Notes under the pieces: generated by a model
What the model saw: only the letters and a program-made list of their open reading frames with translations
Told to the model about the DNA's origin: nothing
Databases searched by the model: none
Shown: positions 1 to 64,000 of the stretch, in pieces
Layout: each line of letters begins with the position of its first letter
How positions within the stretch are numbered: position 1 is the first letter of the stretch
Translations under genes and position numbers: made by a program
From: Fabrea salina
Taxonomy: Eukaryota; Ciliophora; Heterotrichea; Heterotrichida; Fabreidae
NCBI GenBank assembly: GCA_022984795.1
Contig: JALIHJ010000020.1
Coordinates: 62,001-126,000 of the forward strand
Reading direction: 5' to 3'
Length of the DNA: 64,000 nucleotides

Positions 1-796
1 ATTTAAGCAGGAGTCTTCAAAATGGCAGAACACTGAGTTTTCAGAAATCTTTTACTCCCAAGAACAGAAGTCACGCACTATGTTCCACTGCAGCAGTGTT
101 CAGTTTAGTTTGCTTGCTCAGGTCCAAAACTGGCTAACTTGTCACCAGGCCACACCCCAACTGGCTTTTGGAGAAAGCTTTTACGAAGTGCTTTCTGACA
201 ACCCAGAAGACCTAAAAGACTTCCAAGAAACTATGAAGCTGTTTCTGAGTGAAGCATTGCCAGGCATCGAAAGGAACCTTCAAATAGAAGGAATAAACAG
301 CTTGTTGGATGTAGGAGGTGGGCACGGGTTCTTAATCATAGACCTTGCGAAAGAACACTCTAGTCTGACAGGAGCTGTTTACGACCTTCCAGAAGTCTGC
401 AGACTTGCCCAAGAAAACATAGAAGCTAATCACCTCTCAGATAGAGTAAAAGTGATAACTGGGGACTTAACCCAAAGCGTTCCTAAAGGCTTCGAAGCAA
501 TAGTGATGAAGTCTGTGCTGCACAACTGCCAAGAAACCACTTGCATTAAAATCCTCCAAAACTGCAGAGAAGCTCTGCAGCCTGGATCTAAGTTGTTTGT
601 AATTGAGTTTTTGCTCAAAAAAGAAAATCCTTGGCAAGTAAGAGAACGCACTGTAAATATACTAATGATGCTTTACTTCAACTCGAAAGAAAGAAGTGTA
701 AGTGAGTACCAAACACTTTTTGAACAAGCTAGTTTTAAGTTGCACAGGGCAATCCCTCTTGAGTCCTTCAACATCTTAGAAGCCATAGCAATTTAA
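1..796 (+). CDS. SAM-dependent O-methyltransferase, plant/animal COMT-ASMT type (5' partial)
   Basis: The frame is open to the left edge of the window (codon phase from base 2), so the N-terminus is missing and the ATG at 80 is probably internal. The visible part is the C-terminal methyltransferase domain of the small-molecule O-methyltransferase family (caffeate OMT / hydroxyindole OMT type). The SAM-binding glycine loop DVGGGHGF is followed by an acidic residue region in VYDLPEV and the conserved region MKSVLHNC, where family members usually have the catalytic His (xxxLHDW). Substrate cannot be told from sequence. It ends in TAA, 18 nt before the next gene on the same strand. Confidence 0.85.
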   Translation, partial: FKQESSKWQNTEFSEIFYSQEQKSRTMFHCSSVQFSLLAQVQNWLTCHQATPQLAFGESFYEVLSDNPEDLKDFQETMKLFLSEALPGIERNLQIEGINSLLDVGGGHGFLIIDLAKEHSSLTGAVYDLPEVCRLAQENIEANHLSDRVKVITGDLTQSVPKGFEAIVMKSVLHNCQETTCIKILQNCREALQPGSKLFVIEFLLKKENPWQVRERTVNILMMLYFNSKERSVSEYQTLFEQASFKLHRAIPLESFNILEAIAI

Positions 797-814
797 TCCA
801 TAATAAAGCGGGAA

Positions 815-2422
815 ATGGAGAGTAACTCTAATAGAAGATTCCAGGAACGCCAAAACACCTTCCAACAAATAGACCCTTACGAACACAAACGCCGGAGAGA
901 AAACTTCGCCGTAGAACTCAGGAAACAAAAACGCGACAACCGAACAGCCAAAAGACGCGCAAAGATCTCTGTAGCAGGGTACATGTTGTACTTCAAAGCA
1001 AAAGAAAACCTAACTATGCCTGAAGTCCCTGTAGCACTTGTCAAGTACAAACCCGAACTAGCTTCTGACTCTCTGAACCCTGTAGACAAACTCCAGATAA
1101 TCAAAGACTTGCTTCTGAACGAAGGAGACACCAACCTCAAAGTAGAAGGACTCAACGCTATTTTGGAACTCCTCAACGACGAACAAAGTCCCCTAGGCAC
1201 TTTAGTCCAGTTGGGCTTCACAGAGGTGTTTCAAGTTTTCATTGACTTTAACATCTACCCTACTAACATCATATACCCAGCCACTGCTTGTCTAGCAAAC
1301 ATCTGCACTGCACCTCACGAATTAATGACTCACTTCTTCAGCACTTCTATCGTGGGCAAGTTCTTAAGTGCCTTGAACTTAAGGACTTTAACTATTTGTA
1401 ACTTAGCACTGAGGGGACTAGCTAACATTGCTGGGGACTCCTACGAACTCAGGAAAGTCTTGCTTTCAAAAGGAGTGATTCACGAAGTGTCTAGTTTTCT
1501 AGACGGACTTAAAAACAACATCCACACTGTTGTAGAACCCGTCAGTCACTTACTGAACAACTTGTGTGAAAACGCAGAAGAGATCGAAATAAACGACCTA
1601 GACAGAATGGTGCAGTGGATAGGAGTCCTGACGCAGTCTACCAACTCCGACGTTAAAAAAGACTGCTTAAATGCCATCATGAAAATAACTTCGGTTGACG
1701 AGCAACGCATTCAGCTCATCCTGGACAACCAGTTGGGTTCCTACGCAGTGCAAGGACTCCACAGTACAGAGAAAAGGGCTCTTCTACACAGTCTTTCGAT
1801 CTTGTCTAACATCCTTGAAATCACAGAGGAGTATACCCACAAACTACTTGGTCTAGGAATGCTTGACAAGCTCATGCCTTGCTTAAGTCACAGCAACTCT
1901 AGAATACGCGCAAAGGCTTACTTGTTGTTGTCTAACTTAGTAGCAGGAACCAAAGAACACATAAACTTCTTTCTGAACCACTCAGTGTCTAGCTTGTCAG
2001 TTAGTGGACTCCTCGACAGCAACTTAGAAGTTAGGAAAGAGTGTTCTTACATGCTTAAGAACCTATTCATCAAAGGCACAGTTAGCCAAAAACTAGAACT
2101 ACTTAAATACGGAATCATAGAAACCCTTAAAGAATCTTTTGATGACTACGATGCTTACTTAAGCAAAAAACTACTGGACATAAGTTTCAGACTACTTGTT
2201 ACGGGAATGGAGCACTCTGAAATCTCAGGAGAACAACCCAACCAAATGGTTAAGCTTTTCATGGACTCTGGGTGTGCTGAAGAAATCGAAGCACTTACTA
2301 TGAGAACAGAAAACCCAAAAGTGGCTAAGTTAGCTACAAGCATCTGTGCAGAGTTCTTTGACGAAGCTTGTAATTCCCAGGAACTCACAAACAAGCCTTC
2401 AGGTCAATTTGAATTTAGTTAA
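815..2422 (+). CDS. Importin-alpha-like nuclear import adaptor, tryptophan array lost
   Basis: 535 aa, the usual length for importin-alpha. Residues about 8-50 form a recognisable importin-beta-binding domain (RRRENFAVELRKQKR followed by KRR). The rest is a string of armadillo repeats with conserved turns such as LANIAGDSYELRK and LLNNLCENAEE. Importin-alpha carries nuclear localisation signals to importin-beta and the pore. In ordinary family members each NLS-contacting repeat has a W three to four residues before the conserved N. Here the N is mostly kept but every W position I can align is another residue (A, R, H, L, L, Y). Ciliates are known to have expanded importin-alpha sets, some specific to macro- or micronucleus, so this may be such a specialised paralogue (inference). 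Confidence 0.85.
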   Translation: MESNSNRRFQERQNTFQQIDPYEHKRRRENFAVELRKQKRDNRTAKRRAKISVAGYMLYFKAKENLTMPEVPVALVKYKPELASDSLNPVDKLQIIKDLLLNEGDTNLKVEGLNAILELLNDEQSPLGTLVQLGFTEVFQVFIDFNIYPTNIIYPATACLANICTAPHELMTHFFSTSIVGKFLSALNLRTLTICNLALRGLANIAGDSYELRKVLLSKGVIHEVSSFLDGLKNNIHTVVEPVSHLLNNLCENAEEIEINDLDRMVQWIGVLTQSTNSDVKKDCLNAIMKITSVDEQRIQLILDNQLGSYAVQGLHSTEKRALLHSLSILSNILEITEEYTHKLLGLGMLDKLMPCLSHSNSRIRAKAYLLLSNLVAGTKEHINFFLNHSVSSLSVSGLLDSNLEVRKECSYMLKNLFIKGTVSQKLELLKYGIIETLKESFDDYDAYLSKKLLDISFRLLVTGMEHSEISGEQPNQMVKLFMDSGCAEEIEALTMRTENPKVAKLATSICAEFFDEACNSQELTNKPSGQFEFS

Positions 2423-2436
2423 CTTAATTGTATAAT

Positions 2437-3355
2437 ATGGCTGAAAACCTGCAAACTTTGAAAAGAGACATATTCAACCTAAAAAAGCTCAGTTTCCAGT
2501 ACTTGAACTCCTTGAAAACAGGGTCTGTGCAAGAAGACCCTTTTCCTCAAATACTAAACTCCATACAAACCCAAATAGCCAACTGTAAAATCCACAGTAG
2601 TGAAGCAACACGTGCGAACTCACCAACAAATCCAACGAACCAAAGACCAAATAGTCTCTATTAAAAACCACAACTTCGAGAAGACAAAGAAGCTCATAGA
2701 CATCCACAACTCACTTGAAGAAACTCTTTCTCAAAACCAAAAGGAACTTGAACTTGCTGAGTCACTAAACAAAGTTCCTTTAAAAGAACTTATTCTGTAC
2801 TCCCACAGGATTAGCGGAACTAGTTTGGCGCCTTCGGGGTGGAACTACCAAGACCCTTTGCCTATTTCTTTCAGGCCACCTGCTCCTCAAGAACACGAAA
2901 TGCGTTCTACTGCTCTTTTTTACAACGACACACAACAGTCAGCACCCAAACCTATCATCAAAGTCACTAAACTCACTGACGCCATCAGAGTTTCTATTTT
3001 TTGTTCACTGCCTTCTGCAAGCATCAGGTACACTATAGACAACTCCATGCCCTCTGCCTTAACTGGGAAGGTTTATGACCAGCCCTTTGACTTGCCTGTA
3101 GAAACAGATTGTGCAGTCAAGGCAGTAGCCATAGCCGCAGGCTACAGAGAAAGCGAGCTCAGCATTGCTCCAGTGGCAGAAACAGCTTTCCCAATGCCAG
3201 CTAAAGTAGAGCACATGGCAGAGAGACCTGCCCATGTAGTTTCAGGAAAGGACCCTTTGGACTTGGGAATGGACATTTCTCCTTACTCAAGTTCAAGGAT
3301 TTCTAGTGACGAGGAAAGTGAATATTCTTCTCCTTTTCATACTTTCGGCAGATAA
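2437..3355 (+). CDS. MED4: Mediator complex subunit 4 (MED4), one 16-nt intron
   Basis: Two exons, 2437-2584 and 2601-3355, joined across a 16-nt intron to give 300 aa. Without splicing the first frame ends at 2664 in an unrelated tail. Spliced, the N-terminal coiled coil (about 1-110) runs into the MED4 signature around residues 110-170: VPLKELILYSHRISGTS, then a W and proline-rich segment, then HEMRSTALF. This matches the family pattern of a short (Y/W)(A/S)HRIS helix followed by an EMRSGLL-like motif. MED4 is a core subunit of the Mediator middle module that links transcription factors to RNA polymerase II in the nucleus. The C-terminal half (about 175-300) is a lineage-specific Ser/Pro-rich extension. 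The start is ATG 2437 in the local TATAATATGG context, 14 nt after the importin stop. Confidence 0.85.
2585..2600 (+). other. 16-nt spliceosomal intron in MED4
   Basis: GTAAAATCCACAGTAG. Removing it joins codons AAC T|TG AAG and restores a frame that contains the whole MED4 signature. Being 16 nt, retention shifts the frame. It is the only 16-nt intron seen in the window; the other five are 15 nt. Confidence 0.9.
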
Positions 3356-3362
3356 TTATTAC

Positions 3363-4214
3363 TTAAACTAAAATGCTGTGGGGATTCCAACAGGTTCTTT
3401 TTTGAGCTATGTTTTGGAGCTTCAAAATGTCTTCTTCTTGGAGTTCGAAGTCCACTTGGGCGTTTTCTAGGATTCTTTCGGGTGTTTGGCTTTTAGGCAG
3501 AACAACTGTGTTCTTCTGCAAGCCCCAACGCACTAGTATTTGGGACTTGGTTTTCTGGTACTTTCGGGAGACTTCGTTCACGAAGGGGTGGTTCCAGAGT
3601 TGGTCGTCTGTTCTTGCTAGAGGGGAGTAACTTTCTATGAGTATTCCTCTGTTTTGACAGAACTCAATGAGTTCCTGTTCATAGCACATTGGGTGGTTTT
3701 CGATTTGGTTCACACTTGGAGTCACTGAAGCTATTTGGAGAAGTTTTTCTAAGTGGTGAATTAAAAAGTTAGAAACTCCAATGCTCCTTACTTTCCCTTC
3801 AGCTTGCAGAGCTTCTAAGGCTCTCCAGGTTTGGTGTCTTAAGTTAACTTGGGTTTGGTCACTAGCACTGCACTTGAAAGATCCAGGCCAGTGGATTAAA
3901 ACTAGGTCTAGGTAGTCTGTGTTTAGATTTCTAAGGGAGTTTTGGACTGTTTTGTAAGCAGTTTCGTAGCCGTGCTGGCTAGGTCCTACTTTAGTGGTGA
4001 GGAATATTGAGTTCCTGTCTGTCTCCTGCAGTGCCTTTCCTACTTCTGATTCGTTTCCGTAAAGAGAAGCAGTGTCTAGGTGTTTGTAGCCTGCTTCGAG
4101 GGCAGTCTTTACAGCACGGAAGCACGCTTCTCCTTTTATCTGGTATGTTCCAAACCCTACTTTAGGTATTCTGAACCCAGTGTTTAGTTGGTAGACTTCA
4201 CTCAAAACTTTCAT
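3363..4214 (-). CDS. Aldo/keto reductase
   Basis: 283 aa, full length for the AKR superfamily (NADPH-dependent reduction of carbonyls, cytosolic TIM barrel). The catalytic tetrad is complete: D47 and Y52 in LDTASLYGNE, K75 in TTKV, H108 in LIHWPG. The cofactor-binding C-terminal part has IGVSNF, NQIENHP, SYSPLA and the VLPKS motif. It resembles the prokaryote-type 2,5-diketogluconate reductase/prostaglandin F synthase branch common in protists. Substrate unknown. Its stop lies 7 nt from the convergent MED4 stop, and its start lies 16 nt downstream of the stop of the upstream histidine kinase gene on the same strand. Confidence 0.93.
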   Translation of the reverse strand: MKVLSEVYQLNTGFRIPKVGFGTYQIKGEACFRAVKTALEAGYKHLDTASLYGNESEVGKALQETDRNSIFLTTKVGPSQHGYETAYKTVQNSLRNLNTDYLDLVLIHWPGSFKCSASDQTQVNLRHQTWRALEALQAEGKVRSIGVSNFLIHHLEKLLQIASVTPSVNQIENHPMCYEQELIEFCQNRGILIESYSPLARTDDQLWNHPFVNEVSRKYQKTKSQILVRWGLQKNTVVLPKSQTPERILENAQVDFELQEEDILKLQNIAQKRTCWNPHSILV

Positions 4215-4230
4215 TTATGTAGGAATTAAC

Positions 4231-6366
4231 TTAAGTACCTAAGAAGTAACTGACAGTGCTAGAGAGTACCTGGTTAGAAATGGGTTTGGGCAGGTGGAGT
4301 TGCATGCCTGACTGGTAGGACTTTTGGATTTCCTGGGGACTCGAAAAGGCACTGCAGCCCACAATCACAGGCAAACTGCTGATGTGGCCGGACGAGTAAA
4401 GTGCTCGAATGGCAGCAGTGGCTTCCCAGCCGTTCATAACGGGCATGTCGATGTCCATGAGTATGAGTTTGACTTCTTCGCCTGCTGAGTAAAGTTGCTT
4501 TACGGTTTCAAGGGCTTCTTTGCCGTTGCAGACTTCAGTGAACTTGTAGCCAAGGGACTCCAGAGAAGTGCCCAGGATCATGCGGTTGAAGTCGTTGTCG
4601 TCAACTAGAAGTATTTCGGAACAAAGGTGGTGTTTGGAGGGGTCGAGGTGTCTGAACTCAATGAGGCTGGAAGTTTCTTCAGGCACAGCTAGATCTCCCG
4701 AGAGTTCTTCAACCACTAAGTGTTCTTCAGGACAGTCTATGCCAATAGGCACTTCAAAACTGAACTCTGAACCTTTGCCCATTTCCGAAACCACTTCAAT
4801 GCCCCCAGCCCCAAGTGCCTGGGCCACCAAGTTAGAAACGTGGAGTCCCAGTCCGCAGCCCTCAGCACTGAAGTAGTTGGTGCTTTGGCTCTCGAAAATC
4901 TGGAACAGAAAGGGCAGTTTCTCAGGAGGAATGCCAATGCCTGTGTCTTTGACTGAGACTCTGAGTTTGTGTGTCACTGAAAAAGTAGCTGTGAGTTCAA
5001 TGAAGCCCCTGGAAGTGTACTTAAGGGCGTTGCTGAGCAGGTTAACCAGCACTTGTTTGAGGCGCAGGGAGTCAGAAGTGCAAACTGCAGGCAGTGAAGG
5101 GTCTATTCGCGAAAGCACTCTAACACCCTTTTTGGCAGCCTGGAGAGCTATGAGTCGCAGTGCCTCCGAAAGCAAGTCTGCAAGGCGGAACTCACTCAGA
5201 GTAGGCTGGAAAGAGTTGCTGATGAACTGGGAGTAGTCCAACAGGTCGTTGACTATACAAAGCAGTAACTGACTAGACACCTCCACTATTTCCAGGTCCT
5301 GGCAACTGTGCTCTGAGTCAAGGAGGTGCTCAGTGACACTCATGATGGCGTAGAGGGGAGTGCGCATTTCGTGGGAAATACTGCGAATCAGTGAGTTGCG
5401 GCACTTGTTGAGAGCGTCTGCCTTCTCTAGGTCAATGATATGCTGAGCGTCATTGGCTGTCAACAACAAAGCTTCGTGGTCGCCCCAACGGATTTTCTTA
5501 ACCGCAAATTCCAAAACATGGGACTCAGTTTTGACCAGTCCAAGTTTGAGTTGGGTGTCCAAGTCAAGCTCTGCACACCTCTTAAGGTCAGACAACAACC
5601 CAGAGTCAGAAGAGTCCGGAAAACAAAACCTGCGTGAAGGAATGTAAGTAAACTCTCCCAGAGCTTCCAATAACTCAGACTCGCCACAACCTGCAAAGTC
5701 AAGTAGTCTCTGGTTAGACACCTCAGTCTCCAAGTCAACACTCAACACACCCATTCCAAACGGAGAGCTTTGGATGATGCAGTTTAAGTTTCCGTAAGCT
5801 TCTTTAAGTTTGGTCAAGTACTCAGTTATCCGTTTATCAGAGTCGTTAAATAACTTAGAAGAAAACACAATAGAAAAAACACTAGAGATCATTATAATTT
5901 CAGGACCAGCAGTCTTTATAAAATCATATTGATTCTCAGCTAAGAAAAGAAACATCAAAAACCCACTCTTAACTACTAAACTCAAAAGAGGATAGTAGTT
6001 CCTAGAGATTTTTGACTGGAAATTATGCACGCTAATGCTCGTGAGGAATCCAAGTAAGTACTTTTGTTCTGGATAAGTGAAAAATGCTGAGTAAAGTCCA
6101 TGCAAGTTAAGTGCCTCAAAAAATGCTTGCATAAGGACAGTTCTCTGGCAGTTGGTCTTGATAATTAAGTAGAACATCAAAGCATAGGTCAGTCTCAGGA
6201 AAGGACTTGATGATGAAAGAAGGATGTAGTAATCTTCCTTTACCCAAACTTCAATAAACCTTAGAGGAGTACTGATAAATAGAATAGCCATACAAACTTT
6301 CAATACAAGCTTGAACTCCTTGATATTTCCAAATTCTTCTTGTTTGATTTCAGGAAAGTCCATCAT
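4231..6366 (-). CDS. Membrane hybrid histidine kinase with C-terminal receiver
   Basis: 711 aa. Residues about 20-175 hold several hydrophobic segments (about five membrane spans). Residues 185-310 are a PAS-like linker (weak). The HisKA dimerisation helix has the phospho-acceptor H332 in RSISHEMRTP. The HATPase domain has the N box (NLLSNALKY), G1 box (DTGIGIP) and G2 box (GLGLHVSN). The receiver domain (about 585-711) has the acidic pair in LVDDNDFNR, phospho-acceptor D638 in MDIDMPVMNG, and K693 in LPKPIS. All catalytic residues are present, so a functional membrane phosphorelay kinase is expected. Hybrid kinases are known in ciliates; a downstream phosphotransfer partner is not in this window. 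Two adjacent ATGs start the frame; the first is used here. Confidence 0.93.
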   Translation of the reverse strand: MMDFPEIKQEEFGNIKEFKLVLKVCMAILFISTPLRFIEVWVKEDYYILLSSSSPFLRLTYALMFYLIIKTNCQRTVLMQAFFEALNLHGLYSAFFTYPEQKYLLGFLTSISVHNFQSKISRNYYPLLSLVVKSGFLMFLFLAENQYDFIKTAGPEIIMISSVFSIVFSSKLFNDSDKRITEYLTKLKEAYGNLNCIIQSSPFGMGVLSVDLETEVSNQRLLDFAGCGESELLEALGEFTYIPSRRFCFPDSSDSGLLSDLKRCAELDLDTQLKLGLVKTESHVLEFAVKKIRWGDHEALLLTANDAQHIIDLEKADALNKCRNSLIRSISHEMRTPLYAIMSVTEHLLDSEHSCQDLEIVEVSSQLLLCIVNDLLDYSQFISNSFQPTLSEFRLADLLSEALRLIALQAAKKGVRVLSRIDPSLPAVCTSDSLRLKQVLVNLLSNALKYTSRGFIELTATFSVTHKLRVSVKDTGIGIPPEKLPFLFQIFESQSTNYFSAEGCGLGLHVSNLVAQALGAGGIEVVSEMGKGSEFSFEVPIGIDCPEEHLVVEELSGDLAVPEETSSLIEFRHLDPSKHHLCSEILLVDDNDFNRMILGTSLESLGYKFTEVCNGKEALETVKQLYSAGEEVKLILMDIDMPVMNGWEATAAIRALYSSGHISSLPVIVGCSAFSSPQEIQKSYQSGMQLHLPKPISNQVLSSTVSYFLGT

Positions 6367-6520
6367 TTATTTATAAGTGTTTTCGAACTGACTTTATCTA
6401 CCTATTTAACTAAATTTGACACAAAATTCCATTTGAAAATCTATGATTCATTCAAGCTGATTCATGCAAGAATTAATAATTTTAAGAATAAAATATGAAA
6501 TGCACTTATAATCCAATAAT
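6367..6520. promoter_or_regulatory. Divergent intergenic spacer (154 nt)
   Basis: Spacer between the start codons of the histidine kinase (minus) and the MGC protein (plus). It is AT-rich and, with the spacers at 30352-30523 and 60520-60670, among the longest non-coding stretches in the window, so it must hold both promoters. A short direct repeat, GATTCAT near 6445 and again near 6460, is visible. I see no tRNA or further reading frame. Confidence 0.4.
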
Positions 6521-7042
6521 ATGGGGTGTTTTTCAAGCAAGAAAGCAACGGTGCATCAGAGCCAAAGGGCAGTAAAAGTATTCTGTATGAATTCTATGAG
6601 AGACAAGATTATCAGCTTAATAAGAGAGTGTACAATAGAGTTATCCGAAAGCAAAAAAGAACTTGACTTATGGGTCTTCCACAACGACCAAGAAAAAAGC
6701 TTGTTAGTACTTAAGAAGCAAGAATATATCAAAGACTCACTTAAGCACATGAGACGTCTAATCAAAAACATAGACGACTTGCCTGAACAACTTACCAGAA
6801 GAAACACTAAGTACAGAGTTTACAAGCACTGCGAAAAAGTATTGGCTCAAATCGACATGGACATCGTGAGAATGGACCTTACGGACAACAAACACTCTGA
6901 CAACAGCGCTTTGACATCTTCTAACTTACAAATAGACGAACTTGACCTACAAGTGAAGCTCTACAACATAGTCGAGCAAAAACAAGCTAGTTCTACGGAA
7001 GGAGTGTTTCGGCAAAAGTTCGTGAAGAAGCATAAACTTTAG
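6521..7042 (+). CDS. MGC-family protein 1, predicted dual-acylated, unknown function
   Basis: 173 aa, no domain I recognise. It begins MGCFSSKK, a textbook N-myristoylation context (G2, S6, basic residues after) with C3 available for palmitoylation, so it is predicted on a membrane. The rest is charged and helical. It is clearly homologous to the product at 54141-54674: both share the order acyl signal, VKV/VHS-N-SxR(D/S)xI, an S-E/H-SKK helix, an identical LVLKKQEYIK-type block, an (D/E)DNSAL motif, a DELxLxxKL(Y/F)N segment and a GVFRQKF(V/I)K C-terminus. The stop TAG overlaps the stop of the convergent giant gene by 4 nt. Confidence 0.85.
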   Translation: MGCFSSKKATVHQSQRAVKVFCMNSMRDKIISLIRECTIELSESKKELDLWVFHNDQEKSLLVLKKQEYIKDSLKHMRRLIKNIDDLPEQLTRRNTKYRVYKHCEKVLAQIDMDIVRMDLTDNKHSDNSALTSSNLQIDELDLQVKLYNIVEQKQASSTEGVFRQKFVKKHKL

Positions 7043-10000
7043 ATATGTAAATCACTAACGGCTTGGGAGACCGAATTCGAACTTAAGCTTTTGAAGGTTC
7101 TGATGGACCGGCTTGTTTTCTTAGTAATTTTGGACCTAGCCTCTATGAGCCACTTAAGGGCTATTTTCCGGCAGTGAGAAGGAACTTTTTGGGCGGGTTG
7201 AGCAAACTTCCTTATGTTGAGTTCTTGGGCAGCTATTCTGGTAAGTGGGTTTGCAAGTTCTAAGTTTCCTTGTTTTTTGAGTTTTAGTATTTGTTTGCAG
7301 TCTCTGCAGTAAGTGTGGGCTTTTTGCTTGCGCAAGTAGTACTTTTGGAAGTGGGAAATGGTAAGGGTAAGTCCTTTGAAATCTCTTTGGTAGTCACTTA
7401 GTAGTTTGTAGAAGCTTTCGTCAAAGGCTAGAGTTAAGTTTTCTTGAGTGCTGCAGTTTTGGCAGTTTTGGTCTAAATTGAAGAGGTTTTTGGTTTCTTC
7501 TTTCAAAATAAGGTTAAGTTTTGCTTGACTTAGCCAAGAAAAAGCAATTGTTTGAGTTGAAGTCTCAGGGACTGGTTCTGGGTAGTGCTGGTCTAGTTTG
7601 AGTTTTTTGGAGTGTTCAGAGATGTTTCTTATAATTTCTAGCTGTCTTTTGTGTTCTTCTTCTTGTTCGAGTTTTCTTTTTTCTTGAGCGTGGATCTTAA
7701 AAACTTCAGAGTACTTCTCACGAAGGAATTCCTGGCACACGTAGTTGTTTTTGCAGATAAAAGCAATGTTTTTAATGAGCCAGTCTTTGTTTTTGCTGAT
7801 GAACTTAGTTTTGAACATTTCTGTTTGGACTTTCTGGACTAAAGCGTTTTCTTCAGTGTAGTCGTCTATGAGCTGAACTACTTCTTGATCTTCAGAAGGG
7901 AAGTCTTGGGTAAACACTGGACTAGATCTTGGCTTCCATAGTTTCAGGAACTCAGTTGCTTTTTTAAGGATGTACCTGGTAGGGAAGTGGATTAGAACCA
8001 TAGCAAAGAAAACCACTAGCAACAAAGGGTCCGAAAAAGGGTTGTGGCTGTTCCTAAGCATTATAGTGGCCCCAAAAATAATAGCAGTGAAACCCCAGCT
8101 AGTAATAGTAACTGAAAAGTAAAACTGCGAAGAATAACACATGTAGTCAATAGACCTCCAGTTAATACTGATAGATCGGTCTAGCTTGGCCTCTGGACCA
8201 TACTTCCAGTCCTTGTTTCTGGTTTTGAATCTGTAAGCGTTGTAAGTTAAGTAGTCAAACAACTTGTACCCGTACAAACTCTCAACCAAGTGGAACAGAA
8301 GCACGTCTATAATTAAGTGGGGCACAATGTCCACTACTGAAAACAACACATAGTAACTAACGTCGCTTTGCTGGATGCCGTAGTTCTTAGGAACTTGGGT
8401 TTCGTCAGCAAACATGTATATGAAAAAAAGCACAAAGGGCGCCATAAACACCGCTTGGACCTGAGAAGAGTACTCAAGCATAGTTGTCATTAAGCCTTCC
8501 ATGTTGTTGCGGTGGTCTCCGTATTGTCTACTGATCTTTGATATTAGCTTGCTATAGTTCTTAAGTCTCTTCAAAATGGCACTTCTAAAAAGCCTTTCAG
8601 CAAAGGCATAACGAGAGACCAGCTTAACAGAGAACTCCTCGAACTTAGAAGATAAATACTCCAAAAAAGGGTTGAAGTAAATCCTTTGGAACAGCACTAA
8701 ACCTGTAGTGAACAAAAAGTACTGCAGGAACTGAATGAAGTTTTCTGAAGCTAGGGATATAACTAGTTTGTTAGTACTCAAGCAAGTGTAAAAAGGAGAA
8801 ACTAACAACAACTCTCCAAAAATCAAACGCGAAAGCAAGTGGTAAAGAACTATGTCAAGTATCATAAACCCAAACAAAAATCCAAAAATGTTTTGTTTGA
8901 AAGCTTCTGAGTAACTAAACTCTAGTCTGATTGTAATCAGCATAACTAGCACTGCACTAATCAGTAAAAAGAACCTTCTTTTGAAAACTATTGCTTCGCG
9001 GTTAGACTTGACTGTTGTTATTCCTGACTGAGAAGCTGTGTTGGGAGTACTTATTGAGTGCTCGCTATCTGAAACCTCGTACTTCTGACTAGGCAGCACA
9101 GCTGCAGTGCTTTCCTCAGGCAAAGGAATTAAGAACCTAGCTCCGTAAACTAGCAAAACTATTCCTAAGCAAAGAATTGCTAAACCAAGTCTGCCTCTGC
9201 TGTTTTGGAGTTCTTGTTCAGTTGTTATTTCGCCCGGACCTTCCCAAGTTGGAGAAACTTTTGGAAACAACAATTGGGAGTTCAGAAGATTCGGAAACAC
9301 AATCATTGCTAGTATAACTGGGATGGATCCATAAGTTGTTCCCAAGGCCGGAGCCACTGCTGAAGCTAAAAAGTGCATTTGGAAGTGTAACTTTGGGTGG
9401 TTCTTCAGAAACAGCATGTGCAGGAAGTAAACTATGCTCAACAGAGAAAGCACAGATAATCCTAAGGCCACAAAAACCAGAATGTAAACAGGAATTCCTA
9501 ACTGGAAGTTGTTAAGAAGTTCAAACCAACCTATAGCGTAGTACTCTACTCTAAGAGTATACCCAGGATGGGACTGGGTTTTTTCTTCCAAACTGTATTT
9601 TTCCAGGTTAATTTCAACATTCACAATCGACTTAGTTTTTTGGTCATTTTGGTAGTACTTGATGACGACCCTTACTTCAGTGGGTATTCCTTCATTGCCG
9701 TGTGGAACGACTTCTACAGGAATCATGGTGTCAGCCAGGTCCAAAACTTCTTCTAAGTAAATAGACTCATAGTCTGAAGTAAACAAGTTATCCGTGCTTT
9801 GAGGGTCTCTAGTTAGGTAGAACAAAGTGGTTCTTTCAGTGACTTCGAACCAGTAGTTTTTGTTAGACCTTTCGAACATTACGTCTTCTGCGTAGTAACA
9901 CTTCACAGAAACTTCACAAGAGTCAGCTGTAGGGCTTATTCCACTAAAAGGAACAGGGTTCACTACCACTGTTTCTTTTTCTGACACTAAGTCACAGAAC

Positions 10001-13000
10001 AGTTCGTTCTCAAGCATTTGGTGGAAGTAAATTCTGTCCCCAAACACTTCACAATTCATGAAGAAAGGCATCCAGCCAATGGCCACAGTGTTAATTTCAT
10101 AAGCTATCCAAAAAGTTTCATCAAAAGGTGGAGTTTGAAAGACTTTTCCAAACCACTCGTTGTTCACTGTTGAGTCTATTATGAAGGGCATTCTTTTCTG
10201 GCCTTGTTCTTCAAACTGTATTAAGTTAAAAGGCAAGTCTATTTCTTCAAAGTCGTTTTTCCAAATCACAGCAAAAAACATTCTTGAGGAACCTAACTTG
10301 GCACGCGAAGGTGAAATGATGCTGGTGTTCATCACATTGGAAAACTGCTCCATTCTGGGGTAGTAAAGTGCGTTGTGTAAACTTACAGAACAAGTAAAAG
10401 CCACTTCTTCTTCAGAGTAGTTGTTGACTACTAGAGTGAAGTTGGTATGGTAGCTCATTGAGGAGTCAGAGAAGTAAGCTGGCATGGGGAGTTTTTGACC
10501 TTCAGAGTTTTCTAAGCGAATAGTGAAGTGCTCGCCGTATAGAAAGGCTGGGTCTAAGTGTGTCAAGTTAAAGTTAAGCAAAGCAACCTCTAAAGGCTGT
10601 AAAGTCACTAAGCGCTTAGACTCCTGAGTGCGCCTTTGAGCACTTAAAGAGGGGTCAAAAGACTGAACTATCACTTCACCCCCAAGTGAAGTGCACTCCC
10701 CTACACACTTAGCACCTACAGGACTTGTAGTTCCACTGGGGCATTTCAGACTTTGGTAGCTCTGAAGTAAGTCTTCGGGTATTTGAGAGTTCTCTTCGCA
10801 TTCACTGAAGCTAGGCACTTGGTACTTATCGCAGTCTTGGCATTCTTGGTTAGCTTGGATTTTAGCGTCAATAATGGGCTGGTAGTTTGCTTGGTTGATG
10901 TACCCAAAAGTACCTCTTTCGTTGAGAGAAGCATTGGTAGCTTGTGGACAGAAGTAACCTGCTAAGCACTTATACTGGAGCTTCAGAGTTTCTGTAGTTC
11001 CTTCTGGGCAGTAGTACCCAGGCTCGCATATGCCCAAGTCCTCTATTTTGCTAGTTTTTTTCCCGCACCAGAACCCCCCTGGACACCTGGAGTCAGTCAA
11101 GCTAAAACTAGTTGTTCCGTTGCTGCAGATGTAGCCTTCGGGGCAGTCTGCAGCCTCGGTGAGGTTGGTCATTCCTTGTTCAAGACAGACAAGTTCAGGT
11201 TCGCATTCTTTGCAGTCTTTTTTGGAAGAAAGTCCCGGAACGTCACTCCAGGTTCCTTGAGGGCACAAACTACACCCTATTTGGCTAGGGTCTTCTTCTC
11301 TGTAAGTCCCTGCGGGGCATATTAGTGGTTCAACAGTTCCGTCGTAGGGGCAAAAATATCCTCCAGGACAAACCTCACATTCAACCATGCCTTCAGTACC
11401 TGAAAAGGTGCCTGGGGAGCAGGTTTGTTGAATAGAGTTTCCGTAACCTTTGGCAAAGTGGCCTTTCTCCACAATTATTGGTTCTGAAACTCCAGCAGGA
11501 CAAAAGTACCCTGGAGGGCAAGGACTGGCTTGGGGACCAGTGGTGCCTTCTTCGCAGTAAGTTCCTTGTATGCAAGTTTGAGGGCTGCTTGCATCGTTAT
11601 CCCTAACTTCATTGGACTCCACACCCATCAAGCAAAAGGTAGCTGGAGGACACAAGAATGGACCTTCGCCTATTATTTCAGAATCGGTTCCTTCTAAACA
11701 GTAACTTCCAGCAGGACACACACTGGAAGGACTTGCACTTCCTTCTTGTGCACAAACTCTTCCTGCTGGACAAATAGTTTGGTTTGTATTTCCAGACTCA
11801 GGACAAATAAACCCAACTCCACAGGGTTGGCAACTTGACTGGGCTGTTTCTTGGTTGTAAGTTCCAGGAACACACGGCAAAGCTATTTCCATTCCTTGGT
11901 AAGGGCAGTAATAGCCTTCCAAACACTTTAGTTTTTCTCCTTTCAAGCAGTAATAACCCGGTGGACAGTACTCCGAACCATACTGATTTGGAGAAAGTGC
12001 CCTGTCACAAACCACTCCATCTATACACAGTTGTGGAGACCTAAAGTCTTGTTGCAAAGTGTCAGTAAAGTGGAACCCACTTGAACAAAAGTACCTGTCA
12101 GGGCAAGGAGTTTGGGTGTTATTCATGCAGGCGTAACCTGGAGGACATACTTCAAGTGTGCTTAGCGAACTTAGTCCTTGGGAGTTGCACAAGTACCCAG
12201 GAGGACAGTCGTAAGGAGTTTCCGTAGCTGCTTCAGGGCAGTATTTTCCAGTATCGCACACTTCGCAAGCAATAGCTCCTTCGGAGTTAGAATAAGTTCC
12301 TTTATCGCACTGAAAAGGACTGAAAACTTCTTCGTGGGGGCAGTAGTGACCTTTAGGGCATATAATTTGCTGGTACTGGGGACTCAAAGGACAGTAATAT
12401 CCCTTTTTGCATTCACCTAAAAATGTAAAAGAAAGCCCTGTTAAGGACTCAAAGTAGTTAAAGTAAACAGCAACTGGGTAAGTTCCTGACTGGTAGCTTG
12501 GAATGCTGAATGTAACTGAGTCAGAGGTTACTTCTGAAAAGTCCTTTATGCTGAATGAGCCTATTTGAACTAAAATTGGAGGTTTTTCACAGGAGTACTT
12601 AACAGTGACTTCTGGCTGCTCGCGGTTGTAAGCTGAGTCCTTGGAAATCGACTCTAAAAAGCCTATGTCAATGTACTCAAACTCCAAGTTGTTTGAAAGG
12701 TCTTCTTTTTGGTTAAAAGAAACAGACAAGTTCGAGAACTTAGCACTTGCTGAAGAGGGGTTCAAGCACACTATTTCAGAAGAAGAAATGTACTTTGCTT
12801 GGGTTTCTTCAGAGTCGAACAAACACAGTATTTCTTGGACGAAGAAGAAGTTGGACCCCTTGACTTGCAAAGGAATGCCTCCTGACAAGAACCCAAATGT
12901 TGGCTCTACTGACTCTACTACAGGGGATTCAACCACTTCAATATAAACTCCTTCGTTTCCGTAGTTTTGGTTGTTTAGAGAAATTCTAACTTGGTGCTTT

Positions 13001-14520
13001 CCTACAGACAAAGCTCCACTTATGCTAAACACTATGTTGCCTTCTTGGCTATCTGCGTCGTAAACAGTGTCTCCAATCCTGGCTTTTATTTTGCCTTCTT
13101 GGAAGTTTTCTCCGTAAACAGTGAATTCTCTGTTTGTAGCTTGGTTGGTTACTAGCTTAGGTTCTACTGCAGTTACTTTGGGGTTGGTGTAGTAAGTGAA
13201 CTTAACCGAAGACTCAAAGTCTTGGGAGTTAGAACTTACATAAAGATCCACAGTTCCAGAACCCGGGGGACTCAAACAGTACTTATTGGAGCCCTCTGTA
13301 AAGAGCTCTACTATTTGTTTTCCAAACTTGCAGAACCCCTTTGGTGAGTGGAAGTAAGAAGTTTCTATAAGTACTTTTGTGTTTCCAGAGGTGGGTCCTT
13401 GTTGTGGCTCAACCAGAGTTATGTTTTCTATAGGTCTAAACTGGAAGTTTCCTGCTGAGTAGTAGTTTTGGTTGTTAAGAGTGAACCTAAGTTCAACACT
13501 TGAGCTAGGGTGTTCTGGAGAAACACACCTTATTTCAGTGGTGTTAACAAAAACACCAGGCACTTTTTCTGTGCCAAACAAACACTTTATTTCAGGGTAG
13601 GGCTTGAAGCCCTTTCCTAGAACTCTCACTAAGGTTCCTCCGTTTTCAGTGCCCTGGTTTGGAATTAAACTAGTTGCACTGACATTCTTGTCGTACACAA
13701 ACTCTTTTCCGTGGTTTCCATAGTCTATTCCGTTCAAACTTATTCTTAAGCTGACTTTGTTGGAGTCAGAGTTAGGAGGCGAACTACACTTAAAAGAGTC
13801 AGTTTGCACATCAAAAGCCTGAACAGAGTTTTCGCCAAATAAGCACTTAGGACTGATGCTGTTGGGATTGCCTTTTAGTGTAACTAAAACTTCAGTCCCG
13901 CCTTGCTCAGGTCCGTGATTTTCAGAGATTTCAAAGTTTTCAATAAGTTCCCACCAAACTAGCAAGTAGTTAAACTCAAACCCACTGGGTGTGTACTGTT
14001 GTTTGTTTTTCGAAACAAAGACTTCTAGTTGGTTGTTCACGTCTGCTCTTAAGTGTTGCAAAAAACCAAAAGGAGGAATGGTGCATTTCATAGAACTCTC
14101 GGATACAAAAACCCCATCTGCTTCGTAAGGGCCTAGTTTGCATGATAGAGAGTCTGAAGCAGAAAAACTGCCCTGCAAAGTCAGCTCGTGGTAATTTTTT
14201 TCGGAGCCTGAAAGGGGAGACACATAGGAAACAAAGGAAGTGTTGTAGTAAGTGAACACTTGTGTAGAGTACTCAAGTGTTTTTAGGTTTTTAGATACAC
14301 TAAAAGCCACCCTGCCTGAGCCTCCGGGTGAAAAACAGATGATACTGGTGATGTTGATAAACACTGTTTCGGAAGCTTCTGTGTCTCCGAAGTAACACAA
14401 GGAGTTGGGCTGGAAGTTTGAGTCTCTAACTAAAACTGAGGTGTTGCCTGTAGTTGGCCCTAAGGTTGGGTAAAACTCCAAACTACTAGCTAATGTAAGT
14501 AAGAGTGTAAATAGTTTCAT
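7039..14520 (-). CDS. Giant surface protein: IPT/TIG repeats, GCC2/GCC3 Cys-rich modules, polytopic C-terminus
   Basis: 2493 aa in one uninterrupted frame. Signal peptide at 1-14 (MKLFTLLLTLASSLE). About eight IPT/TIG-like immunoglobulin-fold repeats follow (residues about 15-690, with recurrent P-x-x-GxxxGGTxVxVxGxxF patterns). Then comes a long Cys-rich tract (about 700-1280) of GCC2/GCC3 ephrin-receptor-like repeats (C-PxGxYC, CxxCPxGxxC). Next is a non-repetitive ectodomain (about 1290-1660), then about ten membrane spans between about 1670 and 2180, and a cytosolic tail of about 310 residues. The tail carries two CxxC pairs (QNCQNCS and YCRDCKQ) that could bind zinc. The architecture resembles apicomplexan cysteine-repeat modular proteins and, more loosely, meckelin, but I cannot assign orthology. 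Its start codon is only 7 nt from that of the divergent neighbour. Confidence 0.88.
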   Translation of the reverse strand: MKLFTLLLTLASSLEFYPTLGPTTGNTSVLVRDSNFQPNSLCYFGDTEASETVFINITSIICFSPGGSGRVAFSVSKNLKTLEYSTQVFTYYNTSFVSYVSPLSGSEKNYHELTLQGSFSASDSLSCKLGPYEADGVFVSESSMKCTIPPFGFLQHLRADVNNQLEVFVSKNKQQYTPSGFEFNYLLVWWELIENFEISENHGPEQGGTEVLVTLKGNPNSISPKCLFGENSVQAFDVQTDSFKCSSPPNSDSNKVSLRISLNGIDYGNHGKEFVYDKNVSATSLIPNQGTENGGTLVRVLGKGFKPYPEIKCLFGTEKVPGVFVNTTEIRCVSPEHPSSSVELRFTLNNQNYYSAGNFQFRPIENITLVEPQQGPTSGNTKVLIETSYFHSPKGFCKFGKQIVELFTEGSNKYCLSPPGSGTVDLYVSSNSQDFESSVKFTYYTNPKVTAVEPKLVTNQATNREFTVYGENFQEGKIKARIGDTVYDADSQEGNIVFSISGALSVGKHQVRISLNNQNYGNEGVYIEVVESPVVESVEPTFGFLSGGIPLQVKGSNFFFVQEILCLFDSEETQAKYISSSEIVCLNPSSASAKFSNLSVSFNQKEDLSNNLEFEYIDIGFLESISKDSAYNREQPEVTVKYSCEKPPILVQIGSFSIKDFSEVTSDSVTFSIPSYQSGTYPVAVYFNYFESLTGLSFTFLGECKKGYYCPLSPQYQQIICPKGHYCPHEEVFSPFQCDKGTYSNSEGAIACEVCDTGKYCPEAATETPYDCPPGYLCNSQGLSSLSTLEVCPPGYACMNNTQTPCPDRYFCSSGFHFTDTLQQDFRSPQLCIDGVVCDRALSPNQYGSEYCPPGYYCLKGEKLKCLEGYYCPYQGMEIALPCVPGTYNQETAQSSCQPCGVGFICPESGNTNQTICPAGRVCAQEGSASPSSVCPAGSYCLEGTDSEIIGEGPFLCPPATFCLMGVESNEVRDNDASSPQTCIQGTYCEEGTTGPQASPCPPGYFCPAGVSEPIIVEKGHFAKGYGNSIQQTCSPGTFSGTEGMVECEVCPGGYFCPYDGTVEPLICPAGTYREEDPSQIGCSLCPQGTWSDVPGLSSKKDCKECEPELVCLEQGMTNLTEAADCPEGYICSNGTTSFSLTDSRCPGGFWCGKKTSKIEDLGICEPGYYCPEGTTETLKLQYKCLAGYFCPQATNASLNERGTFGYINQANYQPIIDAKIQANQECQDCDKYQVPSFSECEENSQIPEDLLQSYQSLKCPSGTTSPVGAKCVGECTSLGGEVIVQSFDPSLSAQRRTQESKRLVTLQPLEVALLNFNLTHLDPAFLYGEHFTIRLENSEGQKLPMPAYFSDSSMSYHTNFTLVVNNYSEEEVAFTCSVSLHNALYYPRMEQFSNVMNTSIISPSRAKLGSSRMFFAVIWKNDFEEIDLPFNLIQFEEQGQKRMPFIIDSTVNNEWFGKVFQTPPFDETFWIAYEINTVAIGWMPFFMNCEVFGDRIYFHQMLENELFCDLVSEKETVVVNPVPFSGISPTADSCEVSVKCYYAEDVMFERSNKNYWFEVTERTTLFYLTRDPQSTDNLFTSDYESIYLEEVLDLADTMIPVEVVPHGNEGIPTEVRVVIKYYQNDQKTKSIVNVEINLEKYSLEEKTQSHPGYTLRVEYYAIGWFELLNNFQLGIPVYILVFVALGLSVLSLLSIVYFLHMLFLKNHPKLHFQMHFLASAVAPALGTTYGSIPVILAMIVFPNLLNSQLLFPKVSPTWEGPGEITTEQELQNSRGRLGLAILCLGIVLLVYGARFLIPLPEESTAAVLPSQKYEVSDSEHSISTPNTASQSGITTVKSNREAIVFKRRFFLLISAVLVMLITIRLEFSYSEAFKQNIFGFLFGFMILDIVLYHLLSRLIFGELLLVSPFYTCLSTNKLVISLASENFIQFLQYFLFTTGLVLFQRIYFNPFLEYLSSKFEEFSVKLVSRYAFAERLFRSAILKRLKNYSKLISKISRQYGDHRNNMEGLMTTMLEYSSQVQAVFMAPFVLFFIYMFADETQVPKNYGIQQSDVSYYVLFSVVDIVPHLIIDVLLFHLVESLYGYKLFDYLTYNAYRFKTRNKDWKYGPEAKLDRSISINWRSIDYMCYSSQFYFSVTITSWGFTAIIFGATIMLRNSHNPFSDPLLLVVFFAMVLIHFPTRYILKKATEFLKLWKPRSSPVFTQDFPSEDQEVVQLIDDYTEENALVQKVQTEMFKTKFISKNKDWLIKNIAFICKNNYVCQEFLREKYSEVFKIHAQEKRKLEQEEEHKRQLEIIRNISEHSKKLKLDQHYPEPVPETSTQTIAFSWLSQAKLNLILKEETKNLFNLDQNCQNCSTQENLTLAFDESFYKLLSDYQRDFKGLTLTISHFQKYYLRKQKAHTYCRDCKQILKLKKQGNLELANPLTRIAAQELNIRKFAQPAQKVPSHCRKIALKWLIEARSKITKKTSRSIRTFKSLSSNSVSQAVSDLHI

Positions 14521-14527
14521 AATATAA
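14521..14527. promoter_or_regulatory. 7-nt divergent start-to-start spacer
   Basis: AATATAA is all that separates the initiator ATGs of the giant surface protein (minus) and the adenosylhomocysteinase-like gene (plus). Any promoter elements must lie inside the coding sequences, and 5' leaders must be nearly absent or overlap the opposite gene. Confidence 0.7.
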
Positions 14528-15619
14528 ATGGAAGCCTACACACAACTAAGCAACTACATTGATCAAATATACTCTTTGCAAGAGTACCCTTGCTTAACCC
14601 ACCAAGTAGCTCAGTTTTCGTCCCGAGATCTTTCGTCCTACAAAGTACTTGTTTGTCTTCCTTTAGTTAAAAGCACGCTACCCATTCTGCTTCCTTGGCT
14701 AGTTTCAAATGCTGACCTTACAGTGTCTTGGATCCAAGAAGTTCCCGTTTCGACAGAAATTCTTGACTTACTCAGCAGTTTAGGCTGTAAAGTTGAGCAG
14801 AACCCTTCTGAGGATTACGACTTAGTGCTTACTTCCCTAGCTTACCACTCTAACCTTAGAAGCAAGTACGGGTTTGTAGAGTTCAGTCTTTCAGGAGGCA
14901 AGAAGTTTTCAAAGTTAATAGGAAAAAAAGTACTTGATGCTTCAAAAACTGCGCTTAAAGGTTTAGAAAGCGGCCTGGGAATGTGCGACTCTGTCATAAG
15001 ACTCTCCAGAGAAGGGCACTTCGAACTCAGAGGTAAAAAAGTACTTATTTTTGGTTTTGGAAAAATAGGCAAAGGAATTTACAGAGCATGTGAAATGGAA
15101 AGTGCTAATGTTAAAATAGTAGGCTCCAAAACTACCCACGAAGACTTAGGGATGCACTTCATTGACTTTGAAGACGTAAACCAAGTAAAAGCCGAAGCAC
15201 AGCAGGCAGAGTTAGTCATCACTGCTACAGGAGTCAAAAACCTGATTCAAAGCAAGTATGGACTGGAGCCCTTTATAAGGGAAAACTTGACCCTAGTTAA
15301 CATGGGACCAGAGGACGAGTTTGGTGAAGGAATGCCTTCTGAAAGAGTTCTCAACCAAAAGTTTTTAGCAAACTACTTGCTAGAAGAGCCCACTAGACTT
15401 AGGTTTTTAGACCCTGTTCTGGCTTTGATGAACGCATCAGGGTACTACATGATTAAGCATGACCTTGCTGAAGGAGTGCACCCAGCACCTGCCCACTTTG
15501 TAGATAAGTACTTGGAGGTCTTTGCACAGAGTTTTCAAGTGCAAATAGACCTGACGTCCCTGAAAGAAGACAACTACTTTTGGCTACACGACATTGAAAA
15601 CAAGATTTTCAGACCTTAA
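14528..15619 (+). CDS. Adenosylhomocysteinase-like NAD-binding protein, divergent
   Basis: 363 aa, shorter than adenosylhomocysteinase (about 430). The best landmark is the Rossmann motif GKKVLIFGFGKIGKG at about 173-187, which matches the family GKxAxVxGYGxVGKG loop. The N-terminal half has a similar fold order (a strand before LSSYKVLVCLPLVKS, then a shifted-subunit domain), and the later segments LVITATGVKN and NMGPEDEF parallel the TTTGC and NIGHFD regions. The usual catalytic landmarks NDSVTKxxFDNxYG and the C-terminal KxxxY NAD clamp are not seen. It may therefore be an AHCY-like protein that is not a hydrolase, or a divergent enzyme. Its TAA stop shares TTAA with the convergent GRASP gene. 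Confidence 0.6.
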   Translation: MEAYTQLSNYIDQIYSLQEYPCLTHQVAQFSSRDLSSYKVLVCLPLVKSTLPILLPWLVSNADLTVSWIQEVPVSTEILDLLSSLGCKVEQNPSEDYDLVLTSLAYHSNLRSKYGFVEFSLSGGKKFSKLIGKKVLDASKTALKGLESGLGMCDSVIRLSREGHFELRGKKVLIFGFGKIGKGIYRACEMESANVKIVGSKTTHEDLGMHFIDFEDVNQVKAEAQQAELVITATGVKNLIQSKYGLEPFIRENLTLVNMGPEDEFGEGMPSERVLNQKFLANYLLEEPTRLRFLDPVLALMNASGYYMIKHDLAEGVHPAPAHFVDKYLEVFAQSFQVQIDLTSLKEDNYFWLHDIENKIFRP

Positions 15620-16428
15620 GAAGTTACATACTTAGACTCTAAAACTTGGAAGTTCGACTTTTGTTGGTGAGATTCGTAGATGCTGGGTGGAGGCAGTATT
15701 TTAAGAGTTTGTTGCTCAGAAGTCATGACGGGCACCGTTTTCGGAATATGGACACAGGGTGGAGGAGGAATTTCTTCTTTTTGCTCCTCTTGAGGTTCTG
15801 CCTGGAGCACTGTGACCAAAGCAGGTTCGTTCGGGCTTTTCACTTCAAGTTCTTTTACGTCACTTGGCAGTCTGTTAAGCATTCCTTCTCCTACACTCAG
15901 TCCCAAGTTGCCTTTTTGAGGGTTTTCAATAGAGACTTTGCGGACTGAGTTAGTTCTGCAGTTGTACACATAAAGAACTAGTTTGCTTTGGGCTTGAATC
16001 AAAGCCCCTAAGTGGTCAATAGAGTTAAAAGTTTTTTCAGAAGTCCCCAACACAAAGTCTTCGTTGGGTTCGAGACCTGCACTTGAGGCTATAGAGTTAG
16101 GGTGCACCTCTAGAACTTTGAGTCCTTGGAAGTCGTTCCAATGCTCCCACCTAACAGTAGCGCCTAAGTAGCCTTGTCCTCCCCAGTTGTCTCTGGGCAC
16201 TACAACTACTTCTCTAGTTTCGCTTGAAATTATGTTGTATACTTTAAGGAACACCCTGCACTCTAGTGATTTGCTTATTATGCTTGAAAAGGTGTTGTCA
16301 GGTTGGAGTTTTAAACCATTGATAGAGACAATAAAGTCTAGGTAACTCATAAGTCCAGCTTCAGAAGCAGGCGAGTTAGGGTTGACGTCAATTACTCTAA
16401 AACCTTCTTGGCTCTCTGTGTTGCCCAT
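15616..16428 (-). CDS. GRASP55/65-type Golgi reassembly stacking protein
   Basis: 270 aa. It starts MGNTESQEGFRVI, with G2 in an N-myristoylation context as in animal GRASPs. Two GRASP-type PDZ domains follow: about 8-100 (VNPNSPASEAGL, a conserved DFIVSINGL) and about 105-200 (VHPNSIASSAGLEPNEDFVLG). This pair of SPAxxAGL/DxIxG patterns is diagnostic of the family. The Pro-rich tail (about 205-270) is short compared with vertebrate GRASPs. GRASPs tether Golgi membranes and take part in unconventional secretion. Divergent from the kinesin gene with 34 nt between starts. Confidence 0.9.
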   Translation of the reverse strand: MGNTESQEGFRVIDVNPNSPASEAGLMSYLDFIVSINGLKLQPDNTFSSIISKSLECRVFLKVYNIISSETREVVVVPRDNWGGQGYLGATVRWEHWNDFQGLKVLEVHPNSIASSAGLEPNEDFVLGTSEKTFNSIDHLGALIQAQSKLVLYVYNCRTNSVRKVSIENPQKGNLGLSVGEGMLNRLPSDVKELEVKSPNEPALVTVLQAEPQEEQKEEIPPPPCVHIPKTVPVMTSEQQTLKILPPPSIYESHQQKSNFQVLESKYVTS

Positions 16429-16462
16429 TTATAGTTGGAATTAATCTGTAAAGATATTCCAA

Positions 16463-19400
16463 ATGGCAGATTCAAAGGACAATGTTAAGGTAGCTATTCG
16501 GGTTCGTCCATTAAGCAAACAAGAAATCTCTGAAGGCGGAAAGAAATGTGTGACCGTGCACTCAGAGCATAACTGCATTTCCTTAGACGCAAAGCCAGAG
16601 CCTAAGCTGTTTCAGTATGACTACGTTGCTGACGCAAGCACTTCTCAAGCCGAGTTCTTTGAAAAGGTAGGGAAGCCAATAGCAGAGTCGTGTTTGTCTG
16701 GGTACAATGGAACTATTTTTGCTTATGGCCAAACTGGTGCAGGCAAAACCTTCACTATTACAGGACTGAGTTTAGAAGACCTTTCAGTGGAGTTCCCAAC
16801 TCCACATGAACTGAGAGGACTGCTTCCAAGGTGCTTTGAGTACTTATTTTCAGCTATTTCTGAGTCTACTGAAAAGACCGACCAGTCTTTCCTCGTGAAG
16901 TGTTCCTTTTTAGAGATTTACCAAGAACAAGTTATAGACCTACTAGAACCCAGTTCGCAGCAACTCCAAGTTAGAGAAGACATGCAGCGCGGAGTCTATG
17001 TAGACGGACTTAATGAACAAACTGTTTCCAACGTCATGCAGACTTACGAAATCTTAAGAACTGGAGCGCGAAACAGGCATGTAGGGTTCACTTCTATGAA
17101 CAAAGAGTCTTCTAGGTCACACGCTGTGTTTACTTTGGTGATTGAAAGCAAAGAAGTAATAGAAGGCCTCATTAACTTCAGGTCAGCTAAGTTCCACTTA
17201 ATAGACTTAGCAGGCAGTGAAAGGCAAAAAGCCACAGCTACTAAAGGGGAACGCCTCAAAGAAGCAGGCATGATCAACAAGTCACTTTCTGCTTTAGGCA
17301 ACGTGATTAACTCGCTAGTTGACATAGGCGACGGCAGGAACCGCTACGTGCACTACAGAGACTCCAAACTTACCTTTCTGCTGAAAGCTTCTTTGGGGGG
17401 GAACTCTAAGACCTACATAGTTGCAAACATATCTCCTTCAGAAAGTGCCCACAGTGAAACACTTTCAACACTGAAGTTTGCAGAACGAGCCAAGAAAATA
17501 GAGAACAAAGCTGTGATCAACGAAGACACCACCGGAACTATTTCTTTGCTCAAAGAAGAAATTAAAAGACTCAAAAAAGAACTGGCTGAGCTAAAGGCTG
17601 CAGAGTGCCACAACTGCAAAGTAGTCAAAGAAACCCCTATTTTAAGTGACAGCTCTTCCCGGTATGAAATGCTGCTGGAACACAACGTTCGGTTAAGACA
17701 AGATGCAGAAAGAGACTACTTTAAAAAACTCAAAGACAAAGACAACTACATCCAAGCCCTAAACAGCACTTTGCAGAAACTAGAAAAAAAACTCAACCAC
17801 GACAAAATGGTCATTAAGTTCAGAGACGCCACCATTGCCAGCTTACAAGGAAAAACCGAAGGAGACCAGGAACTTGAAAACCTAAAGCACGAAAACCAAA
17901 TACTCAGGGAACAAATTGAATCTCCGCCTATAGCAGCTAAGTTATACCTAGAAAATGAACAACTCAAGTCTGAACTAGAAAACCTGAAAAAAGAAGTTTC
18001 CCAAGAACCTGAGTCTTTAGTTGCGCGTCTTGAAAACATGCAAGAGTTCACCCAGAAACTGTGTGAAGTACTTGAAGAGTCAGCAAGTGAACGAGAAAAA
18101 GTCAAGAAGATCCTTGAAAACCAAGGCTCTCAAGAACTAGACCAGCAAATCTCAGAGCTTAAACTGGCCCTTGCTGAAGAAAAAAAAGCCAGGGAAGAAG
18201 CCGAAGCCAAACTCAAACACCAAGAAAAAAGCAACTACGAACAAGAGATCCAAGAAGCCAGGAGCCAAATGGAGTCCTACGCTAACAACCAAAAAATGAT
18301 AGAGCAAGAAAACGAAATGCTCAGAAGGGACTTAGACTCCCTTAAAAAAGCAAACGAATCCGAAGACAACCTGCTAGCTTCAGTTAGTGAAGAGCTGTTT
18401 TCAAGATCCAAAAGTTACATCTCAGATCACGACAAAGAAGAACTAGATACCCTCAAAGAAAGCCTTTCGAAAGAACTCAACGAAATCCAAAACAAGTGCC
18501 AAGAAAAAGACACCCAAATTGAAAACTTGCTAGTAGAATTGAGTCAACTACACGAAAAACTAGAGTTGGCTGAAAAAGACTCTAAAGATAAAACAGAAAG
18601 ACTGGAACAGTTTAAGTTCACTGAAGAACAACTTAAATACGAACAAGAAAAACTCCAAACCACAGCTTGTGAACTCAAAAACGCCCAAATCAAAATAGAA
18701 GACCTTAACGAAGCCCTTGACTACGCCGAAAGCCAAGTTAAAGAACTCCAAAAAGAAAAGTCAGAACAAGAAAGTAAATTCAGGGAGTCAGAAACTGAGA
18801 TTAAAAACCTGAACTTGCAAATCCAAGAACAACAAAAACTCATAACTTCTTTGCAGGACCCCACTGGAAACCAACCCTTAGCCATTGCACTTTCTGAAAA
18901 CGAGTCTTACAAACAACAGATTTCTTCACTTTACAAACAGCTCCAAGAAACCCAGGTTTCCTCTTCAGAGATAAGCGCTAAGTTCAACAACCTAGCTACT
19001 CAGTACCAAGAACTAAAAACTGACTACGACACAGCTTCCAAAGCCTCTGCTGACCTCCAAAAAAGACTTATCGAAGTCAAAAAAGAACTTTCAGAAACCT
19101 ACGAAGGCGCTGAAAACCTAAAAGAAAAAGTTAAGTTCTACAAAGACCAAAACAAAAAAACCAATCAAAAACTCAGCGAACTCCAAACATTTTACCAAGA
19201 AACCACTGAAAATCAAAGCTTAAAACAAACTTTAGAAGAAAACCAAGCAGAGTACATCTACGACCTCCAGCAACAAATAGAAGAACTTAAAAACAACCTT
19301 GAACACTACAAAGAACTTTCAATCTCGCTCTCCCAAAAGAACGCAGAAGCCACTTCAGAACTAGCTAAAGTCAGAGACGACTACTCTTACGAAGAAGAAC

Positions 19401-20275
19401 TCAGCGAAGCCAGAGAACACATCAGGTACCTCACTGAAGAAAACTTCTCCAAACTGCAAATTCTCAAAAACACCAACAAAAACATTCTTTCGTCCAGACA
19501 AGAAATTAACATGTGGAAAAGGTGCATCGACGAAAAAAACACCCTCATAAAAGAAATGCGCATGGAACTCAGGGACAAGTCTGAAGAAATCGAAAACTTA
19601 AAGTCAATGGTGAAAACTCTGCGCAAAGCCAAAGAAAGCGAAAAGGAGTCTTACTTGCGCGAGTTGATAGAAATGAAGGATAAAGAACTCCAGAAACTCA
19701 AAGACCACAAAAACGAAGACTCACAGAAAAAAGAAATAAACATGCTCAGCAAAAGGTGCTGTCACCTCCAAAGCGAACTCAAAAGAACCAAAGAACAACT
19801 CAAAAAGACCCAGAATGACTTGAAACCTGAGCACTTTGAAGAAAGCACCCTTCTCAATCAACTCAAACTTAAAAAAGAAAAAATTCACTACTTGAAAAAG
19901 AAACTCAGTGAGTCCTCCAAACGCAGTTCCCAAGTTGAGTTCTTAAACAAAGAACTCCGCAAAAAAACTGAAGAAGTCCAGAACTTGTCTGGAAGCTTAA
20001 ACCGAATCTCAGAGTATGTACTAAGCATACCCATCGTCAAAATGAACCCTGAAGAAACTAACATAGTGGAGTCTACCATACAAGGAGTCAAAAAGATCTA
20101 CGAAGCACTTGTTTCAAAAACAAGGAATAAGAAACAATTCCCTTCTCGGCAGTTGCAGACCAGCCCCTCAAAAGCCTGGTCCCCAGTAGAACACTACCAT
20201 GCACTTCTAGACGCTTCGGAGCTCAAAAGCAGAGACTTAGTGTCTCCTCAAAGCAGGAGGTTTGATTATAAATAA
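16463..20275 (+). CDS. Kinesin, N-terminal motor, kinesin-12/KIF15-like
   Basis: 1270 aa. The motor domain occupies about 8-360, with P-loop GQTGAGKT at 89-96, switch I NKESSRSHAVF and switch II DLAGSERQ. Neck-linker-proximal sequence KIENKAVINEDTTG resembles the kinesin-12 signature (NKAVVNEDTQG in KIF15), and the SSRSHAVFTLVIES and GERLKEAGMINKSLSALG stretches fit the same class. Residues about 360-1190 are almost continuous heptad coiled coil rich in K, E, Q and L, predicting a long dimeric stalk. A short basic tail ends the protein. Probable plus-end microtubule motor in spindle or cortical microtubule functions (family knowledge). The next gene starts 10 nt after the TAA. Confidence 0.93.
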   Translation: MADSKDNVKVAIRVRPLSKQEISEGGKKCVTVHSEHNCISLDAKPEPKLFQYDYVADASTSQAEFFEKVGKPIAESCLSGYNGTIFAYGQTGAGKTFTITGLSLEDLSVEFPTPHELRGLLPRCFEYLFSAISESTEKTDQSFLVKCSFLEIYQEQVIDLLEPSSQQLQVREDMQRGVYVDGLNEQTVSNVMQTYEILRTGARNRHVGFTSMNKESSRSHAVFTLVIESKEVIEGLINFRSAKFHLIDLAGSERQKATATKGERLKEAGMINKSLSALGNVINSLVDIGDGRNRYVHYRDSKLTFLLKASLGGNSKTYIVANISPSESAHSETLSTLKFAERAKKIENKAVINEDTTGTISLLKEEIKRLKKELAELKAAECHNCKVVKETPILSDSSSRYEMLLEHNVRLRQDAERDYFKKLKDKDNYIQALNSTLQKLEKKLNHDKMVIKFRDATIASLQGKTEGDQELENLKHENQILREQIESPPIAAKLYLENEQLKSELENLKKEVSQEPESLVARLENMQEFTQKLCEVLEESASEREKVKKILENQGSQELDQQISELKLALAEEKKAREEAEAKLKHQEKSNYEQEIQEARSQMESYANNQKMIEQENEMLRRDLDSLKKANESEDNLLASVSEELFSRSKSYISDHDKEELDTLKESLSKELNEIQNKCQEKDTQIENLLVELSQLHEKLELAEKDSKDKTERLEQFKFTEEQLKYEQEKLQTTACELKNAQIKIEDLNEALDYAESQVKELQKEKSEQESKFRESETEIKNLNLQIQEQQKLITSLQDPTGNQPLAIALSENESYKQQISSLYKQLQETQVSSSEISAKFNNLATQYQELKTDYDTASKASADLQKRLIEVKKELSETYEGAENLKEKVKFYKDQNKKTNQKLSELQTFYQETTENQSLKQTLEENQAEYIYDLQQQIEELKNNLEHYKELSISLSQKNAEATSELAKVRDDYSYEEELSEAREHIRYLTEENFSKLQILKNTNKNILSSRQEINMWKRCIDEKNTLIKEMRMELRDKSEEIENLKSMVKTLRKAKESEKESYLRELIEMKDKELQKLKDHKNEDSQKKEINMLSKRCCHLQSELKRTKEQLKKTQNDLKPEHFEESTLLNQLKLKKEKIHYLKKKLSESSKRSSQVEFLNKELRKKTEEVQNLSGSLNRISEYVLSIPIVKMNPEETNIVESTIQGVKKIYEALVSKTRNKKQFPSRQLQTSPSKAWSPVEHYHALLDASELKSRDLVSPQSRRFDYK

Positions 20276-20285
20276 TAATAAATCT

Positions 20286-21008
20286 ATGACTGAACCTCCT
20301 TTTGAAAACCAAGAAATCTCAGAGTTCCTCAAGAACTACCGCAAAGAATACTGGGACAAGTGCATCGAAGGAGTTTTGCTGTACGGTATTCGCAAAATCA
20401 AGTCTAAGTACAGAATCTACCCCAAATACAAAGACCTGATGCGCATAGTAGGAGTTCCTGATTCTCCTACAAGTTCTATCACAGAACGACTCAACTCAAT
20501 GAAAAGACAAATCGAAAGCCTATCACGGACAATATCTGACCTAGACCCTCCTGAAAACCCCAAAAAACAACCAGAAACCACAGAAAAGAAGCAATCCAAA
20601 AAGTCCAGCTTCAAACCGCCCAAATACAAGTGCAAAAAACAAAACATTAAGTTCGCTGAAACTCCTTACCAACAACTAAAAATTCCAAGCAAAGAAGAAA
20701 GGAAAGACTGGGTTTCTATGGACGCTGGTCAGAACTGCTTACAGTACCCTAAACAAAGAAGATTCACTCCACAGAACCAAAGGATTTCTTTTGAGTTCAA
20801 CAAAGAAATACAAGAACCAAACACCATTCCTATGAACGAAGGACTTTCTAAGCCTGAGTTTATGAAGATTGCTGAAGACTTTTTGAAAAACCCACTCACA
20901 CAGTGCTTGAGGAGTGTTCCCAGCACTATGCCCACTTCTCCTGAAAACAAAAGCTTCAACTTGCCTTTTTTCTCTGTAGAAAATACTCCTAAGCAGTTCT
21001 CTCGGTAG
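20286..21008 (+). CDS. Hypothetical protein, 240 aa
   Basis: I do not recognise it. Start chosen at ATG 20286 because the eight upstream in-frame codons begin without an ATG and overlap the kinesin stop. The N-terminal 80 residues look folded (a helix with EYWDKCIEGVLLYGIRKIKSKYRIYPKYKDLMRIVG, which has the spacing of a small helical bundle). A short heptad stretch follows (about 80-95). The remainder is Lys/Pro/Gln-rich and probably disordered, ending FFSVENTPKQFSR. No signal peptide or membrane segment. It lies between the kinesin and STI1 genes with 10 and 15 nt spacers. Confidence 0.75.
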   Translation: MTEPPFENQEISEFLKNYRKEYWDKCIEGVLLYGIRKIKSKYRIYPKYKDLMRIVGVPDSPTSSITERLNSMKRQIESLSRTISDLDPPENPKKQPETTEKKQSKKSSFKPPKYKCKKQNIKFAETPYQQLKIPSKEERKDWVSMDAGQNCLQYPKQRRFTPQNQRISFEFNKEIQEPNTIPMNEGLSKPEFMKIAEDFLKNPLTQCLRSVPSTMPTSPENKSFNLPFFSVENTPKQFSR

Positions 21009-21023
21009 TTAATATTGTCTAAA

Positions 21024-22592
21024 ATGGAAACTCAGGATTCTGTTTCAGAGTTGAAGCGCTTAGGAAACAAAGCTTTCAGCGAAGGCAACTTCCCAGAGGC
21101 TATTGCACACTTCACACAAGCTTTGCTTCAAGACCCTCAAAACTATATTTTGTACTCAAACCGCTCAGCTTGTTATGCGTCCCTTCAAAACTACCAAAAA
21201 GCTTTGGAAGACGCTGAAAAGTGCGTAGAACTCAAGCCTGACTGGAGCAAAGGCTACACTAGAAAAGGCTTAGCTTATTACTATCTTGACCTCTACTCAG
21301 AATCCGCAGCTTCTTACCAAAAAGCACTTGACTTAGACCCAGAAAACTCCAATACTAAACTTGAACTCTCGAAAGTCCAGGCAAAAACTGCAAGCAACCC
21401 TTTAGCTGAGTTATTTTCAGGACAAAATTTAGCTAAGATGATGACCAACCCAACTACTTCTGAGTACTTCACCCAAAAAGACTTTCTAAATATGTTAAAC
21501 GAGTTGCATAAGGACTCCCAAACGGCCAACAACTGCATGAACGACCCAAGGTTCATGGACTGCATAGGAGTCATTTTAGGCATGGAAGACAGTAAAACTC
21601 ACTCTGCCCAACCAAATCACTTAGAAACTTCGCAAGCAGAGGAGTACAAACGCTTGGGCAACCAAGCTTACAAAAGGAAAAGGTACGAAGTAGCTTTGGA
21701 CTACTACCGAAGAGCTTTAGAACTAGAACCAGAAGAAATAGTGTACATTAATAACATTGCAGCAGTTTACTTAGGCCTTAAAGACTACGACAAGTGCATT
21801 CAACTGTGTGACCAGGCTATCCAAAAAGGCAGAGAAAGTCAAGCTGACTTCAGTAAGATTGCCAGAGCTTACGCAAGGAAAGGCCTTGCTCAGGAACAAA
21901 AAGGACTTATAGAAGAAGCTATTATCTCCACCAAAGCTTCACTCATAGAGCATTCAGACCCCAAAACAAAAAACCAGCTCAAGTCACTTGAAAAAACCAA
22001 ACAACAACAAGAAGAAAAAGCTTACTTGGACCCTAGTTTAGCCCGCAAAAGCAACTCTGAAGCCACTGAGTGCTTTAACAAAGGGGAGTTCCCCAAAGCC
22101 CTTAGTGACTACTCAGAAGCTATCAAAAGAGACCCTCAAGAATCCACTTACTACACAAACCGAGCTGCTACTTACATGAAACTTATGGAACCCAACAAAG
22201 CCCTTGAAGACGCTGAGTCTGCTATCCAAATTGACCCTGCTTGTTTGGAAGCCCACATTCGTAAAGGCAACGCACACATGGTTTTAAAGGAGTATCACAA
22301 AGCTATGAAATCCTTCGAAGAAGGCCTCAAAGTAGACCCCAACAACCAAGAATGCAAAAAAGGCTTTCAAAGAGTCATTAAAATCATAAGTGAAAACAAT
22401 GAATTCAACAACGAAAAAGTAAAGCAAGCTCTCAAAGACCCTCAAATCCAAAGGCTGATTGGAGAACCACTTGTGAGTAAGGTGCTAAAAGAACTTGGCA
22501 ACAGTACTTCTTACCAAGACCTTTCAGAAGACCCTAGTTTGCGAAGCGCCATAAAAAAGTTAGTTGCTGCCGGTATTTTAAAAATTGATTAA
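21024..22592 (+). CDS. STI1: STI1/HOP co-chaperone
   Basis: 522 aa with the full HOP layout: TPR1 (about 7-115; LKRLGNKAFSEGNFPEAIAHF), DP1 (about 130-195, with the NP repeats SNPLAELF and MTNPTTSEYF), TPR2A (about 205-320), TPR2B (about 330-450; NKGEFPKALSDYSEAI) and DP2 (about 455-522). TPR1 and TPR2A carry the asparagine/lysine carboxylate-clamp pattern (GNKAF, NRSA, YTRKG) that binds the EEVD tails of HSP70 and HSP90. The protein hands clients from HSP70 to HSP90 in the cytosol. Start taken at ATG 21024; three codons upstream are open but lack an ATG. Confidence 0.95.
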   Translation: METQDSVSELKRLGNKAFSEGNFPEAIAHFTQALLQDPQNYILYSNRSACYASLQNYQKALEDAEKCVELKPDWSKGYTRKGLAYYYLDLYSESAASYQKALDLDPENSNTKLELSKVQAKTASNPLAELFSGQNLAKMMTNPTTSEYFTQKDFLNMLNELHKDSQTANNCMNDPRFMDCIGVILGMEDSKTHSAQPNHLETSQAEEYKRLGNQAYKRKRYEVALDYYRRALELEPEEIVYINNIAAVYLGLKDYDKCIQLCDQAIQKGRESQADFSKIARAYARKGLAQEQKGLIEEAIISTKASLIEHSDPKTKNQLKSLEKTKQQQEEKAYLDPSLARKSNSEATECFNKGEFPKALSDYSEAIKRDPQESTYYTNRAATYMKLMEPNKALEDAESAIQIDPACLEAHIRKGNAHMVLKEYHKAMKSFEEGLKVDPNNQECKKGFQRVIKIISENNEFNNEKVKQALKDPQIQRLIGEPLVSKVLKELGNSTSYQDLSEDPSLRSAIKKLVAAGILKID

Positions 22593-22600
22593 GTGTTAAT

Positions 22601-24349
22601 ATGGAGTGCCCAACTTGTCTAGAACTATACAACGACGACACTAAAAGACCTAGGAACCTTCAGTGCGGGCATACCTTTTGTGAAGAATGCCTTACAAGAC
22701 TCATCCAAGAAACTCGACTGGCCTGTCCTACTTGTCGGACTTATTTTCCAAACGTGGTTCCTCACTTGCTTCCTGTGAACTTCATAGCAGCTGACCTTGC
22801 AAGGAGTCACTTAGAACAAATCCGCAAAGTTAACTTTTGTGAAGAACACTCTCTGCAGCCAGCCAAGTTTTTCTGTAATACATGCGAAGTTTCGATTTGC
22901 GTAGAGTGCATTGTGGACCACTCTGGACATAGCTTCGTCAAACAAGAAGAAAGCACAAACCTACTTAAAAACCGCGCTTTAGAAGCCAAACGAACTCTGG
23001 AAGACTGCAAAGCCCGCACTGAAAAGATTTTCCAAGACCTAGACCAAATAGAACTTTCACTACAAGAAGCTTTTACAGAGGGCTATCAAAGCATAGACCA
23101 AGAATTTGACTTGCTTCAAAAAGCACTTAACGAACGAAGAGAGTTACTTAAACAAAAACTACTTAAAATGTGCGAAAAAAGCCAACTTAAAGTAAAAAAA
23201 CAGTACGAAGAAATAAAGCAACAAGCTGTTTGCATTGAAGAAGCTGAAAGTACAGTTACTGAAAGACTCCAAGAAATCAGCAGAACTCAAGACAGAGACA
23301 GCCAAGTTTCTTCTTTGTTTGAAGAGGTACTTGAGTTAAAACAAAAGTTCACTAAAATCCAAGAAGGAATCCAAGAGTCTTTGTGTGCACCTATTCTGTG
23401 TCCTAGTTTTGAACTCGAAAAAAGTAAAGCTTTGGAAAACATACTGTCTTTGGGAAACATTTCTTCTGAGTTAAGTGAAAACTACACTGTGAAGGACCCC
23501 TTTCTTTGCTTTTTTGGAGACAAAAACAAGGTTATGACTTATGACTTAGTAAACGGAATTTGGGATATCAAAACTCACCGCATGAATTTAGAGTTCAACT
23601 ACTACTCAGCAGCCTGCACCCTTTCTGACGGGTCCGTTTTAATAACAGGAGGAGGCAGTTCAAACGCAGTGTACCACTACAAAAACAAACAAATCATACA
23701 AAAGACTGCTATGTTGCAGCCTCGCAAAGAACATGCTACGGTCTGTCTCAACAACGAAGTCTACGCAATTGGAGGCTACGATGGACCCAGAAACTCTTTT
23801 TTGAACGAGTGCGAAAAGTACGACTTGGAAAAAGACACTTGGGTCAAAGTACACAGTATGAACGTTGCTCGGTGTGCTTTCAGTGCAACTTCTGTGAGTA
23901 ACAGGTACATTTACATCTTTGGGGGTTACGACGGGACTCAAAGACTAGGGTCTATAGAAAAGTTCAACCCTGAAATAAACACTTGGGTGAAACTTGACGT
24001 GACTTTAAGGTTTCCCTTGTCTAACTGTGCTTGTTTTTCGCCTGAAAAAAACAAAGTGGTGGTTTTGGGAGGGGGTTTTTCGTCAGGGTTTTCGTTGGCA
24101 GTGGAGATGTTTGACATTGAAACTGAAACGTGGCACACACTTCCGATGATGAGTGAAGGAAGGGACTTGAGGAACAAAATAGGTTACTTTAAAGGCAACG
24201 CTTACTGCGTAGGAGGCTACAACTTTAAAGCTGAAATGTTTAACTTGGAAAGAGGAATATGGTACTCACTGCCTAACTACTTGGTAGCTGACAACTTAGA
24301 CTCTTGGTCGTGTGCGCTTACTTATAAATACTCAAGTCTTAATTCATAA
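22601..24349 (+). CDS. RING/B-box/coiled-coil protein with C-terminal kelch repeats
   Basis: 582 aa. C3HC4 RING finger at 3-46 (CPTCLELY, CGHTFCEEC, CPTC), B-box at about 78-112 (CEEHSLQPAKFFCNTCEVSICVEC), coiled coil at about 115-265, and a kelch propeller at about 290-580 with repeats such as IGGYDGP and FGGYDGT. This is a TRIM-like arrangement in which kelch replaces the usual NHL or PRY-SPRY reader. Expected role: ubiquitin E3 ligase with the propeller choosing the substrate. Animal TRIM proteins rarely use kelch, whereas RING/B-box/kelch combinations occur in protists. The stop is only 2 nt before the next start codon. Confidence 0.9.
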   Translation: MECPTCLELYNDDTKRPRNLQCGHTFCEECLTRLIQETRLACPTCRTYFPNVVPHLLPVNFIAADLARSHLEQIRKVNFCEEHSLQPAKFFCNTCEVSICVECIVDHSGHSFVKQEESTNLLKNRALEAKRTLEDCKARTEKIFQDLDQIELSLQEAFTEGYQSIDQEFDLLQKALNERRELLKQKLLKMCEKSQLKVKKQYEEIKQQAVCIEEAESTVTERLQEISRTQDRDSQVSSLFEEVLELKQKFTKIQEGIQESLCAPILCPSFELEKSKALENILSLGNISSELSENYTVKDPFLCFFGDKNKVMTYDLVNGIWDIKTHRMNLEFNYYSAACTLSDGSVLITGGGSSNAVYHYKNKQIIQKTAMLQPRKEHATVCLNNEVYAIGGYDGPRNSFLNECEKYDLEKDTWVKVHSMNVARCAFSATSVSNRYIYIFGGYDGTQRLGSIEKFNPEINTWVKLDVTLRFPLSNCACFSPEKNKVVVLGGGFSSGFSLAVEMFDIETETWHTLPMMSEGRDLRNKIGYFKGNAYCVGGYNFKAEMFNLERGIWYSLPNYLVADNLDSWSCALTYKYSSLNS

Positions 24350-24351
24350 AA

Positions 24352-25437
24352 ATGGGAAAATGTTTTACAAAGCACAAAGAAGACCCCGGGGAGCTTAATT
24401 CCATATTTGGAAAACAGTCAAGCAGCTTCAAGCCTAGTCCTTTGTACAGCAAGCTTGTAAATATTTACCAAAAAAAGCCTAACTTAGTTAAGGCCCTTGC
24501 TTCGAAAATTACTGTTCAAGGAAAACTTAGTGACAAAAGCCAAAAGCCTTTTGAGTCTAAGAACATGGATATCCAAGGCAATTTAACAGAAAGCACTCTG
24601 CACCTTTTGGGAGTCAGTGTAGTGTGCAAGAAAGGCCTTAAAGATGCCCCTAACCAAGATGACTACTGCATTGTGCTTGATAAGTCCAGTTTGCTTTTAG
24701 GAGTCTTCGATGGTCATGGGCCTTTTGGACACCAAGTTTCTAGTTTTGTTCAAAAAGCACTTACACTTTCTGTGTTGTCTAACCCTAAACTTGGGGACTC
24801 TCCTTTAGAAGTTATTAAAAACGCTTATGCAGAGTGCCAAAGATCTCTTAAAGCACAGTTTTCTGACTCCTCAGCTAACTTTGACTGCTTCTTGTCTGGA
24901 ACCACTGCAACTTTGTTGTACTTTGAAAGCCAAAAACTCTACATATCCCATGTAGGAGACTCCAGGGCGATCCTTGCTAAGCGAAAAGGCAAAAAACTAA
25001 AAGCTTTTCCTTTAACTACTGACCACAAACCTCAAAACTCCCAAGAAAAACTCCGCATTCAAAACAGTGGAGGAGAGGTCATTAGGTTCCCTTATGACGT
25101 GCCTTATAGAGTATGTTATCCTGGGCAGTATATGCCTGGACTTTCTTTGTCAAGGGCTTTAGGTGACTTTGTTGCTCATGACTTAGGTGTGTGTTGCAAG
25201 CCTGACTTAAAGGTAGTTGAACTTACTGAGCAAGACGAGTTTGTAGTAGTAGCTAGTGACGGAGTTTGGGAGTTCATAAGTGACCAAGAAGCTGTAGATA
25301 AGGTGTCTAAGTATAGTTCAGTAAAAACTGCTGCTAACAAGTTAGCAAACTTAGCTTGGAACAAATGGATTAAGCACGAAAAAGACTTAGTTGACGACAT
25401 TACAGTCATTGTAGTTAGTTTTACAAAAGTTTGTTAA
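24352..25437 (+). CDS. PP2C-type Ser/Thr phosphatase, predicted myristoylated
   Basis: 361 aa. Metal- and phosphate-binding motifs of PPM/PP2C are in order: GVFDGHGPFG (two catalytic Asp region), SGTTA, SHVGDSRAI, LSRALGDF and VVASDGVWEF, with a late DDITVIVV. It begins MGKCFTKHK, with G2, T6 and following basic residues giving an N-myristoylation context plus C4 for palmitoylation, so a membrane-attached phosphatase is likely. It starts 2 nt after the preceding stop (TAA aa ATG). Same-strand neighbour follows after 9 nt. Confidence 0.95.
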   Translation: MGKCFTKHKEDPGELNSIFGKQSSSFKPSPLYSKLVNIYQKKPNLVKALASKITVQGKLSDKSQKPFESKNMDIQGNLTESTLHLLGVSVVCKKGLKDAPNQDDYCIVLDKSSLLLGVFDGHGPFGHQVSSFVQKALTLSVLSNPKLGDSPLEVIKNAYAECQRSLKAQFSDSSANFDCFLSGTTATLLYFESQKLYISHVGDSRAILAKRKGKKLKAFPLTTDHKPQNSQEKLRIQNSGGEVIRFPYDVPYRVCYPGQYMPGLSLSRALGDFVAHDLGVCCKPDLKVVELTEQDEFVVVASDGVWEFISDQEAVDKVSKYSSVKTAANKLANLAWNKWIKHEKDLVDDITVIVVSFTKVC

Positions 25438-25446
25438 TAAATTTAT

Positions 25447-26187
25447 ATGAGTGACTTCCAGAGTATTTGCAAGTCGGCCTTTGGAGCTGCGAATAGCGTG
25501 AGAGTGAACCCCAAAGGCTTTGTAAGAAACTTAGAAGAGTACAAAAGTAGCTTTGGAAACAACAGAGTACGTTACAGAAAAGGAGCAGAGCCTTTGATGA
25601 CTGCTGAAGGAAAGTACGCAGTTCTAGAAGCAATACAAGAACTAAGCACTTGCAATGCTTTAGGTGAGTTAAGACTTTCTGAAGGCCTTAGCAAAGCAGC
25701 ACAGACTCTGTGCAACAGCATAAGTCAAGAAGAAGAAATTTATGAGTCACTTTCTGAAAGACTTAAGAAGTTTGGAACATGGAAACTTTATGTGGCTGAG
25801 TCTTTAGACTATGGATCCCTAACTGGACTGGACCTAGTGTGTGCTTTGTTAGTAGATGACGGAGTCCCTGCTCGGGCCCATAGAAAAGCTTTACTGAGTC
25901 CTAACGTACAAACTATAGGTATCGGGAGTGCACCTCACAGAGACTACACAACTGTTAGTTGTGTGCTGTTGTCGGACGGCTTTCTGGATTCAAGGTCAAG
26001 TCCTAGTGTCTACATTCCAGAAGAGTCAGTTATTCTGTACCCATATATTGAAAACTGGCCCCAGGGGGCTTTTAGAGTCACTTGTGAAGTCAGAGAAGAA
26101 CAGAGCGGAAACAAGCAGATCCAAGTAGTCACAAAATACTGCGAATTTGAAAACGGAGAAAAAAAAATAATGCAGGAAGAGTATTAA
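25447..26187 (+). CDS. CAP/SCP superfamily protein (non-secreted)
   Basis: 246 aa, no signal peptide. The CAP fold is visible between about 10 and 185: an N-terminal helix with VRVNPKGFVRNLEEY, LGELRLSEGLSKAAQ, AESLDYGS, then DDGVPARAHRKALLSPNVQTIGIG, which matches the conserved xxGVPxRgHRxxLLxpxxxxvGig motif of CAP domains. The first CAP-site His (in the usual HNxxR) is not present. The role is unclear; family members bind lipids or have regulatory roles. The C-terminal 60 residues form an extra beta-rich extension. Confidence 0.85.
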   Translation: MSDFQSICKSAFGAANSVRVNPKGFVRNLEEYKSSFGNNRVRYRKGAEPLMTAEGKYAVLEAIQELSTCNALGELRLSEGLSKAAQTLCNSISQEEEIYESLSERLKKFGTWKLYVAESLDYGSLTGLDLVCALLVDDGVPARAHRKALLSPNVQTIGIGSAPHRDYTTVSCVLLSDGFLDSRSSPSVYIPEESVILYPYIENWPQGAFRVTCEVREEQSGNKQIQVVTKYCEFENGEKKIMQEEY

Positions 26188-26195
26188 ATATTACC

Positions 26196-26612
26196 TTAGA
26201 AGTTAAATTGGAAACTCTGTGGAGTGGGGCAAGAAGCATGAGAAGGGGTAATGGACCTTATGATGTCTATCAAAGCGTCTCTTTGTATAGTGAGGATTTC
26301 AGACTCCCTTCTCAAAGGAACTCCGTAACGACAGATTTGTTCGTGTCTAGCAATGAGGTGAATAGGTTCCTCTGTGTTACAGCCAGGATGTTTGCACTTT
26401 ACAACTATTTGTCGTAAAACCTTGGAAAACCAAGCTCCAACAGGAGTTATGGAGTTGAAGCAGAAGTGACAAGGCTTGTCTTGCTGAGCACAGTTGCTGC
26501 AAAACAAAGACTCGCAGCCCCTGCACTCAAGCGGGTCTCCTACAAAACTTTTGCAAACACAGCAAGCAAAGTAGTCAGGTGAGATTGCTGTAAGCCTAAT
26601 GTCGCGTTTCAT
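26196..26612 (-). CDS. Small RING/TRAF-type zinc-finger protein
   Basis: 138 aa. An N-terminal RING-like finger (about 16-56: CCVCKSFVGDPLECRGCESLFC, then CxxC pairs around PCHFC) is followed by a TRAF/SIAH-like zinc finger (about 70-95: VKCKHPGCNTEEP, HEQIC). This RING plus TRAF-finger arrangement is seen in E3 ligases and is abundant in ciliates. No C-terminal MATH or other reader domain. Convergent with the CAP gene (8 nt) and divergent from the PX gene (19 nt between starts). Confidence 0.85.
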   Translation of the reverse strand: MKRDIRLTAISPDYFACCVCKSFVGDPLECRGCESLFCSNCAQQDKPCHFCFNSITPVGAWFSKVLRQIVVKCKHPGCNTEEPIHLIARHEQICRYGVPLRRESEILTIQRDALIDIIRSITPSHASCPTPQSFQFNF

Positions 26613-26631
26613 TTAAATTATTGGCACTTAA

Positions 26632-28044
26632 ATGGAAAGGGGCTTTGTTAGTGTCTGTATTCGGAACTACAGACAAACTCCTGACAAAGTAGTGTTTTAC
26701 GTAGTTAAAGTGACTTCTGCTGAAACAAGTTGGACTCTAGAAAAAAGGTTCAGTGAGTTCTACTCACTTTACAAAGAACTTGACAGAAAGTTCTTAGGAA
26801 TTCCTTCGCCTCCTGGAAAAACTTTTTTTAGAAGCAACAGTCCTGAGTTCCTTGACTCCAGGAAGTCCCAGTTGGAGGAGTTCTTGCAGAGTTTGGTTTG
26901 TAACAAAGAACTCTACACCTGCAGAGACTTTCTTTCGTTTCTGGAAATTCCTAGTCACATTCCTTCTTTAGAACCCAAACAACCTAACTTAGTTGTAGAA
27001 GTCAAGCACTCTATGCCTGCTTACCAGCTGCACTACCAATCCCAAAACTTAGTTCTGTGTTCTCGAGTTACCAACATGGCTTTGAAGTTTGCTTACAATG
27101 TGAAGAATCTGGGGTTTTCGAATTCTGAAGGTGAAATCATTTCAGAAGCCTTGGGACAAGTGACTTTTTTGGACATCAGAAACATTTCTGCTGCAGAGCA
27201 CCTTTGGGACATAGGTATAGGGGAGTGTCTTACGTGTGTTCATTGGGAACCTTTGTTGACTATACTAGCAGTTGGCAGTGAGAGTGGAAGAATTTACTGC
27301 TTTTTAGTTAAAACTGAGTTGGGGTGCAGTACTTACGAGAACTACTGCTTGCTGCACCCACACAGTGGGCAAATTAACGGGATTGCTATGAACTACAACA
27401 ACTCTTACATGTACTCTTGTGGTGAAGACAAACGGTTAGTAGTTATTCAGCTTAAAAACCAAGAATGTGTTTCAGAGTACTTAAGCAGCGAGAAAATAGA
27501 CTTGATGAAAACTGACATTCAAAGAAAAAGAATTTACTTAGGAACTAGGGCAGGGGTGGAAGTACTGGACATCACCGAACCAACTCCAGAAGTAATTACA
27601 AAGGTTGAAAGCGGAAGCAAACTAGTTGGACTGTGCGCAGAGGTGGGGTTAATCATTCAGGGACGTTCAGATGGGTTCATCAACGTTTACCAACAAGGCA
27701 CAGGAACCAAGGAGAAGTTCTGCAGAGTACTGCACTCTTTTAGAGTTAAAACAAAACTCACCAGTATTGACTTTTCTAAAACTAGAAGAGAAATATATCT
27801 AGGCAACAACGAAGGCACTGTTTCAGTCTATGATTTGAGGGACGGGAACCTGATCAGTAGTTGGAAAGCACACCAAGAAAGTGTGCTGTGTTTGTACTGG
27901 ATTCAAGAAGAACAAGTGCTAGTTTCAAGTGGCAACGAAAGTTACCTGAAGTTTTGGAACTTGCCTGAAGACTGGAAGATTCAAATAAGCCCTTTAGAAG
28001 AAACTAAACAAGCCCCGGTCGACTTATCAGGATGGCATAAATAA
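26632..28044 (+). CDS. PX domain-WD40 propeller protein
   Basis: 470 aa. The PX domain covers about 1-115: KRFSEFYSLYKEL, a PPGKTFF proline/basic loop and a basic stretch SRKSQLEEFLQ, as needed for phosphatidylinositol 3-phosphate binding. A beta-propeller of WD40-like repeats follows (about 155-455; VHWEPLLTILAVGSESGRIY, MYSCGEDKRLVV, VLVSSGNESYLKFWNL). PX placed before a propeller suggests an endosomal scaffold. Metazoan proteins with this combination are unusual, while FYVE-WD40 (WDFY) proteins are the closest functional analogue (inference). Stop 3 nt from the convergent Argonaute stop. Confidence 0.88.
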   Translation: MERGFVSVCIRNYRQTPDKVVFYVVKVTSAETSWTLEKRFSEFYSLYKELDRKFLGIPSPPGKTFFRSNSPEFLDSRKSQLEEFLQSLVCNKELYTCRDFLSFLEIPSHIPSLEPKQPNLVVEVKHSMPAYQLHYQSQNLVLCSRVTNMALKFAYNVKNLGFSNSEGEIISEALGQVTFLDIRNISAAEHLWDIGIGECLTCVHWEPLLTILAVGSESGRIYCFLVKTELGCSTYENYCLLHPHSGQINGIAMNYNNSYMYSCGEDKRLVVIQLKNQECVSEYLSSEKIDLMKTDIQRKRIYLGTRAGVEVLDITEPTPEVITKVESGSKLVGLCAEVGLIIQGRSDGFINVYQQGTGTKEKFCRVLHSFRVKTKLTSIDFSKTRREIYLGNNEGTVSVYDLRDGNLISSWKAHQESVLCLYWIQEEQVLVSSGNESYLKFWNLPEDWKIQISPLEETKQAPVDLSGWHK

Positions 28045-28047
28045 CTT

Positions 28048-30351
28048 TTAAAGATAAAACTGACTCTTAGTGGTAGACCAATAGGCATGGGGTGCAGAGG
28101 GGTGGCTTCTTTCTCCAATGTGGTAAGCAAGTTTGTGTGCAAACTGACACGGAGACGGCTTTCGGATTGAGCCACACCAGTTCCAGTAAGAGTAGCATAG
28201 CCTGTAAGTAAGCACTTGCACTTGGTCAGCTGAAAGTCCAGTGTCGTCGTAAAGCACAAAACAGTGCGTAGGAGATGCCACACCTTGGTTTGTGGTTACA
28301 GGACAGATGTAAAAGTCCCAGCCCTGGGGGTGAACTACCTGGGTGTCAACACAAGTTCCAATAGGAGGGTTCTTGACTTCTTCAGCTGTGTAGAACCTTG
28401 CATTGGTGCGTCTGTTGATGATCAAAAACAGAAGCTTGGGCCTTTGAGGAACTTTTCCTTGCTGCAAAAGAGTTTCAAGGGCGTTTAAGTAGTTAGGTAC
28501 TTCAGTCTGCAAGGCCTCTGCACGGCCAGAGTCAGAAATTCCTTCCCTGTAAATAATAACTTGTTGAGGGTAAGTTTGGTTTACTGAGCAGTAAGTCTCT
28601 AGAGCTTTGAGCATGGACTCAGTAAAGTTCATAGCAGCAGTTGTGTGACCGAGTTCTGCTACTGGACAAAACTGGGAAAAGTTAGGGTCCAAACTAGCAC
28701 AGAGTCCTATAACTGAGTGAAAATTTCTTTTGCTAAAAACTTCAACACCAACTACCATGGTGTTTGTTCCGCTTTGAGGAAGGTTTTCAAGCAACCAAGG
28801 AGTGCCTCCTATTTTAGCAACTATTTGGATAATCACTTTGTTGACTACTGAGCGCAGTGCCCTGTCTCTTTTAAGTGTGTTGTTCAAAACAACTTGCGAA
28901 GGCACAGGGAAGTCCCTGATCAAAAGTGACTTGAGTGGGTCGTAAAGTTTAGACTTGCCTCTGGAGCCTGGAAGTATGCATATGATAAACTGAACGTCAG
29001 GTGCAAGTACCTCCCTAAGTCTTGCTTCCCATTCGTTCCAGTTGTTAGTGCCGAGTCCAAAACTAGCAGGGGGACCAGCACTGACTCTAAAGGTTTTAAG
29101 GGCTTGTTGCATTGTGCTTTTAAAGGCTTCCACTAGTCTTTGGTCTGACTTCACATAAAAAATTCCCCATTTTTTAAGCCCAGGATGTTTAAACAGTTGC
29201 CTTGTTCCTATATCAGTATCAAAAGAACCCTTCAGGGGGTTTATAGTAAAGCTTTCTTGTCCTGTTTGCACTCTGCCAGGCTCAACAACTTTGGCAACTA
29301 CTTCGGTGGGGTTTTCTTGGATGTCAACTCTCCAACTTTCCATGACTTCTGAGGTTTTTTGTTTGCTTTTGAGGTTTCTAATTAGACCTCTGCAGTTGTT
29401 AATTCGAGTTTTGGGAAGAGATTTGGTTTTTTCAGACAGTTCCTTCATCAACCCAAAGTCAGACCTCATAGCATCAGTGATTCCTGTCATGATGCACAAC
29501 TCTGGAATTAAGTAAATCTGCCCAATTTCTTTTAAACTACTTACAAGAAGAGGTTGATCCTTGTTTTTAATAAGGACTCCCCACCTTCTTTGGTAGTAAC
29601 TGAGGAAACTTTCTTGTTGGCCTCCCACGTCAAACTTAAAACTGGGGTCTTTGTCAAAGTCCACACCTTCAACTCTGTAGCACTTTTTGTTGTACTTGGT
29701 CAGCACACAAGACCCAGTTACTAATTTCTCGAATTCTTGTCTAGGGTTGCCTCTGCATTCTTTCAGCATGTCAAAAACTGTAAGCGTTCGTATGCACCTG
29801 TAAGCCACGTCTACGTTCAACATGCACCCTCCTTCGAATTCATGGACTGCTGTGGAGTACCCTGGCCAGATTTCAAGTTTGTGCTTCTCCAGTTCAACTA
29901 CTCCGTTTTGGTAGTCGTAAAGTTTCCTAAGTATAGGCACCATGCCAAGTTTGCTCTGAACTACTTTCATAAACTTGTTGTAGAACTTAAACCTTTCCAG
30001 GTGGTCTTCGGCACTGCCTACTGGCTTGAAAGTAACTGTGTAGTTAGTTTCATCATAGCTAGTTTCAACTGAGAACTCTTCTGAAACTTCATTTGAGGCG
30101 TACACCACTGTGTTGTCGTACACAAAACTGCCTATTTTTTGCCTGACGGCTGAAGCAACTTTCCCTATGACTCTTTGTCGGAGACTTGAGGTTACTTGAG
30201 CGATGTTTGGAAAAAACTCAACAAAGTACTTTTGAAGGCCCTGAGTTTTCAGCTGGAACTTGAAAAAGTTGGAATGCAGCTTGACAGAAGTGCCCATAGT
30301 GGCTTGTCCAGGTCTTGAAGCCGGCATTAGCATGCCTTGATTCTCAGTCAT
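28048..30351 (-). CDS. PIWI-clade Argonaute with Glu at both catalytic Asp positions
   Basis: 767 aa from ATG 30351 (AAATTAATG context). The upstream in-frame extension lacks an ATG. The N domain is at about 20-210. The PAZ is at about 220-340, with SCVLTKYNKKCYRV and IYLIPELCIMTG. MID and PIWI domains follow, with IICILPG, and a PIWI-type C-terminus SPCQFAHKLAYHIGERSH. These match PIWI rather than AGO clade patterns. The slicer site is usually D-D-H: D in G(I/F)DV, D in YRDG, H near CQYAHKLA. Here they read E537 (VVGVEVF), E603 (YREGIS) and H739. PIWI proteins carry scan RNAs or other small RNAs that direct genome rearrangement or silencing in ciliates. Whether this one slices is uncertain. 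Confidence 0.95.
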   Translation of the reverse strand: MTENQGMLMPASRPGQATMGTSVKLHSNFFKFQLKTQGLQKYFVEFFPNIAQVTSSLRQRVIGKVASAVRQKIGSFVYDNTVVYASNEVSEEFSVETSYDETNYTVTFKPVGSAEDHLERFKFYNKFMKVVQSKLGMVPILRKLYDYQNGVVELEKHKLEIWPGYSTAVHEFEGGCMLNVDVAYRCIRTLTVFDMLKECRGNPRQEFEKLVTGSCVLTKYNKKCYRVEGVDFDKDPSFKFDVGGQQESFLSYYQRRWGVLIKNKDQPLLVSSLKEIGQIYLIPELCIMTGITDAMRSDFGLMKELSEKTKSLPKTRINNCRGLIRNLKSKQKTSEVMESWRVDIQENPTEVVAKVVEPGRVQTGQESFTINPLKGSFDTDIGTRQLFKHPGLKKWGIFYVKSDQRLVEAFKSTMQQALKTFRVSAGPPASFGLGTNNWNEWEARLREVLAPDVQFIICILPGSRGKSKLYDPLKSLLIRDFPVPSQVVLNNTLKRDRALRSVVNKVIIQIVAKIGGTPWLLENLPQSGTNTMVVGVEVFSKRNFHSVIGLCASLDPNFSQFCPVAELGHTTAAMNFTESMLKALETYCSVNQTYPQQVIIYREGISDSGRAEALQTEVPNYLNALETLLQQGKVPQRPKLLFLIINRRTNARFYTAEEVKNPPIGTCVDTQVVHPQGWDFYICPVTTNQGVASPTHCFVLYDDTGLSADQVQVLTYRLCYSYWNWCGSIRKPSPCQFAHKLAYHIGERSHPSAPHAYWSTTKSQFYL

Positions 30352-30402
30352 TAATTTAATTTGTGGGGGACCCAAATAAATACAGCACCCTAACACCCCG
30401 CA

Positions 30403-30531
30403 ATGTTTGCTACTTACTTGGTAGTGGCTGGAATTCTGAGTGCTGGAAGCCTGGGTTTTCTATTTATATGGCTGGTTTTTAACTTTACTAGTAAGAAACT
30501 AACTAGGCTAAGTCTTAAGAGTCTTACTTAA
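30403..30531 (+). CDS. Candidate 42-aa single-span membrane microprotein
   Basis: A 43-codon frame from ATG 30403 to TAA 30529. It encodes a hydrophobic span (YLVVAGILSAGSLGFLFIWLVF) followed by a basic tail, the shape of a small tail-out membrane subunit. It fills what would otherwise be a 172-nt gap, unusually long here, and would be convergent with the gene at 30524-30739 by 8 nt. Against it: the start context (CCGCAATG) is not the AT-rich one used by neighbours, and length alone gives weak support. The opposite strand holds a TATAAATAG-like stretch near 30460-30470 that could instead be Argonaute promoter. Confidence 0.35.
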   Translation: MFATYLVVAGILSAGSLGFLFIWLVFNFTSKKLTRLSLKSLT

Positions 30532-30739
30532 TTTGTTTGGCTTTAGACTCTTGGGAGATCTGCTTGGCCTTCTTATATTTTTCTTTAATGTCTTGTTGGA
30601 CTTTGAAAATCTTCTCGGTCTCACTGAAGTATTTAGGGTCCAAAAGCATGGCCATATTCGTGTTGGCTCGTCTATGGAACCTGCTAGCCCGGAAGCCTAC
30701 AACGTGTTTGGTGAGTACGTCTGATATGAATGAGATCAT
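30524..30739 (-). CDS. Small hypothetical protein, 71 aa
   Basis: ATG 30739 sits in the AATAAATATG context typical of starts in this window. The upstream in-frame codons lack an ATG. The first 20 residues (ISDVLTKHVVGFRASRF) are amphipathic, basic and could be a mitochondrial signal or membrane anchor. The rest is a charged helix rich in K, E and Q. No family recognised. Small subunits of mitochondrial or chaperone complexes have this shape, but that is only a guess. Confidence 0.6.
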   Translation of the reverse strand: MISFISDVLTKHVVGFRASRFHRRANTNMAMLLDPKYFSETEKIFKVQQDIKEKYKKAKQISQESKAKQIK

Positions 30740-30820
30740 ATTTATTATGGCAGCCCAGACTAGGGAACCCAAAGTACTGCAGGGTTTTTAACGTAAATCC
30801 ATATTTAAGTTAAACTTGGA

Positions 30821-31510
30821 ATGAAAAAGCAAAGCCGGAACCTAAGTTTAGGAGAGCTGCCTGACCACTTTGCAGAAGACTTGCTCAGTTTGGAACTAAA
30901 ACTAGACCAGCAACCACACATAACTACTGTCCGCAAGCTTGTAGACCTCTACTCTAAAGCAGTTGAGCACTACGAAGCCCAAAAAGACCCTAAGTACTCT
31001 ATCTACCATAACCGATTAAAAGCTATGCTCCACCGGGAAGACGTTATTTTTTGTTTAAAAAACCCAGAAGCGTGTCCTTCTGAAGACCTGACCTTCGAAG
31101 CAGTTAAGCACCAAACTAAACTTAAAGCTCGCAAAAGAGCACGTGCTCTCAGACTAAGCACCCACTCCACACTGCCCAGCTTAAGACAAACCGAAGCCTT
31201 TGTCAAGTCCCAGTCACAGACTGAACACAACACTTGCTTGATGCTTCAAGAGAACCTTAAAAACCAAGAAGGACTTTTGAGAGCCAGAATAACTCAGCGC
31301 AAAAAAACCAACGGCAAAGAAGAAGTAACTAAGAAAGTCGAAAAAATCAGACAAGTCTACTACAGCCAAATCCAAGAAATGAGTGCTTACGCAGGCAACC
31401 CTATAGTGGACGAAGTGATTAGGGAAATGGAAAGGTGCATGTACAGGGAGATAAGTTACATTTACTCAGAAAAACCTTCCAAAACGCAAGTTTTAAAAGA
31501 TGTAAATTAA
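30821..31510 (+). CDS. Hypothetical helical protein, 229 aa
   Basis: Not recognised. The sequence is all-helical by composition. Residues about 1-75 are acidic/amphipathic (SLGELPDHFAEDLLSLELKL). Residues 95-115 are very basic (KLKARKRARALRL). Residues 130-200 form a K/E/Q coiled coil. There is no signal peptide, membrane segment or Cys motif. Start ATG 30821 lies 81 nt from the divergent small gene. Codon use matches neighbours, which supports a real gene. Confidence 0.75.
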   Translation: MKKQSRNLSLGELPDHFAEDLLSLELKLDQQPHITTVRKLVDLYSKAVEHYEAQKDPKYSIYHNRLKAMLHREDVIFCLKNPEACPSEDLTFEAVKHQTKLKARKRARALRLSTHSTLPSLRQTEAFVKSQSQTEHNTCLMLQENLKNQEGLLRARITQRKKTNGKEEVTKKVEKIRQVYYSQIQEMSAYAGNPIVDEVIREMERCMYREISYIYSEKPSKTQVLKDVN

Positions 31511-31528
31511 GAGTCACTCAAAAATTAA

Positions 31529-32104
31529 ATGGCCTCCGCGATATGGAAAAGCTACTGTAAGCTTTTAGATAGAAGACCAATATTTACACAGTAATTCAAA
31601 GTTAGGGTTGTAAGTGGAGCTGTGCTGACTTGGTTTGCAGACTGGGTTTCACAAACTTACTTAGAGGACGAAGTCAAGTACGACAAAAGGCGAGGTGCAG
31701 TTTTGGCGGCATACGGAGGTGTAGAAGTGCCTTTGGAAGGTATGTTTTGGTTCCCTTTTCTAGAAAAGTTAGTAGGCCATAGTAACCAGTTAGGGAGCGT
31801 CATTAAAAAGACAATGTTGGACCAGTTCCTTTTCACTCCTTGCGAAGTTTTTGTGTTCATGAAGTGGACTAATAGCCTTGAAAGCAGAGAAGAAACTTTT
31901 TCCGAAAAGCTCAAAAGGGACTTTTCAATCACTTTGATGGGCATTTACACAATGTGGATTCCTTTGTCCTTCGCAACTTTTATGCTTGTGCCTTTGCGCT
32001 TCAGGGCGGTGTTTGGGTGTTTTTGTGACTTGTTCTCTGACACCTTTATGGCTTTTGCAGCTCATAATGACTTACAGACAAAGTTAAAGAAATACTTTAG
32101 TTAG
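31529..32104 (+). CDS. Mpv17/PMP22 family membrane protein, one 15-nt intron
   Basis: 186 aa from exons 31529-31590 and 31606-32104. After splicing the N-terminus reads IWKSYCKLLDRRPIFTQ joined to VVSGAVLTWFADWVSQ, which matches the family start (W-x-x-Y-x-x-x-L-x-x-x-P-x-x-T-x-x-x-x-x-G-x-L-x-x-x-G-D). The conserved block KTMLDQFLFTPCEVFVFM and the WxPLSFATFMLVPLRFR C-terminal signature (usually WPxxQxxNFxxVPxxxR) are also present. About four membrane spans. Mpv17 family proteins sit in the mitochondrial inner membrane or peroxisomes and form small channels. Stop overlaps the convergent gene stop by 4 nt. Confidence 0.9.
31591..31605 (+). other. 15-nt intron in the Mpv17 family gene
   Basis: GTAATTCAAAGTTAG, phase 2 (CA|G). 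Retained, it gives an immediate TAA. Removed, the family N-terminus is restored. Confidence 0.92.
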
Positions 32105-32385
32105 GGCTGTTGTTTAATTAACTCTTTCGAAAGAGCTTTTATAAAGTGTTTTTGAACTTCAGTAGGCTTTTTGCAGTGCTTAGGTGGTGCTATATTTGGT
32201 AAACTGTGGATTTGGACCTTTGCTGGAGGTTTTCCAGGGTCGAAAACTGACCAGTCGGGGTTAGGCTTATGTTTTTTGTGGGGTTGTTTGTAAGCTAAGA
32301 GTTCTTGCTCTTCTAAGTTTAAGTCTTTAAGTATCCTTTTAAACCTTAATGAAAGTTCGTTTAGGGAATCCCTATAAGTTTTCAT
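32101..32385 (-). CDS. Hypothetical protein, 94 aa
   Basis: Not recognised. N-terminal amphipathic helix (SLNELSLRFKRILKDLNLEEQELL), then a basic His/Lys/Pro-rich middle (KQPHKKHKPNP, DPGKPPAK), and a final helix HFIKALSKELIKQ. Cysteine-poor, no membrane segment. It is bracketed by genes at 4-nt overlap (downstream) and 11 nt (divergent kelch gene start), which leaves little doubt that the frame is kept. The start ATG at 32385 is the first in frame. Confidence 0.65.
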   Translation of the reverse strand: MKTYRDSLNELSLRFKRILKDLNLEEQELLAYKQPHKKHKPNPDWSVFDPGKPPAKVQIHSLPNIAPPKHCKKPTEVQKHFIKALSKELIKQQP

Positions 32386-32396
32386 GGACTGTATAA

Positions 32397-35300
32397 ATGT
32401 TTATTTTACTGAGTTTAATTCTTAAGAGTTGGGCTATTGAAATGACTTTGATTCCTGAATTTGGAACTATACCTCAGATCAGGCAATTCTCTACTATGAA
32501 GTATCACAATAACTCAAACTCAATGATCATGTTTGGTGGCAATAATGGCCAAGGGGACAACTTCGGCGACTTGTGGAAATTCGACCTTGAGAAGATGCAG
32601 TGGCACGAACTCAAGTCTTCCTCGTTCGAATTAATTCCTGATCGATTCTCTGTAAGCTCTTACATTGACCAAGCTAATAACGAATTTTATATTTTTGGGG
32701 GAAACTCCAAGAACGGGATTCAAAACGATCTTTGGAAGTTCAGTTTAGACAGTTTTCAGTGGAAGTCACTAACTACCCAAGGAGACGTTCCACTTCCACG
32801 TTATAGGCACGCCTACAACGAATTCTTAGATTCAGAAGGAAAGCTGTTTTTTGTAGTTTTTGGTGGGTATGCAAGTCTGAGTTACGATAACGAACTTTTC
32901 TTGTAAGGCTTATTTAGATATGACGTAGAAAAAAACCTCTGGACTAGACAAAAAAAGGCTGGGGATGTTCCTGTGGAACAGATAGGCTCCAACATAGAGT
33001 ACCACAAAGGGTTTTTGTACTTGTTTAGTGGAACCTCTAAAACAACTGAGTTAGATTCCCTGTACAGATACCACTTAGAAAACCAACTATGGGAAAAGCT
33101 GGAACTTGAGTCTACCTATACACCGAGGTACTTGGCTTGTAGTTGCATATACGAAGGTTATGCCTATTTGTTTTATGGATGGTCAAATCAAATCTCCAAC
33201 GACAGAATTGAAATATTCAAATTGGACTTGGAAAAACTAGAAAGGTGGGAAGAAATTTCGGCACTGCATGAAGAAGAAGAAGTCCATTTAATTAGAAGGA
33301 ATTCTTATGGATGTAGTCTTGCCCAGAACAAAGTGTACATGTTTGGTGGTTACAGAAATGCAGGCATTACTAATTCCCTTGCTGGAATTGACTTGTTAGA
33401 AACTCCTTTGAAGCCTAAGTTGTTCTACAGAAACTACTTGGCTCCTAAAGGCCGAATCCACCACTGCCTTGTAACTATCAACAAAAGCATATATATGTTT
33501 GGGGGTGAAGATTCTGGAGTTAAGTTCAACGACCTTTGGAGGTACAACTTAGACACTCAGGATTGGGAGCAAATTCTAGGGTTTGGAAGCATTCCAGAAG
33601 CTAGGTCTAGACATGCTTGTGACTCAGAAGGAGACATTATTGTAGTGTGGGGTGGACGTGGTGAGTTCGGTGAACTAAACGACTTGCACAAATACAACTC
33701 CTTAACAAAAGTCTGGACTAAAATAGAAAAAGCAAACGAAGAAAGCCCTACAAGTAGATCCGGGGCCTGTATAGCAGTTTCTCTGCCCTTTTTGTTTGTT
33801 TTCGGAGGCTACTCAAGTTCTGGGTACTTAAATGACCTTTGGTTGTTCGAAATAGGAGTAAATACTTATACAAAGCTACAAACTATTGACTCCATCGAGC
33901 CATCAGGAGTTTACAAGCCTGTGTGTGAGGTTCAGAGAATTAGGGACAACTTTAAGTTTACAGTTATGTTTGGGACTGCAAAAGACTTAGTACCTTCTGG
34001 GCAGATTTATGAGTATGACTACAGTGAAATGAAGTGGACTGCTTTGTTTGACCCTGGTTACAACCTTACTATCAACAGAGCAAATGCAGTAGTCAAGAAA
34101 ATAGAAAACCATGTGCTAGTACTTGGGGGAGAAGTTTGGGGGTACGAACCCAAAAACACTGTTTTTTCTGTGAACTTAGCTACCAACACCCTAACCTACT
34201 ACCAAGATCTAGAGTTTTCTTTAATATCTTCAGCATTTGCCTACCAAGGAACTGAATTGTATATCCACGGAGGTTTGTCCCTTCAAGGCAAAATAATTCG
34301 CGAAACTAAGTCAACGAATGAATTTTATAAATTCAACTTAAAGTCTCTTTGCAGTCAGGAGTGTCCTTGGAAGTGCAGCAAAGGCACTTATGGTAGTGAG
34401 TGCTTAACTTGTCTTGAAGGAACTTACTCTGACAGCTACGGAGAAAGTATCTGCAGTAACTGTCCTAAAGGAACTAGCAACCCTGAGGTTGGTACAACTA
34501 GTATTAGACAGTGCTACCCCTGCGAAGTAGGTTTTTACGGCAACCAAGAAGGACTTTCTAGGTGTTTAACATGCCCAAGCGCAATGTACTGCCCTGTTGG
34601 AAGCATCAACCCCACTTTTGAAGATATACAACTTGAATTGTATTCTTCACAACCTCAACTTTACGAGCCCAGTTCAGGAGACTTGAACTTGATAGTATCA
34701 ATTGCCCAAATATGTATATTCTTCCTGATTCTAACAGCTCTTGTGGCAATCAAGGTATCGAAAAAACTTAGTAATACTATTTCGAAGTTGGACCTTTTTA
34801 TAGAATACCACAACTACATAGTGGACGAGCCCATGAAGTTGAAGCAAACATTTATAGGGGGAATATTCAGTTTGGTCTTTATACTTGTGGCGATCTTTAT
34901 GATTTTTATAGCAGTGCTTATATACTCAGAAGACAACATCCAAGAAACTAAGGCACTCGTTCCTTTGGTGACTATTGAAGAAGAAGCCAAGGGTTTCTAC
35001 GCTGAGTTTGTTTTAGAAATCAAACTGATGAGGTACGGCGGAGAGTGTTTTGTAGGAGAAAACGAGTGCAGTAGCTTAACTCTTATTGAACTTACAGATG
35101 TAGAGTTCCAGGAAATGTTTTCGATATGCATTTTAGACTCTGATACAGGAGACTGCTCAGTATTTATTTACCTAACCCAGGCTTCGTTTTCTGAGTCTTC
35201 TTCTATCAAGCTAGAAACTAGGGACAGAAGTAGCTTTGCATCAGGAATACAAGTGAACTCCACAGCTTATTCAAGTATTCCAGGTGAATACTCTTCAATC

Positions 35301-35792
35301 ACAGCTTCTATTAGTCCGCCTACTTATAAAGTGTTCATAGGAAACACTCCTACTGAGTTTTTCTTTTCAATGACTCCTTCTCTGTTTAGGTCCCAAGTAT
35401 CCAAGTGGGCAGAAAAAGAAACAGGCTACCACGTGTCAATTTTAAACCCTCCCCAAAGGGGGTCTAGTTCTTTTGTGTACGACATTTCTTCCAACAGCAA
35501 CTTAAAAGTGTTTGTTCAGCTTAAGAAAAGAGACACAAGTTTAGTTACTAACAGAGTTCCTAAACAAACCTTTATGATACTAGTTAGCAGCTTGCTAGGG
35601 TCAGTATTTGGAGTCATGGGCATAGTAAGGGCATCGATGAGGTTTTTTGAAGGAAAAAAGTCTATCGTGTCAAGAATCATTTCCAGTCGGAAGCACAGGG
35701 ATAGCGTTTTAAAAAACCATGAAAAGTACCAAGTTATCTTTGAAAACTCAGATTTTGCAAAGTCTAGCACAACCAGACATAACTCTGCTTAA
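32397..35792 (+). CDS. Secreted-type kelch propeller/GCC2-GCC3 membrane protein, one 15-nt intron
   Basis: 1126 aa from exons 32397-32902 and 32918-35792. Signal peptide at 1-14 (MFILLSLILKSWAIE). About 11 kelch-like motifs follow between 20 and 640 (MFGGNNGQGDN, IFGGNSKNG, VFGGYAS, MFGGYRN, MFGGEDSG). A Cys-rich GCC2/GCC3 tract is at about 650-745 (CPWKCSKGTYGSECLTC, CPKGTSNP, CEVGFYG). Then come a membrane span (about 765-785), another (about 830-855), a luminal-like region of about 190 residues and a last span around 1060. The signal peptide and Cys-rich tract place the propeller outside the cell or in the lumen. Only the intron-spliced frame reads LYDVEKNLWT across the kelch blade. Confidence 0.88.
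32903..32917 (+). other. 15-nt intron in the kelch/Cys-rich membrane protein gene
   Basis: GTAAGGCTTATTTAG, phase 2 (TT|A). Retention gives a TAA stop directly after the exon. Its sequence differs from the MFS intron (GTAAGCCTTACTTAG) at only two positions. Confidence 0.93.
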
Positions 35793-35809
35793 CTTTGAAT
35801 AATTCATAA

Positions 35810-37486
35810 ATGGACATGCACGAAGAACTTTCAAGAGTCATTACCTGCATAGAGCACGTAGTGGTTTCTCTGAACAAAATAAACTTTACTAGGGTTCCAG
35901 AGGAGTACCTAGAGACCCACGATGTCCTAAACAGAATCAAACTAAAACTCCTGCACATCATTAACCTACCTAACAAAGAAAGCCTTAACCCTGTGACCTC
36001 CCAAAGGCTTTCAGTGTGCCTTATTTACCACCTTGAAAAACTCCACAAGCTGTCAGAAGAGTCAAAAACCAAGTTTGGCGAAGAGCAACAAGACAAGCTC
36101 ATAACATACAAAGCTAAGTTTGACACTATAGCTGAATATGTAGACTTAGCTCCTTTTCTGGACAAAGAAGACTTGTTTTGCATTTCAAGGGCCGAGTTGA
36201 GGTGGCAGAGACTCAGACAACATTCCCAACACGTAATTACGCAGCGTCCAGATTTAGTCAGGAAGAAGTACGAAGAGTTCATGATAAGAGTGGCAGCTGG
36301 ACAAGTAGTTATCTCTTTAGCCCACGCTGAAGAACACCCTGTCAAGAAAAAAGTTATTTACGGACTCTACACTATGTATTACGCTTTGTTCCAAAAACAC
36401 GCTGTGCGCAAGGCTGAAGCTTCTTACGCCAAGCCTAACATTGAAGTAGCCCAGACACTCTGGAACCTAGTTGACAGTTGGATTGTTAAGAACTTTATGA
36501 ACCTTATGATTCCTAACGTGAGACTCAACAAAGTCATTTTTCTGCCTAAAACAGCTTCACACGTTTTAGACAAAAGTTGTAAAGTTAGAAGTAACTTTTC
36601 TCCTTTTTCTACAGAAGCCACTGAAAACACTGTGAAAGTAAGGGTGCTTTCTAGTAGTGCCCTTCCTTGCTTCAACCAAGACTTAACAGCTTCTAAACTG
36701 CTGACCTGTTGCTTGCCTGGAAGTGAAAGTGACCACTCAGTTCTTTACCAAACTTTAGTTATCCACATCCACGGAGGGGGTTTTATTAGTATGTCTTCTG
36801 CTTCTCACCAGGTTTACACTCGCAAATGGGTTAATGCTTTAAACCTGCCTATTATTTCTGTAGACTACAGACTGGCTCCTGAGCATCCTTTTCCGGCTGC
36901 TTTAGATGATGTTTGGCAGGTGTACAACTGGCTACTAGTTAACTCTAAAGAACAGTTAGGCATTGAACCTTCCAAGGTAATACTAGTTGGGGACTCAGCT
37001 GGGGGAAACTTAGCACTTACACTTACTTACAAAGCTTTACAAGCTGGAGTAAAAGTTCCTGACGGGATTGTGCTGGGTTATCCTGCTGTTAACTTGTCTA
37101 GACGTAACTTCACAGACTCTTTGCTGTTTACTTTAGAAGACTTGATAGTTCCCCACACTTTCTTAAAGTTGTGCCTAAGTAGCTACATACAGGACCCTGA
37201 CTTAGATGCTGACTCTAACCCTTACTTGTCTCCACTTGCGATTCCAGACGAAGACTTGCATCAGTTTCCCCCTGTAAGGATGCTTGTAGGCTCAAGCGAT
37301 CCCCTGCATGATGACTGCTGGCGCTTTTTAGAAAAGCTTCTCAACAATCAAGTAGATGCTTACTTAAAAGTTTACGAAGGCGCAGTGCACGGGTGCCTGA
37401 ACTTGTGCTTTAAAGGCGGCATAAAAGAAAGCAACCAACTTGTTGACCAAATGGGCGACTGGATCAGCGAACTTTTAAATAAATAA
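35810..37486 (+). CDS. Hormone-sensitive-lipase-like alpha/beta hydrolase
   Basis: 558 aa. The N-terminal 300 residues resemble the helical HSL N-domain, with about 100 extra residues at the junction. The catalytic domain has the oxyanion motif HIHGGGFISMSS, the HSL-family signature SVDYRLAPEHPFPAALDD, nucleophile S396 in GDSAGGN, the acid in SSDPLHDD and the His in VHGCLN. HSL-type enzymes hydrolyse acylglycerols, steryl esters or retinyl esters in the cytosol at lipid droplets. No signal peptide. The stop lies 2 nt before the SKP1 start. Confidence 0.92.
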   Translation: MDMHEELSRVITCIEHVVVSLNKINFTRVPEEYLETHDVLNRIKLKLLHIINLPNKESLNPVTSQRLSVCLIYHLEKLHKLSEESKTKFGEEQQDKLITYKAKFDTIAEYVDLAPFLDKEDLFCISRAELRWQRLRQHSQHVITQRPDLVRKKYEEFMIRVAAGQVVISLAHAEEHPVKKKVIYGLYTMYYALFQKHAVRKAEASYAKPNIEVAQTLWNLVDSWIVKNFMNLMIPNVRLNKVIFLPKTASHVLDKSCKVRSNFSPFSTEATENTVKVRVLSSSALPCFNQDLTASKLLTCCLPGSESDHSVLYQTLVIHIHGGGFISMSSASHQVYTRKWVNALNLPIISVDYRLAPEHPFPAALDDVWQVYNWLLVNSKEQLGIEPSKVILVGDSAGGNLALTLTYKALQAGVKVPDGIVLGYPAVNLSRRNFTDSLLFTLEDLIVPHTFLKLCLSSYIQDPDLDADSNPYLSPLAIPDEDLHQFPPVRMLVGSSDPLHDDCWRFLEKLLNNQVDAYLKVYEGAVHGCLNLCFKGGIKESNQLVDQMGDWISELLNK

Positions 37487-37488
37487 CT

Positions 37489-38010
37489 ATGAATTCTGAA
37501 AGGCTAACTTTGATATCAGCAGAAGGAGAGAACTTTTACGTGCCTCCAGACATACTAGAATTGTCAGAGGTACTTAAAGGTGAGTTTTAGTTAGAAATGC
37601 CTAACATTGAAGAAGAAATTCACTTGTACGCACTCAACCTGGACTCAGGCACCCTTTCGATGATACTTGAATACTTAAAGCACCACAACTACAACCCAAC
37701 TAGGGTTGAAAAAGGGTGTTTGTCCAAAACAAGCCTAGGCAAGCTTGTAGAAGACGAATGGGACTTAGAGTTTATATACGGAATTAGTGAAGAGAACTTG
37801 GTAAAGCTTATGCTGGGCTGTCAAAAACTTGACTTAAGAGACCTGCTGACTTTGGCTTACCTCAGAGTTGCTTCTTCGCTAGCTGGCAAAGACACTGGAC
37901 AGCTTTCCCAAGAGTACCAAGTGCTGCTTTCAAAAGACAGCCACTACGAAGAAACCCTAAAGCTCTCGAACGAGTGGATTCTTGAGGAACATAATAAATA
38001 TGGGAATTGA
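37489..38010 (+). CDS. SKP1: SKP1, SCF ubiquitin-ligase adaptor, one 15-nt intron
   Basis: 168 aa from exons 37489-37579 and 37595-38010. The BTB/POZ-type N-terminus starts MNSERLTLISAEGENFYVP and continues LSEVLKEMPN across the splice. The C-terminal F-box-binding helices (about 110-160) follow the SKP1 order LLxLTCxxVA as LLTLAYLRVASSLAGK, ending near NEWILEE, which parallels the human NQWCEEK end. SKP1 links F-box proteins to cullin-1. Oddities: the apparent stop is TGA, and the last 11 nt overlap the next start (ATGGGAATTGA). Reading TGA through would end three codons later at TAA. Confidence 0.88.
37580..37594 (+). other. 15-nt intron in SKP1
   Basis: GTGAGTTTTAGTTAG, phase 1 (G|AA). 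It is the only one of the six that starts GTGA, and it holds two possible TAG acceptors; the second gives a frame that continues SKP1. Retention gives an in-frame TAG. Confidence 0.9.
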
Positions 38011-39544
38011 AAGCATTAAAGAAATATACAAAAGTTGGAGCATCAGGGCCCAGCTAGAAATCTTCTTTGTACTGACAGCGTTTATCTTTACAGCAATAAT
38101 ACTGGGGATGACCAGAATAGAACTTGACTACTTAAGAGACGTAGTTCTTGGCGAGGCCAATACAGTTACTTACAACCAATACGAGTTCCACGCTAAAGCC
38201 ATTGCTAAAGAACTGGCAGGCGAAGCAGAGGAGTTCCTTAAGTCTGCTATGAACTATGTGTCATTCCAAAGAGATCTGACTGCTTTAATGGCAGAGGGTC
38301 CCGCAATTCCTGCAGGCACTGTGCACATACACAACGAAATCCCTGCAAGTGATTTTGACGAAGGAACCACTAGTACTTCTAAGTACGGAGTGTTTTTTTG
38401 CAGAAATGAAATAAGTCCCCGGGGCGAGGACTTAATGAACAAAGTGGTAGCTATGGACAAAGTTTGGACTAAAGGACAACCTCACTATGTAGAGTTGATT
38501 TACAGCGGGTTCGAACAGGATGAACTGTTTTACTACTACAAAGGAGAAGAGTTTAAGGACGAAAACTACTCCCCCTTAGTAAGGGAGTGGTACTACAAAG
38601 CTTATGAACAAGCTGGCTCCAACCAAAGTATCATTATGACTGAACCTTATAAAGACGCCCTCACTGGCAAGTTCCTAATCTCAGTTTCTGAAGCCATAGT
38701 TGCAAACAGCCAAACTATAGGCGTCACTTCTATAGACATTTCACTTGAGTTCTTAAGCAACGAGTTCTCAAGTATCAAGTTTCTGGAAACAGGGTTTGCT
38801 TTGTTAGTAAGTAAGTCGGGACTAGTGGTGGCGCGTCCTGAATTCTGGACCCAAGAAGAAGAGACTGTTAGAATCTACGATGAGGACATAACCGGGATCT
38901 CTGAAAGTATCTGGGAAAGCATTAGAGCAGATGAAGATCTTGAAAAGCGATACGATTACACTGGAACTGAAGGAAAGTTTTGGATGTGCTACAAAAACTC
39001 TGTGAGGCCTTACTTAACCAATTCAAACGTAACTCACTATGCGATGGTTTGCTTTAACGAAGCAGAAGCAGAGAAACCAATAGACACTATTAGCGAAAGT
39101 TTTTCAGACACCTACACTCTGATATTTTGGGTGGTTGTGGGAATTGGGCTGCTTGTATTTATACTGATAGTGGTGCTGATTTACATCTACTCCAAAAGTT
39201 TAGGGAAAGACTTAAGGATTATCGAAAGGACCTTGGACAGAATAGCTATGCGGGGTTTGTTTGTTGATATTACAAAAGAAGTCCACAACTACTACGAGTT
39301 GCCCTACGCAGAAAAGAACATGAAGGAGTTAGTGGTTTCTCTTGAAGAAAAAATACATGACATCAAAAGTTTTGAGCACAGGTTCATTCGGTTTTACTGG
39401 GGCCCTACAAGGCCTAACGATGAGTTACTTCACGACAGGTGGCTTTATAGAGGGTATGCTGTGAACTCAGATAAGCCCAGGTTTGAAGGTTTAAGGGAAG
39501 TAATAGCTGAGTTAAACACTCAGCCTGGAGAACTTGTTAAGTAG
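38000..39544 (+). CDS. Membrane protein with extracellular Cache-type sensor domain
   Basis: 514 aa from ATG 38000 (AATAAATATGGGAATTG). Earlier in-frame codons lie inside SKP1. One span near residues 22-44 (IFFVLTAFIFTAIILGM) and a second around 375-400 (TLIFWVVVGIGLLVFILIVVLIYIY) bracket a large extracellular domain with dCache hallmarks: YSPLVREWYYKAYE, SIIMTEPYKDALTGKFLISVSEAI, GVTSIDISLEFL and LVSKSGLVVARPEF. The cytosolic tail (about 100 residues) has no kinase or cyclase domain. It could sense small molecules and signal through a partner. Ciliates have many such receptor-like proteins. Confidence 0.85.
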   Translation: MGIESIKEIYKSWSIRAQLEIFFVLTAFIFTAIILGMTRIELDYLRDVVLGEANTVTYNQYEFHAKAIAKELAGEAEEFLKSAMNYVSFQRDLTALMAEGPAIPAGTVHIHNEIPASDFDEGTTSTSKYGVFFCRNEISPRGEDLMNKVVAMDKVWTKGQPHYVELIYSGFEQDELFYYYKGEEFKDENYSPLVREWYYKAYEQAGSNQSIIMTEPYKDALTGKFLISVSEAIVANSQTIGVTSIDISLEFLSNEFSSIKFLETGFALLVSKSGLVVARPEFWTQEEETVRIYDEDITGISESIWESIRADEDLEKRYDYTGTEGKFWMCYKNSVRPYLTNSNVTHYAMVCFNEAEAEKPIDTISESFSDTYTLIFWVVVGIGLLVFILIVVLIYIYSKSLGKDLRIIERTLDRIAMRGLFVDITKEVHNYYELPYAEKNMKELVVSLEEKIHDIKSFEHRFIRFYWGPTRPNDELLHDRWLYRGYAVNSDKPRFEGLREVIAELNTQPGELVK

Positions 39545-39548
39545 TGTA

Positions 39549-41162
39549 TTAGTTATGTAAGTGTTTGGTAATGACAAAGAGTAAGTAGTAAGCTCGGCAG
39601 TTTATGAAGTCTAGCAGTTTGGGTTTTGACTCATTAAGTTGGGTTTGCTTTTGTAGTGACTTGGCTGCTTTTTCGAGTAAGTCTAAGTCATCTTTTAAGT
39701 TCCAGTCATGGAAAGGCTTGACTCCGCAGCTTTCTAAGAGTTTCTTGCGTTTTTCGTAGGGGTGTTTATTGAAGTCTAGGAGTACTTTTCTCAAACTAGT
39801 TAAAGCTTTTGACTCCTGGGTTCTGGAGTCTTCGGAGGTTTCAGACTTAACTGGTTGGTTTAAGTTTAGGTTCCTCAAAGGCTGTGCTTGCTGAAGGTGT
39901 TTCAAGAATTCTTTTTGGTAGGTTTTGTTTAAGTTGATGTTTTCTAGAAAAGAAAAAGACTCTAAAGGGTTGCTAGGGAGTAGTTCGTAGCGTTTAGTTT
40001 TAACTTCTTCGTTTCCAAGCGTTTTTTCTAGGTACTCACCGGCAGTTTGAGTAGGAACTTTGAACTTTTTAATTTCTTTGCTTTCAAAGTACTGTTTGAG
40101 TTGGAACTTAGGTTTGGGGGAACTGAACTCTAAGTTCTTTTCGGACTCTTCGAAGTTCTTTAGTAACTCAGGAAACTCGTTTCTTAAATACATTCTGCTT
40201 TCATAAGTAGTTCCGAAAAGTTCGTTTGACCACTTAACTAAGTAAAACCTGCATTTAAACTTTTCTTTTTTTTCTAAGATTTCCATCGGAGTGGGTTTTT
40301 CGTAGGTAATTTTTTGGTGGTTAACTTTGATTTGGTTTTTCTTAGCCCAAGTCACGTACTGTGGTGAAAAAGCTTTGTACTTAACTAGAATTCTGTTGTT
40401 TTGGTCTTCTTTGGCGTAAACGTACTCTATTTGTTTGTTGGAGCACATGCAAACTGAACACACTGTACTGAAAGGGTTTGCGTTAAGTTCGGTTTGGCAT
40501 TCTTGATGGAATGTGAGTAAGCATCTACTACAAGTTATTTTTTGGCCGAGAAAAGGTTTCCAGCAACTCTAAATAAAACTTACAGTGCACTTTTCTTGGC
40601 ACTTTGAACAGATTCTTTTGGTTGTGAACTTTTGAATGCAATTACTGTGGAAAGACCTGGTGCACACTAAGCACTCATCAAGTGTTCCTTTAGTTTTAAG
40701 GCACAAAAAACACTTTTTTGTGTTAAAAGTGTTGTATTTAAACTTGGGTTTTTGTTTGATTGGAGTTTCATCAAGCTTTAGTTTTTTATGGGGCTCTAAA
40801 CTAAAGATGACTTCTCGGCTTCTTTTTTGTCCTTCGCTTAAAATCTGGAAAGTCTTTTCGCAGCCCCTGCACCTCCATTCTCGGACTTGGAGTCCTGTGA
40901 GTTCTTTGAGCACGCATTTCTTATGGGCAATTAAATTGCAATCTTTGCATTTTCTCATGTTTGATGGGATTCCTTTTTCACTGCACAGTCTACATATTTG
41001 AGGCTTTACTTGGCTGGCCACTGAACGACTCAGTAACGTTTCTTCATAACTGCCTCTTACAAACTTGTGTGAACTTGAAAAACTATCTTCACTAGACTCA
41101 GAAACTTTAGGCACATCTTCAATGTGAAACCAACACTCGATTTTCATATTATAATAGTCCAT
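39549..41162 (-). CDS. PHD-finger/double-chromodomain protein, one 15-nt intron, no helicase
   Basis: 532 aa from exons 41162-40584 and 40568-39549. It has three Cys-rich PHD-like fingers: about 55-105 (ICRLCSEKG, CKDCNLIAHKKC, WRCRGC), about 150-193 (KCFLCLKTKG, CLVCTRSFHSNC, CSKCQEKC) and about 195-235 (SCWKPF, CSRCLLTFHQEC, CSVCMC). The last is completed only after splicing. Two chromodomain-like segments follow (YVYAKEDQNNRILVKYK and FYLVKWSNELFGTTYESRMY). This is the order found at the N-terminus of CHD remodellers, but the SNF2 ATPase is absent and the C-terminus is unrelated helical sequence. Likely a histone-tail reader. A second ATG at 41147 in the TATAATATG context may be the true start. 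Confidence 0.82.
40569..40583 (-). other. 15-nt intron in the PHD/chromodomain gene
   Basis: Sense strand GTAAGTTTTATTTAG, phase 0 (ACT|AGT). Retention gives an in-frame TAG. Splicing adds residues SCWKPFLGQKITCSRC that complete the third PHD finger. Confidence 0.93.
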
Positions 41163-41211
41163 TTGTGAGAATTCCAGAATCGTTCAAACTAACACAAGTT
41201 TCTTATAATTA

Positions 41212-42216
41212 ATGGAACTAGGAGGTTCAACAAACCTTCACCAGCGATGCAGTTACAGCGGACGGAAAATGCAGGCGGTGCAGTCTTCAAGTTCAAGTTC
41301 ACTCAGTTTAGAAACTGAGTCAGACCTAGACGAGCCCCCGGAGACTTCCCCAGTTATCATTCCGACAATGATTCGCAAAGTCACTTGCAATTTTTTTACG
41401 CTTGACGAATGCTGTGAAAAACACCCTAACCCTCCCCCCAAAGTGCGCGTGGCAAAGTCACCTGGAGAGCACCTGTTTTTGAACAGGGCCCTGGACTTCC
41501 TGAGCAACATTAAAACTGAACAAGACAGTGGCCACGCTTCGCCTCCCAAGTCTAACTGCTCCCGGGAGTGGGTCACCTCTTCCGGCTCAGTGGCTCGCTC
41601 TTACAAGGAGTCACTTAGTAAGCCTGCCTCTTCCGTATCCTCTGTAGATCTCTGCGACGTGCCTTCGTATATCCAGGACTGTGCGCTTAAAGACTACTTG
41701 AACAAAGAGTTCTTGGAACGCCACCCGCAGTTGCAGCCCAGACTCACTCTTAGCAAAATTGTGAACTTGCGAGAAGAGCTTATTTTGAAGTTCTGCAAAG
41801 ACATGGACTTGGAAGCCTGCACAGTGGCTTTGGCCTGGAACTGCTTTCATAGACTCCTTGCCAAAAACTTAGTTGTGAAGCAAAACAGGAAACTCTATTC
41901 TGCTGCTTGCCTGTTGCTGGCTTTTAAGTTCATGGAAGAAACGCATTCAGAAGACTCAAAGGCGCGTATGCGCTATTTAATCAAAGCCCTTTACAGACTG
42001 GATAAGAAGAGGATCATTGAGGCGAAGGATATTTTAAGGGCTGAGTTCAAAGTTTACTCCTATTTGGACTTTTGTTTGTTCGTAAACATAGAAGACTACC
42101 AGTCGGACTTCTTGCATACGCTTGACAGGATTGGAAACACCCCCGTTAAGTACTTGGGAGAAGTTGCTTTTGAAGGCTCGGGATTGTTGTTGCCTTATAA
42201 GTATTATTCATGTTAA
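41212..42216 (+). CDS. CABLES-like cyclin-fold protein
   Basis: 334 aa. Residues 1-140 are Ser/Pro-rich and disordered, with KVRVAKSPGEHLFL and NRALDFLSNI motifs. The C-terminal 190 residues resemble the cyclin-box domain of CABLES1/2 (CDK5 and ABL1 enzyme substrate): DYLNKEFLERHPQL, TLSKIVNLREELILKF, ACTVALAWNCFHRLLAKNLVVKQNRKLYSAACLLLAFKF, and a long ILRAEFKVYSYLDFCLF ending. The family text is LNKQFRERFPHIxLTLSKIRSLKREM... and VKxxNRKLxAGACVLLAAKI, a good match. CABLES proteins link CDKs to kinases. Finding it in a ciliate suggests an ancient cyclin subfamily. Confidence 0.8.
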   Translation: MELGGSTNLHQRCSYSGRKMQAVQSSSSSSLSLETESDLDEPPETSPVIIPTMIRKVTCNFFTLDECCEKHPNPPPKVRVAKSPGEHLFLNRALDFLSNIKTEQDSGHASPPKSNCSREWVTSSGSVARSYKESLSKPASSVSSVDLCDVPSYIQDCALKDYLNKEFLERHPQLQPRLTLSKIVNLREELILKFCKDMDLEACTVALAWNCFHRLLAKNLVVKQNRKLYSAACLLLAFKFMEETHSEDSKARMRYLIKALYRLDKKRIIEAKDILRAEFKVYSYLDFCLFVNIEDYQSDFLHTLDRIGNTPVKYLGEVAFEGSGLLLPYKYYSC

Positions 42217-42247
42217 GGCTTAAATGGTATAATAGGATTCCACCAAT

Positions 42248-43495
42248 ATGAACGATTTGGAACTCATAGACGACGGAGACGAGTTCTTCGAAAGGCTTTG
42301 GAAAATGATAGACGAGTCTAAGGTTTGCTGCTGGGTGTTGACTTACCACATGGTTGACAACTACATTGCAAACGAAACCCTTAAAAAGCTTGAAGAAGCT
42401 GCAAAAAGAGGAGTTAGCGTAGTGCTTTTTGTGGACTGGCTTAACTACTACGCCGACAAAGACTTAGTTAAACGACTAGAGGAAGCTGGAGGACTAGTTA
42501 GGCCTCTGAACCCTATGGACCCCTTTCAGCGCTTCAAGCAAAACTTAGATATTCTAAGCAGAGACGTGTTTGAAAGGTACCACCAAAAACTTTTCTTAAT
42601 TGACGAAAATGTAATAGTGGGCTCGGCCAACCTAGACAGCGACTACGCTTCTTCTAAGTACGGGTACTCTAAGTTTTACGACTTGAACATAATCATCAAA
42701 GGCAAGTGCGTGAACGAGTCTTTAACTGTGTTTGAAAACATTGCAGAAAGATACAACTACCCACTGACTGTTCCAGTGCTCAAGGACACAGAAGACCCCT
42801 CCGTAGAAATACTAGTTTCAGAACCTAACTACCTAAGGTTCGACATCCAGGAAATAGTTCTGGAGATGATCAGCAAAGCCCAAACAAGGATAATCCTTCT
42901 CCACGGGTACTACGTCTACATTCCTAAAATAATCGAAGCCCTTGAAAAGGCCATAGCCCGGGGAGTCAAAGTAGAGATGATCACCTCTAAGTTAAGAGAC
43001 CAACCTGTTTACAAGCACTTTGAAAACTCTTGGCTCACAAAGCACCTAAGGGACATGGGCGTTGAGGTGTACGAGTACACACCCAAAGTTTTACACATGA
43101 AAGCTTACTTGTGTGACGACGAAATAACGGTAGGTTCTTTTAACAACGACAAGTGGAGTTGGGGACTCAACAACGAACTGAACCTTTACATTACAGACCC
43201 CAGACTGACTCAGAAGCTAGTTCCAGTAATTGAGCAAATCAAACTTAAAAGCCAAAAAGTCCAAAACAACCCTTTGCCTCTCTGGAAAAAGAGTTTGATA
43301 AGGTTCTGGGAAGTTTTTCTGTACCTTTCAGAAGTAGTGATGGACAGGAGGAAGTACTACAAAAAGCACTTTGTCCAGGCTTTCTTCTTAGACCCCAACA
43401 CAACTTATGAACAAAAATATCAACACCACCTTGAAAAAACCAAACACCGGGAAAGCAAAAGTTTCAGAAGACTTTTAGCTGATTCTTATGCTTGA
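42248..43495 (+). CDS. PLD superfamily phosphatidyltransferase, cardiolipin-synthase-like
   Basis: 415 aa with two HKD motifs: H112-K114-D119 (YHQKLFLIDENVIVGSAN) and H283-K285-D290 (HMKAYLCDDEITVGSFN). The spacing and the GSxN/GSFN endings match bacterial-type cardiolipin synthase/PLD-like enzymes, not eukaryotic PLD (no PX-PH). No clear membrane segments. The natural substrate is likely phosphatidylglycerol or another phospholipid (family inference). The stop is TGA, followed two codons later by an in-frame TAA (43499-43501), so the true end may be two codons longer. Confidence 0.9.
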   Translation: MNDLELIDDGDEFFERLWKMIDESKVCCWVLTYHMVDNYIANETLKKLEEAAKRGVSVVLFVDWLNYYADKDLVKRLEEAGGLVRPLNPMDPFQRFKQNLDILSRDVFERYHQKLFLIDENVIVGSANLDSDYASSKYGYSKFYDLNIIIKGKCVNESLTVFENIAERYNYPLTVPVLKDTEDPSVEILVSEPNYLRFDIQEIVLEMISKAQTRIILLHGYYVYIPKIIEALEKAIARGVKVEMITSKLRDQPVYKHFENSWLTKHLRDMGVEVYEYTPKVLHMKAYLCDDEITVGSFNNDKWSWGLNNELNLYITDPRLTQKLVPVIEQIKLKSQKVQNNPLPLWKKSLIRFWEVFLYLSEVVMDRRKYYKKHFVQAFFLDPNTTYEQKYQHHLEKTKHRESKSFRRLLADSYA

Positions 43496-43508
43496 GAGTA
43501 ACTAATAA

Positions 43509-44336
43509 ATGGCACTTCCAGAATACTTCAATCTAGCAGGCATGTGGGCAGGACTCCTTGGAGCTGCCGGCTTTGGACTCTACCAGTCACTTTTCACAGT
43601 TGACGCAGGACACAGAGGCATCATATACAACCGCATTACTGGAGTTAACGAGAACAAAATCTTCATTGAAGGGACTCACTTCAAACTCCCATTTTTGGAC
43701 CGTCCGATTGTTTATGATGTACGCACTCACCCTAGACAAATAAGTTCCTTAACTGGCACAAAAGACTTGCAGATGGTGAATGTGTCTTTGCGTGTGTTAT
43801 CACGTCCTAGTGTGCAAGAACTCCCCACCATTTATAGGACTTTGGGCAAAAATTACGACGAACGTGTGCTTCCTAGTATTGTTAACGAAGTCCTCAAAGC
43901 TACAGTAGCTAAGTTCAACGCTGCACAACTACTGACTCAAAGAGAACAAGTTTCTCGAATGATCAGACAAAACCTTATCAGTAGGGCACGTGACTTCAAC
44001 ATCATTGTAGATGACGTGTCCATCACTCACTTAAGTTTTGGCAAAGAGTTCACAGAAGCCATTGAGTCGAAGCAAGTTGCAGCTCAGCAAGCTGAAAGAG
44101 CTAAGTACGTAGTGCTAAGTGCTGAGCAAGAAAAACTTGCTACTATCATCAAGGCTGAGGGAGAAACTAAAAGTGCCGAACTTATTGGTGCTGCCCTAGC
44201 AAACAACCCAGCTTACGTAAAACTCAAGAGGATCGAAACTGCACAAGAAATTGCATCCACACTGGGCAACTCAAGGAACCGCTTGCTGCTGGACTCCAAT
44301 AGTCTCCTCCTCAACATTAAAGAACTTCTTAGTTAA
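43509..44336 (+). CDS. PHB2: Prohibitin 2
   Basis: 275 aa. N-terminal membrane anchor (about 8-30) followed by the prohibitin/SPFH domain with family hallmarks: FTVDAGHRGIIYNRITGV, GTKDLQMVNVSLRVLSRPS, YDERVLPSIVNEVLKATVAKFNA and FTEAIESKQVAAQQAERAK. The GTHFKLPFLDRPIVYDVR block and the SGTK-like start match PHB2 rather than PHB1. PHB1/PHB2 form rings in the mitochondrial inner membrane that scaffold respiratory complexes and m-AAA proteases. The next gene starts 7 nt after the TAA. Confidence 0.95.
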   Translation: MALPEYFNLAGMWAGLLGAAGFGLYQSLFTVDAGHRGIIYNRITGVNENKIFIEGTHFKLPFLDRPIVYDVRTHPRQISSLTGTKDLQMVNVSLRVLSRPSVQELPTIYRTLGKNYDERVLPSIVNEVLKATVAKFNAAQLLTQREQVSRMIRQNLISRARDFNIIVDDVSITHLSFGKEFTEAIESKQVAAQQAERAKYVVLSAEQEKLATIIKAEGETKSAELIGAALANNPAYVKLKRIETAQEIASTLGNSRNRLLLDSNSLLLNIKELLS

Positions 44337-44343
44337 AGGATAA

Positions 44344-44892
44344 ATGGTGCTGGTACAGGACGTGATAAGGTTCTTGTTGAACCCTGTTGAAAAGACTTTT
44401 AGGAACTGGGAAAAGAGCCCAGGATTCAAAGGCAAGATGGGCAGGTGGCTTCGCATGGGAAGGGCCCCTCAAGGAGTAGTTGAAACTTGGGCCAAGACTT
44501 TGAACAATTGGTACATGATGCTTTACATGCTGACGCAACGTCCATGGGGCCCGCTTTACAAGAGAGTGCTTGAGTTCGATATGCACCCTTCTAAGTTTAC
44601 TTTTGTTTTTGCCAGACACAGGTGGATTTTGTTCTTCTGGTTAGGACACACTTTTGTGGATGACACTAACCACGCCAACATGATGGCTAAGAACCACGAC
44701 TACCTTCTGTACTACATCAACAAGTACAACCGTCAGTTCCCGCGCAACTCTTTGAACTGGCGTACTTCTGCGCACTACCTAGAGATCTCCCACATCTACA
44801 CTGTGGAGATGACTAAGAAGTACTTGGAGGTTGAAAAAGAAATGTGGGAAGAGCACCTTAGGCAGAAAGAACTTCGCCTAGAAAATAACTAA
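44344..44892 (+). CDS. Hypothetical protein, 182 aa, possible mitochondrial
   Basis: Not recognised. Basic N-terminus (VIRFLLNPVEKTFRNWEKSPGFKGKMGRWLRMG) rich in R/K with no acid cluster, compatible with a mitochondrial presequence or membrane-surface helix. Hydrophobic aromatic segment at about 90-105 (RHRWILFFWLGHTFVD). Many W, Y, H and R residues, as in ciliate-specific subunits of respiratory complexes. Start is only 7 nt from the PHB2 stop, and codon usage is like its neighbours. The mitochondrial guess rests on composition and proximity only. Confidence 0.7.
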   Translation: MVLVQDVIRFLLNPVEKTFRNWEKSPGFKGKMGRWLRMGRAPQGVVETWAKTLNNWYMMLYMLTQRPWGPLYKRVLEFDMHPSKFTFVFARHRWILFFWLGHTFVDDTNHANMMAKNHDYLLYYINKYNRQFPRNSLNWRTSAHYLEISHIYTVEMTKKYLEVEKEMWEEHLRQKELRLENN

Positions 44893-44921
44893 GTAACCTT
44901 CAGCTTATTAAGTTTCATAAT

Positions 44922-45683
44922 ATGAAAATTTTAGAAGCAACTGTGTTTGGATGCAAAACTTTCCAGTTCATGACTTGGATATTTTGTTGGGACGCTCTGA
45001 GGTTCTTGTTTAAGTTAGTGTTTTTTATCTTGGGAGTAACTGAGTGGACCTATTACCTTCCGGTAGAAAATACACTTCCGAGTTTCCTTTTGGCTTTTGT
45101 GTTGCTTTTGGTTGTGGCCCTTGGTGTGAATGGCTACCGATACAACAGACCTAAACCATTACAGGTTTACCTTTGCTTAAGAACTGCTTTGGTAGTTGGA
45201 ATCCTTTTATGCGAAATTGTTAACCTTACAAGTGACTGCCAAAGAACAAAAGACCAAGCAGAGCACGACTCATACTTTGAAGAAGCAGCAGAAAGCTGTG
45301 ACACCGCCTACAGTGCATTTTTCAACATGATAGTGGAGTTACTTGTTGTGGCACTGGAAATTCACTTGACTCATATTATTTGGTCTTACATTCAGAAACT
45401 AAAAAGAGGGGACTTTGGCGAGCTGGGCCAGGCACCAGACCTCCAGGAACAAAACATACTTAGAGAAGGACCTGTGTTTTCAATGGGACAACCAGTCATG
45501 GCAAGAAGTTACTCCCAAGCTGCAGAGGTCCCTGAAGTAGCAGTCGGACTCCCTCCTGCAAAGGACGCTGAAGACCAAGAACTAGCTCTTGCAGAACCCT
45601 ACAACCCCAATATCCAAGTTCTTGAAAGACCTCCTCCTGTTAATACCATCCCTGTGTTTGATTTCACTAAAGAAAACGAGTAG
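44922..45683 (+). CDS. Four-span membrane protein, unknown family
   Basis: 253 aa. Hydrophobic segments are seen near 13-37 (FQFMTWIFCWDALRFLFKLVFFILGV), 53-72 (LPSFLLAFVLLLVVALGVNGY), 85-105 (LCLRTALVVGILLCEIVNL) and 133-155 (FFNMIVELLVVALEIHLTHIIW), giving about four spans. The tail is cytosolic or luminal and Pro/Glu-rich (about 165-253). A Cys-bearing loop (CQRTKDQAEHDSYFEEAAESC) could hold a disulphide between spans 3 and 4. The topology resembles small MARVEL/tetraspan proteins but no signature supports that. Confidence 0.75.
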   Translation: MKILEATVFGCKTFQFMTWIFCWDALRFLFKLVFFILGVTEWTYYLPVENTLPSFLLAFVLLLVVALGVNGYRYNRPKPLQVYLCLRTALVVGILLCEIVNLTSDCQRTKDQAEHDSYFEEAAESCDTAYSAFFNMIVELLVVALEIHLTHIIWSYIQKLKRGDFGELGQAPDLQEQNILREGPVFSMGQPVMARSYSQAAEVPEVAVGLPPAKDAEDQELALAEPYNPNIQVLERPPPVNTIPVFDFTKENE

Positions 45684-45708
45684 TGTAAATACACCTAATT
45701 AGGTTAAA

Positions 45709-46095
45709 TTACTGGTTTTGCTCACAGTATGCAGACATCATTTCTACGAAGCTTTGGTAGTCAGATATAGAAAGAATCACATGCAAAAAAACAGCACAGT
45801 CTTCATCTTCTCTAGAGTGTTTCCTCAGTTCAGTGTAAAACTCTTCCACTGACAAGTTTTCGCTCTGGACAAGTTCTTCCAGTTTGCCTTCAAAAATTCT
45901 TTGAAACTCTTGATACGCAAGGGTGTGCTCTAACTTGTTTTCTTCTTCAGTAACTCTCATATGAGGTTTGAAGTGGTGTGCGTGCTTTTGTGCAAAGTTA
46001 TTAAACATATGTTCTCCTGTGCCTTCTTCGTCTCCGAAGTAAAAGTCTTCAATCTTCCGCATAGCCCGCTCCATTTTCTCTTGCACACTTGGCAT
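45709..46095 (-). CDS. ARL2BP/BART-domain protein
   Basis: 128 aa, matching the BART fold of ARL2-binding protein and CFAP36. The pattern is DFYFGDEEG, FNNFAQKHAHHF, then EENKLEHTLAYQEFQRIFEGKLEELVQ, then FLHVILSISDYQSFVEMMSAYCEQ. The human equivalents (EENKLIYTPIFNEYI and LLTFTDFLAFKEMFLDYR) align well. BART proteins bind ARL2/ARL3 GTPases and act at basal bodies and cilia. Its start is only 2 nt after the stop of the MFS gene on the same strand. Confidence 0.85.
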   Translation of the reverse strand: MPSVQEKMERAMRKIEDFYFGDEEGTGEHMFNNFAQKHAHHFKPHMRVTEEENKLEHTLAYQEFQRIFEGKLEELVQSENLSVEEFYTELRKHSREDEDCAVFLHVILSISDYQSFVEMMSAYCEQNQ

Positions 46096-46097
46096 TT

Positions 46098-47372
46098 TTA
46101 TTTAATTAAACTGGACTTGTTTCTCTGCACTGCTACACAAATTATAAACACCTCTGCCAGAACTGAAGTGTAAAGTATTCCTATCATCCCGTAAGGTGAC
46201 TTGGCTCCTCCAGTAACTTGGCACACCAACCCGTACACGAAGGGAGCTGGCAATCCGCCTAAAAGGTTAGACGCAACTGAAGCTATTGAACTTGCAGTGG
46301 CTTTGCCTTGGACTTCTACAGCGCTTATCATCATTCCTATCATAATTGGCACTACTCCTCCTCCAAAAAATAACACCAACCACAATAAGGGCATAAAGAT
46401 GTAGAAGTTGCTAGTAAAGCCTATAGGAATAGCGCAGCACGTACCTAGCAACCCAAAAACTACACAAATGTAAGCAGCAGACATTTTGGTGTAACCTCCA
46501 AAATAGTGACACAAGGCCCCTCCTACAACGATTCCTAGTGTAGGCCCAGTTATTGAAACTACTGAGTACCACAAAAACACCAACTCTTTTTGAACTCCTA
46601 AAACTGAAACAGAGTAGTCAGTTGCCCAGAACTGAACTGCAGTAGCTATGAAGTAAGAGTTACTGTTGCTCAGCATTGCAAATATAAACACCTTATTCTT
46701 CATTAAGCTTTTTAAGTTGTTCATAAAACTACTTGGCAGAGCTTCTTCTAAAGACACATAGGACTCTTCATACGAGTACTTGTAGTATGACTTAGGAAAG
46801 AACCAAATAAACAAAGAACACGGAATAAAAGCGATTCCTTGTATGTAAAAACTCCTCGTCCACTAAGTAAGGCTTACACTTATTTCAAAAGTTTGGAGCA
46901 AAGCTGTAAATGCGTACCCAAGAATCACTCCTAAAGGAATCGAAAGCTGCAAAAACGTCAGCCAAAGAGTTTTCCACTTCTCAGGGGCAAACAAGTCCAC
47001 CCAAACAGGGCAATAAATCACCCCGAATATTTGTGAGAATCCGTCTAAAAGTCTAGAAAAGTACACTAAAGCTACGAAGGACCCTGATAAAGGAAAAACT
47101 ATTAAGGAAACTCCAGTTAATAAGGCTGCTAAACTCAACACAATCCTAGAGTCCCAGTCACTAAATGCTACTCCACCCAACAAACTTCCAAAAATCAAGC
47201 CTACGTAAACTAAGGAACCCAAAAGTCCTAGTTGTAACTTGCTCAAACTAAAGTCCTCCATAATAGCTCCAGTGGCTGCAGGAACAGAACCGTGGTCCAT
47301 GTTAACCAGTAAAGAGATTGTCCACAGCAACAAGAAAACTAACTGTAGCAAGCCTAAGTTTCTTTTTTCCAT
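46098..47372 (-). CDS. Major facilitator superfamily transporter, one 15-nt intron
   Basis: 419 aa from exons 47372-46878 and 46862-46098. The MFS fold of about 12 spans is interrupted only by a loop that carries the splice site. The A-motif region is GSLLGGVAFSDWDSRIVL (family GxLaDrxGRR, here degenerate). The arrangement resembles the Spinster/sphingolipid transporter branch: MDHGSVPAATGAI opening and GGVVPIMIGMM/SAVEVQGKATASSIAS late helices. Substrate unknown. Splicing restores helix 6 as WTRSFYIQGIAFIPCSLFIWFF; unspliced, the frame stops there. Confidence 0.88.
46863..46877 (-). other. 15-nt intron in the MFS transporter gene
   Basis: Sense strand GTAAGCCTTACTTAG, phase 0 (AGT|TGG). Retention gives an in-frame TAG. 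Splicing joins two halves of one MFS fold that are in the same frame. Confidence 0.93.
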
Positions 47373-47375
47373 TTA

Positions 47376-47900
47376 TTATCTTTTATGAATATTTCTGTGT
47401 ACAGGTTTGTAGTGGGCAACACCAGGTGAGTAGGGAATTGCAAACGAAAATCTTTTGCCTCCGTAGTTAAGAGAAGTAGTAGGCGACCCACTAGTGCACC
47501 TTTTAATGTTGTAAGTGCCAGGTCCAGGACTCATAGTGTTGCTTGCAAAACTAATTTCTCTTTTGGCCCTTGGCATAGTGCTTTTTTTCTCTGTAACAGT
47601 GAATTCTGAAAGGTATTTTAGGTCCTCGTCTAGTTCTTTTTTAAGAGGTGTTTTAAGAGTTTTGATGCGTGTAGTAACGGGACTTCCAGAGATTCCTCTT
47701 AGGTGGCCTGAAGAACTGCACCTAGTAGAAATAGGTTCTTCATTCCATTCTGAGTCCAAGGCCTCTTTGAGCAATTTTCTAACTGAATTTCTGGACAAGT
47801 TAGGGTTGTTTTGTTTGTGTCTATTCAACAACTTCTTCAAATCCGAAAGTAGACTTTCAGTGCTGCAGAAGTTTTCAGAAAGTTTGTTTTCGTTGGACAT
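47376..47900 (-). CDS. SHIPPO (STPGR/ODF3-like) repeat protein
   Basis: 174 aa, Ser/Thr/Lys-rich. One clean SHIPPO motif MSPGPGTYNI at 123-132 and a degenerate second copy YSPGVAHYKP near the C-terminus (about 157-166). SHIPPO repeat proteins are lumenal or surface proteins of axonemal and other stable microtubules. N-terminal half is helical. Start ATG 47900 is 14 nt from the divergent Nudix start. Stop lies 3 nt upstream of the MFS start on the same strand. Confidence 0.8.
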   Translation of the reverse strand: MSNENKLSENFCSTESLLSDLKKLLNRHKQNNPNLSRNSVRKLLKEALDSEWNEEPISTRCSSSGHLRGISGSPVTTRIKTLKTPLKKELDEDLKYLSEFTVTEKKSTMPRAKREISFASNTMSPGPGTYNIKRCTSGSPTTSLNYGGKRFSFAIPYSPGVAHYKPVHRNIHKR

Positions 47901-47914
47901 TTATAACAGTCTGT

Positions 47915-48904
47915 ATGTCTAGAGACAGAGTGCCCTTTTCTACCCACGGGTTCTCGGTGGTAGTAGTTAGGAATTCAGAGGGAAAGTGGCTGGCTGTGAA
48001 AGAAACCCGTAACAGAGGTTGGTGGCTTCCTGCAGGGTTAGTCCAGCAAGGGGAAACCTTTTTCCAAGCTGCCCTCAGAGAGTGCCAAGAAGAAGCTAGA
48101 ATCAATGTTATTCTCAAAGGAATCCTTAGAGTAGAGCACTCAGTGTACGGGCCTACCCATGCAAGAATGCGGGTTATATTTTTTGGAGTACCTGAAGACG
48201 AGTCGCAACCTTTAAAACGCGTTGCTGACAAAGAAAGCGAAGAAGCAAGGTGGGTGACTCTTGAAGAACTTAAAAAACTCGCAAGGATTCCACCTGGACT
48301 TAGAGGACCTGAACTCTATGAGTGGGGAAGCTATATTGAAAAAGGCGGCATGGTGGCTCCACTGCACTTTTTGTGCAGAGAGGATGAGCACATGCCCCAG
48401 CCACAAGGACTCAACTCAGTTTCTGAAAAGCCTTCTGACCTTAAAACTATACTAGAAGCTATTGAAAGAGGTGATGAGGAAAAACTCAAAAGTGCTGTGT
48501 TAAGTGGAGGCAACTTAAGTTGTGTGCTGAACGACCAAGACTGGAGGCCTTTGCACTTGGCCTGCAAACTCAACCAAGAAGAGTGTGTAAAGATCCTCCT
48601 ACTTGGAGGAGCCAGTATTTCAGTTCGCACTAAGACAAATAAAAATGTAATTCATTTTGCGGCACAAAGCACACCTGCAACCTTGAGGAACGTACTGATT
48701 GCATCTTGTATGCTTGAAAACAGAGTGGAGTTGCTCAACCACCAAGACGAAGAAGGCAACACTCCCTTGCACTTAGCAGCTAAAGCTTACGGTAGAGGAG
48801 TGGTTTGGGAAATGCTAGTTGAGAACGGAGCTGATCCTGACATTTACAACAACAACTACTTCACTGCAAACGACATAGCTGACAAAACTTTTGTGGTAAG
48901 TTAA
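47915..48904 (+). CDS. Nudix hydrolase-ankyrin fusion
   Basis: 329 aa. Residues 1-150 form a Nudix domain: GWWLPAGLVQQGETFFQAALRECQEEA at about 35-61 gives the box GX5EX7REXXEE with all four acidic metal ligands; the usual later Gly is replaced (ARI instead of xGU). Residues about 170-325 hold ankyrin repeats (DWRPLHLACKLNQEECVKILL, NTPLHLAAKAYGRGVVWEMLV). NUDT12 combines the same modules in the opposite order (ankyrin first, NADH pyrophosphatase second). Substrate is probably a nucleoside diphosphate derivative. Divergent from the SHIPPO gene. Confidence 0.9.
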   Translation: MSRDRVPFSTHGFSVVVVRNSEGKWLAVKETRNRGWWLPAGLVQQGETFFQAALRECQEEARINVILKGILRVEHSVYGPTHARMRVIFFGVPEDESQPLKRVADKESEEARWVTLEELKKLARIPPGLRGPELYEWGSYIEKGGMVAPLHFLCREDEHMPQPQGLNSVSEKPSDLKTILEAIERGDEEKLKSAVLSGGNLSCVLNDQDWRPLHLACKLNQEECVKILLLGGASISVRTKTNKNVIHFAAQSTPATLRNVLIASCMLENRVELLNHQDEEGNTPLHLAAKAYGRGVVWEMLVENGADPDIYNNNYFTANDIADKTFVVS

Positions 48905-48928
48905 TTTTGTACTAAGAGTTTATAAAAA

Positions 48929-49228
48929 ATGTCGAACGTGAACCGATTTACGTACATGAGGTACAACAAAGTAGGCAGAACTACTCAGTTAGACGAAGAA
49001 ACAACCTGGTTCAAAAGGAACGAAGAAGGATCCCCTAGAAAAATGATTTATGCTAACGAGTGCCCTTCAGAACTCAAAGCTTTCGAAGTTTGTATGGAAG
49101 AAACTGGAGGTAACCTTGCTGCGTGCAGTCAATCCAATGCTGCTTTGGAGGCTTGTGGTGGAGAAGCTTTCAAGCAGATCAACGCTATGGAACAACCTTA
49201 TGACTACAAAAAAGGTTTATCTAAGTAA
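48929..49228 (+). CDS. Twin CX9C (CHCH-type) mitochondrial intermembrane-space protein
   Basis: 99 aa with C45-x9-C55 and C66-x9-C76, the twin-CX9C pattern of CHCH proteins. Such proteins are imported by MIA40 oxidation and function in the intermembrane space as respiratory-complex subunits or assembly factors. The long N-terminal 40 residues (rich in R/K, Y and T) lack a clear presequence. I cannot assign it to a specific member (COX assembly, complex I NDUFS5/NDUFA8-like and MICOS CHCHD types are options). Confidence 0.85.
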   Translation: MSNVNRFTYMRYNKVGRTTQLDEETTWFKRNEEGSPRKMIYANECPSELKAFEVCMEETGGNLAACSQSNAALEACGGEAFKQINAMEQPYDYKKGLSK

Positions 49229-49270
49229 GTTTCGCCATTAATTTTGATAGTTGTGTAATATTTAAGTCTG

Positions 49271-49576
49271 ATGTCTTTTTCGCAGATGAACAATAAGTGC
49301 TTAAACTCTATTCAGAGTTTGCACCAGAAAAACATTCCCTTTGCAACTAATCCGTTTGGAACTAGACTGTCACAATTCAAAAAGTTCGCTAGACCAATTG
49401 TTAAGAGCAGACCCAAAAAGCCCGAGCCTATAATTGCTGTGCAAAGAAGGTACTCTCCTTCTCCCCAGAAAAGCCTTACAAACTTAAGCTCTGACAAGCC
49501 TCCTTCCAGAAGACCCCAGTCAGCCTGCATGTTTTACAGGCGTCCTTTCAGTCGCGAAAAAGCTTTTAGAAGGTAA
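49271..49576 (+). CDS. Hypothetical basic protein, 101 aa
   Basis: Not recognised. Strongly basic with many R, K, S and P (RPIVKSRPKKPEP, RRYSPSPQKS, KPPSRRPQSACMFYRRPFSR). No Cys pairs or membrane segment. It looks disordered, maybe a microtubule- or nucleic-acid-binding linker. A second in-frame ATG at 49286 could be the real start. The stop TAA directly abuts the convergent TPR gene's stop (TAACTA). Confidence 0.6.
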   Translation: MSFSQMNNKCLNSIQSLHQKNIPFATNPFGTRLSQFKKFARPIVKSRPKKPEPIIAVQRRYSPSPQKSLTNLSSDKPPSRRPQSACMFYRRPFSREKAFRR

Positions 49577-50458
49577 CTAAAGGAACTTATTTTTATTGGT
49601 GTTATAGTACATTTTATATCTTTGGTGGGCATTGGTTTCTTTGACTGTTGATAAGTGTGGTTTAGGCGTTCTGAATCTGGCAGGCGACACACTGTAATTA
49701 AGCTTTGCTCGATTTTTGGCTAAGTAGGGCTTTAGTTTGGCTGGTGTGGGTGTAATGACTTTTTTGCCAATAGGAACTATTACAGACTGATTTGAACTAG
49801 TTGGCTCATCTCTTTTGGTGTTTTCAGCAATGATATGTCTTTGGGATGCTTGGTTCATAAACATCCTAAGTTTCTTTTTGATTTCTCTGAAGCAAAGACT
49901 CATTTTAGTAGTGAGTTTGTTTTCCTTTCCTAAGTGCTGTATGGCAAAGTTGTAAGCCAACTTGTAGTGCTTTTCAGCGTTGCTTAACTGAATAAGATAC
50001 TCATACTCAACTGCAGCGTTGTAATGAGCCACTACTAACGTAGTAGCAATGTTTTCTTCTAAGAAAATGTGTTCTTCGTAAGAACTAAGCAGCGATAAAG
50101 CTTGTGTTGCGTGTGAAAGTGCGTTTTTGTGCTGGCCAGCCTGCGAATAGATTGCACAGATGTTTAGTTGAGTGGAAGCGATTGCAGTAGGTTCGGAAAA
50201 AGTCTGGAGTTCGAGTTTCAATGCTTCTTTTAAGTAGTAAAGGCACTGCTTGTGGTTTCTGAAAGCTTTGTAGTAACAGCCTATATTGTTGTAAGTGATG
50301 CTCATGAGTTTAAGTCTGTCTTTAGACTGGAGCAGTTCAGGGTCTTCGAGAAGTATTTTTTCGGCTTGTTTGAGTTTTTCTAAGGCTTGCTTGCCAGTTT
50401 GGAGAATGTCCATTCCTTCTTTGTTTAAGTTCAGCACTCTTTCTTCTGAATTAACCAT
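49577..50458 (-). CDS. TPR repeat protein, 293 aa
   Basis: Residues about 10-200 consist of tetratricopeptide repeats of the kinesin-light-chain/Rapsyn type (YNNIGCYYKAFRNHKQCLYYLKEALKL, LNICAIYSQAGQHKNALSHATQALSL, YNAAVEYEYLIQLSNAEKHYKLAYNFA). The C-terminal 90 residues are basic and Pro/Lys-rich (VIVPIGKKVITPTPAKLKPYLAKNRAKLNYSVSP). TPRs mediate protein assembly; no partner can be named. Related TPR proteins are very common in ciliates and often basal-body or cilium associated. Start ATG 50458. Confidence 0.85.
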   Translation of the reverse strand: MVNSEERVLNLNKEGMDILQTGKQALEKLKQAEKILLEDPELLQSKDRLKLMSITYNNIGCYYKAFRNHKQCLYYLKEALKLELQTFSEPTAIASTQLNICAIYSQAGQHKNALSHATQALSLLSSYEEHIFLEENIATTLVVAHYNAAVEYEYLIQLSNAEKHYKLAYNFAIQHLGKENKLTTKMSLCFREIKKKLRMFMNQASQRHIIAENTKRDEPTSSNQSVIVPIGKKVITPTPAKLKPYLAKNRAKLNYSVSPARFRTPKPHLSTVKETNAHQRYKMYYNTNKNKFL

Positions 50459-50529
50459 CTTAAGTTAATATTGTTGAAGTTTATCCAGAGTCAAACGGCG
50501 AGTAAGTATGGAGTGATAAATATTATTGG

Positions 50530-51375
50530 ATGATAGGACGCGCCATTAGGAAAAAGTTCGGAGCTACAGCTTCAGCAGCTGTACAAGCTAAGCACTTTAC
50601 TCAGGAGCAAATAGAGTCTTACCAAAAAGATGGCTATTTAGTAGTCCCAAATGCCTTACCTGAGTACATTAAAAATAACTTAACTAGGTGGGCTAAGGAA
50701 TTAGAAGACCTTCCAGAGACCCCTGGCAAGTGGATGAAGTACTACGAAATCGACAGCAAAACAGACGAAAGGCTTCTTTGCAGAGTAGAGAATTTCCTTC
50801 CTTACTTTAAGGAACTTCACGAAGTTAGTTTCGGAATCATTAGGGAAATGAGTGGCGAGCTTTTTGGTGAAGAAGCTTCCGTCTACAAAGAAAAAATTAA
50901 CTTTAAGTTTCCACATGGAAACGGATTTAACGCTCACCAAGATCAGCCTGCTTTCGTTAGTTTTGGGATCAACAAACTCTTGACCGTTCTTATGCCTGTG
51001 GACCCTAACACAAGGGTTTCAGGGGGACTTGACTTTGTAAGAGCAGCTCATTCTACTCGTGAAATAATGGCCCAGAACACAGACGGCAGCATTAGAACCG
51101 ACCTTGAAGCCAAGATGAACTGGTTGCCTTTGGACGCTTTTGCTGGAGACTTAATTTTCTTCGACAGCTATGCTCCTCACAGAAGCGATGTGAACTTAAG
51201 TAACTTCACTAGGAGGAACATCTACCTGACTTACAACCCTAGTTCTTTGGGGTACCTTAGAGATCGCTACTACGAAGAAAAAAGGAAGTCGTTCCCTCCT
51301 GAGTGCGAAAGAGACCCCAATGTTGATTACAGCGAAGGTGCTAAGGTTTTTAATGTGGCCAACCCTATTAAGTAG
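50530..51375 (+). CDS. Phytanoyl-CoA dioxygenase (PhyH) family 2-oxoglutarate oxygenase
   Basis: 281 aa. Fe(II) ligands H136 and D138 in AHQDQPAF and the distal H217 in SYAPHRSDV, with a downstream Arg-containing RRNIYLTY for 2-oxoglutarate. Family members hydroxylate 2-methyl acyl-CoAs or other lipids and small molecules. The N-terminus (MIGRAIRKKFGATASAAVQAKHFT) is basic and amphipathic, fitting a mitochondrial presequence. No C-terminal peroxisome tripeptide (ends NPIK). Gap to the next gene is 108 nt. Confidence 0.9.
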   Translation: MIGRAIRKKFGATASAAVQAKHFTQEQIESYQKDGYLVVPNALPEYIKNNLTRWAKELEDLPETPGKWMKYYEIDSKTDERLLCRVENFLPYFKELHEVSFGIIREMSGELFGEEASVYKEKINFKFPHGNGFNAHQDQPAFVSFGINKLLTVLMPVDPNTRVSGGLDFVRAAHSTREIMAQNTDGSIRTDLEAKMNWLPLDAFAGDLIFFDSYAPHRSDVNLSNFTRRNIYLTYNPSSLGYLRDRYYEEKRKSFPPECERDPNVDYSEGAKVFNVANPIK

Positions 51376-51483
51376 ATAACTTAAGAACGAGTTCTTTAAT
51401 ATTATTTGGACTAAGTCTTAAATCTAGGCCATAATTTAACCACTCAAATGAGAAATACTTCAAAAGTTGGTGAACAAATATAA

Positions 51484-54084
51484 ATGGCAAAGAGTTTGTT
51501 GTTATTGAGTTTGGCTGGACTGGTCAGCCTTACTTTTGCTTCTGTGAAACTTGAAAACAAGGTCCAGGGAAGTGGAAATCCCTATGACATCGTTGAAGTT
51601 AATTACATGCAGTACGGGATAATAGCTCAGGCTAAGTACCACCTTGGAAGAGGAGGAATAGACAGTCCTGATATCATACAGAAAATCAACATCACCATCA
51701 CCTACGACAACCCCAACAGAGTAAGGGTAAAGATCTTTGACCCCGACAACAAACGCTGGGAAGTTCCTGGTGTGGTGTTGCACTACAGCCCTCTAGACAG
51801 CCCTTTGTCTTACAAGGTGGACGTCAACGAATCGCCCATGGGAATCAAGGTCACTAGGAAGTCAGACGATAAGGTTATGTTCAACATCGACCCTAGCGAT
51901 GACTTTTTATTTGCAAACCAAGAAATAAGGTTTTTGAACAACCTAGGCTACAACATCAAGGTCATTGGTTTGGGAGAAAGAGTCACTAGCTACATTTTAA
52001 GACCTGGACAGTACACTTTGTGGGCAAGGGACAGAACTAGCCCCATTGACTACGGAAAGCCTGACGAACCCAAAAACATGTATAGCATGCAGCCTATGTA
52101 TGCAGCCATTGACGACAGCTTAGACGTCACAGGAGGCTTCCTTTTGAACTCAAACATGATGGAAGCTTACGTTAATAGCCAGTCTGTGGGCTTCAGGTTT
52201 GTAGGAGGAATTATTGACTACTGGGTATTTACTGGACCTAGTATGGCTGACGTTGTAGATGAGTACCACAAACTGATTGGCACTCCCACTTTGATTCCTT
52301 ACTGGTCTTTAGGGTGGCACCAATGCAGGTACGGATATCACTCACTTGACAAACTTAAAAATGTTACTAACGACTACATGAAGTACAACTTGCCCCTTGA
52401 CGTGATGTGGAGTGATATTGACTACATGTACCAGTACAGAGACTTCACCCTTGACCCAGAAAGGTACCCTCACGACCAATTTGCCAGTTGGGTGCACGGT
52501 TTGCACAATCTAGGCAAACACTTTGTACCCATTACTGACGCAGGAGTTGCCCAACAAAACTACAAGTCATACAACGACGGTGTGGAAATGGATGTTTGGA
52601 TCAAAAGTCCTTATGAACCTAGCCAACCAGCTTGCGGCAAGGTCTGGCCAGGCAGAGCTGTATTTGTGGACTGGACTCACCCCAACTCCACCACTTACTG
52701 GATCAACCAGATGGATGTGCTTTCAAACCTAACTTTCTTCTCAGGGTCTTGGTTGGACATGAACGAAGTCAGCAACTTCATTAACGGAGACTGCGACCAC
52801 AACCCTACTCTTATTAACAACACCACTATGACTTACACCCCTGGCGGTCAAGGCATTAACACCAAGTCTTTAGACGCAGCTGCCACTCACTACTACGGAC
52901 ACGACGAGTACAACATGCACTCTCTCTACGGATTCCTTGAGTCCAAAGCCACTAACAAATACTTCACCCAGCACAAAAGAACCAGGCCATTCATCATCAG
53001 CCGCAGTTCTTATCCCGGACATGGACGTTACGCCTCTAAATGGCTCGGAGACAACTACTCAGAGTGGAGCTTCCTTGAGTACTCCATCACTGGAATCTAC
53101 AACTTCCAAATGTTTGGCATTCACCTTATTGGTGCAGACATTTGTGGTTTCTTAGGAAACACCACTCAAGAGTTATGCCAAAGATGGATGCAGCTGGGAA
53201 CACTCTATCCATTCTCTAGGAACCACAACGACATTAATAGCGTTTCCCAAGAGCCGTGGGCATTTGGAAGAGACTTAATCACAACCAGCAACGAAGCTAT
53301 CAGAAACAAGTACTTGCTTTCTCTGTACTACTACTCAGGAATGTTCAGACTTTCTCTTGAAGGAGGAATGTTCTTTAGACCAGCTTTTTACGACTACGGC
53401 AGAGACAAAGGACTTCTAGCCACAGCTACTGAGCACTTCATGCTAGGAGATGCTTTGATTGTGCATCCTTGTTTGTGGGAAGGAATGTCAGGAAGGAACT
53501 CTTACTTCCCCTACGACATTTGGTACAACTTTTACAACGGAAGTTATGTACAACTTGACTGGAAGCAAAGTTCTTACGTAGACATGCCTATTTTAGGAAA
53601 AGTGCCCATCCATATGAGAGCAGGCTACATTGTGCCTACTGTGGACGAGTACAACAGCGTGCTTAACATGAGAGACTTGAGGAAGTCCAACATCACTCTT
53701 GTAGTGGCTCCCAACGGATCTTCCCAAGCTGAAGGTTTTGCTATTTTTGACGATGGTCTTTCTGTGGATACCATGGACAAGCACCTGTACACCTACATGG
53801 AGTACTCTTGGAGCAGGCATAACTCCACTTCTGACTACTTAGTTTTTAACCAAAAAGTAGGAGGCTACAAGCCTATGAATGGAGAGCATGAGTACATTTC
53901 CACTATTGTGGTTTATGGCTGCGACAAGGGACCTTACAGTGTGCAGAAGATTGTGGCTGGCAAAGTGTTTAACCTCAGAAGCAACATCTACTGGAACCCA
54001 GAAAGGGAACTTTGCCACATCACTTTCTTCGGAGGCATTAAGTCTTACGACATCGCTACACTGGTGGTTAACTACTACATTTAA
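51484..54084 (+). CDS. GH31 alpha-glucosidase, secreted/lysosomal
   Basis: 866 aa. Signal peptide (about 1-19, MAKSLLLLSLAGLVSLTFA). GH31 catalytic domain with the nucleophile D425 in SWLDMNEVSNF (family WxDMNE), an earlier DVMWSDIDYMYQYRDFTLD, and the later FSRNHND and HIRAGYIVP-like HMRAGYIVPT. This is the family of lysosomal acid alpha-glucosidase and sucrase-isomaltase that cleaves alpha-1,4-linked glucose from glycogen and starch. N-terminal beta-domain and C-terminal beta-domains complete. A ciliate would use it in food vacuoles (inference). Several N-glycosylation sites are visible. Confidence 0.95.
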   Translation: MAKSLLLLSLAGLVSLTFASVKLENKVQGSGNPYDIVEVNYMQYGIIAQAKYHLGRGGIDSPDIIQKINITITYDNPNRVRVKIFDPDNKRWEVPGVVLHYSPLDSPLSYKVDVNESPMGIKVTRKSDDKVMFNIDPSDDFLFANQEIRFLNNLGYNIKVIGLGERVTSYILRPGQYTLWARDRTSPIDYGKPDEPKNMYSMQPMYAAIDDSLDVTGGFLLNSNMMEAYVNSQSVGFRFVGGIIDYWVFTGPSMADVVDEYHKLIGTPTLIPYWSLGWHQCRYGYHSLDKLKNVTNDYMKYNLPLDVMWSDIDYMYQYRDFTLDPERYPHDQFASWVHGLHNLGKHFVPITDAGVAQQNYKSYNDGVEMDVWIKSPYEPSQPACGKVWPGRAVFVDWTHPNSTTYWINQMDVLSNLTFFSGSWLDMNEVSNFINGDCDHNPTLINNTTMTYTPGGQGINTKSLDAAATHYYGHDEYNMHSLYGFLESKATNKYFTQHKRTRPFIISRSSYPGHGRYASKWLGDNYSEWSFLEYSITGIYNFQMFGIHLIGADICGFLGNTTQELCQRWMQLGTLYPFSRNHNDINSVSQEPWAFGRDLITTSNEAIRNKYLLSLYYYSGMFRLSLEGGMFFRPAFYDYGRDKGLLATATEHFMLGDALIVHPCLWEGMSGRNSYFPYDIWYNFYNGSYVQLDWKQSSYVDMPILGKVPIHMRAGYIVPTVDEYNSVLNMRDLRKSNITLVVAPNGSSQAEGFAIFDDGLSVDTMDKHLYTYMEYSWSRHNSTSDYLVFNQKVGGYKPMNGEHEYISTIVVYGCDKGPYSVQKIVAGKVFNLRSNIYWNPERELCHITFFGGIKSYDIATLVVNYYI

Positions 54085-54140
54085 GCCTAATAAGGTTAGA
54101 CCTAGTCAATACTAAATATGAGTCAATAAAACCAGTTTAA

Positions 54141-54674
54141 ATGGGGAATTGCACCAGTAAGAAAAAGCCCAATCTTTGTAATAAAAGCACTGTAAAAGTT
54201 CATTCTTTGAACTCGGTGCGTTCAGAAATAGTCAACTTGATTATGACTTGTACAGTAGAGCTTTCGCACAGCAAAAAAACCCTAGACGCCTGCTACTACT
54301 TTGACGACAAAGAATCAGGCTTAATTGTACTTAAGAAACAAGAATACATCAAAAGAGTTATGAAGGGGTGCAGAACGCTCATAAAAAGGATCGACGACGC
54401 AAGTGAAGACTCCATAGCTACTTATAGAAAAATAGAAGCCCTTAACAAGTCAAAACGTTTTTTGGGCAGAGTGGACTTGAAAGTAATCCGAGGAAAGGTT
54501 TCTCCTGGTTTCTGTAGTACTTATGAAGAAGACAACAGTGCTTTAATTAGTTGTTCTGTAGATGCGGACGAACTTTACTTGCACACTAAGCTTTTCAACT
54601 TTTTCAAGATGAAAAAAGAAACTTTGCCACAAGGAGTTTTTAGGCAAAAGTTTATAAAGAACTCAGTTAAGTAG
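54141..54674 (+). CDS. MGC-family protein 2, predicted dual-acylated, unknown function
   Basis: 177 aa, paralogue of the protein at 6521-7042. Starts MGNCTSKKK, again a myristoylation (G2, S6) plus palmitoylation (C4) signal. The shared block order is VKVHSLNSVRSEIVNLI, CTVELSHSKKTLD, LIVLKKQEYIK, EEDNSALISCS, DELYLHTKLFNF and GVFRQKFIKN. The sequences are clearly alignable over the whole length without gaps of more than a few residues. There is no domain I recognise. Both copies are isolated single genes on the plus strand, 47 kb apart. Confidence 0.85.
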   Translation: MGNCTSKKKPNLCNKSTVKVHSLNSVRSEIVNLIMTCTVELSHSKKTLDACYYFDDKESGLIVLKKQEYIKRVMKGCRTLIKRIDDASEDSIATYRKIEALNKSKRFLGRVDLKVIRGKVSPGFCSTYEEDNSALISCSVDADELYLHTKLFNFFKMKKETLPQGVFRQKFIKNSVK

Positions 54675-54688
54675 TTATAATCATATTA

Positions 54689-55162
54689 ATGTCACTAGCT
54701 TTAAAGACACTTTTAGGCTTTGGAACAGGCTTAGGCACAGTACTGGTGCTTCCTAACTCAGTTTGGGAAAACTACAAAGGCTATGTGTACGGACCTGTAA
54801 GCACGGGGTTAATGACTATTTATGCTTATGCGCATTACTACTCTCCTTCAGAAATGAACAAAAGAAAGTCCCGCGAAATCATTGAAAACAGCCCTGTTAA
54901 GATTACAAACACGTTCAAAGTAATAGAAGACCCCCAAGAAAAAGAAGAGAAAAGACGCAAAGTCAAGTTCCTCAATGACGTTTACTCCCGCATGAAAAAA
55001 GCCGAACTCTCTGCTACTCAGCGCGGAGTGCGTCTTAAGGAGCGCAAAGTTATCATAGGCCAAGCAATGAAAGACCACTACCCAGAGCTTTTCCCTGACT
55101 CAGAAGAAATAGTTATAAACAAACTAGAAAAAGAACTTAAGAAGTCCCAAAATAATAATTAA
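54689..55162 (+). CDS. Hypothetical protein with N-terminal hydrophobic segment, 157 aa
   Basis: Not recognised. Residues about 4-25 (ALKTLLGFGTGLGTVLVLPNSV) and about 31-50 (YGPVSTGLMTIYAYAHYY) are hydrophobic, giving one or two spans. The rest is a basic helical tail (KEEKRRKVKFLNDVYSRMKKAELSATQRGVRLKERKVI). The order suggests a membrane-anchored protein with a matrix or cytosolic helical tail. Preceded by 14 nt and followed by 15 nt of spacer. Confidence 0.7.
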   Translation: MSLALKTLLGFGTGLGTVLVLPNSVWENYKGYVYGPVSTGLMTIYAYAHYYSPSEMNKRKSREIIENSPVKITNTFKVIEDPQEKEEKRRKVKFLNDVYSRMKKAELSATQRGVRLKERKVIIGQAMKDHYPELFPDSEEIVINKLEKELKKSQNNN

Positions 55163-55177
55163 GTTACTTGGTAATAA

Positions 55178-56500
55178 ATGTCAGAAGATATATACAAGGA
55201 ACAATTTAACTCAAGTATCCAAGTTAAAGCTTTGAAAATACCCCTTTCGCAAGCCAACGTTTACCAACATGAGTTTGCAGACTTCTTACTTAACAAACCC
55301 GGAATTCCAAACATCGACAAGGACACTGAACCCCAAAAAAGGCTTCTTCTGTTAAGTGAGGACTTTGCAGTAGAGTCCCTAAATGAGGAACTTAGACAAA
55401 AGTTATCCAGTCAAGAACTAGTAATTCACCAACTCAACTTTACTTACGACAACTACGAAGCAAGTTCAGTAGTTAGCAAATTGCTTCCTGAACTGCCTGC
55501 TCTTCCTAAGTACTACACTCTGCAGCACATAGCTTACATATGCTTACCGGATGCTTTTTGGCCACACAGAAAATTAGTAGGACAAGTGATTAAAGACAAG
55601 TCCCAAAAAAGCATTGTAGTTGGAATTTCTTGGGAAGGTTCGGAAGTGATTGCCGGAGAAGGAAGTTTGGACTTAGAAGTTAAGGAGAAAAACCTTAGTT
55701 TGAGGTACAACTTTTTGCAGGCTCCTTTGGCGATGCTTTTTCAAAACGAAAGGGAAAGGCTAGTTTCTAAGTTTGAAAAAGGAAGCTTGGTGTGTGATTT
55801 AGCCGGAGGAGTTGGACACTTAGCTCTAAGGGCGGCTGAAAAAGACTGTACAATTATTGCAAACACCAAGGAGTACTCAACACTAGTAGAAAACACTTTA
55901 ATGAACCAACTAAATGACAGAGTGCATGTCTTTTGCTTAGAAAGCATAGACTTACTGAATGGAATTAAAAACTCCTATCTGCAAAGCCCAGAAGGTGACT
56001 TCTGCAAGATTCCCCAGAAACAAATTGACCACTTAGTAATAGACGAAAGCACTTTTGACCTTCAGAACTTACTTGGAGTGTTTAAAGGACTCCACTGGGA
56101 CCCCCTGCCTATTTTGCACATCTACTTGAAAAGCAAAACTCCTCAATCGAGAGAAGAAGTTATTTCACGGATAAAGAAGCCTTGGCTCCACAAAGTAAAA
56201 GACTCAGACATCCTTGACTTCCACTTAGTTCGGGAAAACTTTTACTGTTTGTCAGTTGCTATGCCCTTAGAAGTTGCCACATCCCAAGAAGAAGTTTTGG
56301 AAAGCGAAGGAGAAGTAGAAGAAGAAAACCTGCACAACTCTATGAAAGAAGACATCCAGTTTATGAAAGACTCAATCAGGGAAAGCAAGCACATGGAAAC
56401 TAGTCTTTTTGTGTCGAACCTTTCAAGCATTTTGTCTTCACGGAACGCTAGGCACAACTCTGAGTTGCAAGAAACTCCTGTGAAAAAGCATAAACCTTAA
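55178..56500 (+). CDS. Trm5-like tRNA(guanine37-N1)-methyltransferase, divergent
   Basis: 440 aa. The class I methyltransferase order follows TRMT5/Trm5: YTLQHIAYICLPDAFWPHRKLVGQVIKDK (family IGHIAHLNLxxxxxPYKxxIGQVxxDK), VIAGEGSLDLEVKE (family VLAGE), then RLVSKFEKGSLVCDLAGGVGHLALRAA (family RLV...DxFAGVGPFxxPAA). The NLP/FL motif usually found before the final strand is not visible and the residues after VIDESTF are acidic. TRMT5 makes m1G37 in tRNAs, preventing +1 frameshifts. The C-terminal 90 residues are a charged extension. Whether the enzyme is active should be treated as open. Confidence 0.75.
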   Translation: MSEDIYKEQFNSSIQVKALKIPLSQANVYQHEFADFLLNKPGIPNIDKDTEPQKRLLLLSEDFAVESLNEELRQKLSSQELVIHQLNFTYDNYEASSVVSKLLPELPALPKYYTLQHIAYICLPDAFWPHRKLVGQVIKDKSQKSIVVGISWEGSEVIAGEGSLDLEVKEKNLSLRYNFLQAPLAMLFQNERERLVSKFEKGSLVCDLAGGVGHLALRAAEKDCTIIANTKEYSTLVENTLMNQLNDRVHVFCLESIDLLNGIKNSYLQSPEGDFCKIPQKQIDHLVIDESTFDLQNLLGVFKGLHWDPLPILHIYLKSKTPQSREEVISRIKKPWLHKVKDSDILDFHLVRENFYCLSVAMPLEVATSQEEVLESEGEVEEENLHNSMKEDIQFMKDSIRESKHMETSLFVSNLSSILSSRNARHNSELQETPVKKHKP

Positions 56501-56506
56501 CTATAA

Positions 56507-57589
56507 ATGGAATTTGTCCCAGACTGTGTAAAGGTTCCTAAAGGAGCTTACAAGTACAGCCCTCCCCAAGAAATAGTTATGTTTGGCAAAGGCAAAAAGG
56601 CCGAAAGGTTCATATACGTTAACCAAAACTTACTTCCTAAAGAAAAACAAAAACTATCAGAGTTAGAAAATGAAATCAGAAAAGGTTCACTTGAAGGAAT
56701 TCCTGAAGGCTGGAGCAGAGAAGAGTTGCTTAGGTACTGCTACGGAACCAACTGGAAAACTCCTAAGATTCTCAAGAACTTAAAAGAGTCTTTGGAGTGG
56801 CGGAAAAGCTTTTTAGGTAGAGACTACAAAGCACTTTTGCCTAGAGTGCTTCCTATTCTTACTGAGGGAAGCATTTACATCCACGGAAGGGACCATTACT
56901 TCAGGCCTATTCTGGTGCTGAACATAGCAAAGTGCAACTTTAAAAAACACTCTATTGAAGAGTACACAATGGGGATTTGTTTTCTGCTAGAGTATATGAT
57001 TGAAAACATGTTGCTTCCTGGAAAGGTTGAAAACTGGGTAGTTATTGCTGACATGGAGTCACAAAGTATAGGGCTTTCCCACTTCAAGTCACTCAAAAAG
57101 GTAGTGAAGGTACTTACTGCTAACTACAAAAGCAGACTAGGTTGCTGTTACGTGTTAAATGCCCACAAAAGCGTTTTCTTTTTGTGGAACCTTATGAAGC
57201 CTTTACTGGACGAGTCCACCAACCAAAAGATCCAGATTTCAAACAAAAACACCACTCAAGGGTTACTAGAAACCTGCGATTCTTTTCAAGTTGAACAAAA
57301 GTACTCTGGAATTGCACCTAACCAAACTAAGTTCTGGCCACCTTCTTTTCCTTACTCTGAAGACTCACAAACTTCTCAAATCGAAGAAAGCAACGAAATA
57401 CCTACAAAAGAACCCTCAGAAAGCATCTTCAGTATTTGTACATATTCTACCTTGCGCAAGCCTAAAAAAAAGCCTTTGATTTACGAAGTTCTTGAAAACA
57501 CCCCAGAAAACACTCCTGAACACACTTCCTTCGAAGACGCCAAAGCTAATTACGCTTCTTGCGGACCCTGCACCTACACTATTTTGTAA
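56507..57589 (+). CDS. Sec14/CRAL-TRIO lipid-transfer protein
   Basis: 360 aa. CRAL-TRIO N-terminal helices at about 60-115 (LLRYCYGTNWKTPKILKNLKESLEWRKSF) and the lipid-binding domain at about 120-255 (IYIHGRDHYFRPILVLNIAKCNF, WVVIADMESQSIGLSHF, YVLNAHKSVFFLWNLMKPLLDE). The C-terminal 100 residues are Ser/Thr/Pro-rich. Sec14-type proteins exchange phosphatidylinositol and phosphatidylcholine or present lipids to kinases. Preceded by a 6-nt spacer. Confidence 0.88.
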   Translation: MEFVPDCVKVPKGAYKYSPPQEIVMFGKGKKAERFIYVNQNLLPKEKQKLSELENEIRKGSLEGIPEGWSREELLRYCYGTNWKTPKILKNLKESLEWRKSFLGRDYKALLPRVLPILTEGSIYIHGRDHYFRPILVLNIAKCNFKKHSIEEYTMGICFLLEYMIENMLLPGKVENWVVIADMESQSIGLSHFKSLKKVVKVLTANYKSRLGCCYVLNAHKSVFFLWNLMKPLLDESTNQKIQISNKNTTQGLLETCDSFQVEQKYSGIAPNQTKFWPPSFPYSEDSQTSQIEESNEIPTKEPSESIFSICTYSTLRKPKKKPLIYEVLENTPENTPEHTSFEDAKANYASCGPCTYTIL

Positions 57590-57599
57590 CTAAGCATAA

Positions 57600-57983
57600 A
57601 TGGCAGAAAAGTTATTTGGAACAGCAAGAATCAGTCTTTCCAAAATTTACAGCCCAGTAAAGAAGTGCACAGGCACCAGAGCAGAGCACATTCTTAAATG
57701 CAAGCAAGAACTCCCAATAGACAGATGGATCAGACACAGCAGCAGGCAAATAACCCAAGGCACCAAAGTTTTCAGGGAAGTTCCTCATTTCGTTTTCAGA
57801 CCTAAGCTCTCACCAATTATAGCCAACCCTAACGTGCTAGGCTTTGAGTATTATGGCTCTGACCGAACACCGCCTGAAAGAGTAGAGACTGACAAGATCT
57901 CTCCCGAGATTTTAAAGGACTCTCAAGGAAAGCTCCAAGAGTTAAACCAACACCTGGATTTAATTTCCGAAAGTCTAAGTTAA
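57600..57983 (+). CDS. Hypothetical protein, 127 aa
   Basis: Not recognised. Basic N-terminal half (LSKIYSPVKKC, RWIRHSSRQITQGTKVFREVPHFVFRPKLSP) and an acidic C-terminus (LKDSQGKLQELNQHLDLISESL) ending in a short helix. No Cys motif, membrane segment or repeat. The short flanking spacers (10 and 22 nt) support a real gene. Start ATG 57600 in the CATAAATGGCA context. Confidence 0.65.
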   Translation: MAEKLFGTARISLSKIYSPVKKCTGTRAEHILKCKQELPIDRWIRHSSRQITQGTKVFREVPHFVFRPKLSPIIANPNVLGFEYYGSDRTPPERVETDKISPEILKDSQGKLQELNQHLDLISESLS

Positions 57984-58005
57984 GCTTCCATGATTCTAAA
58001 TTTAA

Positions 58006-60519
58006 ATGCACAAAGAAAAGAGTATAGACCTCAGTGGAAAGGAACTTAAGCGCCTTCCTGAACTCCAAAGCCAAACAAAGCACTTAAAGGCTGACAACAA
58101 CTCTTTGCTTACAGTCAACACAGTGCCTCCTGGACTACTGAGTTTGTCTTTGGCACACAACAAGCTTGCTTTTTTAGGGCCTTTAAACATTCCTAACCTT
58201 AGGGAACTTGACCTTTCGCACAACCGACTCATTTCTTTGGAAGGAGTTTCTGAGTGCTCCAACTTAAGAAAGTTGTTTTTGAACTACAACTTTTTAGGAG
58301 ACGACCAGGTGCCTTTGCTAGGCAATTTGAAAAACTTAAAGATCCTGGACATCTCACACAACCACCTTAAAGACGTTGACTTCAAACAAGTACTAGAACA
58401 CTTAGAAGACCTAGAAGAGCTAAGGCTGTCCAAAAACGACTTTGTGCAGTTAGACTTTAACTTTGACTTGAAGGGACTAAAAGTGCTTAACTTAGACGGA
58501 AACAAACTAAACCAACTTTCATTCCAAACTAGTTCTTTAGAAGTACTTTCGTGCAACTACAACAGCCTTCAAAGCATCCATGGAGTGCAAAACTTAGTAT
58601 CTTTAAAGGAAGTCTATGCCGAAGGAAATGACTTTACTAAGTTAAGTCAGTCCTGGAACTCCTTGAAGCACCTTAAAATCCTCCATTTCAGTCACAACAA
58701 GCTTAAAAAAGTCTGTGTTCTAGACAACCCCAGTTTACAGTGTGTTTTACTCTCTTATAACAAACTCCAACTAGCTGAGTTTATCAAGTGCCCTAACCTC
58801 TCAGAACTCCACCTCTCCCACAACTTCATTAAAGAACTTCCACAAACAAGTATGATCCACCTCCAGATACTTGACTTTTCCCACAACCAACTAACTTCGC
58901 TTTCCCACTTAAGCAACTTTCCTAACTTGCAAGTTCTTAACATTGCTCAAAACAACTACTCTCCACAAAACCTCTTCAGCAACATCAAGGACTTAGAGTC
59001 ACTGGTCATACTTGACGTAAGGGGCTGTGCTTTGTACCCCAACGCACGTTTGCGGCTTGTAAGTCACTTTATTTATTCTATCCAAGAAATAAACGGCGAA
59101 CCTGTTTCGCAGCAAGAAAAAGACAAAGCTTTAGACTACTTCGAAGGGTCCTTTTCGTGGGACATCACTAACTCAGTTGTTAAGCCAAGTAGTTTAATAT
59201 CTTCAGGGGCATCAGGGAACCTGTTTCCTTCTTTCAGTGCTTCAATGGGCTTCAGTGACAGTGGCTCGAACCAGTACTCAAGAACTGGAATGACGCCTGA
59301 AAATTCCCCAGTAAAAGAGTCCTTGTCGTTGTTTCCTTCCTTGATTTCTCCACAAGAAACTGAACCCTATGATGAAATCTTTCCAGGCTTAGAAGAAAAA
59401 AAGCACAAAAGAAGTGCAAGCAGTTTCAACAGACAACCCCCTTTGCCCCCCAAAACTTCTTTTTCAGACTACAACGACTCTTTAAAGGTTTCTTCGCTAG
59501 ACTTCAATGAACACGAAACAAGCAAACCCACCAGGAACAAAAGCATCTCCCAAGACTCCCAACAACTCACGCTCAAAACTCACAAACCTGAAGAAGAAGA
59601 CTCTTTCAGCATCAAGCAAGAAATGAACCGCTTGTACGAAGAAATGACTTTTAAACTCAGAAAAGACATTGAAGACAAGTATAAAAACCTCAAAAGCGAA
59701 CTTAAAGACCCCAAAAGAAAACCACTTGCAGAACTCAAACACTTAGAAAACAAAAAGCATAAACACTGCAAAAAACGCTGCAGAAAACACAAGCACAAAA
59801 AGCGTGAAAGCCCAATTAAGTTTATCGACCAAGGAACTTCTCCGCCTCAGTTCCCCCAACAAAGCGAGACTCCAAGTATGTCTAGCATCTCAAGTGACTT
59901 AAAAGCTCTTGAAGAAATCCCTTCAAGTTCTGAGAACGAACTTGACTATGTCCAAACCTTTGCTCCAGACGAAGCCACACAAACCAAGTACTTAATAGCC
60001 TATGCCACTACTCCTCCCAGACCTATTCTTTCTTCAGAGGCATACACTACCCTTACCTGTCAGGTTTCTGAAAACGGAGGAGAATTTGCTTTGATCAAAG
60101 AAATCTTTGCGAGTGAAGACAAACACCTACTGGACGTCCAGAAGTTCTTTAATTACTCACTTCAAAAGGATTTAGTCCAAAACTCCGACTGCTTTTCTGA
60201 CTCTTTGTTTCTCAAAAGGAACTCTAGACAGAGCAACATGGTTTACGTATTTCATATGAGTGGTCCCAATGAAACAGAAGCTATATGCAATGACTCCAAA
60301 GGCTTTTTTGGTCTTTATACGAGTCCTGCTCAAGTAGAGGTTTTTAAGAGCATCAAAGACTGTGAGGAAAGCTACTCAGTTTTAACCAGAACTCCTTTGC
60401 CGGCAGTTAAGCAGATAGTCATCGGTTTAGTTCCTTGGAGCTGCATTACTAGTTTTAACGATGTTTGGGAGTTGAACGATTCAGTTTGTGTGCCTGTTTA
60501 CTTGGTTGAATATAACTAA
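58006..60519 (+). CDS. Leucine-rich-repeat protein with disordered basic middle and folded C-terminus
   Basis: 837 aa. About 15 LRRs of the LxxLxLSxNxL type fill about 5-365 (LSLAHNKLAFLGPL, LRELDLSHNRLISLEG, LKILDISHNHLKDV, LQILDFSHNQLTSLS). A Ser/Pro/Lys region follows (about 390-630), including a K/H/R-rich block HKHCKKRCRKHKHKKR and coiled-coil segments. Residues about 650-837 look folded (a VYVFHMSGPNETEAICND stretch and VLTRTPLPAVKQIVIGLVPW), but I do not know the family. LRRs generally mediate protein contacts. The protein lacks a kinase domain or signal peptide. Confidence 0.8.
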   Translation: MHKEKSIDLSGKELKRLPELQSQTKHLKADNNSLLTVNTVPPGLLSLSLAHNKLAFLGPLNIPNLRELDLSHNRLISLEGVSECSNLRKLFLNYNFLGDDQVPLLGNLKNLKILDISHNHLKDVDFKQVLEHLEDLEELRLSKNDFVQLDFNFDLKGLKVLNLDGNKLNQLSFQTSSLEVLSCNYNSLQSIHGVQNLVSLKEVYAEGNDFTKLSQSWNSLKHLKILHFSHNKLKKVCVLDNPSLQCVLLSYNKLQLAEFIKCPNLSELHLSHNFIKELPQTSMIHLQILDFSHNQLTSLSHLSNFPNLQVLNIAQNNYSPQNLFSNIKDLESLVILDVRGCALYPNARLRLVSHFIYSIQEINGEPVSQQEKDKALDYFEGSFSWDITNSVVKPSSLISSGASGNLFPSFSASMGFSDSGSNQYSRTGMTPENSPVKESLSLFPSLISPQETEPYDEIFPGLEEKKHKRSASSFNRQPPLPPKTSFSDYNDSLKVSSLDFNEHETSKPTRNKSISQDSQQLTLKTHKPEEEDSFSIKQEMNRLYEEMTFKLRKDIEDKYKNLKSELKDPKRKPLAELKHLENKKHKHCKKRCRKHKHKKRESPIKFIDQGTSPPQFPQQSETPSMSSISSDLKALEEIPSSSENELDYVQTFAPDEATQTKYLIAYATTPPRPILSSEAYTTLTCQVSENGGEFALIKEIFASEDKHLLDVQKFFNYSLQKDLVQNSDCFSDSLFLKRNSRQSNMVYVFHMSGPNETEAICNDSKGFFGLYTSPAQVEVFKSIKDCEESYSVLTRTPLPAVKQIVIGLVPWSCITSFNDVWELNDSVCVPVYLVEYN

Positions 60520-60670
60520 GTGCTTGTAAGCTCTAAGTAATACTTGTAACTGTAAATTCAGTAATTTAAGTTCACTAAAAATTCAGATGAAAATTAAGAT
60601 TATGGGTTAGTGAATCTGTTGTTGACTAAATTAAACATTTAAGTTACAAGAATTACTCAAAAATATAAAA
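60520..60670. other. Intergenic spacer with nested inverted repeats
   Basis: One of the longest non-coding gaps (151 nt). CTTGTAACT at 60543-60551 is matched by its exact complement AGTTACAAG at 60642-60650, and inside them TTCACTA (60571-60577) is matched by TAGTGAA (60608-60614). This could form an interrupted hairpin RNA, or be chance in AT-rich DNA. No reading frame of use. Confidence 0.3.
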
Positions 60671-61576
60671 ATGTTAAATGGAAGTGAGTTCTTGAATGTT
60701 TTATACATTGGACTGGGCGAGATGGGCTACCATATAGCGGGCACGCTAAGCAAGCACTTCTCAGTAACTGTTTGGAACAGAACTACCCAAAAAGCCATTG
60801 ACCACTCAAACCAGTTTGGAACAAAGCTCCTGACTGGCTCCAATCCTTTTGAACATGACATTTCAGACATTGATTTCATAATGACGTGCCTCCCTACTTC
60901 TCAAGAGGTTTCGCATTTTGCCGACCTTCTGATAAGTTCTTCATGCACCCTTAGAAATGGGGCGGTATGGATCGACAACACCTCAGGTTCCCCACAAGCC
61001 TCTCTTAACATTTCTGAGCGTCTGAAACCTTTAGGAGTGAACTTTGTGGACGCCCCTGTGAGCGGAGGCAGAAAAGGCGCGCGAAATGCAACACTCACTA
61101 TAATGGTAGGCGCTACCAACGAAGTCTACCAAAAGTGTTTAGGAGTTTTCCAAGCAATGGGAAAAAACATTTTGCATATAGACGAAAAAGTAGGAGTAGG
61201 CCACGCTGTAAAAGGTGCAAACAACCTTCTATACGGGTGCAACTTGCTTTTGGCTTCAAAAATAACCCAAGGTCTTGAGAAGCACGGAATAAGCCCGGAC
61301 AAAGCCCTTAAAGCTATGATGACTTCTTCAGGAGGCAGTAACTGCATGAACAGAATTCATGAGTACGTAACTAACGAAGGAGTTATTGACCATAGCTTCA
61401 AAGCTAAATACTTGATTAAAGACATGAACATTGGGCTTTCAATTGTGGACAAAAAACCCGAAGGCGACAAAAGTGCAGATATACTCAACGAAATCAAAGA
61501 GTTCTATTTCGAAATGGCACTCGAAAAGGATTGGAAGGAAACCGAAGTCTTCGACGTTTATTCTTACATCCAATAA
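60671..61576 (+). CDS. 3-hydroxyisobutyrate dehydrogenase-like enzyme (beta-HAD family)
   Basis: 301 aa. N-terminal Rossmann dinucleotide site VLYIGLGEMGYHIAGTL (GxGxMG). The substrate motif DAPVSGGRKGARNATLTIMVG matches the family DAPVSGGxxGA, and the catalytic Lys region is HAVKGANNLLYGCNLL (family KxxNN). This family oxidises beta-hydroxy acids (valine catabolism, tartronate semialdehyde reductase, or NPAC/GLYR-like). Which substrate is used is not decidable. No mitochondrial presequence is evident. Preceded by the 151-nt spacer. Confidence 0.9.
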   Translation: MLNGSEFLNVLYIGLGEMGYHIAGTLSKHFSVTVWNRTTQKAIDHSNQFGTKLLTGSNPFEHDISDIDFIMTCLPTSQEVSHFADLLISSSCTLRNGAVWIDNTSGSPQASLNISERLKPLGVNFVDAPVSGGRKGARNATLTIMVGATNEVYQKCLGVFQAMGKNILHIDEKVGVGHAVKGANNLLYGCNLLLASKITQGLEKHGISPDKALKAMMTSSGGSNCMNRIHEYVTNEGVIDHSFKAKYLIKDMNIGLSIVDKKPEGDKSADILNEIKEFYFEMALEKDWKETEVFDVYSYIQ

Positions 61577-61598
61577 GTAAGCTAATATATGGACTATA

Positions 61599-62579
61599 AT
61601 GAAAAAAGGACACACAGTTAACAACGACAACTTGTTTTTCGAAGACAAAGCAGGCAAACAAGACCCAACTTCTTACCCAACTAAGTTCGCCAAACAAAAG
61701 TTCCCGAAACCCATCAACAAAACTCAAAAAAACCAAATCAACAAACTTAAACACACTCAGCAACCCAAAGCACAAGAACAAGCAATCTACGACTTGTGGG
61801 AACAAGAGCAAGAAGTTCCACTCCGGGAAAAACCAAACCAGCACATTCCAGCAGTGATTCCTCCGCATCCCGGACAAAGCTACAAGCCTGACTCTCCTTC
61901 ACACAAGTCACTCTTAGAAAAAGTAATTGACGAAGAAGCTAAGTCAGAACACCAAACCCACGTTTACAACATGACTGTGAACAACTACAAAGTAGTTGAA
62001 GAGGACCCTGAACCCCCTGACCTGGAAGACCCCGGAGAAACCAACTTCATTCAAAACCCGCCTGTCAAAGCTAAGTTCCTCACCAATTCCGAAAAGAACC
62101 AGAAAAAACGCAAAGTCCTTAAAAAGAAACTTGAAGAAGAAATCAAAGCCAAACAAGAAGCACTCCAGAAAATCGATCAGATCCGAAGCATAATGAAGAA
62201 CCTTGAAAAGGAAGAGATCTCTCAAGAAATCAAAAGACTCCAAAAAGAACTCAAAAAAACAGAAGCCAAAGAACTAGAAGCCAAAGGAGAAAAAGCACCT
62301 AAAATCCGCAACGGCAAGTTCTGTTACAAGCTTCCAGCCACCACTGCCAGTTTAGAAGTTCCAGGGTCCCTAAGACAACTCACAGTCAAAGGCAACTCTG
62401 CTGAGGAAAGACTAGACTCACTTATAAGGAGGAGACTAATTGACGTTGAAGAACCTGAACCCAAAAAGCAAATTAAGGTCAAAGAATACACTCCTGGAGG
62501 CCAAGAAAAGAAAATGCACGACTCCAGGGCTAAGAAACAAAACGAACTTGAAACAGGAGTTATTTCTTTAAGCAATTAA
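61599..62579 (+). CDS. Hypothetical Lys/Glu-rich protein, 326 aa
   Basis: Not recognised. Start at ATG 61599; a nearby upstream ATG opens only a short frame. Highly charged. A Lys/Pro/Gln-rich N-terminal half (TKFAKQKFPKPINKTQKNQ), then a strong coiled coil at about 165-230 (KKRKVLKKKLEEEIKAKQEALQKIDQIRSIMKNLEKEEISQEIKRLQKEL). The C-terminus is PGGQEKKMHDSRAKKQ. It could be a cytoskeletal or centriolar linker. Its stop overlaps the RdRP stop by 4 nt. Confidence 0.7.
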   Translation: MKKGHTVNNDNLFFEDKAGKQDPTSYPTKFAKQKFPKPINKTQKNQINKLKHTQQPKAQEQAIYDLWEQEQEVPLREKPNQHIPAVIPPHPGQSYKPDSPSHKSLLEKVIDEEAKSEHQTHVYNMTVNNYKVVEEDPEPPDLEDPGETNFIQNPPVKAKFLTNSEKNQKKRKVLKKKLEEEIKAKQEALQKIDQIRSIMKNLEKEEISQEIKRLQKELKKTEAKELEAKGEKAPKIRNGKFCYKLPATTASLEVPGSLRQLTVKGNSAEERLDSLIRRRLIDVEEPEPKKQIKVKEYTPGGQEKKMHDSRAKKQNELETGVISLSN

Positions 62580-64000
62580 TCAACTAAAAGACTTAAACCT
62601 ATCATCCATGCATAGGCTGAAAACCCTTGTTCGTGTGAAACGAAATAACAAGCTGAGGCTAGTTGGGGCGTTCCACCAGCTTCTTGGAATTTCTTTGTGT
62701 GTTTTTCAATGATTTGGTTTGCTATGTAAGTCAGTGTTTGTTTGGTTTCTAATTCCCTTCTTTTCTTGTTGTAAAACCTAGACAGTTTAAGAACCTGGGC
62801 TGTTAGAAACTCTACTTCTGAACTGATTTCATACTGGTTCAAAGCAAGTTTTATGTCTTCGGAGTACTCACTAAACAGGTAGTTTGCAGTTTCAAGGTGG
62901 TCTTCGAAGCCAGTTACGAGTCTTTTAGGGTTCATCTGTGGAAGTGGGTCAGGTAAACTGTCAATGATTTTTCTGTGGATTTTCCCAAGAATCTTTTGGG
63001 AGAGGTAGGACTCTTCGTTGTCCTTTTCCATAAAGTCAGGGTACCCTTTGGGCTTTAGGTGCTTGGGCAAGTCAACTACTATTCCGTTTTTGGGAAAGTC
63101 CACGGCTATAGCGTGCTTTCTGCACAACTCTATGCACTTCTCGTCAAAGGCGTACTCCTCACTTTGGTCAGCTACGGCTAGGTGCGCGTTGTCTATTTGT
63201 CCAAGTTTGTCGTTGGTCACAAACTGCCAAAAGAAGTCTATTAGGTCTTTGATGCCTAGTGGAGGGTCTTTGTAAATAGGTTTTTCTTCGTCATACTTCA
63301 TGGGTTCGCAGGTCTTGGCTGGAATAAGTCTTGTGTCCCAGGTTATGAAGTATAGGTCGCCGTCTAAGTCGGACCCAGAGCATTCGTTAGGGTGGGGTCT
63401 TTTTCCTTTGCTGGGAAACACAACTACGTCTCTGTGGTGCTGCAGTTCGGGAATGTTTTTGGCTTGTAGCACCCTAACGTCGCCCGGGTGTAAGCAAGGG
63501 TTTTTCACAACTACAACAGGGCCTTCTAGCACTCCTATTCCTTCTACTTGGACAAACACCTCTCCGTACTCTAAAAGTTGGTACTCATCCAGCACTCCGA
63601 TGAGTACTCCTGACTTCTTCACGAGGATTTTGTGCTTTTTTTTTAGTTCTAACAAAGATAATTCCTTAAGGAGGTTCTTAAGTCGAATTATCACAGGTTC
63701 ATTGAACTCGTAGGCAATTTGGTTCAGGAACTGAAGCGCTAGGTTGTGTTTGATGTCTTGTCTCAAAGAACTGATGTAGTAGTAAAAGTTGGTTTCAATT
63801 TCAATCAACATTTCCATCAGGAGCTCCTCGAAATTAGAGTCAGGAATTCCTAAAGAGCTCAGAAGCATTATTATCTGCCTGTTTAAGTATCCGCTTCTAA
63901 ACTCTGAGTGGTTCAGCAAGTCCAGTTCTAAGTTCCCACTTTCGAACTTCACCATAGAGTCTCTGAGAACTACTTGCCTTCCACTCAGTCTAGGGTCCAG
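62576..64000 (-). CDS. RNA-dependent RNA polymerase, RDR/EGO-1 type, C-terminal part (N-terminus outside window)
   Basis: 474 codons of the C-terminal region are in the window; the frame is open to the right edge (LSGRQVVLRDSM...), so the upstream part is missing. It shows the eukaryotic RDR catalytic block: VLEGPVVVVKNPCLHPGDVRVLQA, HHRDVVVFPSKGKRPHPNECSGSDLDGDLYF (DxDGD, metal-binding), and the upstream RxSMxKFES segment. It makes dsRNA from single-stranded RNA for the small-RNA pathway, so it probably supplies precursors to Argonaute/PIWI proteins. The visible catalytic residues look intact. Confidence 0.95.
   Translation of the reverse strand: MDPRLSGRQVVLRDSMVKFESGNLELDLLNHSEFRSGYLNRQIIMLLSSLGIPDSNFEELLMEMLIEIETNFYYYISSLRQDIKHNLALQFLNQIAYEFNEPVIIRLKNLLKELSLLELKKKHKILVKKSGVLIGVLDEYQLLEYGEVFVQVEGIGVLEGPVVVVKNPCLHPGDVRVLQAKNIPELQHHRDVVVFPSKGKRPHPNECSGSDLDGDLYFITWDTRLIPAKTCEPMKYDEEKPIYKDPPLGIKDLIDFFWQFVTNDKLGQIDNAHLAVADQSEEYAFDEKCIELCRKHAIAVDFPKNGIVVDLPKHLKPKGYPDFMEKDNEESYLSQKILGKIHRKIIDSLPDPLPQMNPKRLVTGFEDHLETANYLFSEYSEDIKLALNQYEISSEVEFLTAQVLKLSRFYNKKRRELETKQTLTYIANQIIEKHTKKFQEAGGTPQLASACYFVSHEQGFSAYAWMIGLSLLVD

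What the first reader, a model, noticed from the sequence alone, without database searches (positions are those of the whole stretch)
28048..30351. PIWI protein with Glu in both slicer Asp positions
The protein is otherwise a typical PIWI with full N, PAZ, MID and PIWI domains. The two catalytic Asp positions (GxDV and YRDG in almost all slicing PIWIs) are Glu537 and Glu603, while the His near CQFAHKLA (H739) is kept. Both are conservative acidic swaps, so this is neither the usual active site nor an obviously dead one. It might slice slowly, have changed metal use, or be a guide-only PIWI. A matching pair of swaps suggests selection, not decay.
Basis: partly seen in the sequence, partly recalled or inferred. 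Interest (0 to 1): 0.78.

Follow-up and report, generated by a model that had tools for sequence, protein, structure and literature searches.

The report
PIWI protein with altered slicer site
A single-celled organism, probably a ciliate, carries a well-preserved small-RNA-guided PIWI protein whose cutting site has three of its four key residues changed, so it probably holds its targets without cutting them, as a few known PIWI relatives do.

Summary
In detail: an uninterrupted 767-aa PIWI (window 28048-30351, minus) has Glu537 (GVEV) and Glu603 (YREG) at the two slicer Asp positions and keeps His739. The tetrad is E-A-E-H, not D-E-D-H. Of 125 aligned PIWIs, 111 are DEDH; only this protein and a 97% identical database relative are EAEH. 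The four paralogs found in the same genome keep D-E-D-H or D-E-D-D. The guide-binding MID domain has 0 of 15 near-invariant positions changed, the active-site strip 9 of 19. None of the 20 differences to the relative lies on the 134 near-invariant sites, so the protein is maintained.

Best reading: a guide-loaded, target-binding PIWI that slices poorly or not at all, working like Drosophila Piwi (DVDK) or Tetrahymena Twi11p. The Glu pair is not itself evidence of a tuned metal site: all three changed near-invariant Asp residues in this protein became Glu. Slicing, expression and guide binding were not tested. New variant of a known kind.

The parts
28048..30351 (-). PIWI protein gene, 767 aa, one uninterrupted ORF; the relative P0001 begins at the residue matching Met7 (start then at 30333)
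29422..29748 (-). PAZ domain (residues 202-310)
   Evidence: Pfam PF02170
28777..29166 (-). MID domain (about residues 396-525, boundary set by me); 0 of 15 near-invariant positions changed; Y470, K474, Q486, K505, Q509, K513 kept
28111..28989 (-). Piwi domain match (residues 455-747)
   Evidence: Pfam PF02171
28741..28743 (-). Glu537 (GAA) in GVEV, first slicer Asp position, strand 531-541 of the model
28732..28734 (-). Ser540 (AGC) where 116 of 125 have His
28633..28635 (-). Ala573 (GCT) at the glutamate-finger position (E in 115 of 125), followed by a 2-residue deletion
28543..28545 (-). Glu603 (GAA) in YREG, second slicer Asp position, strand 597-603 of the model
28525..28527 (-). Gly609 (GGC) where 117 of 125 have Gln
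28135..28137 (-). His739 (CAC), fourth tetrad residue, kept

Best explanation
A functional PIWI paralog that has lost slicing, or nearly all of it, and works as a guide-loaded binding platform. It holds a small RNA through intact MID and PAZ domains, pairs with complementary transcripts and keeps hold of them, and silences by recruiting partners rather than by cutting. Shown: E-A-E-H tetrad, guide-binding half conserved, gene maintained by the amino-acid evidence, D-E-D-H or D-E-D-D in the four paralogs found. Inferred: that the site does not cut, that a guide is loaded, and that the output is small-RNA-guided silencing of transcripts or chromatin (in a ciliate possibly also DNA elimination). 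If its guides come from Dicer duplexes it must lose the passenger strand without slicing, or take single-stranded guides.
For: E537/A573/E603 where 111 of 125 aligned PIWIs are DEDH. The position of the first-strand Asp is described as conserved in all RNase H-like enzymes (PMC3985635, section 21 part 1 read). D669A makes human AGO2 catalytically dead, and D669 and E637 typically coordinate the second Mg ion (PMC11893014, passages). Mutation of the finger Glu abolished KpAGO slicing; in humans the finger is critical for cutting but dispensable for RISC assembly (PMC10772731, passages). Ser540 stands three residues after the first tetrad residue, as AGO2 His600 does, which bonds the plugged-in finger and is Lys617 in the non-slicing Drosophila Piwi (PMC7015924, passages; the residue match is mine). 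Near-invariant positions changed: active-site strip 9 of 19, MID 0 of 15, all 27 of 134; strip against the rest Fisher P 0.0036, strip chosen after seeing the changes. Maintained: 0 of 20 differences to P0001 fall on the 134 near-invariant sites, 3.5 expected; permutation P 0.017 with 123 sequences, 0.0009 with 14 that I take as ciliate-like. Branch about 1.1, near own2 and own3, about 1.0 each by adding branches. Model confident, pLDDT 92.2, pTM 0.89, best matched by guide-loaded PIWIs.
Against: No activity, expression, guide or target data. Two carboxylates and the His remain; R602 and E617, which match AGO2 Arg668 and Glu683 of the finger's plug (match by spacing, mine), are kept. Siwi with Val at the finger keeps reduced slicing. 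Glu is relatively common at the strand-4 position of other RNase H-like enzymes, and the same paper scored 'Asp/Glu' as the first-strand residue. I found no published Asp-to-Glu test in an Argonaute (0 papers; term absent from the 10 papers listed of 84).
Confidence: 0.72

Rival explanations
1. A slow or metal-shifted slicer: the two longer Glu side chains and His739 still bind one or two metal ions, perhaps preferring Mn2+, and cut slowly without the finger.
For: Acid at both strand positions and His kept; Siwi E708V keeps reduced activity while H874K has almost none (PMC7015924, passages); Glu at the strand-4 position is relatively common in other RNase H-like enzymes; R602 and E617 kept; E578, five residues after Ala573, could be imagined as a substitute finger (speculation).
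Against: The first-strand Asp position is described as conserved in all RNase H-like enzymes; three of four tetrad residues and two neighbours differ together; the helix after the finger starts at residue 577, against 568, just after E567, in the D-E-D-H control P0008.
Confidence: 0.13
2. A gene released from selection and drifting towards loss.
For: Near-invariant positions differ at 27 of 134, against 14 of 137, 16 of 138 and 21 of 137 in the D-E-D-H paralogs own1-3; 20 of 761 differences to P0001 against 11 of 768 in the own2/P0008 pair.
Against: Full-length frame in two distinct sequences, no indel; the differences avoid conserved sites; MID untouched; other PIWIs deviate at as many or more sites: L004 37 of 136, P0009 29 of 136, P0010 28 of 137, P0012 45 of 139.
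Confidence: 0.1
3. Sequencing or assembly error at the two GAA codons.
For: The window is one assembly; no reads were seen.
Against: P0001 carries both Glu and the Ala in a sequence with 20 other differences and comes from JGI/ENA sources.
Confidence: 0.01

Closest known systems
Drosophila Piwi (DVDK tetrad, non-slicer; PMC7015924, abstract and passages seen)
   Same: PIWI-clade protein that loads guides but does not slice; finger lost (Val653; here Ala573) and the finger-holding His lost (Lys617; here Ser540).
   Different: Piwi keeps both Asp and loses the fourth His (Lys818); here both Asp are Glu and the fourth His is kept.
Tetrahymena Twi11p (PMC5666084, passages seen)
   Same: PIWI of a ciliate described as lacking the conserved slicer catalytic core, beside a slicing paralog (Twi1p).
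   Different: Its residues were not compared; no Twi11p sequence was aligned, so orthology is untested.
Toxoplasma Tg-AGO (PMC2877743, passages seen)
   Same: Alveolate Argonaute said to lack the catalytic triad but to keep the 5'-phosphate pocket and bind small RNAs.
   Different: Single Argonaute of an apicomplexan; not aligned here.
Slicing PIWI Siwi, and the structurally closest solved PIWIs MIWI and EfPiwi
   Different: Siwi carries D670/E708/D740/H874 and EfPiwi GIDV and FRDG; here E-A-E-H.

Membership tests
PIWI-clade Argonaute | PAZ and Piwi domains in N-PAZ-MID-PIWI order | tested here: met
   Pfam PAZ and Piwi over cut-off; model aligned with PIWI chains over residues 14-767
PIWI-clade Argonaute | closer to PIWI than to AGO clade | tested here: met
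   the best 11 solved sequences are PIWI proteins, E 7.7e-108 to 4.4e-84; then HrAgo1 2.5e-47 and human AGO entries 1.5e-34 or weaker
PIWI-clade Argonaute | binds a small RNA guide | not testable with these tools
   MID residues kept; binding not measured
Slicer-competent PIWI (DEDH or DEDD tetrad) | Asp on strand 1 | tested here: not met
   Glu537
Slicer-competent PIWI (DEDH or DEDD tetrad) | glutamate finger | tested here: not met
   Ala573 plus 2-residue deletion
Slicer-competent PIWI (DEDH or DEDD tetrad) | Asp on strand 4 | tested here: not met
   Glu603
Slicer-competent PIWI (DEDH or DEDD tetrad) | His or Asp as fourth residue | tested here: met
   His739
Twi11p-type slicer-less ciliate PIWI | orthology to Twi11p | not tested
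   no Twi11p sequence was aligned; resemblance in kind only

The most novel reading that the evidence does not exclude
The E-A-E-H site is a detuned metal site kept for a purpose: the two Glu still bind a metal ion and grip the target backbone at the cleavage position without cutting, or cut only under another metal or a special guide, making a regulated clamp PIWI that works opposite the slicing paralogs.
Probability: 0.12. Interest if true: 0.72.

Novelty: new variant of a known kind. Interest (0 to 1): 0.38.

Why it matters
Drosophila Piwi became a non-slicer while keeping both Asp and losing the finger and the fourth His (PMC7015924). This protein shows another combination: finger lost, both Asp changed to Glu, His kept, beside four paralogs with D-E-D-H or D-E-D-D in the same genome. 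It is a natural test of which tetrad residues must go when a PIWI turns from cutter to binder, and of how such a PIWI sheds the passenger strand if it cannot slice.

Tried and rejected
Other Asp at the two positions: rejected by the multiple and pairwise alignments. Search for more E/E PIWIs with residues 525-615 as query: 40 candidates, only P0001 passed; the search needs shared exact 5-residue words, so distant cases could be missed. Profile search with 13 sequences added no closer relative. Carboxylate geometry: the tools gave model confidence and secondary structure but no coordinates, so distances at the site were not measured. dN/dS: the DNA of P0001 was not fetched (metagenome scans capped at 0; viral and genome collections not tried), so constraint was judged on amino acids only. 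Organism: the 18S search gave no answer; that the genome is Fabrea salina rests on its size (18,328,466 bases) and my recall of a published genome of about 18.35 Mb, whose paper (PMC9004412; title seen in reference lists) is not held. Pseudogene and assembly error: see rivals. Literature: searches; 'Fabrea' with 'Piwi' gave 0 papers, two of Argonaute, D669E and D597E gave 0. The library is limited by licence, so this does not show that nothing is in print.

Full report
What is there. The minus-strand ORF at 28048-30351 encodes 767 aa from ATG without a break. Pfam finds PAZ and Piwi strongly and ArgoL1 just below its cut-off. The best solved relatives by sequence are PIWI proteins: sponge EfPiwi, MIWI, Drosophila Piwi, HILI/MILI, Siwi. 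Codon usage fits the reading frame better (0.195) than the other five frames (at most 0.035), although the reference codon table included this gene itself.

The active site. I aligned 125 sequences: this protein, the four other PIWIs found in the same genome (L001-L004) and the 120 listed hits (193 passed). Column 537: D 121, E 2, C 1, gap 1. Column 603: D 123, E 2. Column 739: H 120, R 2, D 1, K 1, P 1. The glutamate-finger column: E 115, D 3, A 2, other or gap 5; this protein has Ala573. The multiple alignment and the pairwise one with EfPiwi agree on that residue, with two residues missing just after it. Tetrads: DEDH 111 of 125, DDDH 3, EAEH 2, DCDH 2, and seven single cases. EAEH is this protein and P0001 only. 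Ser540 replaces a His present in 116 of 125, and Gly609 a Gln present in 117 of 125. In human AGO2 His600, at the same spacing from the first Asp, bonds the plugged-in finger; Drosophila Piwi has Lys617 there (PMC7015924, passages; the match is mine). A review notes that this His is less conserved among PIWI proteins than among AGOs (PMC10772731, passages).

Is the Glu pair special? Of 8 Asp near-invariant (at least 90%) in the other 123 sequences, three differ here, and all three are Glu: 228, 537 and 603. Of 6 Asp fixed in nine close relatives, three differ here, again all Glu: 442, 537, 603. As a control, each of the nine relatives was held against the other eight: four of the nine had changes, six in all, three to Glu and three to Asn. 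So D-to-E is a common change of Asp in these proteins and the usual one in this lineage, and a matching pair needs no special selection. That the finger went to Ala speaks against a site kept purely for its acids.

Is the gene alive? P0001, from JGI and ENA sources, differs at 20 of 761 positions with no indel and shares all 27 deviations from near-invariant residues. None of the 20 lies on the 134 near-invariant sites (3.5 expected); mean conservation at the changed sites is lower than at random sites, P 0.017 against 123 sequences and 0.0009 against 14 that I take as ciliate-like. The comparable pair own2/P0008 differs at 11 of 768, so this gene changes somewhat faster. In the tree of 25 rows the pair sits on a branch of 1.1 inside a 12-row clade (support 100/99); adding branches, own2 and own3 reach about 1.0 from the same node. 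Deviation counts at near-invariant sites: this protein 27 of 134; own1 14 of 137, own2 16 of 138, own3 21 of 137, P0002-P0007 16 to 20, but L004 37 of 136, P0009 29 of 136, P0010 28 of 137, P0012 45 of 139. So it is an old, maintained paralog, not a recent wreck. Amino acids only: dN/dS could not be computed.

Where the changes fall. Of 134 near-invariant positions 27 differ: N-L1 5 of 24, PAZ 3 of 28, L2 1 of 5, MID 0 of 15, PIWI 18 of 62; residues 530-615 alone 9 of 19 (domain limits set by me). Strip against the rest P 0.0036, PIWI against MID P 0.011; three of four tetrad positions changed, P 0.026. These contrasts were picked after seeing the data. Y470, K474, Q486, K505, Q509 and K513 of the MID domain are invariant or nearly so across 49 sequences and kept here. 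This is the pattern of a protein that still binds guides and has lost constraint on cutting. R602 and E617, at the spacing of AGO2 Arg668 and Glu683 that support the plugged-in finger (match mine), are kept, so the site is not wholly dismantled.

Structure. AlphaFold2 with 49 sequences gives pLDDT 92.2, pTM 0.89; the control P0008 (D-E-D-H) 91.8, 0.88. Glu537 and Glu603 lie in strands 531-541 and 597-603; the control's Asp531 and Asp599 in strands 525-533 and 593-599. The helix behind the finger is 577-591 here and 568-587 in the control, whose finger Glu is residue 567. The best solved matches are guide-loaded PIWIs. Distances at the site could not be measured.

Mechanism. Literature seen as passages unless stated: the first-strand Asp position is conserved in all RNase H-like enzymes, whereas D, E and H all occur at the strand-4 position (PMC3985635, section 21 part 1 read), though its scoring scheme allows Asp/Glu on the first strand; AGO2 D669A is catalytically dead (PMC11893014); KpAGO needs the finger, and in humans it is dispensable for RISC assembly (PMC10772731); Siwi with Val at the finger keeps reduced slicing while H874K has almost none (PMC7015924). 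Against my reading, His739 is kept here and finger loss alone is tolerated in part by Siwi. The combination of a changed first Asp, a changed second Asp and a lost finger makes useful slicing unlikely, but I found no Asp-to-Glu Argonaute mutant in print and tested none. Drosophila Piwi shows the way of working I infer: a guide-loaded platform for co-transcriptional silencing, where slicing would release targets. In Tetrahymena, Twi11p lacks the slicer core beside slicing Twi1p, and Twi1p uses slicing to remove the passenger strand (PMC5666084); in Paramecium, PTIWI13 is described as the only PIWI involved in transgene silencing with potential slicer activity (PMC4937312). A slicer-less paralog therefore has precedent, and raises the question of how its passenger strand is lost.

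Setting. The genome (18,328,466 bases, 103 contigs) gave five PIWI genes in two searches, three RdRP matches, three loci with paired RNase III domains and three PiggyBac-type transposase matches: a small-RNA and perhaps DNA-elimination toolkit, fitting a ciliate.

Verdict. Observation confirmed and extended; interpretation partly supported. New variant of a known kind; moderate interest.

Noticed in passing
window 62576-63955 (-), frame running on beyond the window end: An RNA-dependent RNA polymerase gene (PF05183, E 3.1e-98) about 32 kb from the PIWI gene; the genome match is G000:C16:124966-126558.
   Followed up: partly
L004 (G000:C20:253433-257323): A distant fifth PIWI with an RG-rich N terminus and a D-E-D-D tetrad (Asp in place of the His), on the longest end branch of the tree (2.36).
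   Followed up: partly
P0009, P0010, P0012 (database proteins): Three related PIWIs with other altered tetrads: DPDR, DEDR, CMDK, suggesting that the slicer site changed more than once among these lineages.
   Followed up: no
P0003, P0004, P0005 (database proteins): Asp aligned at the glutamate-finger position (DDDH) in three close relatives; in P0003 and P0004 a neighbouring Glu could be the finger instead.
   Followed up: no
window, 22 of the 45 ORFs of at least 150 aa: Stop codons are almost all TAA: 21 TAA, 1 TGA, 0 TAG.
   Followed up: no
window 26632-28044 (+): A PX-domain plus WD40-repeat protein whose ORF ends 3 bases from the end of the PIWI gene (convergent pair).
   Followed up: no
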